NCBI GenBank assembly: GCA_030824535.1
Contig: JAVBXO010000085.1
Coordinates: forward strand, 1 to 36,857
DNA: 36,857 bases
Direction: 5' to 3'
Source of the DNA: Azonexus sp.
GTDB taxonomy: Bacteria > Pseudomonadota > Gammaproteobacteria > Burkholderiales > Rhodocyclaceae
Under the pieces are notes generated by a model. It was not told the DNA's origin, did no database searches, and was given only the letters and a program-made list of their open reading frames with translations. Of the stretch, positions 1-36,857 are shown piece by piece (position 1 is the first letter of the stretch; every line of letters begins with the position of its first letter). A program made the translations under genes and the position numbers.

Positions 1-59
1 AGGGCCGAGTTCCGCAGCCCCCGCCGCTTTCGAGTAGCGCAGGGCAGTTGGCGCAGCCA

Positions 60-140
60 ACCGCGTAACCTGGGGTCGCCTTTTCTTTGCTTACTTTCTT
101 TTGGCGAAGCAAAAGAAAGTGAGACGCCCGCAAGGCGGAA
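60..140. repeat. Dispersed-repeat-like intergenic sequence with hairpin ACTTTCTTTTG-GCGAAG-CAAAAGAAAGT
   Basis: 11-bp perfect stem at 93-120 inside GGGGTCGCCTTTTCTTTGCTTACTTTCTTTTGGCGAAGCAAAAGAAAGTGAGACGCCC; resembles repeats recalled from other proteobacterial genomes (not searched). Confidence 0.5.
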
Positions 141-194
141 AGCAGCGGTCAATCACGAGAAAGTGCCCGCGCAAAGGAACTGTCCCCAAGAAAA

Positions 195-2408
195 TCACCC
201 CCGTACCGTCAACACCTTCCCCTTCTTGTCATAAAGCATGACCGGCACACACCGCCGTTCGTCGTGATAAACCCCGACACAGTCAAGACACTGGAAACAC
301 GCGTCGTAGCGGATTTCACCACTGCTTTCGATGGCGTCGTATTCGCAAACCACCTTGCAGCGTTGGCAGGGCTGGCCACATTCGCTGCGGCGGGGCAGCC
401 AGTCGAAGCGGCGCAGACGGCCGCCGAGTGACATCACCGCGCCGAGCGGGCAGATGAAGCGGCAGAAGAACTTGTAATAGAAAGCACCGGCCAGCAGTAG
501 CCCGACGGCGTAGAGGACGAAGGGCCAGCTGCGGTCAAAGGCGACCGTGATGGCCGTCTTGAAGGGTTCGAGTTCGTTCAGGCTTTCGCCGGCGCGTGGC
601 TGGAACAGTGCGGCCAGTACCAGCACCGTCAGCCCAAGGTAGCGCCCCCATTCGAGCTGGCGTGCCCGTTCGGCGCTCAGGCGCAGGCGCGGCAGATGCA
701 GGCGGCGGGCGAGGTGGCCGATGAATTCCTGCAGGGCGCCGAACGGGCACAGCCAGCCGCAGAAAGTGCCGCGCCCCCAGACGAAAAAGCTGATCAAGGT
801 GAAGGCGATCAGCAGCAGGGAAATCGGATCGTAGAGGTAGCTCGACAGATCGTGGCCGGCGCGCAGCGATTTGATCGCGCCGGTGATCTGGACGATGGAC
901 AACTGCCCCTGCGCGTACCAGCCGACCCAGACCAGGGTAAAGCTCAGGAAGTACAGCCGGAAAAGGCGCAGGCGCCCGGCTTCACGGGAAATCCACGCCG
1001 GTCGGGCGAGGACGACGCTGAGGCCGGCCAGCGCCAGCAGCAGGATGACCAGGTCGCCGGCGCGGGCTTGCCAGGCCAGCAGCCATTCTGGTAGCGGCGT
1101 TGGCGGGTAGATGAACAGTCGGGCCGGTGGCTGGTAGTTCAGCGTCACCGTCTGGTGGCTCAGGGTCGGCAGGATCATGCCCTTGGCGCGGGTGATGGTC
1201 AGCGATAATTCGACGGGTCGGCCGGGGTCGAGGCCGGCTTCGACATAGACGCCAAACAGCCGTGAGGTGTTCAGTGGCGGCGGTCCGGCCGTGACGACGG
1301 GGTCCAGCCCCTGGTCGCGCAACTCGAGAAAGAGGCCATCCTGGGCCAGGGTCAGGCGGCTGGACTGGCCGCCGGGAACGAAATTGTCGTCGACAATCGC
1401 ATAGCGCCCGGCCGAGGCAATCCACCACAGATGGCGGTTTTCGAAATTGCGCGCCATCGCCGTCTGGTATTGCGCGTCGCCGAGGATGGCCCGGCCGATG
1501 CTCGGGGTGTTCAGGTAGGCAATGTAGATCTCGATGAAAGTTTCGTCGGGATGCGCCAGCCCTTCTTCATCGACGCCGGCGCCGTCGCCGCCGGCAAAGC
1601 GTTTTTCGACCTCGGCATTGCTCAGGCGCAGGTGGCCGACCATGCCGTTTTCCAGCATCCTGGCAAAACTGAGTGGCTCGGCGACTTCGTGCCGGACCTG
1701 GGCGGCCGGGCCGCGCGTCTTGCGGTCGGCGAAACCGAGCTTGGCGCGGGCGACTTCGAGTGCCGCGCCGAGCACGCTCTGATTGACGATGCGTACCGAG
1801 GCGGTGGCCTTGGCGACGCCATCAATCGTCGTCTGGCCGGCGTGGCTGTCGGACGCACCGCTGCGGTTGCGGGCGGCGTTCAGGGCAATGAGGAATTGCT
1901 GCTTGAGATTGCGCCCGGCGTATTGCGTCAGGAATTCGCGTAGTGGCACTTCGCCCAGACCACCGAGAAAAACCGGTTCATGCTGATGCAGCAATTCGAC
2001 GTCGAGGAAATTGCCCTTGCGGTCGATGGACACCAGAAAATTCATCGGCGTGCCTTCAAAACCGGGAATCGGGGCGAGGTCGATGGATTCGAAGACATAG
2101 CCGACCGGCCCGGCTTCCGGCTCCAGTTCGCTGCGTAAGGGCCAGGCCGGGATGTCCGTGAGTTTTTCCCCGACGTGCAGCGGTGGCAGAAAGCGGCGTT
2201 CGATATCGGCCTGGCTCAGTGTCCCGGCCAGCGCGACCAAAGGCCAGATCACGAATAGCACCAGCAGGCAGATCAGCAGGAAGTAGCCTGATACGCAGCC
2301 TGACCGGCGCTGCACCGCTGGCGGGTGCTCGTCAAACAAGCTTGGGGGCATGCTGTTCTCCGCTGAAAACGCGCAGGGTCGCGCGTTCCGGAGAAAAGCA
2401 ACAGTCAT
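195..2408 (-). CDS. nosR: NosR/NirI-family protein: FMN-binding periplasmic domain, TM helices, polyferredoxin-like 4Fe-4S domains
   Basis: DGVAKATAS flavinylation-like motif, CGWLCPFGALQEF and CRFICPLGA (CX3CP) motifs, C-terminal CGQPCQRCKVVCEYDAI...CFQCLDCVGVYHDERRCVP. Confidence 0.8.
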   Translation of the reverse strand: MTVAFLRNARPCAFSAENSMPPSLFDEHPPAVQRRSGCVSGYFLLICLLVLFVIWPLVALAGTLSQADIERRFLPPLHVGEKLTDIPAWPLRSELEPEAGPVGYVFESIDLAPIPGFEGTPMNFLVSIDRKGNFLDVELLHQHEPVFLGGLGEVPLREFLTQYAGRNLKQQFLIALNAARNRSGASDSHAGQTTIDGVAKATASVRIVNQSVLGAALEVARAKLGFADRKTRGPAAQVRHEVAEPLSFARMLENGMVGHLRLSNAEVEKRFAGGDGAGVDEEGLAHPDETFIEIYIAYLNTPSIGRAILGDAQYQTAMARNFENRHLWWIASAGRYAIVDDNFVPGGQSSRLTLAQDGLFLELRDQGLDPVVTAGPPPLNTSRLFGVYVEAGLDPGRPVELSLTITRAKGMILPTLSHQTVTLNYQPPARLFIYPPTPLPEWLLAWQARAGDLVILLLALAGLSVVLARPAWISREAGRLRLFRLYFLSFTLVWVGWYAQGQLSIVQITGAIKSLRAGHDLSSYLYDPISLLLIAFTLISFFVWGRGTFCGWLCPFGALQEFIGHLARRLHLPRLRLSAERARQLEWGRYLGLTVLVLAALFQPRAGESLNELEPFKTAITVAFDRSWPFVLYAVGLLLAGAFYYKFFCRFICPLGAVMSLGGRLRRFDWLPRRSECGQPCQRCKVVCEYDAIESSGEIRYDACFQCLDCVGVYHDERRCVPVMLYDKKGKVLTVRG

Positions 2409-2418
2409 GCCGTCGGTG

Positions 2419-3285
2419 TCAGGAGGTGGTGCGGGTGGCGATGTTGCGTTGCAGCCAGCTCAGCATGTCCTGCCAGATCTGTCGTTGTTCCTGTGCTGTT
2501 GGCATGGTGTTGGCGTTGGGCAGTTCGATGGTGATGACCGGGGTTTGTTTATGGACGCCGCCGTAATTACCCAGCGAACCGGGATAAATGCCCAGGCGGT
2601 TCAGGGTCAGGTGGCCAAAGCGGCGTGGCTGGCGGGCCGGGCCATCGTAATCGAGCAGGCCGTAAGGGGCATGAACACTGACCACGACGTTCGGGTGGAA
2701 GCTGTCGATCTGCGCTTCCAGCCAGCGTGTTTCCTTTTCCGAACGGGCGCTGGGGCCGGGGAAGCGGCGCGGATCGGCGCGGGTCCGGCCGCGCCAGTAG
2801 CTGAGCGCATCGCGTTCCCAGTCGGGGGTGGCGAAGTTGCGGTTGAGGTCGACGCCATTGGCGTTGACGCGGGTTGGCGGATTGGCCAGCAGGCCATCAG
2901 GATTGGCGACCGGAATGATCCGCCAGTGATAAGCACCGGCCTCGGCTTCCTGCATCCACGGCAGCCAGCGCATGACCAGCGCTGCCGAGGTCAGTTCGTC
3001 GCCATGGATGCCGCCGATGACCAGAATCCGTGCCGCTTGCGCCGGGCTGCCGTGGGCGGCGACCTGGCGGACCTGCGGTGGGATGTCGCGCAACATCAGC
3101 GCCCGGCCTTGCGTCGAGCGAATTTCGGCGGGTTTCAGGCCGAGGGCCTGGCACTGCGCCTGCGGGATGCTGTGCAGACGTTTGCCGATGGCCGCACACC
3201 ATTCCTGCTCGAGCGTTGCGGCCTGGGCGGAGAAAGAAAACAGGGCGACAAGAGGGAGGAGGGCGATGCGAAACATGGTGGGCAC
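2419..3285 (-). CDS. M14-family zinc carboxypeptidase (MpaA-like), signal peptide
   Basis: IGGIHGDELTSAALV (HxxE), VNANGVDLNRNFATPDW, VVSVHAPYGLLDYDGP; hydrophobic N-terminus. Confidence 0.8.
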   Translation of the reverse strand: MPTMFRIALLPLVALFSFSAQAATLEQEWCAAIGKRLHSIPQAQCQALGLKPAEIRSTQGRALMLRDIPPQVRQVAAHGSPAQAARILVIGGIHGDELTSAALVMRWLPWMQEAEAGAYHWRIIPVANPDGLLANPPTRVNANGVDLNRNFATPDWERDALSYWRGRTRADPRRFPGPSARSEKETRWLEAQIDSFHPNVVVSVHAPYGLLDYDGPARQPRRFGHLTLNRLGIYPGSLGNYGGVHKQTPVITIELPNANTMPTAQEQRQIWQDMLSWLQRNIATRTTS

Positions 3286-3355
3286 TGTGAAATCCGGTAA
3301 TGGGGATAATCATGCCCGAATCGTCAAGCCAAGTCCTCGGGCCACGTATAATTAA

Positions 3356-6094
<2,739 letters not shown>

Positions 6095-6107
<13 letters not shown>

Positions 6108-6122
6108 GAATTGTGCTATTAT
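6095..6122 (+). promoter_or_regulatory. Putative sigma70 promoter of tRNA-Ser
   Basis: TTGTCC - 16 nt - TATTAT upstream of tRNA-Ser. Confidence 0.45.
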
Positions 6123-6133
6123 TTCGGTCCCGC

Positions 6134-6221
<88 letters not shown>

Positions 6222-6237
6222 CAGTGCATTTACAGAT

Positions 6238-6264
6238 AAGCCCGTGATTTCACGGGCTTTTTTG
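6238..6264 (+). terminator. Rho-independent terminator after tRNA-Ser
   Basis: AGCCCGTGATTTCACGGGCTTTTTT. Confidence 0.8.
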
Positions 6265-6355
6265 TTTTTCGGCCGGCATTGTACCCCAACTTGCCCCGGC
6301 GCCCAAGCGGCACAGGACTTACGCCTTTGCCTCAGCTCTTGGCATAATCCCCGCC

Positions 6356-7333
6356 ATGCTCGCCTACATCCTCCGCCGACTGCTCTACGCCCTGCCGATT
6401 TTGATCGGGGTGAACCTGATTACCTTCGCGCTGTTTTTCATCGTCAATACGCCTGACGATATGGCGCGCATGCAGTTGGGGGTCAAGCGGGTGACGCCCG
6501 AGGCCATTGAAAGGTGGAAGAGCGAGCGCGGTTACGACAAGCCGCTGTTCATCAATGCGGCAGCGTCCGGGCTGGCGACGGTCAGCAAGACCATCTTTTT
6601 CGAGAAATCGGCGCGCATGTTTGTCGGTGATTTCGGTCGCGCCGAGGATGGCCGCGACATTGCTCGCGAAATCGGCCAGCGGATGTGGCCGTCGCTGGCG
6701 ATTGCCTTGCCGACCTTCATCCTGGGTTTGTTCGTCAGCGTCTGTTTGGCGCTGACACTGGCCTTTTTCCGCGCCACGGTCTTCGATCTCTGGGGCGTCG
6801 TGCTGTGCGTCGCGATGATGTCGATTTCCGGCTTGTTTTACATCATTGGCGGTCAGTACCTGATCAGCAAGCTGTGGCGTCTGGTGCCGATTTCCGGTTT
6901 CGGCGACGGCCTCGATGCCTGGCGCTTCCTGATTCTGCCGGTGCTGATCGGGGTTATTTCCGGCATTGGTTCATCGACCCGCTGGTATCGCACGATCTTT
7001 CTTGAAGAAGTCAGCAAGGACTATGTGCGCACCGCCCGCGCCAAGGGGCTGCCGGAAACCATCGTCTTTTTCCGCCATATCCTGCGTAATGCGCTGATCC
7101 CCATCCTGACCGGCGTGGTGGTGGTGATTCCGCTGCTGTTCATGGGCTCGCTGCTGACCGAATCCTTCTTCGGCATCCCCGGTCTGGGCAGCTATACCAT
7201 CGATGCGATCAATGCCCAGGATTTTGCCGTCGTGCGCTCGATGGTTTTCATCGGCTCGGTGCTGTACATCGTCGGTCTGATCCTGACCGATATTTCCTAC
7301 ACCCTGGTCGATCCGCGGATACGCTTTTCATGA
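6356..7333 (+). CDS. Peptide ABC transporter permease (YejB/DppB-like)
   Basis: MLAYILRRLLYALPILIGVNLITFALFFIVN; EEVSKDYVRTARAKGLPETIVFFRHILRNALIPI permease motif. Confidence 0.9.
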   Translation: MLAYILRRLLYALPILIGVNLITFALFFIVNTPDDMARMQLGVKRVTPEAIERWKSERGYDKPLFINAAASGLATVSKTIFFEKSARMFVGDFGRAEDGRDIAREIGQRMWPSLAIALPTFILGLFVSVCLALTLAFFRATVFDLWGVVLCVAMMSISGLFYIIGGQYLISKLWRLVPISGFGDGLDAWRFLILPVLIGVISGIGSSTRWYRTIFLEEVSKDYVRTARAKGLPETIVFFRHILRNALIPILTGVVVVIPLLFMGSLLTESFFGIPGLGSYTIDAINAQDFAVVRSMVFIGSVLYIVGLILTDISYTLVDPRIRFS

Positions 7334-8727
7334 TGCCTTTCCAGATCGTCGTTCTCTGGTCGGATGTGCTGGTCTGGCTATTGTTTGCTGCCGCCATCGG
7401 TTTTGCCGTGCTGGTCGCGCACAATCCGCCGTTGTTGTCGGCCTGGCGGCGGGTCGGCGCCAGTCGTCTGGGCATGGCTTCGGCGACCATCCTCGTCGCC
7501 TTCATCGGCATCGGCCTGCTCGATTCCCTGCATTTCCGCCAGGCGCTGGACGGCAAGCCGGGCCAGAAGACGCAGTACGCCGTGGAGGTGCTGTCGCTGC
7601 TCGATGCCCTGGCTTCGCCGCTGCGCCTGAACAACGAAAAAACCTATTCCGCGCCTTTCGCAACCCGGCTCTACGCCAAGGAAACCATCGAGGTGCCCGG
7701 CCTCGGGGCGGTGCGTGAGTATCCGCGCTTGAAAAACGCCGGCAAGCATCTGGGCGAGCATGAAGAGGAACTGCTGGCCGATGCCGCCTTCACCGCCTGG
7801 CGGGCGATCTTGCTGGCGCTGCTGGTTTGGCTGGCGCTGACGGCCTGGCTGCTGCAGCGGCGCGCTGCTGCGGTCGACGCCTCCAGGAGGGCAAAAACCA
7901 GCGGCGACGAAACCGAATTTGCCTGGTCCAGCGTGCTGCTGACCTTGTTGCTGATGTTGATGGTGCTGACGCCGCTGTTCGCGCTGTCCGGCAAATACCA
8001 TGTTTTCGGCACCGACAAGGTCGGACAGGACGTGCTTTACCAGGTTTTGAAGAGCGTGCGCACTGGCCTGATCATCGGTCTGGTGACGACGCTGGTGCTG
8101 CTCCCGCTGGCCGTTGGCCTGGGCATCGTCGCCGGCTATTTTCGCGGCTGGGTCGATGATCTGATCCAGTATGTCTATACCGTGCTCAATTCGATTCCCG
8201 GTGTGCTGCTGATTGCCGCCTCGGTGCTGATGATGCAGGTGATCATCGACACCCATCCGCAATGGTTCGCCACGGCCGCCGAGCGCGCCGACCTGCGTTT
8301 GCTGGCGCTTTGTTTCATTCTCGGCATGACCAGCTGGACGGGGTTGTGCCGCCTGCTGCGCGGTGAAACGCTGAAGCTGCGCGAGCTGGAATACATTCAG
8401 GCGGCGCAGGCGTTTGGCGTGTCGCATGGGCGCATCATCGTTCGCCACATCCTGCCTAACCTGATGCATATCGTGATCATTTCGCTGGTCATGGACTTTT
8501 CCGGCCTGGTGCTGGCCGAAGCGGTGCTGTCCTACGTCGGCATCGGTGTCGATCCGACGATGACCAGCTTTGGCACGATGATCAACAATGCCCGCATGGA
8601 GCTGGGCCGCGAGCCGGTGGTGTGGTGGTCGCTGGCCGCCGCCTTCAGCGCCATGTTCATCCTGGTGCTGGCCGCCAACCTGTTTGCCGACGCCGTGCGC
8701 GACGCATTTGATCCGAGGGTGGCCTGA
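7330..8727 (+). CDS. Peptide ABC transporter permease (YejE/DppC-like)
   Basis: GTDKVGQDVLYQVLKSVRTGLIIGL; EYIQAAQAFGVSHGRIIVRHILPNLMHIVI; overlaps the preceding stop (ATGA). Confidence 0.88.
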   Translation: MMPFQIVVLWSDVLVWLLFAAAIGFAVLVAHNPPLLSAWRRVGASRLGMASATILVAFIGIGLLDSLHFRQALDGKPGQKTQYAVEVLSLLDALASPLRLNNEKTYSAPFATRLYAKETIEVPGLGAVREYPRLKNAGKHLGEHEEELLADAAFTAWRAILLALLVWLALTAWLLQRRAAAVDASRRAKTSGDETEFAWSSVLLTLLLMLMVLTPLFALSGKYHVFGTDKVGQDVLYQVLKSVRTGLIIGLVTTLVLLPLAVGLGIVAGYFRGWVDDLIQYVYTVLNSIPGVLLIAASVLMMQVIIDTHPQWFATAAERADLRLLALCFILGMTSWTGLCRLLRGETLKLRELEYIQAAQAFGVSHGRIIVRHILPNLMHIVIISLVMDFSGLVLAEAVLSYVGIGVDPTMTSFGTMINNARMELGREPVVWWSLAAAFSAMFILVLAANLFADAVRDAFDPRVA

Positions 8728-10703
8728 TGCTGCAAGTTGATGATCTTCGCCTGGGCTTCGTCGCCGGCAAAAAAAACCTGATTGCGGTCGACGGTATTTC
8801 CTTCGCGATTGCGCGCGGGGAAACCTTGGCCCTGCTCGGCGAGTCGGGCTGCGGCAAGTCGGCAACGGCGCTGGCCTTGCTGCGCTTGCTGCCGGGCGCC
8901 GGACGGATTTTTGGCGGCCAGGTCAGCCTGGATGGCGAAAACCTGCTGCAACTGTCCGAAGCCAAGATGCGCCAGGTGCGCGGCGGGCGCATGGCGATGA
9001 TTTTCCAGGAGCCGGCGACCAGTCTGAATCCGGTATTGACCGTTGGCCGGCAGATCGGCGAAGTGCTTGAGCAGCATCTCAAACTGAGCGGTGCGGCGGC
9101 GCGCGAGCGCATGCTGGCGCTGCTGCGCCAGGTCGGTATCGCCGATCCGGAGCGGCGGCTCGACGAATATCCTTTTCAGCTCTCTGGCGGCATGAAGCAG
9201 CGGGTGATGATCGCCATCGCGCTGGCCGGCGAGCCGCAATTGCTCATTGCCGACGAGCCGACCACGGCGCTCGACGTCACCGTGCAGGCGCAGATTCTCG
9301 ATCTGCTGGCGCAACTGCAGGCCGAACGGGGCATGGGCATGTTGTTGATCACCCATGATCTCGGCGTCGTTGCCCGCATGGCGCAGCGCATTGGCGTGAT
9401 GTATGCCGGCGAGCTGGTCGAAGTCGCCAGCCGCGAGGATTTTTTCAGCCGTCCCCGTCATCCTTATACCCAGGCCTTGTTTGCCGCCTTGCCTGACGCG
9501 GCGCACCGCGGGCAAAAGCTGCTGACCATTCCCGGCCTGGTGCCGTCGCTGGCGGCGATGCCTGCGGGCTGCCGTTTTGCCGACCGCTGTGCGCAGGTCA
9601 TGGCGCAATGTCGCACGCAGTCACCGGCCTGGCGCGAAGTCGCACCGGGCCATCAGCTGCGCTGCCATTGGTCAGGCAGCGCTGGCGGCGAGTCAGCGCT
9701 GCGGCATCAGCTCAGCGAAATCAATGGTGATGCCGGCAAGCCGTGCCTGGAGGTCAGCGATCTGAAAGTGCATTTCCCGATCCGCAAGGGCGTGCTGCAA
9801 CGTACGGTGGGCCATGTTTTTGCGGTCGACGGCATTTCAATGGCCATTTTGCCGGGGCGGACGCTGGCGCTGGTCGGCGAATCCGGTTGCGGCAAAACGA
9901 CGGTCGGCAAGGCCTTGTTGCAACTGGTGGCGCCAACGGCGGGTTCGGTGCGCTTGGGGGGGGGCGAGCTGGTCGGGCTCAAGGGCAAGCGCCTGCGCAC
10001 TGTCCGGCGGCATTTGCAGATGATTTTCCAGGATCCATTTGCCTCACTGAATCCGCGTCTGCGGGTTGGCGAAATCATCGCCGAAGGCATGGCGGCACTG
10101 CGTCTGCAAACCGAGGCCGGGGCGCGCCACTCGGCCATTGTCGCCTTGCTCAAGCAGGTCGGCCTGGCGGAAGAGGCGATTGAGCGCTATCCGCATGAGT
10201 TTTCCGGCGGTCAGCGCCAGCGCATCGCCATTGCCCGGGCGCTGGCCGTGCAGCCGGAAGTGCTGATCTGCGACGAACCGACGTCGGCACTCGATGTTTC
10301 CGTGCAGGCGCAGATCCTGAACCTGTTGAAAGCCCTGCAAGCCGAACTGGGCGTGGCCTATCTGTTCATCACCCATAATTTCGCCGTCGTCGAATATCTC
10401 GCCCATGACGTGGCGGTGATGTATCTCGGGCGCATCGTCGAGCGGGGCCGGGCGGAAGAAGTGCTGCGGCGGGCGCAACACCCCTATACCCAGGCGCTGT
10501 TATCGGCGGTGCCGACGCCGCGCATCGATGTCATCAGCCAGGCCGTGCGTCTGGCTGGCGAAACACCTTCCCCGGCCAATCCGCCGACTGGCTGCCATTT
10601 CCATCCGCGTTGCCCGCGCGCCCAAGCCATCTGCCGCGAAAACTATCCACCGGCGCAGGCCATTTCGTCGACGCATGCGGTGAACTGCCATTTTCCGGGC
10701 TAA
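8727..10703 (+). CDS. Peptide ABC transporter, fused double ATP-binding protein (YejF-like)
   Basis: Two Walker A ([24 protein letters not shown]), two signature ([16 protein letters not shown]), and two oligopeptide-transport C-terminal cysteine motifs. Confidence 0.93.
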
Positions 10704-10724
10704 TTCAACCGGCATCGCTGGGGA

Positions 10725-12236
10725 TTAATGCCGTTTGCCGTTGCCCGCTTTAGTGCTGACGGCTTTTGGCGCCTCGGCTTTGGCCCTGCTTTCGCTCTTT
10801 GCGGCGGTCTTGCTGCCGGTTTTTCCCTTGAGTTTGCTCTGGCCCTTGTCTTTGGTGCTATTGGCGGATTTCGCGTCACTGTTTCGTGCATGCGTCGTGA
10901 CCAGCTTGTCGCAGCCCGACTTGCTCTTGCCTTTTTTCGGGCAGCTGAAAGCGACGGGTTCGGCGGCGATGATTTGCTGCGGTGTGGCGGTGGCCAGGAG
11001 GTTTGCCAGGCCGGGACCGGTGCTGACACCGGGAACGAGCAGGGTTGAGCCGGGAGCGAGGCGCACGCGTTCGGAAAGGCCATTGACCCGCGCCAGTTCG
11101 GCGGTGGTCGTGTCGAAGCGATTGGCAATCTGTTCCAGGCGCTCGGTCGTCGTGACGGTATAAGCCTGCCAGTTACTCAATGGCGCCGAGTGGTTTTCGA
11201 GATTGTTGCGGAAGGTTTCCAGCTTGTCGGTCGGGATGACCATCGGCGTGTCAGAGCGAATGACCGGGCGGTTGTGCGAGGGGTTGAGGCGCTGGAATTC
11301 TTCAATACTCATGTTGGCCAGGCGCGCCGCGGTTTTCAAATCCATCGGAGCGGAAGTTTCCAGCATCGCGAAATAAGGGTCGTTGGCGATGGCCGGGATA
11401 CCCAGCTGGCTCAGTAGTTGTGGATTGCCGAAAATATTTTTCAAGGCTTGCAGTTTCGGGACGTAGTTCCGCGTTTCGTTGGGCATCGTCAGGTTTGGAT
11501 AATCTGTCGGCAAACCGCGCGCTTCGTTCTTCTCCACTGCCCGTTTGACCGCACCTTCGCCCCAGTTGTACGAAGCTAGCGCCAGGTGCCAGTCGCCGTG
11601 CATTTCATAAATCGTCTGCAGATAATCGAGCGCGGCATTGGTCGAGGCCACGACGCTGCGCCGATCATCGCGCCACCAGTTCTGCTCCAGCTTGAAGCGT
11701 TTGCCGGTGGAGGGAATGAACTGCCACAGGCCGGCCGCGTTGGCGCGGGAATAGGCCATCGGATTGAACGAACTTTCAACCATCGGCAACAACGCAATCT
11801 CGGTCGGCATGCCGCGGGCTTCAAGTTCCTCAACGATGTAGTGGAGATAAGGGCGACTGCGTTCAACCATCCGGCGCAGGGCATCCGGCCGGTTCTGGTA
11901 CCACTGCTGGTAATGCAGGACCAGGGAGTCATTGAGATTGATCATCGCAAAACCGTTGCGAATGCGTTCCCACAAGTCGTCGGCTGGCGTGGTCAGGTCT
12001 ATGTTGCTGGCCAGCTGGGGTGCGAGGCGGATTTCCTGGCGGGGCAGGATACCGCCGGCGATGTCGGCCAGTTCGCTGGTATTTGGCGCGCTCAGCGATG
12101 GCTGTTCCTGGCTCATCGAGAGCTGGGCATGCGCGGGCGCAGTGGAAAACAGGCTTAGGGCGAGGGGCAGGGCACCGAGGCAAAATGCCGTCAGGCGACC
12201 CAAAAGCGACAGAACGTTACGTTGCTGCATGAGCAA
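10725..12236 (-). CDS. mltD: Membrane-bound lytic murein transglycosylase D with LysM domain
   Basis: LPMVESSFNPMAYSRANAAGLWQFIPSTGKRF, ALASYNWGEGAVKRAVEKN; LysM-like YTVTTTERLEQIANRFDTTTAELARVNGL; basic low-complexity tail. Confidence 0.9.
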   Translation of the reverse strand: MLMQQRNVLSLLGRLTAFCLGALPLALSLFSTAPAHAQLSMSQEQPSLSAPNTSELADIAGGILPRQEIRLAPQLASNIDLTTPADDLWERIRNGFAMINLNDSLVLHYQQWYQNRPDALRRMVERSRPYLHYIVEELEARGMPTEIALLPMVESSFNPMAYSRANAAGLWQFIPSTGKRFKLEQNWWRDDRRSVVASTNAALDYLQTIYEMHGDWHLALASYNWGEGAVKRAVEKNEARGLPTDYPNLTMPNETRNYVPKLQALKNIFGNPQLLSQLGIPAIANDPYFAMLETSAPMDLKTAARLANMSIEEFQRLNPSHNRPVIRSDTPMVIPTDKLETFRNNLENHSAPLSNWQAYTVTTTERLEQIANRFDTTTAELARVNGLSERVRLAPGSTLLVPGVSTGPGLANLLATATPQQIIAAEPVAFSCPKKGKSKSGCDKLVTTHARNSDAKSANSTKDKGQSKLKGKTGSKTAAKSESRAKAEAPKAVSTKAGNGKRH

Positions 12237-12318
12237 AAATCTCCTGGCACGAACGGGGTCGACGAAAACCTTGGATTATACCGTAGGGTAAAAAGAGGCT
12301 TTCCTTGGTCCGGAAATG

Positions 12319-12345
12319 AAAAAAACCAGCCGAGGCTGGTTTTTT
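12319..12345 (-). terminator. Rho-independent terminator of the tRNA-Ala/Glu/Asp cluster
   Basis: AAAAAACCAGCCGAGGCTGGTTTTTT. Confidence 0.8.
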
Positions 12346-12352
12346 AAAAAGC

Positions 12353-12429
12353 TGGCGGAGTGGACGGGACTCGAACCCGCGACCCCCGGCGTGACAGGCC
12401 GGTATTCTAACCAACTGAACTACCACTCC
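12353..12429 (-). tRNA. tRNA-Asp (GTC)
   Basis: Reverse complement GGAGTGGTAGTTCAGTTGG...CCTGTCACGCC...GGTTCGAGTCCCGTCCACTCCGCCA. Confidence 0.96.
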
Positions 12430-12438
12430 AATAAACCT

Positions 12439-12514
12439 TGGCGTCCCCACGGGGATTCGAACCCCGGTTACCGCCGTGAAAGGGCGGTGTCCTAGGCCTC
12501 TAGACGATGGGGAC
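12439..12514 (-). tRNA. tRNA-Glu (TTC)
   Basis: Reverse complement GTCCCCATCGTCTAGAGGCC...CCCTTTCACGGCGG...GGTTCGAATCCCCGTGGGGACGCCA. Confidence 0.96.
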
Positions 12515-12544
12515 CCGGACTTTCAAACTTCTTTCGCGGCTTGG

Positions 12545-12620
<76 letters not shown>

Positions 12621-12652
12621 GTTTTGTTACCGGTGCTGCGAAAGAAGGCCGC

Positions 12653-12681
12653 ATTATAGGTAGTGTTTCGGGGGTTGTAAA
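12653..12681 (-). promoter_or_regulatory. Sigma70 promoter of the tRNA-Ala/Glu/Asp cluster
   Basis: Minus strand TTTACA - 17 nt - TATAAT just upstream of tRNA-Ala. Confidence 0.7.
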
Positions 12682-12697
12682 GGGTTTTGTGAGATTT

Positions 12698-14092
12698 TTA
12701 TAAAAAAGTTTGCAGGGCGGCTTGAGCGCGCTCGCGGCCGATCAAAGCAATGACCGCGTCGACCGACGGCGTTTGTGCCTGGCCAGTCAGCAAAACGCGC
12801 AGGGGCATCGCCAACTTGGGCATTTTCAGGCCGTTGCGGGTCACGCATTCCTTGATCAGGGCATTGATCGCCGGGGCTTCCCAGGTAACGTCAGCAAGCG
12901 CACGGGCGAATTCGGCAATGGCCGGACGCGCTTCGTCGCTCAGGTGTTGCGCCAGGAGCTCGGGCTTGGGCTGAACCTTGATGTAAAACACTTCGACGGC
13001 GTCAGCCAGTGCGTTCAGGGTGTTGCTGCGGTCGACGTACAAAGCAACGGCTTTTTCAAGATCCGGACCTTGTCCGGTATTGATGCCGCGTGCGGTCAGT
13101 CGCGGCTTGATCTTTGCGGCCAGTTCGGCAGCCGGCAATTGCTTCATATAGTGCTGATTCAGCCACAGCAGCTTTTCGGTATTGAATTGGGCGGCAGAGG
13201 CGGTGATATGGTCGAGATCAAACCATTCGACAAATTGCTGGCGTGAAAATACTTCCTCGTCGCCGTGTGACCAGCCGAGGCGTGCCAGGTAGTTGATCAC
13301 GGCTTCGGGCAGATAGCCGTCCTCGTCGTATTGCATGACCGAGACGGCGCCGTGACGTTTCGACAGCTTGGCGCCATCGTCGCCCAGAATCATCGACAGG
13401 TGGGCGTAGATCGGTACTTCCGCGCCCAGTGCAGCGAGGATGTTGATCTGGCGCGGAGTATTGTTGACGTGATCGTCGCCGCGAATGACGTGGGTGATGC
13501 CCATATCCCAGTCGTCGACGCAGACGCAGAAGTTGTAAGTCGGCGTGCCATCGCCGCGAGCGATGATCAGGTCGTCGAGTTCGCTATTGGCGAATTCGAT
13601 GCGCCCCTTGACCTGGTCTTCCCAGGCAACGCTACCTTCCTTCGGGTTGCGGAAACGGACGACGGGTTGCACGTCGCTCGGCGGCGTGGGCAGGGTCTTG
13701 CCTGCTTCCGGGCGCCAGCGGCCGTCGTAGCGCGGCTTCTCTTTGCGTGCTTCCTGTTCGGCGCGCAGGGCATCGAGTTCTTCCCTGCTGGTGTAACAGT
13801 AATAGGCGCTGCCGGCAGCCAGCATCTGCTGGATGGCTTCCTTGTAGCGCTCCATGCGCTGCATTTGATAGAACGGACCTTCGTCGTGGTTCAGTTCCAG
13901 CCAGTTCATGCCATCAATAATGGCTTGTACGGCCTCGGGGGTGGAGCGGGCAACGTCGGTATCTTCGATGCGCAGGATGAACTGACCATTGTGGCGACGG
14001 GCGTAAGCCCATGAAAAAAGCGCGGTGCGAGCGCCACCGATGTGCAGGTAGCCAGTCGGGCTGGGGGCAAAGCGAGTACGGACGGGTTTCAT
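12698..14092 (-). CDS. gltX: Glutamyl-tRNA synthetase
   Basis: [29 protein letters not shown] (HIGH region) and [13 protein letters not shown] (KMSKS region). Confidence 0.97.
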
Positions 14093-14258
14093 CAGTTGAA
14101 TGGATGTCGAGCGGAGTGAAGAGGTCTATTTTAGCTGAGCTTACTCCCGTAAGTTGCTCCGCTGGTGTTATGCGAGGGGTTGGGTGGCATTACTGGGGGG
14201 CGTTTGTTCGCCATGCATCTTTGGTGACTTTAAATTTCAGAAAAAAACATTGAGGGTA

Positions 14259-14286
14259 TTGACTCTGGTGTTATTTGGTCTATAAT
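14259..14286 (+). promoter_or_regulatory. Sigma70 promoter of tRNA-Val
   Basis: TTGACT - 16 nt - TATAAT. Confidence 0.65.
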
Positions 14287-14298
14287 GCGGCCTTCTTC

Positions 14299-14375
14299 AG
14301 GCGGTTAGCTCAGTTGGTTAGAGCGCCACGTTGACATCGTGGAGGTCGTTGGTTCGATTCCAATACCGCCTACCA
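14299..14375 (+). tRNA. tRNA-Val (GAC)
   Basis: AGGCGGT/ACCGCCT acceptor, CCACGTTGACATCGTGG anticodon arm, GGTTCGATTCC, encoded CCA. Confidence 0.95.
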
Positions 14376-14457
14376 AATTCCTGATGAGGTTGATCATGCT
14401 GTTCCGAACTTGCGTCGCAGTTCAGAAAAGATAATAGGGTCAGCTTTGTTGAAATAG

Positions 14458-14487
14458 AAAAGTGCGGCTCTGTCCGCACTTTTTTTT
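14458..14487 (+). terminator. Terminator/attenuator-like hairpin between tRNA-Val and thrS
   Basis: AAAAGTGCGGCTCTGTCCGCACTTTTTTT. Confidence 0.75.
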
Positions 14488-14515
14488 CGTCCAGATTTTT
14501 TGAAGAGTATCTGCC

Positions 14516-16432
14516 ATGCCTGATATCAAACTGCCTGATGGTTCCGTTCGCTGCTACGAGCAGGCTGTCACCGTTGCTGAAGTGGCTGCCAGCATTGGCG
14601 CTGGTCTGGCGCGCGCTGCGCTGGCCGGCAAGGTTGATGGTCAGCTGGTCGATACTTCCTATCTGATCGAGCAGAATGTCGATCTGGCGATCATCACGGA
14701 CAAGGACGCCGACGGCCTGGCGTTGATCCGCCATTCAACGGCGCATCTGCTGGCTTACGCGGTCAAGCAGTTGTTTCCGGAGGCGCAGGTCACCATTGGC
14801 CCGGTCATCGAAAACGGCTTTTACTACGACTTCGCTTACAAGCGCCCGTTTACCCCGGAAGATCTGGTTGCCATCGAAAAGCGCATGGCCGAACTGGCCA
14901 AAAAAGATATTCCGGTGACCCGTGAGGTCTGGGCGCGTGACGATGCGGTCAAGTTCTTCCTCGATCTCGGCGAAAAATACAAGGCCGAGCTGATTGGCGC
15001 CATTCCGGCTGACCAGCAGGTCTCGCTATACCGCGAGGGTGATTTCATCGACCTTTGCCGTGGTCCGCACGTGCCGACGACGGCCAAGCTGAAAGTCTTC
15101 AAATTGATGAAGGTGGCTGGCGCCTACTGGCGCGGTGATCATCGCAATGAGCAGTTGCAGCGCATTTACGGCACGGCCTGGGCCAAGAAGGAAGACCTTG
15201 AAGCTCATCTGCACATGCTGGAAGAAGCCGAGAAGCGCGACCACCGCCGCCTGGGTAAGCAGTTCGACCTGTTTCACATGCAGGAAGAGGCGCCGGGCCT
15301 GGTTTTCTGGCACCCCAAGGGTTGGGCGGTGTGGCAGGAAATCGAGCAATACATGCGTGCCGTTTATCGTAACAACGGTTATCAGGAAGTGCGCTGCCCG
15401 CAGATTCTCGACAAGTCCCTCTGGGAAAAGTCGGGGCATTGGGAGCATTACAAGGACAACATGTTCACGACAGCGTCGGAGAACCGCGATTATGCGGTGA
15501 AGCCGATGAACTGCCCGGGGCATGTTCAGGTCTTCAACTCTGACCTGCGCTCCTATCGCGAACTGCCGCTGCGTTACGGCGAGTTTGGTTCCTGCCATCG
15601 TAACGAACCGACGGGTGCTTTGCATGGCCTGATGCGGGTGCGCGGCTTTGTGCAGGATGATGGTCATATTTTCTGTACCGAAGATCAGATCGAATCCGAA
15701 GTGACGGCTTTTAATGCGCTGGTCAAGAAGGTCTACGCCGATTTCGGGTTTAACGATGTCGCGGTCAAGCTGGCCTTGCGTCCGGATAGCCGTGTTGGCT
15801 CCGATGATGTTTGGGACAAGGCTGAGGATGCTTTGCGTCAGGGTTTGCGTGCTTCCGGGCTGGAGTGGACGGAATTGCCGGGTGAAGGGGCGTTCTACGG
15901 CCCGAAGATCGAATTCCACATCAAGGATGCGATTGGTCGCTCCTGGCAGTGCGGCACCATGCAGGTCGATTTCTCGATGCCGGGTCGTTTGGGCGCTGAA
16001 TACGTTGCTGGTAGCGATGAGCGCAAGATTCCGGTCATGCTGCACCGGGCGATCCTTGGTTCTCTGGAGCGCTTTATCGGCATTCTGATTGAAAACTTTG
16101 CGGGTGCGCTGCCCTTGTGGCTGGCACCAGTGCAGGTGGTGGTGCTGAATATCTCCGAAAAGCAGGCTGATTACGCAGCTGAGCTGGCGCAGAAACTGCA
16201 TCAGGCGGGTTTCCGTGCCGAGGCTGATTTGCGTAACGAGAAAATTACCTATAAAATTCGGGAACATAGCTTGAACCGGCTGCCTTACCAGCTCGTTGTG
16301 GGCGATAAGGAAAAGGCGGACGGACTGGTGGCCGTGCGGACACGCGGAGGTCAGGATCTCGGACAGATGACTGTCGAGGCCTTGATGGAGCGACTTCAAG
16401 GGGAAGTCGCCGCGCGTAGTGGCACGGCTTAA
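14516..16432 (+). CDS. thrS: Threonyl-tRNA synthetase
   Basis: TGS domain, [66 protein letters not shown]. Confidence 0.98.
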
Positions 16433-16457
16433 TTATTGATATTTCGGGGGTTTTACC

Positions 16458-16979
16458 ATCGCTCAGAACAAGGCCCATCGTTTAAACGATGAGATCACGG
16501 TACCGGAGATTCGTCTCCAGGGTTTGGAAGGTGAGCAGCTAGGGATCATTAGCATCCGGGCTGCGTTGCAGATGGCCGAAGAAGCCGGGGTTGACCTGGT
16601 TGAAATCGCGCCGACGGCCAAACCGCCGGTCTGTCGCATCATGGATTACGGCAAGTTCAAGTATCAGGAAGCCAAACGTGCCCATGAAGCGAAGCTGAAG
16701 CAAAAGCAGGTGCAGGTTAAGGAAGTCAAGCTGCGCCCGGGTACCGACGAAAACGACTACCAGATCAAGCTGCGGAACATGACGCGCTTCCTTGACGAAG
16801 GCGACAAGGTCAAAGTGACCTTGCGCTTCCGCGGACGCGAAATGGCGCACCAGGAATTTGGTATGCGTCAGCTGGAAAGAATCAAGGCTGATCTCGAGAC
16901 TGAAGGCCAGGTCGAGCAAATGCCGAAAATGGAAGGGCGCCAGATGATCATGGTCATCGCCCCGGCCAAGAAGAAATAG
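16458..16979 (+). CDS. infC: Translation initiation factor IF-3, probable non-canonical ATC start
   Basis: [70 protein letters not shown]; in-frame TGA at 16437, no ATG/GTG/TTG before the conserved N-terminus. The track starts at an internal TTG (16524). Confidence 0.9.
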
Positions 16980-16980
16980 T

Positions 16981-17007
16981 TTTTAGGATCCAGCTTTTAG
17001 GATCCAG
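16981..17007. repeat. Short tandem duplication TTTTAGGATCCAG(C) x2
   Basis: TTTTAGGATCCAGC / TTTTAGGATCCAG directly after the infC stop. Confidence 0.9.
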
Positions 17008-17122
17008 TAAGCAGTACTGGCAGCTAGGCAATGTATCGCTGGCAGCCAAAACAAGTGCTTTCAGGTAGTGCAAGCGTTCCCGCCGGGAGCCACCTGACGG
17101 CATGACATTAAGGAGCATCAAA

Positions 17123-17320
17123 ATGCCCAAGATGAAGACCAAGAGCAGCGCCAAAAAGCGCTTTTCGGTCCGCGCTGGTGGTTCCATCAAGCGTGGTCAA
17201 GCCTTCAAGCGTCACATCCTGACCAAGAAGACGACCAAAGTGAAGCGCCATCTGCGCGGTTCGGTTGAAGTTAACGCGCGCGATGCAGCTTCGGTTCGCG
17301 CCATGATGCCCTACGCTTAA
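17123..17320 (+). CDS. rpmI: 50S ribosomal protein L35
   Basis: [46 protein letters not shown]. Confidence 0.96.
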
Positions 17321-17331
17321 GGAGATAGCAT

Positions 17332-17691
17332 ATGTCCAGAGTTAAACGTGGTGTAACGGCTCGCGCTCGTCACAAGAAGGTCCTGGCGCTGGCCAAGGGT
17401 TACCGTGGTCGTCGCAAGAATGTCTATCGCGTCGCCAAACAGGCGGTGATGAAGGCTGGTCAATACCAGTACCGTGACCGTCGTCAACGGAAGCGCCAAT
17501 TCCGCGCTCTGTGGATCGCTCGTATCAATGCCGCAGCGCGTGAGCTGGGCATGAAGTACAGCACCTTCATGAACGGCCTGAAGAAGGCCAATATCGAAGT
17601 CGACCGCAAGGTCCTGGCCGATCTGGCCGTCTTCGATCAGCCGGCTTTTGCCGCTCTGGCCGCCCAGGCCAAGGCACAGCTCGGCGCCTGA
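17332..17691 (+). CDS. rplT: 50S ribosomal protein L20
   Basis: [58 protein letters not shown]. Confidence 0.98.
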
Positions 17692-17705
17692 GCAATCGCT
17701 CATTG

Positions 17706-17734
17706 AAAAAAAGGAGGCGCAAGCCTCCTTTTTT
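17706..17734 (+). terminator. Rho-independent terminator between rplT and pheS
   Basis: AAAAAAAGGAGGCGCAAGCCTCCTTTTTT. Confidence 0.85.
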
Positions 17735-17774
17735 GTTGGTGGCGTTTATTTGTTGTTAGTCGGCAGTTTTGTAA

Positions 17775-18833
<1,059 letters not shown>

Positions 18834-18854
18834 TTTAATTATCGAGTCAAGCCA

Positions 18855-21239
18855 ATGAAATTCTCTGAATCCTGGTTGCGTACCCTCGTCGATCCCAAGC
18901 TGACGAGCGAGGAACTCTCCCATCTATTGACCATGGCCGGTCTCGAAGTTGAAGAACTCGACCCGGTTGCCCCGGCTTTTGCCAGCGTTGTCGTTGCGCA
19001 GGTGCTGGAAGTCGTCAAACATCCCGATGCTGATCGCCTCAATGTGTGCCAGGTCGACATCGGTGATGGTTCGCCGAAACAGATCGTCTGTGGCGCGCCG
19101 AATGTCGCCGCCGGCCTGAAAGTCCCCTGCGCGCTGCCGGGTGCTGAATTGCCGGGCGATTTCAAGATCAAGGTGGCCAAGGTTCGCGGTATCGAATCCT
19201 CGGGCATGCTGTGTTCGGCCAAGGAACTGGGCATTGCCGAAGAGGCCTCTGGCCTGCTGATTTTGCCGGCGGATGCACCGGTCGGGCAGTCGATCCGCCA
19301 GTATCTTGAACTCGACGACCATGTTTTCGAACTGAAGCTGACGCCGAACCGTGCCGATTGCCTGTCGTTGCAGGGGATTGCCCGTGAAGTCGGGGCGATT
19401 ACCGGTGTCGCGACCTGTCTGCCGGTCGTTGCCGAAGTGCCGGCCAGCATTGCCGACAGCCGCGCTGTGGTGCTCGACGCGCCTGCTGCCTGTCCGCTGT
19501 ATTTCGGGCGCATCGTCAAGAATGTCGATGCCAATGCACCGACGCCGGAATGGATGAAGCGTCGCCTGGAACGTAGCGGTATTCGTGCGATTTCGGCGCT
19601 GGTGGATATCACCAATTACGTGATGCTCGAACTCGGTCAGCCGCTGCACGCTTTCGACAACACGCGTCTGGAAGGTGCTGTGCATGCCCGCATGGCCCAG
19701 CCGGAAGAAAAGCTGCTGTTGCTCAACGAGCAGACAATTGCGGTCGACGCCGATATTCTGGTCATTTCCGACGACGCCAAGGCGCTGGCCATGGCCGGCA
19801 TCATGGGTGGCGAGGAAAGTGGCATTACGCTGGCGACGACGGAACTCTTCCTCGAGTCCGCTTTCTTCGCGCCGAAGGCTATCGCCGGCCGCGCCCGTCG
19901 CTACGGTTTTGGTTCCGATGCGTCGCACCGTTTTGAGCGCGGGGTTGATTTTGGCGGTACGCGTGCCGCGATCGAACGCGCAACGCAGCTGATCCTCGAC
20001 ATCTGCGGCGGTCAGGCGGGTCCGGTTGTTGAAGCGCGTGCCGAATTGCCGGCCCGGACGCCGGTGCGTCTGCGTACGGCGCGTGCCGAAAAGGTGCTGG
20101 GTCTGCCGTTGGGCGCTGAACGTATTGCCGCCCTGTTCAAGGGCCTGGCGCTGTCCTTCACGCAGCAAGGCGATGATTTCCTGGTGACGCCGCCGTCCTG
20201 GCGTTTCGACATGGAAATCGAAGAAGACCTGATCGAGGAAATTGCCCGCCTTTACGGCTACGACAATATCCCGGCGCCCGCCCCGCGCGGCCCGCTGAAA
20301 ATGCAGGTCCAGCCCGAAGCCCGTCGCCCGGCCTACCGCGTGCGCCAGATGCTGGCCGACCGTGGTTACCAGGAAGTGGTCAATTTCGCTTTTGTCGAAA
20401 CCGCCTGGGAAGCCGACTTCGCAGCCAAGACCGCCGAGACTGAGCTGATTCGTCTGGCCAATCCGATTGCCAGCCAGATGGCGGTTATGCGGTCGACCCT
20501 GTTTGGCGGCCTGATTTCAAATCTGCAAACCAACCTCAAGCGCAAACAGAACCGGGTTCGTCTGTTCGAAGTTGGTCGCACTTTTCATCGCGATGCCGCT
20601 GCGGCACCGGTTGCTGGTTTTCATCAACCTTGGAAACTCGCCGGTCTGGCTTTTGGTAGCGCGCTGCCGGAAGGCTGGGCGAGTGGCGCACGCAAGGTCG
20701 ACTTTTACGACCTGAAGGGCGACATCGAGGCTTTGCTGGCGCCGGCCGTTCTGCGTTTCGAGAAGCTGAATCATCCGGCCCTGCATCCCGGACGCGCGGC
20801 CAGCATCCTGCTTGATGGCCAGGAAATTGGCTGCCTGGGCGAACTGCATCCGGAATGGGCACAGAAATACGATCTGCCGCAGGCGCCAGTGCTGTTTGAA
20901 CTCGATTTTGATGCGGTCAAGGCCAGCCTGGTTCCAGCCTATGTCGAGGTCTCGAAATTCCCGCCGGTGATCCGCGATCTGGCCGTTGTTGTCGATCAGC
21001 AACTCGCTTTGCAAGCGTTGCTCGACGGCCTCAAAGCCTCGTCGCCAGCTCTGGTTCAGGACGTCCAATTGTTCGATGTGTACGTCGGCAAAGGGGTGCC
21101 TGAAAACAAGAAAAGCCTTGCGTTTCGGATAGTTATGCAAGATACTCAACGAACTTTGCAAGATTCAGAAGTTGATGCTGCGATGCAGCAATTGATCGCT
21201 TGTCTTGAACAAACTTTCAGTGCTCAACTACGCGCATGA
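18855..21239 (+). CDS. pheT: Phenylalanyl-tRNA synthetase beta subunit
   Basis: [34 protein letters not shown]; tRNA-binding, B3/B5 and FDX-ACB domains. Confidence 0.97.
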
Positions 21240-21253
21240 TTGAAAAAACCACA

Positions 21254-21556
21254 ATGACGCTTACCAAAGCAGAGCTCGCCGACCTGCTTTTTGAAAAGGT
21301 AGGGCTCAACAAGCGCGAGGCCAAGGACATGGTCGAAGCCTTTTTCGAAGAAATTCGTAATTCGCTGGAAACCGGTGACGGCGTCAAGCTTTCGGGTTTC
21401 GGTAACTTCCAGTTGCGCGACAAACCTCAGCGTCCCGGCCGCAATCCCAAGACCGGCCAGGAAATCCCCATTACGGCGCGCCGGGTTGTGACCTTTCACG
21501 CCAGCCAGAAGTTGAAATCCGACGTCGAGTTAGCCTTTGATGGAACTGCAGCCTAA
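21254..21556 (+). CDS. ihfA: Integration host factor alpha subunit
   Basis: [88 protein letters not shown]. Confidence 0.95.
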
Positions 21557-21917
21557 TCATCCGGGCAACGACGCGTTGCCCCCCATTCCCGCCAAACGTT
21601 ACTTCACGATTGGTGAGGTGAGTGAGCTCTGCGGCGTCAAGCCGCATGTTCTGCGTTATTGGGAACAGGAGTTTGCTCAGCTCAAGCCGGTCAAGCGCCG
21701 GGGAAATCGTCGTTACTACCAGCATCATGAAGTGCTGCTGGTGCGGCGCATTCGTGAGCTGCTTTATAACGAGGGCTTTACGATCAGCGGTGCGCGGAAT
21801 CGTCTGGGGGAAATCGGGCATGCCGAAGTCCAGGTGGCTGAAGTCATCCAGGCGTCGGCAGTGCCTTTGGCGCTGCGCGAAGAACTGAAATCGATCATTG
21901 ATCTACTTCGGCTTTGA
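21540..21917 (+). CDS. MerR-family transcriptional regulator
   Basis: [70 protein letters not shown]. Confidence 0.9.
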
Positions 21918-21941
21918 CTCCTGCGAAAAATCCGCTATAAT
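21914..21941 (+). promoter_or_regulatory. Sigma70 promoter of tRNA-Pro
   Basis: TTGACT - 16 nt - TATAAT, overlapping the merR-type gene stop. Confidence 0.65.
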
Positions 21942-21951
21942 CATTGGCTCG

Positions 21952-22029
<78 letters not shown>

Positions 22030-22039
22030 AAGAAACAAG

Positions 22040-22074
22040 AAAAAGGCCAGCTCTAACCAGCTGGCCTTTTTTTG
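22040..22074 (+). terminator. Rho-independent terminator after tRNA-Pro
   Basis: AAAAGGCCAGCTctaaccAGCTGGCCTTTTTTT. Confidence 0.85.
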
Positions 22075-22113
22075 TAACTGCAGGCTAGGGCATGTCCTTG
22101 AGGCTGCCGAATG

Positions 22114-22159
22114 AAAATTGCCCGATTTTTGCGGTTGACCGCAGAAATCGGGCAATTTT
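22114..22159. repeat. Copy B of dispersed GGTCGACC-type element in a 46-bp near-perfect inverted repeat
   Basis: AAAATTGCCCGATTTTTGCGGTTGACCGCAGAAATCGGGCAATTTT; core TTGCCCGATTTTTGCGGTTGACCGCA at 22118-22143. Confidence 0.8.
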
Positions 22160-22186
22160 GCTTTTTACGGCCTGGTGCAGCCGGGA

Positions 22187-23875
22187 CTATTCCAGATGTT
22201 CAATCATCAACTGCGGGCTTTCGACGCCCAGGTATTCGTTGATCGCCAGGCGGTAGACCAGACGCGTGCTTTTGCCGGGTTGGGTGGTGAAGTTGAACTG
22301 GATGGCGTCGAGGCGGCTGTTGCCTTTTTTCAGGCGCAGTTTGAGGTGCTTTTCCTTGAGCACGCGTTGTTGTTCGACTTCGAAGTGGTCGACGAACAGC
22401 GGCGCCGGGAAGCCCTGGCCCCAGATTTCGTTTTCCAGCAGGTGGGCGGTTTCCAGCGAGATGTAGCCGCCTTCGAGTTCGCCGTCGGTTTCCAGCGTCC
22501 GGGTGAGGTCGGCGGGATCGATGAGTTCCTGGGCGACTTGGGCGAAGCTGGCGCGGAATTTTTCGAAATCGTCTTCGTGCAGCGTCGCGCCGGCGGCCAT
22601 CGCGTGACCGCCAAAACGCACCAGCAAGCCGGGGTTGCGCTTGGCGACAAGGTCGAGCGCGTCGCGCAGGTGCAGGCCGGGGATCGAACGGCCCGAGCCC
22701 TTGATGATGCCGCCTTCGCCGGGAGCAAAGGCGAACACCGGGCGGTGGAGTTTTTCCTTGATGCGCGAGGCGAGGATGCCGACGACGCCTTCGTGCCAGT
22801 CGGGGTCGAACAGGGCGATGCCGGGCGCGTTGTCGTCGAATTCGGCGCTTTCGAGCAGTTGTAGCGCCTGTTCCTGCATGCCGGCTTCGATGTCGCGGCG
22901 TTCGCGGTTGAAGGCGTCGAGCTGCTGGGCGATGCTCAGTGCGCGCGCCGGGTCGTCGGTCAGTAGACATTCGACGCCGAGGCGCATGTCGGCCAGCCGG
23001 CCGGCGGCATTCAGGCGCGGGCCGAGGATAAAGCCGAAGTCCATCGCCGTCGCCTTGCGCGGATCGCGGCCACCAGCCTTGAACAGTGCGGCGATGCCGG
23101 CCTGCATGCGCCCGGCGCGCACGCGCTTGAGGCCCTGGCTGACGAGGATGCGGTTGTTGCGGTCGAGCTTGACGACGTCGGCGACAGTGCCGAGCGCCAC
23201 CAGATCAAGCAGGTCGGCAAAATTCGGTTCCGGGCGTTCGGCAAAGAAACCGCGTTCGCGCAGTTCGGCGCGCAAGGCGAGCATGACGTAGAACATCACG
23301 CCGACGCCGGCGATGTTTTTGGACGGAAAATCGCAACCGGGCTGGTTGGGATTGACGATGCAATCGGCGGCCGGCAGCGAGTCGCCCGGCAGGTGGTGGT
23401 CGGTGATCAGCGTCGCGATGCCGTGCTGCTGGGCGCGGGCGACGCCTTCGAGGCTGGCGATGCCGTTGTCGACGGTGATGATCAGGTCAGGCATCTGCTG
23501 CGCCGCGAGGTCGACGATTTCCGGCGATAGCCCGTAGCCGAGCTTGAAGCGGTCGGGCAGCAGGAAATCGACATCGGCGCCAAGCGCCTTCAGCGCGCGC
23601 ATGCCGACGGCCGTGGCGGTGGCGCCGTCGCAGTCGTAATCGCCGATGATCAGGAGTTTGGCTTCGGCCTCGATGGCATCGGCCAGCATCTGCGCTGCTT
23701 CCGTGGCGTTGGTCAGGCTGGCCGGCGGCAGCAGGGATTTGAGTTCGTAGTCGAGCTCGGCCTTGTCGGTCACGCCACGCGCGGCGTAAAGGCGGGCGAG
23801 CAGCGGGTGCATGCCCTGTTGTTCGAGTTGCCAGACGGTACGCGGCGAGCTTTTGCGGGTGACGATGCGGGTCAA
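22187..23875 (-). CDS. recJ: Single-stranded-DNA-specific exonuclease RecJ, probable TTG start
   Basis: DYDCDGATATAVGMRAL, ITVDNGIASLEGVARAQQHGIATLITDHHLPGDSLP, GGHAMAAGATL. The track extends to 23995; TTG at 23875 gives the family-like N-terminus. Confidence 0.92.
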   Translation of the reverse strand: MTRIVTRKSSPRTVWQLEQQGMHPLLARLYAARGVTDKAELDYELKSLLPPASLTNATEAAQMLADAIEAEAKLLIIGDYDCDGATATAVGMRALKALGADVDFLLPDRFKLGYGLSPEIVDLAAQQMPDLIITVDNGIASLEGVARAQQHGIATLITDHHLPGDSLPAADCIVNPNQPGCDFPSKNIAGVGVMFYVMLALRAELRERGFFAERPEPNFADLLDLVALGTVADVVKLDRNNRILVSQGLKRVRAGRMQAGIAALFKAGGRDPRKATAMDFGFILGPRLNAAGRLADMRLGVECLLTDDPARALSIAQQLDAFNRERRDIEAGMQEQALQLLESAEFDDNAPGIALFDPDWHEGVVGILASRIKEKLHRPVFAFAPGEGGIIKGSGRSIPGLHLRDALDLVAKRNPGLLVRFGGHAMAAGATLHEDDFEKFRASFAQVAQELIDPADLTRTLETDGELEGGYISLETAHLLENEIWGQGFPAPLFVDHFEVEQQRVLKEKHLKLRLKKGNSRLDAIQFNFTTQPGKSTRLVYRLAINEYLGVESPQLMIEHLE

Positions 23876-24056
23876 GGTGGATTCCTGGTGGTTTGAATGA
23901 TTTAGCGGCGGCTCATTACGCCGGCCCTGGTTCTGGAGTATGGGCGGGGAAAGCGGCAGACGACCGTGCTGCGAGATTTTCTCCTCCCCTGACAAGGGGA
24001 GGCCGGGAGGGTTTGAGGATTTTTGAATGGCACTTACTTAAGTCAAAAACTTGCAT

Positions 24057-24114
24057 GTAGGTGCGAATTCATTCGCACGAAATACCTCGACCGTGCGAAT
24101 GAATTCGCACCTAC
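24057..24114. repeat. REPIN/BIME-like inverted pair of GTAG-type REP units
   Basis: GTAGGTGCGAATTCATTCGCACG / CGTGCGAATGAATTCGCACCTAC, 23-bp perfect arms, 12-nt spacer; each arm is itself palindromic. Confidence 0.85.
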
Positions 24115-24130
24115 GCATCATCGTCTTCCT

Positions 24131-25162
24131 CTAAATTTTTTGCGCCAATTCCCCGGCGATTTCCGCCAGCGTCCGGCCTTTTTTCCAGAATTGCCAGCGG
24201 CCGCCGCCCTTGCTGTGCCAGGCGAGCGTGCCGTAGATGGTCGGGGCGATCAGTTGCAGGCTTTTGACGCTGCGGCCGAGGGTTTTTTCGAGCGGTGCAA
24301 ACCAGTCGTTTTCCAGCGCCAGCCAAGCTTGCCGCCAGTCTTCGGCGTTTTCATAGAGCATCGGGCCGAGTAGCTGGTCAAGCACGACGAGTTGCTTGTC
24401 ATCGCGACCGGCGTTTTCAAGCACTGCCGCCAGGCTGGCGGCTTGCGGCTGGCGCTTGATGCCGGCGGCGCAGGCCAGGCCGGTGCTGAGCGGGTCATTG
24501 CTCCAGACCTTGGTGTAGGGCGCCGCGCTGACGCCCGGCAGCGTGCCGCCACCCCACAGCCAGACGCTGTTGACCGCCGGGTAGCCGGCGCTTTCGCGAC
24601 GCTTGTTGAGCGGGTGGTTGTGCAGGAACATCTGGATTTCGTTGATCGTGCGCGTCAGCGGCTGTTTGGCGCCGAGCGGCTCGCCGGCGATGCGCTTGCC
24701 GGCGACGGCGGAAATCGGCTCGGCGACATGGTCGACCGCAGCATTCAGGCGCAGATACCAGCGCCGGGCGGTGGCGGTGTGGAACTGGCCGATGTCGGCA
24801 AATTCGCCATTGAGCGCGGCGACGATGGCCGCGGCTTCGTCGTCCTCGAGTTCAAAGGCACCAGCATCGGCGAGGATCACGCGCTCGTGGTGAAAGCGCA
24901 GATGCACCGGGTCGGCACACAGCCAGTGGCCGTTGCTGGCATCCGCAACAGCGTTCTCGCCGAGCAGGCGTAGCGGCCCATAAGCCGGGTTGGCGAGGCC
25001 GAAACAGTTGGCCAGCGTCGTCTCGAAAGCTTGTTTCGGACCGCGTTGCAGCGCGGTGCGGGCGTTCAGCCAGCTAAACCCCGGCGTCGGCAGCTTGCCC
25101 AGTGCCAGTTGGTCTTTCGGTTCGGGCCAGATCAGTTCGGGTACAAGCAGGGTCAGGTGCAC
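24131..25162 (-). CDS. Conserved hypothetical protein, RpfE-like (COG4255-type)
   Basis: LTLLVPELIWPEPKDQLALGKLPTPGFSWL...NEIQMFLHNHPLNKRRESAGYPAVNSVWLWGGGTLP; family from recall. Start uncertain: GTG 25162 or track start 25234. Confidence 0.6.
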   Translation of the reverse strand: MHLTLLVPELIWPEPKDQLALGKLPTPGFSWLNARTALQRGPKQAFETTLANCFGLANPAYGPLRLLGENAVADASNGHWLCADPVHLRFHHERVILADAGAFELEDDEAAAIVAALNGEFADIGQFHTATARRWYLRLNAAVDHVAEPISAVAGKRIAGEPLGAKQPLTRTINEIQMFLHNHPLNKRRESAGYPAVNSVWLWGGGTLPGVSAAPYTKVWSNDPLSTGLACAAGIKRQPQAASLAAVLENAGRDDKQLVVLDQLLGPMLYENAEDWRQAWLALENDWFAPLEKTLGRSVKSLQLIAPTIYGTLAWHSKGGGRWQFWKKGRTLAEIAGELAQKI

Positions 25163-25232
25163 GGGGATGGTGGGGCAGGGGGAGAACGGAAAAGTGTACC
25201 ATAGCGGCTTTTCCGGCCTGACTGCGACTCGC

Positions 25233-26480
25233 ATGGCGCTACCCTATGAATTGCTGATCGGCTTGCGCTATACGCGGGCCAAACGGCGCAACCATTTTAT
25301 TTCCTTCATTTCGCTGATTTCGATGCTCGGTATCGGCCTCGGCGTTGCCGCGCTGATCGTTGTGCTGTCAGTCATGAACGGCTTCCAGAAGGAATTGCGC
25401 ACGCGCATTCTCGGCGTCGCTTCGCATATCCAGATCGTCGGCATCAATGGCGAACTGAACAACTGGCCGGCGATTGCCGCGCAGGCGATGAAGCATCCGG
25501 AAGTCCGGGCCAGCGCGCCTTTCGTGCAGTCGCAGGCGATGTTCAGCTTTGATGGCCAGGTCAAGGGCGCGCTGGTGCGCGGCATCCTGCCCGACGAGGA
25601 AGACAAGGTCGCCGATTTCCGCAAGACCATCCAGAGCGGCAGCCTCGACGACCTGCGGCCGGGCGAGTTTGGCATCGTGCTCGGCGCTGATCTGGCGCGT
25701 TCGCTGCGGGTGTTTACCGGCGACAAGGTGACGCTGATCGCGCCACAAGGCACGGTGACGCCGGCCGGCGTCATGCCACGCCTGAAGTCCTTCCGGGTTG
25801 TCGGCATTTTTGAAGTCGGCATGTACGAATACGACTCGGGCCTGGCGCTGATTCACATGCAGGACGCGCAGCGTCTGTACCAGATGGACGACCGCGTTTC
25901 CGGCGTGCGTTTGAAGGTCGACGACCTGTTCCGTGCGCCGCGCATCGCCCGCGAGCTGGTCGCGTATATCGATGCCGACGCCTATATCAACGACTGGACC
26001 AAGAGCCACGCCAATTTCTTCCGCGCCGTGCAGATCGAGAAAAACATGATGTTCATCATCCTGTCGCTGATCGTCGCCGTCGCCGCCTTCAACCTGGTGT
26101 CGACGCTGGTCATGGCAGTCACCGACAAGCAGGCCGACATCGCCATCCTGCGCACCCTCGGCGCCCGGCCGTTGTCGATCATGGCGGTGTTCGTCGTGCA
26201 GGGTGCGCTGGTCGGTTTCATCGGCCTGGGCATGGGCATCGTCGGTGGCGTGCTGCTGGCGCTGAACATCGATGTCGTTGTGCCTTTCATCGAACGCCTA
26301 TTGGGCATCCATTTCCTGGCCAAGGACGTTTATTACATTTCCGACCTGCCGTCCGACCTGCAATGGGGCGATGTCTGGGGCGTCACGCTGATCGCCTTCG
26401 TGCTCGCGCTGCTGGCGACGCTGTACCCGAGCTGGCGCGCGTCGCGGGTCAATCCGGCGGAGGCATTACGTTATGAGTGA
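25233..26480 (+). CDS. lolC: Lipoprotein-releasing ABC transporter permease LolC/E
   Basis: [62 protein letters not shown]-terminal [18 protein letters not shown]. The track extends upstream to 24990. Confidence 0.92.
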
Positions 26481-27153
26481 GCCGATTCTTTGCGCCCAGG
26501 GCCTGGGCAAGGTCTTTCGTGGCGGCGGGCTGGAAGTTGCTGTCTTGGACAACGTCGACATCAGCGTGCGGCCCGGCGAAACCGTCGCCATCGTCGGCGC
26601 TTCGGGTTCAGGCAAAAGCACGCTGCTGCACCTGCTCGGCGGGCTGGATACGCCGAGCACCGGTGGCGTGCAACTGATGGGCCGCGATTTTTCGGTCCTG
26701 AACGAGGTCGACCGTGGCGATTGGCGCAACCGCCATCTCGGCTTCGTTTACCAGTTCCACCATCTGCTGCAGGAATTCTCGGCGCTGGAAAACGTCGCCA
26801 TGCCCTTGCTGATCCGTCGCATGGAACGCTCGGCCGCATTGGCCGAATCAGCAGCCATGCTGACGGCAGTCGGCCTCGGTCATCGCCTGGAGCACCGCCC
26901 CGGCGAACTCTCCGGCGGCGAACGCCAGCGCGCGGCGATTGCCCGGGCGCTGGTCAGCAATCCCTCCTGCCTGCTCGCCGACGAACCGACCGGCAATCTC
27001 GACAGCCATACCGCCTCGGCAGTTTTCGATTTGCTGTTCGAGCGCGTGCGCCAGCAGAACACCAGTCTGGTCATGGTTACCCACGACCGCCAACTGGCAG
27101 CGCGGGCGGATCGGGTATTGCGCCTGGATAACGGGCGCTTGGCGACGGATTAA
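26473..27153 (+). CDS. lolD: Lipoprotein-releasing ABC transporter ATPase LolD
   Basis: [74 protein letters not shown]. Confidence 0.95.
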
Positions 27154-27169
27154 GCGGGGACAGCGGGAA

Positions 27170-27195
27170 TTGCCTGGTTTTTGCGGTCGACCGCA
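27170..27195 (+). repeat. Copy C of dispersed GGTCGACC element
   Basis: TTGCCTGGTTTTTGCGGTCGACCGCA, 17 bp after the lolD stop. Confidence 0.75.
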
Positions 27196-27382
27196 TACTG
27201 CCCGGAAAGCTGAATGGCGACTGATGCGATGAAAGCTCGGAGCGCGCAAGTCTTTGCCGGGCTAGCCGGCGCATTCTGCCGCCGCGCCTGAGTTTTCGCC
27301 AAATCGTCCTTGCCGGCCGGCCCTGCAGGCGTCCAGAATGCAAGCTGCTTCGATTGATCGAAAACCCTTGGGAGACAAGAAA

Positions 27383-28255
27383 ATGAGCGATACCGGCAGC
27401 GATCAGAAATCGATCAAGAATAATCAGTCATTGCACATGCGCATCCTGGCCGATGTCGCACGTGACCTGTCCGGCGAGGTCAATTTTCCGACGACGCTGG
27501 ATCTGGCGATCAAGATGCGCAACACCTTCCGCAATCCGGCCATCACGCTCGATGATTTCGTGCATATGGTCGACATGGAGCCCTTGATTGCCAGCAAGCT
27601 GCTGCGTCTGGCCAATGCGCCGTCGAGTAACCCGGATGGCGAGGCGATCAGCGACCTGCATGTCGCGGTGACCCGCCTGGGCATGGACAAGGCGCGCAGC
27701 GCGGCGCTGGCGGTGGCGATGGACCAGATCATGAAGTCGAAAAATCTCGCGCCCTTCGATCACTTTGCCCAACTGAACTGGGAACACTCGATCAAGAGCG
27801 CGGCGATTGCCCGCGTGCTGGCCCGCCACGTCGGCCGCATCGACCCGGAAGAAGCCATGCTCGCCGGCCTGGTGCACGACATTGGCGTTTATTACCTGTT
27901 CTACCGCGCCAGCGAATACAGCGAGTACAAGGATGACAAGGCCGCCTTGATCGAACTGGTGCTCGGCTGGCACGAAAGCATCGGCGAAAGCGTGCTGCAC
28001 GCGCTGGGCCTGCCGGAAAAAATCGTCGAAGCCGTCCGCGACCACGACTGCCCGCGCCTGACCGACCATGAACCGCGCAACCTGAGCGACATCGTCTACA
28101 TCGCCAACCTGCTCGCCGGCAGCAACTGGGAGTGGCTGCCCAACCTGGTCGGTGAGGAAGCGGCCAAGGTCATGGAAAAAACCCGGCAGCGCTATGTTCA
28201 CCTGCTACCCGAAGCCGAGCAGGAAATCCGGGAGCTGCATTTGTCGCTGAGTTGA
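27383..28255 (+). CDS. HDOD-domain signalling protein
   Basis: FPTTLDLAIKMRNTFRNPAITLDDFVHMVDMEPLIASKLLRLANAP; EEAMLAGLVHDIGVYYLFY. Confidence 0.9.
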   Translation: MSDTGSDQKSIKNNQSLHMRILADVARDLSGEVNFPTTLDLAIKMRNTFRNPAITLDDFVHMVDMEPLIASKLLRLANAPSSNPDGEAISDLHVAVTRLGMDKARSAALAVAMDQIMKSKNLAPFDHFAQLNWEHSIKSAAIARVLARHVGRIDPEEAMLAGLVHDIGVYYLFYRASEYSEYKDDKAALIELVLGWHESIGESVLHALGLPEKIVEAVRDHDCPRLTDHEPRNLSDIVYIANLLAGSNWEWLPNLVGEEAAKVMEKTRQRYVHLLPEAEQEIRELHLSLS

Positions 28256-28284
28256 GGCCTTGAGGACCAGCGTTCAGCTGAAAA

Positions 28285-28310
28285 TGGCCTCTTTTTTGAG
28301 GTCGACCGCA
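28285..28310 (+). repeat. Copy D of dispersed GGTCGACC element
   Basis: TGGCCTCTTTTTTGAGGTCGACCGCA, about 30 bp after the HDOD gene stop. Confidence 0.65.
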
Positions 28311-28371
28311 GTTTTGTAAGCAACTGCCAGGGTCAGGCTTTGTTGGGTCGCAACACTTGGGGAAATTCGCC

Positions 28372-28533
28372 ATGTGGGAAATGATTGTCTGCGTTGCAGT
28401 CGTCTGGGGAGGCGCGTGCCAGGAACAACGCCCGGTCTATTACCCGAGCAAGGATTTCTGCGAACGCGCCATCCCTGCTGCCAAGGCAGCAAACCCGAAA
28501 ATCACTTCGATCTATTGCCGCCGGAAGTCGTGA
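28372..28533 (+). CDS. Small 53-aa Cys-containing hypothetical protein
   Basis: MWEMIVCVAVVWGGACQEQRPVYYPSKDFCERAIPAAKAANPKITSIYCRRKS*; SD-like GGGGAA upstream; absent from the ORF track because of its length. Confidence 0.5.
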   Translation: MWEMIVCVAVVWGGACQEQRPVYYPSKDFCERAIPAAKAANPKITSIYCRRKS

Positions 28534-28651
28534 GCTTTGACCCCGCTAGGCAAAACAGGGGAAACCGGGTCTGTCCGTTCGCCGTGATCGGCGCTATATC
28601 CAGCGGCTTGAAGTCCCGTGAAAGGCGTTGTCCGTACGCCTTTCCAGCACT

Positions 28652-28735
28652 GTAGGTCGGGTTAGCACGCAGGGCGTAACCCGCAAACGCCAGCAAGCGC
28701 CGCAAATGTCGGGTTACTACGCTAACCCGACCTAC
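28652..28735. repeat. GTAG...CTAC REP-pair-like inverted repeat
   Basis: GTAGGTCGGGTTAGCACGCAGGGCGTAACCCG ... CGGGTTACTACGCTAACCCGACCTAC. Confidence 0.75.
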
Positions 28736-28740
28736 TTGCT

Positions 28741-28762
28741 AGGGTCAGAAAGACCTGACCCT
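28741..28762. repeat. Degenerate GACCTGACCC-type inverted repeat
   Basis: AGGGTCAGAAAGACCTGACCCT. Confidence 0.6.
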
Positions 28763-28824
28763 GACGTTGCGGATTGAGACCTGAGCCGATGCTCGCTGGC
28801 CACTATTGTCCAGCTTGAGCGCCG

Positions 28825-29049
28825 TTAGGGCTTGGCTGGCCAAGCGATTTGCACTTGGCGATGCTGCATAACGCAGTCACGAAGGTAGAGATTGATAAGG
28901 CTCTGGTAGGGAACCCCAGCCTCAACAGCCATGCCTTTGAAATAGGCAAGCACATCTTCAGAAAGACGCATGGTGACGGGTTTCTTGAGCTTCGATGCGT
29001 AGGGATTCCTGCGCGATTTCATCGTCGAGAGATCGTATTCGGCTTTCAT
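28825..29049 (-). CDS. brnA: BrnA-family antitoxin
   Basis: SRRNPYASKLKKPVTMRLSEDVLAYFKGMAVEAGVPYQSLINLYLRDC. Confidence 0.85.
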   Translation of the reverse strand: MKAEYDLSTMKSRRNPYASKLKKPVTMRLSEDVLAYFKGMAVEAGVPYQSLINLYLRDCVMQHRQVQIAWPAKP

Positions 29050-29232
29050 GGCATTCCACTTCCATAAAAAGTGCTTTCAGTTTTGGTGGCCTTGCGGGCA
29101 GAGATGATGCGGATAATATTGCCTGCTGCACGCTCGCAATGGCAGACAAGAAGCAGACGCCCTCCTGTGCTCATGCCCAACAACAGAAAACGCTCCTCGC
29201 TCGTCGAATGCTCTTCGCTGCGAGGGTCGGGG
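29044..29232 (-). pseudogene. brnT: 5'-truncated BrnT-family toxin
   Basis: Minus-strand frame PDPRSEEHSTSEERFLLLGMSTGGRLLLVCHCERAAGNIIRIISARKATKTESTFYGSGMP*; N-terminal half absent, homology ends at the palindromic repeat. Confidence 0.75.
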
Positions 29233-29314
29233 CTTGCATTACGACATTTAAATGTCGTAATGCAAGACCTGACCCCGATGTTCTAACTGCAAGACCTGAC
29301 CCCGATGTTCTAAC
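29233..29314. repeat. Palindrome/tandem element, locus 1
   Basis: 34-bp perfect palindrome CTTGCATTACGACATTTAAATGTCGTAATGCAAG (29233-29266); perfect 27-bp tandem TGCAAGACCTGACCCCGATGTTCTAAC at 29261-29287 and 29288-29314. Confidence 0.95.
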
Positions 29315-29338
29315 TGTCGAACCCGGGAGACCTGCCCC

Positions 29339-30612
29339 CAGGGTCTCCGCACTCGAATATCATAATGGTCTCAAGCCCAGAAAATGTGCGCGCAGATCAT
29401 CATCCCTGGCCGCTCTTTTCCGCTTTAGCCGCAGGCTGGATTTGACGCTGTCAGTCGTATCCATACGCAAGAGATTGAGGACGATTTTCTTGAGCAGGGA
29501 GAGATTTGCTGGCGCATTGTCCTTGCGAACGGTGCTGGCATCTTCTTTCATGGTGACATCGAGCACCCAATGAAGCTGGTTTTCGATTCCCCAGTGCGAA
29601 CGAACCGCTTCGGCTACTTCCGCCGGGGTGAGGTGGCGCGAGGCCATGTAGTAGCGCTGTTCCATGCTTGGCTTTTTGCCTTTGACTTGGCGCACCGAAT
29701 CAATGCGGGCGATCACCGCGCAACGCGGCCAATCGCTTTCCGACACGATACCGATGGCCGGCAGCACCGAACAACGCTGGACAACGGTGCGGCCATGCCC
29801 TTGCTCCGCTTGGCCAACATGGACAACCTGGTCCTGGCGATCAAGAAAGGCGTCTTGAATCGCCTTGTGCAGATTGGGTTGGTTGCCTTTAACCGCCAAC
29901 AAATAATCCGCTTCCTTGGCGATGATCTTCTCGGCAATGGCGCGCTGGCAGCCCATCGCATCAATACTGACAAGGAAACCTTTCAGATACAGGGCATCGA
30001 GCAGCTCGGGAATCGCCGTGATCTCGTTACTCTTCTTCGACACTTTTTCCTGACCAAGCACCAAGCCCAGCTTGGTTGCAAAAGCGCTGACCATGTGAAT
30101 AGCCGTTTCGCCTCCCTTGCCGGAACCGCGCACGGTTTTGCCGTCGACCGCAATCAGGCCGCTCAGATTCGGGATGAGGCTGCTCACCCACTGCGGGAAG
30201 CAATTTTCGAACTGCTTCGGATCGAGCAGGCGGAAAACCCGCAAAAAGGTATCTTCCGAAGGAACACCATTCTTGAGTACCAGAAACTGCCTCAGCCAAG
30301 TGGTGTGCGCACGCGACCACGCGGCTACGTCTTCAATCGTGTCGCAGTCAGAAAGCACCGCCGAGATTGCCATCACCAACAATTCCTGGAAGTCATGCCG
30401 AGTTCCATTGCTCGGCAGCCGGGGATCTTCCACATCGCTCAGCATCTCCATTAAAGCCATTCCTCTCGCCATCTTTTGCACTACCCAAAGAACAAGAGTA
30501 GACGGGATTTGTTGAATGTTTACAAGGTGGCACTGTAAGTCATTGATGTCGAACAGATTTTTGATGGCTCCTGTCACGAATCGGTTTATTCAATCCGAGT
30601 GCGGAAGCCCTG
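29339..30612 (-). mobile_element. Intact ISAs1-family insertion sequence with 10-bp TSD
   Basis: Terminal inverted repeats CAGGGTCTCCGCACTCG / CAGGGCTTCCGCACTCG; flanking direct repeat GACCTGCCCC at 29329-29338 and 30613-30622. Confidence 0.92.
29360..30577 (-). CDS. ISAs1-family transposase (start may be ATG 30472)
   Basis: MLSDVEDPRLPSNGTRHDFQELLVMAISAVLSDCDTIEDVAAW...GLIAVDGKTVRGS...AIHMVSAFATKLGLVLGQEKVSKKSNEITAIPELL...YLLAVKGNQPNLH. Confidence 0.93.
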   Translation of the reverse strand: MTGAIKNLFDINDLQCHLVNIQQIPSTLVLWVVQKMARGMALMEMLSDVEDPRLPSNGTRHDFQELLVMAISAVLSDCDTIEDVAAWSRAHTTWLRQFLVLKNGVPSEDTFLRVFRLLDPKQFENCFPQWVSSLIPNLSGLIAVDGKTVRGSGKGGETAIHMVSAFATKLGLVLGQEKVSKKSNEITAIPELLDALYLKGFLVSIDAMGCQRAIAEKIIAKEADYLLAVKGNQPNLHKAIQDAFLDRQDQVVHVGQAEQGHGRTVVQRCSVLPAIGIVSESDWPRCAVIARIDSVRQVKGKKPSMEQRYYMASRHLTPAEVAEAVRSHWGIENQLHWVLDVTMKEDASTVRKDNAPANLSLLKKIVLNLLRMDTTDSVKSSLRLKRKRAARDDDLRAHFLGLRPL

Positions 30613-30631
30613 GACCTGCCCCTGATGTTTG

Positions 30632-31240
30632 TTAGCGAGAGTTTGCTTCTAAATCATGAACCATTGCAGAAGCATTACTATGCCCAAGGGTGGCCGCTTT
30701 TCGAAACAAGCGAATTGCTTCTTCTCGATTAGTTTCTTTGTATTGGAGACCAAGCATATACATTGCATTCATACTTCCTTGTTCGGATGCTTTATGCAGC
30801 CAGCGAGTCGTTTCTTCATTGCTTTTTTGAACGCCTGTTCCAAACATATACATTAGCGCGATACCATAAGATGAATTTCCGTCTCCGTTTTCAGATTCTT
30901 TTGAAAATACCTTCAACGCCGCTTCATGATTTCCAAGTGTTTTCATTGCCCACGGATTTCCGAGGCTTGCAGCCTTTTGATATAGGCGATTCGCTTCGGC
31001 GATATCTTTAGATACTCCGCTACCGCTTTGATAGGCGACACCAAGATTAACCATTGCATAGGTGTTCCCATTTTCGGCAAGACGACGCAACTGTTGGATA
31101 CGCTCACCAATATTATTTATTCGACGCGTACTTTGGACTTCAAGTACCTCCTTCGTCACGAATGCGTGCGAAGAGAGTGGCGCAACAAGGAGTCCAATAA
31201 CTATTACAGCAACGCTTCTGAAATCCATGTTTTTCCTCAA
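30632..31240 (-). CDS. Sel1/TPR-like repeat protein with signal peptide
   Basis: AMVNLGVAYQSGSGVSKDIAEANRLYQKAASLGNPWAMKTLG; YGIALMYMFGTGVQKSNEETTRWLHKASEQGSMNAMYMLG; cleavable-looking N-terminus. Confidence 0.8.
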   Translation of the reverse strand: MRKNMDFRSVAVIVIGLLVAPLSSHAFVTKEVLEVQSTRRINNIGERIQQLRRLAENGNTYAMVNLGVAYQSGSGVSKDIAEANRLYQKAASLGNPWAMKTLGNHEAALKVFSKESENGDGNSSYGIALMYMFGTGVQKSNEETTRWLHKASEQGSMNAMYMLGLQYKETNREEAIRLFRKAATLGHSNASAMVHDLEANSR

Positions 31241-31267
31241 GTCAGATTAACACTGCTAGCACTGCTA

Positions 31268-31361
31268 GGGTCAGGTCTTGTATTACGACATTTAAATGTC
31301 GTAATACAAGACCTGACCCCAATGCGCTCCATAATACAAGACCTGACCCCAATGCGCTCCA
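31268..31361. repeat. Palindrome/tandem element, locus 2
   Basis: 52-bp perfect palindrome GGGTCAGGTCTTGTATTACGACATTTAAATGTCGTAATACAAGACCTGACCC (31268-31319); perfect 30-bp tandem TAATACAAGACCTGACCCCAATGCGCTCCA at 31302-31331 and 31332-31361. Confidence 0.97.
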
Positions 31362-31420
31362 TGCTGGCCCCCGGTGCTGTCCTGCTGCGGGTTTGTTTTT
31401 TACTGCGAACGAGAAATGTT

Positions 31421-31440
31421 GGATTACAAGACCTGACCCT
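31421..31440. repeat. Solo GACCTGACCC motif
   Basis: GGATTACAAGACCTGACCCT, about 12 bp past the stop of the cassette-type ORF at 31452. Confidence 0.75.
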
Positions 31441-31451
31441 TGTACTGCGCT

Positions 31452-31880
31452 TCACCGTAGCCGCTGACCGCCGCGATGATGCTTGGGAGAAAGGCGACCA
31501 ACCTCGTGGAAGGCTGCGCGATAAGCGCCGACCTCCCACAACCAAGCCTCCTGAATGACGTACTCACGGTCATAGAGGAGCCAGATAAGGCAGTCCCACT
31601 CATAGTTCTTTGCCTTTGGCACCCAGGTGACGAAGCTCCCCGGCTTACCGCTCGGGCGATTGGCCTTGACTTGGTAGCGCTTGCCCCGGTGCTTGAAGTC
31701 GTAGCCTTTCTGAACTGATGTAGCTCCTGACATTGCAGCGGAGTATTCATCTTCGGTGAGCCCGACAAGCATGGCGGCGTCGTACTCCGAAAGGGCGCAC
31801 GTGATAGCAGGAGCGTTTCCAAACTTACGCTCCCATTGCAGAGTGAGGGAGACGAGTTGATTACGAAGAGTGGTTTCCAT
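31452..31880 (-). CDS. Cassette-type hypothetical protein, possibly PD-(D/E)XK-like
   Basis: METTLRNQLVSLTLQWERKFGNAPAITCALSEYDAAMLVG...GKRYQVKANRPSGKPGSFVTWVPKAKNYEWDCLIWLLYD; ATG 31880 lies 3 nt after the attC core on the minus strand. Nuclease link is weak (short motif only). Confidence 0.65.
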   Translation of the reverse strand: METTLRNQLVSLTLQWERKFGNAPAITCALSEYDAAMLVGLTEDEYSAAMSGATSVQKGYDFKHRGKRYQVKANRPSGKPGSFVTWVPKAKNYEWDCLIWLLYDREYVIQEAWLWEVGAYRAAFHEVGRLSPKHHRGGQRLR

Positions 31881-31883
31881 GTG

Positions 31884-31973
31884 GCCTAACGTTATAGGCA
31901 AGGGACTCTGCGCGGCGGTTTATCGCGCAGAGTCCAGCGACCGAAGGGAGCGGCCTTTACTGCGATGTTAGGC
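31884..31973 (-). other. Integron attC site (90 bp)
   Basis: Minus strand R'' GCCTAAC ... R' GTTAGGC (fits RYYYAAC/GTTRRRY); TAAAGGC/GCCTATA inner pairing; central GGACTCTGCGCG...CGCGCAGAGTCC stem. Confidence 0.88.
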
Positions 31974-32261
31974 TGGTCTTTTTGCATACTTGCTTGCCAC
32001 GGCGAGAATATAGGAAGCGTGAAACGTGATGGCTTTATAGCTGCTTGGAGAGTAACTACCTGTTTTGTTGAATTGTGAAAGCACCAACTCGGTTTTTTCG
32101 GGGCTAGCTCTACGAGGCTTGGCAGAAGACAACGGAACAAACCAAAGAGCATCGCCTTCAACCTCAACGGAAAAAGGCTTGCTTCGTGCCTCAGTCTGTA
32201 GAGTTTCACCTTTGAGCGAATGACAATAATTCAGAAATTCTGGGAAAGATGCCAATGGCAC
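31968..32261 (-). CDS. Gene-cassette-encoded 97-aa hypothetical protein (GTG start)
   Basis: AAGGAGATATAC-GTG; stop TAA lies in the GCCTAAC core of the attC; flanked by GTTAGGC cores on both sides. Confidence 0.8.
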   Translation of the reverse strand: MPLASFPEFLNYCHSLKGETLQTEARSKPFSVEVEGDALWFVPLSSAKPRRASPEKTELVLSQFNKTGSYSPSSYKAITFHASYILAVASKYAKRPA

Positions 32262-32277
32262 GTATATCTCCTTGGTT

Positions 32278-32284
32278 GCCTAAC
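32278..32284 (-). other. Remnant R' core of a second attC (GTTAGGC on minus strand)
   Basis: GCCTAAC on plus strand; after 8 more nt the rest of the attC is replaced by the locus-3 palindrome. Confidence 0.65.
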
Positions 32285-32292
32285 GCTGCTAT

Positions 32293-32376
32293 GGTCAGGT
32301 CTTGTATTACGACATTTAAATGTCGTAATACAAGACCTGACCCCGAGGTTTTTACCCTGACCCCGAGGTTTTTACC
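32293..32376. repeat. Palindrome/tandem element, locus 3
   Basis: 50-bp perfect palindrome GGTCAGGTCTTGTATTACGACATTTAAATGTCGTAATACAAGACCTGACC (32293-32342); perfect 20-bp tandem CTGACCCCGAGGTTTTTACC at 32337-32356 and 32357-32376. Confidence 0.97.
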
Positions 32377-32399
32377 CATCCTATGGCGAATGACTCAAA

Positions 32400-32476
32400 C
32401 TGGGAGCCGGATGGTGTAACGCTCCAAGTCCGGTTCTGCGAGGGCGGCCTGTCGCAAGGCGGGCCGCTACTCTCCC
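32400..32476 (+). ncRNA. Group II intron 3'-end relic (domain V/VI-like)
   Basis: GGAGCCGGATGGTGTAACGCTCCAAGTCCGGTTCTGCGAGGGCGGCC...GGGCCGCTACTCTCCC: GAGCCGGA/TCCGGTTC DV-type stem then a GC-rich DVI-like hairpin; no RT ORF nearby. Confidence 0.6.
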
Positions 32477-32560
32477 ATTCATGAAAATTGGTGTTTCTCA
32501 ACGTTCAGTGATATTGATCTGCAAGACCTGAGCCCGCTATTGGGTAGAAGGCGAATCACC

Positions 32561-32947
32561 TTAATACTGAATATCAAGCTGATATGTGTCACCACTAACT
32601 CTGAACGTTCTCGGTGCAACCATTCTCACTTCCTGCCACTGGGTACTCATGCGGCCGTATAAACCCATGTCTCGATAGTTCTCGTAGCCAGAGTCTTCCC
32701 ACATGACGTCGATCAGAGCGTAGTTGGGTCTGCTGTTAGTTAAGTGGACTTTTAATGGCTCAGCATTAATCTTGAGTTGGCCGTTTATGGTGGCTGAGAC
32801 GGATCCTTCAAACACCGCGTAGGTGGTGTCATCCGTTAGCTCGCGTATGACTTTCAAGATTACTGCTGTACTCTCTGATGACTTGTGGGGATGAAGCATC
32901 GGAAGTCCTTTGACGATTTGTGGCCCAACGTTAAATTTATATGGCAT
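32561..32947 (-). CDS. Hypothetical protein (128 aa)
   Basis: Plausible ORF (MPYKFNVGPQIVKGLPMLHPHKSSESTAVILKVIRELTDD...); family not recognised. Confidence 0.55.
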   Translation of the reverse strand: MPYKFNVGPQIVKGLPMLHPHKSSESTAVILKVIRELTDDTTYAVFEGSVSATINGQLKINAEPLKVHLTNSRPNYALIDVMWEDSGYENYRDMGLYGRMSTQWQEVRMVAPRTFRVSGDTYQLDIQY

Positions 32948-33008
32948 TTTTGCCGTATAAGTAGGCAGAGTCCCATACCCCTGAATAAGCTAGCAGCCTG
33001 TAACTCTA

Positions 33009-33860
33009 GGCTCTGTTGATGTTTTGCCGCAGCTCATCGCAGCCACAGCAAAGCCGCTGCAAATGTGAGGAAGCCCATGAAATGCATGGATTTTTTATCG
33101 TAGCGAGTGGCGATTCGGCGGAAATACTTGAGCGCTCCAAACATGCATTCGATGACATGACGTTCCTTGTAAAGCCACCAATCGCACTCTCTTTGTACCG
33201 TCCTGTTGGCCTTGGGCGGGATGACCGCGACAATGTCGCGCTCCTTGAGCCACGCCAGGAATTCGTCTGAATCGTAGGCCTTGTCAGCCAAGCAGGCTTG
33301 AGCTGAAATATTTGTCATGAGCGGAATCGCCTGCGTGATGTCAGCCTTTTGCCCGCCGGTCAGAATAAATTTGAGCGGCAAGCCCAAGCCATCGACCACC
33401 GCGTGAATCTTGCACCCAAACCCGCCTCGGGAGCGACCCAGGTCCTCATCGTCTGCCGAGCTCTGGGCCGCGCCCGCCGCACAGGCGTGGGCACGGATCA
33501 CCGTGCTATCGATAGAAGCACTTTGTAAATCAGCACTTTGAGCCAACCCTTCCAGCAGTTGCTTCCAGATGCCCAGCATTGACCACCGCGCGAATCGCTT
33601 GAAAACACTGTTCCAGTTGCCTCGGTCCGGAGGCAGGGAACGCCACTGCCCGCCAACCCGCAACACCCAGAGGACCGCCTCCACAAAGTGCCGACATCGA
33701 AATTCCTCGCCGGTATAGATTCTTCGGAAGGTCTTCAATTTCGCGAAAACCACAGACCACTCCGCATCGCTCAGTCTCGACTTGTCTACCACTTGGCTTT
33801 GGCTCATCTGGATCACGCAAAGCGGCAAAGTTTACCCGCCGGCAAAACATCAACAGAGCC
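33009..33860 (-). mobile_element. Intact IS5-family insertion sequence
   Basis: 21-bp perfect TIRs GGCTCTGTTGATGTTTTGCCG (33009-33029) / CGGCAAAACATCAACAGAGCC (33840-33860); TA on both sides. Confidence 0.93.
33034..33828 (-). CDS. IS5-family transposase, single ORF (start may be 33807)
   Basis: LSDAEWSVVFAKL, VLWVLRVGGQWRSLPPDRGNWNSVFKRFARW, ASIDSTVIRAHACAAGA, GRSRGGFGCKIHAVVDGLGLPLKFILTGGQ, RHVIECMFGALKYFRRIATRYDK. Confidence 0.94.
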   Translation of the reverse strand: MPLCVIQMSQSQVVDKSRLSDAEWSVVFAKLKTFRRIYTGEEFRCRHFVEAVLWVLRVGGQWRSLPPDRGNWNSVFKRFARWSMLGIWKQLLEGLAQSADLQSASIDSTVIRAHACAAGAAQSSADDEDLGRSRGGFGCKIHAVVDGLGLPLKFILTGGQKADITQAIPLMTNISAQACLADKAYDSDEFLAWLKERDIVAVIPPKANRTVQRECDWWLYKERHVIECMFGALKYFRRIATRYDKKSMHFMGFLTFAAALLWLR

Positions 33861-34075
33861 TAGCCACGACATGCATCCAGGAAGTTTCTGAATAGATCCA
33901 CGGGATAAACAACCTTCATACGCGGCAAGGTGCCAAAGAAATGACGATTGTGCCAGCAACTCCACCAGTTGTCATGAATTGACAGGATGTCAGAGTGACT
34001 TGTTACGTACCACGGAAAAAGAAACATCCCAATCCCTCCTATAGAAAGTTTGTCCGCAGAGTTCCGCTCTTCCAC
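33860..34075 (-). CDS. Hypothetical protein (71 aa) ending at the IS5 insertion point
   Basis: Low-GC ORF MEERNSADKLSIGGIGMFLFPWYVTSHSDILSIHDNWW...; its stop falls on the TA target duplication. Confidence 0.35.
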   Translation of the reverse strand: MEERNSADKLSIGGIGMFLFPWYVTSHSDILSIHDNWWSCWHNRHFFGTLPRMKVVYPVDLFRNFLDACRG

Positions 34076-34091
34076 CTTGCCCCAAGCATTT

Positions 34092-34117
34092 TTGCCTGAT
34101 TTTTCCGGTCGACCGCA
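34092..34117 (+). repeat. Copy E of dispersed GGTCGACC element
   Basis: TTGCCTGATTTTTCCGGTCGACCGCA followed by AAAATCAG, complementary to CTGATTTT. Confidence 0.75.
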
Positions 34118-34162
34118 AAATCAGCCCCTTTTTCAACTTCCCTTCAGCGATCAAGCGCCCAG

Positions 34163-34567
34163 CTACAGCGTCGAGTCGGCCTCAACCACAACCCCCACAT
34201 CAAAAACCAACGCACAGTTTTTCTCCCGCCCCGGCGCCGGCAGGATCAGCGCGCGCAGGCCGTTGAGCTGGCAGCGGACAGCGAGCAGCGGAGGCAGTGG
34301 GTAGAGCGAAGTCAGTGGTGTGTCGTGCAGTTCGACCGGGCCGTTGACGCATAACTGGCGGGGGCCGCTGGGGTGGCGGATGCCGAGGATCTGCGCTGCT
34401 GCCTTCAAACCGCCGCTGGCTGGCGGCAGTTTGAACAGGCTGATGCCGTCGAGGGCGGTTTCATCCTGCCCAGCCGGTCTGGCGCTTTCGATCAGGCGGG
34501 CTTCGAAGGCGGTTGGCCAGTCGCCGAGGGTGCAGAAGACCAGCGCCAGGCTATCGCGTTGGGACAT
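34163..34567 (-). CDS. Small chemotaxis-associated / degenerate CheW-like protein
   Basis: MSQRDSLALVFCTLGDWPTAFEARLIESARPAG...QLNGLRALILPAPGREKNCALVFDVGVVVEADSTL*; true start 34567, the track ORF upstream part is a shadow frame. Domain call by context. Confidence 0.55.
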   Translation of the reverse strand: MSQRDSLALVFCTLGDWPTAFEARLIESARPAGQDETALDGISLFKLPPASGGLKAAAQILGIRHPSGPRQLCVNGPVELHDTPLTSLYPLPPLLAVRCQLNGLRALILPAPGREKNCALVFDVGVVVEADSTL

Positions 34568-34572
34568 GTGCT

Positions 34573-35118
34573 TCAGCCCAGGCCGCGGGCGTAGTCGGCG
34601 AACAGGCGGTCGAGGTCGAGCAGGGTGACGGCGCGGTTCTGGAAGTAGAGCACGCCGGGCATGCGCTGGCGCAGTTGTTCGGGCAGCGTGGCCGGGGCGG
34701 GCTGGATGCTGCTGCTCGGGATGTCGACGACGTCGATGACCTGGCCGACGCGGATGCCGCTGGTCATGCCCTTGCCCTGGCCGAGCAGGATGGACGAGCG
34801 GCTGTTGCGGCTGGCCGGACGCTTGGGCAGGGCCAGCAGTTCGTCGAGACGGATGACGGTGGTGATGTCGCCGCGGACGTTGATGACGCCTTCGAGCGAT
34901 TCCGGGCAGCCGGGAACGAAAAAGACCTCGGCCTGGAAAATGATTTCGCGGACGCATTCGCCGGGGCAGGCGAAGCGTTCTTCGCCGAGTTCGAAAATCA
35001 CCAGCTTGAGCAGGGTGTCACTGGCGCTGTCGGCTTCCTGCTGCTCGCCGCTGCGGCGCAGGGCCAGCGCTTCGTCGAGGCTGAGGGCGGCGCTGGTGGT
35101 CGGGTCTTGGTCGTTCAT
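34573..35118 (-). CDS. CheW-domain protein
   Basis: LVIFELGEERFACPGECVREIIFQAEVFFVPGCPESLEGVINVRGDITTVIRLDELL...GIRVGQVIDVVDIP. Confidence 0.9.
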   Translation of the reverse strand: MNDQDPTTSAALSLDEALALRRSGEQQEADSASDTLLKLVIFELGEERFACPGECVREIIFQAEVFFVPGCPESLEGVINVRGDITTVIRLDELLALPKRPASRNSRSSILLGQGKGMTSGIRVGQVIDVVDIPSSSIQPAPATLPEQLRQRMPGVLYFQNRAVTLLDLDRLFADYARGLG

Positions 35119-36794
35119 CGCGGGTCCTGGTCGATCATCACGCGGTTACGCCCCTGGCGTTTGGCGCTGTACAAGGCCTGGTCGGCGGCTTCGCGCAGCC
35201 CGGTGAGGTCGTGGTGATGCTGGCTGCTGGCTATGCCGGCGCTGAAGGTGCAGGAGAAATTGCCCTGCAGCGACGTGAAGACGACGCGGGAAAAGGCCAG
35301 GCGCAGGTCTTCAAGCAAAACGAAGGCGCGCTCGGGGCTGGCGTCCTGGAGGATGACCGCGAATTCCTCGCCGCCGTAACGGCCGACGACATCGGAATGG
35401 CGCACGCGTTGCTGCAGGATGCGCGCCAGCGCGACGATGACCTGATCGCCGACCGGATGGCCGTGGGTGTCGTTGACCGACTTGAAGTGATCGATGTCGA
35501 TCATCACGAAGCACAGTTCGGCATTTCGCCGGTTGGCCAGCGCCAGCGACTGTTCGAGCAGTTGCGTCGTGGTGCTGTGATTGAACAGGCCGGAAAGGCT
35601 GTCGCGTGCCATCAATGAGCGCAGCGTGCGCATGCGTTCGGCGCGGATGACGACGGCGGCGATCAGTTCCTCGGCGGCGACCGGTTTGACCAGAAAGCCT
35701 TCGGCGCCGACGCGCATCGCCGAAAACTGCTTGCGCTTGTCGGTTTCGCTGGACAGGTAAATGATCGGCAGGCCGACGTAGTTGGGCAGCTGGCGGATCA
35801 GTTGCGCCAGGTCGCGGCCCGAGCAGTCGGGCTGGTACATGTCGGTCAGCAGCAGGTCGGGCTGGAATTCGGCGAGGGTGTCGAGCAACAGCGTCGGGTC
35901 GCTGATGTGGCGGGTCTGGATGCCGGCTTCCTGGAGCAGGATGGCGTGGTAGTCGGCGGTTTCCGACTGGTCATCGACGATCAGCACGCGGTAGGGGTCG
36001 CGCGGGCGCTGCAGCGTCAGGTCGTCGAGCGCCGAAATCAGCGCCATCGGCGACGCCGGTTTCAGAAAGTAAGCGCCGCCGCCGGCCTTGACGGCGCCGA
36101 GGCGGGCGTCGAAATCGTTGCGTCCGGAAAGGAAGATGGTTGGCAGCGGCGGCGAAATTTCCTGGTGCAGCGCTGCCAGCGCCTGGGTGCCGGCCAGCGG
36201 CCCGGCGGGGAAGGCGGTATCGATGATCAACGCGCCCGGTCGCTGCCGGCGTACGGCGAGGCTCAGTGATTCCGGGTCGGCGAAGCATTGCGTGCGGTAG
36301 CTGAAGCATTCGAGCTGGGTCGCCAGTTGCTGGCAGAGTTCGGCGTCGCTGTCGCAGATGTAGACCAGGTTGTCAGCCCCCGGTGTTGCGGGCGTCGGCA
36401 GTCGGGTGTCGGCGGCGTTGATTTTCGGGTCGCTGGCGGGGTCGACCGCAGGAGCGGTCGCGGTCAGTGCGGTGATCGCCGCGAAAATCCCTGCCTGCCA
36501 GCCGGGCACATGGACGGCATGGGGGTCGTCGAGCAGGTGCATCGCCGCTTGCTCGCCGGCGATGGCCGCGTGGCCGACGTCGCGGAAACCGAAGGAACGC
36601 GCCGTGCCCTTGAGGCTGTGCCAGAAAAGATGCATGGCTTCGAGGCGGCTGCGCTCTTCCGGGTGCGCCGAGGCCTGGGCCAGCAGTTGCCAGGCCTCAT
36701 TGAGGCGCAATGGCAGCTGGGCGACGAAATTGGCCTTGAGCCGGGCGATGCGTTCGCCGGCCGTGGGGGTGGGGCTGGGCGGAGACTGGGTCAT
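35115..36794 (-). CDS. Hpt-REC-REC-GGDEF hybrid diguanylate cyclase
   Basis: HLFWHSLKGTARSFG (Hpt), ALIIDTAF and LLLTDMYQPD (REC), FVMIDIDHFKSVNDTHGHPVGDQ and GRYGGEEFAV (GGDEF), RHSD I-site five residues before GGEEF. Confidence 0.92.
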   Translation of the reverse strand: MTQSPPSPTPTAGERIARLKANFVAQLPLRLNEAWQLLAQASAHPEERSRLEAMHLFWHSLKGTARSFGFRDVGHAAIAGEQAAMHLLDDPHAVHVPGWQAGIFAAITALTATAPAVDPASDPKINAADTRLPTPATPGADNLVYICDSDAELCQQLATQLECFSYRTQCFADPESLSLAVRRQRPGALIIDTAFPAGPLAGTQALAALHQEISPPLPTIFLSGRNDFDARLGAVKAGGGAYFLKPASPMALISALDDLTLQRPRDPYRVLIVDDQSETADYHAILLQEAGIQTRHISDPTLLLDTLAEFQPDLLLTDMYQPDCSGRDLAQLIRQLPNYVGLPIIYLSSETDKRKQFSAMRVGAEGFLVKPVAAEELIAAVVIRAERMRTLRSLMARDSLSGLFNHSTTTQLLEQSLALANRRNAELCFVMIDIDHFKSVNDTHGHPVGDQVIVALARILQQRVRHSDVVGRYGGEEFAVILQDASPERAFVLLEDLRLAFSRVVFTSLQGNFSCTFSAGIASSQHHHDLTGLREAADQALYSAKRQGRNRVMIDQDPR

Positions 36795-36857
36795 GATGCG
36801 CTACTCGGCGTGGGGGGAGTCCGGGCGGTGGCAGGCGCGGCGAGCAATTGCGCCACC
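36791..36857 (-). CDS. 3' end of an upstream CDS, incomplete at window edge
   Basis: Minus frame ...VAQLLAAPATARTPPTPSSAS*; TGA overlaps the next ATG as ATGA. Confidence 0.6.
   Translation of the reverse strand, partial: VAQLLAAPATARTPPTPSSAS

Follow-up and report, generated by a model that had tools for sequence, protein, structure and literature searches.

How does a palindrome too short to encode a protein come to carry, on one side, an exact tandem copy of its own end together with the adjoining DNA? The question is raised by locus 2 of the stretch analysed here (the window), which comprises 36,857 nucleotides of contig JAVBXO010000085.1 from the Azonexus sp. assembly GCA_030824535.1, a draft genome that is 88% complete. 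A preliminary description of this DNA had reported a perfect 52-bp palindrome followed by an exactly duplicated 30-bp unit, and both are confirmed: the two 26-nt arms pair at 100% with no loop, and the unit TAATACAAGACCTGACCCCAATGCGCTCCA stands twice, head to tail, in copies that are 100% identical (Table 1). These palindromes are best explained as non-autonomous (MITE-like) elements whose two halves are TIRs belonging to the TIRYT branch of Y1/HUH tyrosine transposases. Taken as a whole, the explanation favoured by the sequence comparisons, and considered somewhat probable, is that the palindromes derive from TIRYT TIRs and that their duplicated tails are scars of a transposase acting at one element end.

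Table 1. Repeats and neighbouring features of the window (strand: +, - or. for none).
Feature	Position	Strand	Remarks
Locus 2 palindrome	31268..31319	.	Putative head-to-head fusion of two TIRYT-type TIRs; arm equals the TIR found 5' of TIRYT genes
Locus 2 unit, copy 1	31302..31331	+	Palindrome end plus 11-nt tail AATGCGCTCCA
Locus 2 unit, copy 2	31332..31361	+	Exact repeat of the 30-bp unit
Locus 2 left tail CACTGCTAG, two tandem copies	31251..31268	+	Read from the sequence
Locus 1 palindrome, 92%	29224..29275	.	Slightly degenerate
Locus 1, two copies of TGCAAGACCTGACCCCGATGTTCTAAC	29261..29314	+	27-bp unit, 29261-29287 and 29288-29314
Locus 3 perfect palindrome, 50 bp	32293..32342	.	
Locus 3, two copies of CCTGACCCCGAGGTTTTTAC	32336..32375	+	20-bp unit, 32336-32355 and 32356-32375; compatible with the most frequent break (after GGGGTCA), with microhomology of 2 nt
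Single TIR (GGGTCAGGTCTTGTAATCCAACATTT)	31414..31439	-	Half-element type as on contig C155
Short degenerate TIR pair (TAGGGTCAGAAAGACCTGACCC)	28741..28762	.	
DDE-transposase IS (PF13808 and PF01609)	29337..30613	-	Interrupts another degenerate TIR copy; 9-bp direct repeat ACCTGCCCC on either side
Inverted-repeat sequence, attC-like, 88 bp	31886..31973		
Group II intron 3' end (domain V region)	32402..32475		
23-bp perfect inverted repeat (GTAGGTGCGAATTCATTCGCACG...)	24057..24114		12-nt loop
IS5-like element (DUF4096/DDE)	33006..33863		24-bp perfect inverted repeats at its bounds

Palindromes and Duplicated Units in the Window

The same architecture had been claimed to recur at 29233 and 32293. 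Both loci are real, but their limits needed correction, since locus 1 begins further to the left and is imperfectly palindromic and locus 3 is shorter than 52 bp. The new part of the duplicated unit runs 11 nt beyond GACCTGACCCC at all three loci, and the other end of the unit falls at differing points of the arm, with a microhomology of 0-2 nt that makes the unit limits ambiguous to that extent. At locus 2 the left tail is duplicated as well, which the preliminary description had overlooked.

Copies in the Host Genome and Its Relatives

The palindrome core was found at seven genomic places when up to two mismatches were allowed, and the reversed pattern at none, so these matches are not due to chance. 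The three window loci had been regarded as one element family concentrated within about 3 kb. The family is indeed shared, but it spreads beyond this region, with further palindromes on contigs C4, C216, C284 and C308 and a half-element on C155; the TIR repeats are dispersed over the host genome as seven palindromes plus half-elements. The case for an element had been made to depend on further copies in the genome, and the palindromes on the four other contigs supply them. The C308 copy and the C155 half-element each have a tail duplication of their own, and the same scar is present in many bacterial phyla (see below), so it is not special to the window loci.

Among 100 relatives, 59 of them from the same genus, the full palindrome was confined to the host genome. 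The arm alone occurred in 17 of 369 genomes of the class and in 25 of 398 of the phylum, the reversed-pattern control giving zero throughout. Neither the whole palindrome nor long parts of it had a match in plasmids, named genomes or viral contigs. On C216 (L037:140-240), four tandem 13-bp units GGGGTCAGGTCYT adjoin the palindrome; these are TIR-only units with no tail.

The Arm as a TIR of the TIRYT Branch

TIRYT is a known but little-studied family of single-strand transposons. According to the accessible parts of the two papers concerned, it was named in 2013 with the TIR motif GGGGWSAS (Di Nocera et al. 2013, PMC3733652) and later equated, tentatively, with TnpAY1 subclass 2.1, a subclass that 14.9% of strains possess, that yielded no REPs, and whose link to TIRYT was said to need further analyses (Quentin et al. 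2018, PMC6006769). The arm (GGGGTCAGGTCTTG...) is such a TIR, and GGGGTCAG at the palindrome ends fits the motif. S. maltophilia reportedly possesses two families of TIR. In several genomes the arm lies directly 5' of an ORF starting with MARPLRIE or similar. With the Y1 protein of contig C155 as the query, 26 TIRYT genes were found in the fetched loci; a TIR lies 5' of 24 of them, at a distance of 45-256 nt, a proportion that is biased because the loci were fetched for holding the motif. An inverted TIR copy follows within 300 nt downstream in 10 of the 26. The Y1/RAYT genes flanked by the motif that had been proposed as a check do therefore exist in other genomes. The palindromic element is very probably derived from TIRYT TIRs, judging from these arrangements, and since its arm is a TIRYT TIR it is best read as two TIRs fused with no interior.

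A kinship to the REP-like elements mobilised by RAYT (Y1) transposases had been suggested. The relation to Y1 (RAYT-like) enzymes holds, but through a TIR of the TIRYT branch instead of a REP. The observation that the usual GTAG head is missing was correct: neither palindrome foot bears the GTAG by which GTAG REPs and REPINs are recognised, and GTAG-type REP identity was rejected on the absence of the GT[AG]G tetranucleotide there. Integron attC identity was rejected as well, the RYYYAAC...GTTRRRY boxes being absent from the palindromes, and so was IS200/IS605 identity, given that the ends are inverted repeats and that the proteins of C155 and G601 have no match to the IS200 model. Searches against known RNA families returned only meaningless miRNA-like matches below threshold.

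The window itself has no visible Y1 gene, as had been stated, but the genome does have one, on contig C155. This intact gene encodes the HUH (NHYH) and Y (YVVLNP) motifs as well as an HTH-like C-terminus that scores just below the cut-off. Its TIR lies about 0.8 kb upstream, with a toxin-antitoxin pair in between, and no clear right TIR is seen in this draft assembly. Homologues of the protein with 62-70% identity (L070, L097, L166, L170, L198 and L200) have a TIR 45-180 nt upstream. Genome G601 (L298) contains a complete TIR-ORF-TIR unit of about 900 bp whose protein has Y1_Tnp and HTH domains (HTH_23 above cut-off), as well as derivatives of about 100 bp whose ends are common to the complete unit. 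The proteins of C155 and G601 both match the REP-associated model, just below its cut-off. A TIRYT such as the intact enzyme of C155 probably acts in trans on the window palindromes.

Two further observations were made at these genes. On C155 (L035:1974-3780), two toxin-antitoxin-like gene pairs each lie 3' of a TIR GGGTCAGGTCTTGCAATCCAACATTT followed by TATAGT/TATAAT, as if the TIR were a promoter source. In G601:C5 (L265:270-340), several head-to-tail 9-bp units CAGGGGTCA adjoin the TIR of a complete TIRYT unit on its outer side, an extreme form of the scar that resembles a microsatellite.

A Boundary-Spanning Tandem with One Sharp Breakpoint

The comparison of element ends across genomes shows the tail duplication to be a recurrent, general scar of the TIRYT family in many bacterial phyla. 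A strict tandem spanning the boundary between element and flank was present at 16 of 95 unselected TIR ends (17%), against 71 of 23,924 random positions in related loci (0.3%). In 84,980 named genomes, the pattern GGGGTCA-N4-34-GGGGTCAGGTCTTG was found in at least 118 stretches, with about 4 expected by chance according to our own estimate. These belong to Proteobacteria, Nitrospirae, Elusimicrobia, Actinomycetota and others, cultured isolates included, and many of them are exact or near-exact tandem copies of unique flank plus the first TIR bases.

A break exactly after GGGGTCA fits 11 of the 16 unselected events at their inner end and 6 of the 9 that have zero microhomology, in a set that is free of position bias but small and partly drawn from the same genomes. 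In the pooled sets, 47 of 77 events fit this break and the remaining 30 have theirs at other points of the TIR; because the named-genome set contains only cases with sufficiently long outer copies, its breakpoints are skewed towards position 7 or more. The outer breakpoint lies 6-14 nt outside GGTCAGG, a range seen over many genomes that rules out a fixed 11-nt ruler. Within the host genome, the TCA^GG break fits two of the five duplicated loci, namely locus 3 and the C155 half-element, and locus 2 belongs to the minority, with its break at position 18-19, not 7. The defined copying event postulated in the preliminary description is thus upheld, with one sharp and one fuzzy breakpoint, and the fixed break base hints at the cut site of an enzyme. 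As a weak lead, 13 of the 47 fitting units start with CA (counted by eye; about 3 expected).

Long palindromes are known to stimulate replication slippage. Slippage or template switching at the hairpin, in which the fork halts at the palindrome and the new strand anneals again further upstream, would yield random small tandems with no dedicated enzyme. It would accommodate junctions with 0-2 nt of microhomology and occasional small insertions, as well as the breakpoints of loci 1 and 2 elsewhere in the arm. The fixed inner break of the unselected events speaks against it, as does the narrow outer range. In addition, scars occur at single TIRs adjoining TIRYT genes with no palindrome nearby, and most junctions have a microhomology of just 0-1 nt. 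Slippage is considered unlikely as the source of the scar.

No description of a scar with a fixed break after GGGGTCA was found, including in the accessible parts of the papers naming TIRYT (PMC3733652, PMC6006769). A search for the motif letters in paper texts gave no relevant paper among the matches listed.

What the Tail Is

The tails had been called locus-specific. They do differ among the three window loci, but each element end has its own inner 5-8 nt, which distant copies of that end have in common. End copies within a genome share positions -3 to -6, counted outside GGTCAGG, at 46-53% compared with 27-31% between genomes, and from position -9 outward the sharing is at background. In one group, AATGG is found at TTGCGAC ends and YCTGG at nearly all TTACGAC ends. 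The tail AAAAGTGG recurs at loci of G590 and CAAGAATGG at two loci of G583, and CTGCTA lies to the left of two window elements and of the C4 copy. A purine at position -8 was present in 93% of one sample and 72% of a second, and was not relied on. The element thus seems to take the inner tail along when it moves, but not the outermost few nucleotides; if the inner tail is carried in this way, the outer element boundary would be near the fuzzy breakpoint.

Two loci of genus g8 (L384 and L385) have the same short TIR element at unrelated sites and share the left tail GGATGCGG and, nearly, the outer right tail; within L385, the two tails on the right are not alike.

This sharing bears on the proposal that the duplicated unit is a target-site duplication from the insertion of the palindrome. 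Different tails at the three window loci would be expected from such an origin, but an inner tail common to distant copies of the same end argues against it. Moreover, the unit varies in length (20, 27 or 30 bp) and takes in element sequence, and both copies lie on one side of the element. Two interrupted repeats have no tail (L296 and the group II intron remnant at locus 3), a weak point against target-site duplication because neither case is clean, L296 being suggestive and the homology at locus 3 weak. A target-site duplication is, in our judgement, highly improbable. No constant-length target-site duplication was seen by eye at the copies inspected. No clean empty site was found elsewhere either: the accC locus of G601 is too diverged within its genus, the L307 flank is not conserved in its genus, and the alignment of relatives to the sequence beside locus 1 ends about 24 nt short of the element and so provides no junction.

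A Possible Mechanism of Cutting and Joining

Enzymes of the Y1/HUH type cleave single-stranded DNA and stay attached to the 5' end; the 3'-OH that they release is able to attack another 5'-phosphotyrosine. The scar could be produced by this chemistry if the transposase acted at one end of the element. The TIR strand (5'-tail-GGGGTCAGGTCTTG-3') would be cut after GGGGTCA (TCA^GG), and the liberated 3'-OH would be attached to another 5' end, whose position is loosely set at 6-14 nt beyond the element, on a further copy of this element end such as that of the sister strand. The product would be an extra [tail + GGGGTCA] outside the element, repetition of the event would give arrays, and the reciprocal product would be without tail and GGGGTCA. 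On contig C284 both arms end close to GGTCTTG, near the point expected for the reciprocal product, in a single case.

In vitro, TnpAREP carries out cleavage and joining of this kind at CT or CA; the site is C^T for the enzymes of E. coli and S. maltophilia, and CT and CA for a Marinomonas one (PMC8266576). By analogy, these sites would count against a cut at TCA^GG, as none of them follows TCA. Cutting and joining of this kind is put at slightly below an even chance as the mechanism of the scar. Three points are inferred from sequence: the identity of the sharp breakpoint with the catalytic cut, the enzymatic nature of strand joining, and the action of the C155 enzyme on the window copies. The more general proposal is plausible but tentative: TIRYTs may cleave their own TIR at GGGGTCA^GG and connect the resulting end to a loosely measured site outside, so that ends would grow outward by units of about 11-30 bp and the outer tail, trimmed or extended at each move, would record the history of the element.

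The same fixed inner breakpoint would result if excision, through a cut after GGGGTCA, left [tail + GGGGTCA] as a footprint and a full-length sister with the same tail re-inserted alongside. Tails partly carried by the element would agree with this route, and the C284 arms end as those of an element cut at TCA^GG would. Each scar would require two events at one place, and an array with at least three identical tails would take many of them, which makes footprint and re-insertion a rather unlikely origin, slightly more so than slippage. Under the cut-and-join mechanism, the fixed breakpoint makes a concrete prediction of the TIRYT cut site, and the arrays would be an activity marker that can be counted in sequence databases; no report of a TIRYT cut site or of TIRYT mobility was found. 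If true, outward growth would be a sequence-readable by-product of single-strand transposition across many phyla.

Comparison with Known Systems

The closest likeness is to the TIRtrons/TIRYT, or TnpAY1 subclass 2.1, which in the accessible parts of the descriptions (PMC3733652, PMC6006769) share the GGGGWSAS motif, a Y1 HUH transposase with an HTH-type C-terminus, and TIR families occurring as singletons, dimers and clusters. The present elements differ in their fully fused palindromic TIR dimers and in the boundary-spanning micro-duplication with its fixed break after GGGGTCA. The TIRYT family itself was already known, and what appears to be new here are the fused TIR palindromes and the boundary scar.

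GTAG REPs, REPINs and BIMEs with their RAYT (TnpAREP) are likewise short palindromic repeats that are non-autonomous and associated with a Y1 transposase, but the elements described here have no GTAG foot, their arms are long and TIR-like, and the flank is duplicated with one fixed breakpoint. The IS200/IS605 elements (IS608, ISDra2) share the Y1 HUH chemistry and a short sequence just outside the element that is tied to each end; they have same-strand subterminal hairpins, whereas here the ends are inverted repeats, the transposase is of the TnpAREP class with an HTH, and there is no TnpB. Like MITEs, the palindromes are short and non-coding and have TIRs common to an autonomous element; in contrast to MITEs, no classical target-site duplication was seen, and the interior may be wholly absent.

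Neighbourhood of the Loci

Beyond the two insertion sequences of Table 1, several neighbouring features were recorded. No viral contigs carrying the neighbouring IS transposase were found. The 88-bp inverted-repeat sequence has GCCTAAC...GTTAGGC ends and is present many times over in dozens of genomes from the genus. It looks like an integron attC site, and the region is therefore probably a relic cassette array. The group II intron 3' end, just below the Rfam threshold, adjoins this attC-like context and locus 3, and is possibly the remnant of an attC-targeting intron. Finally, the 23-bp inverted repeat is possibly a GTAG-type REP, in which case a second repeat system may exist in the window.
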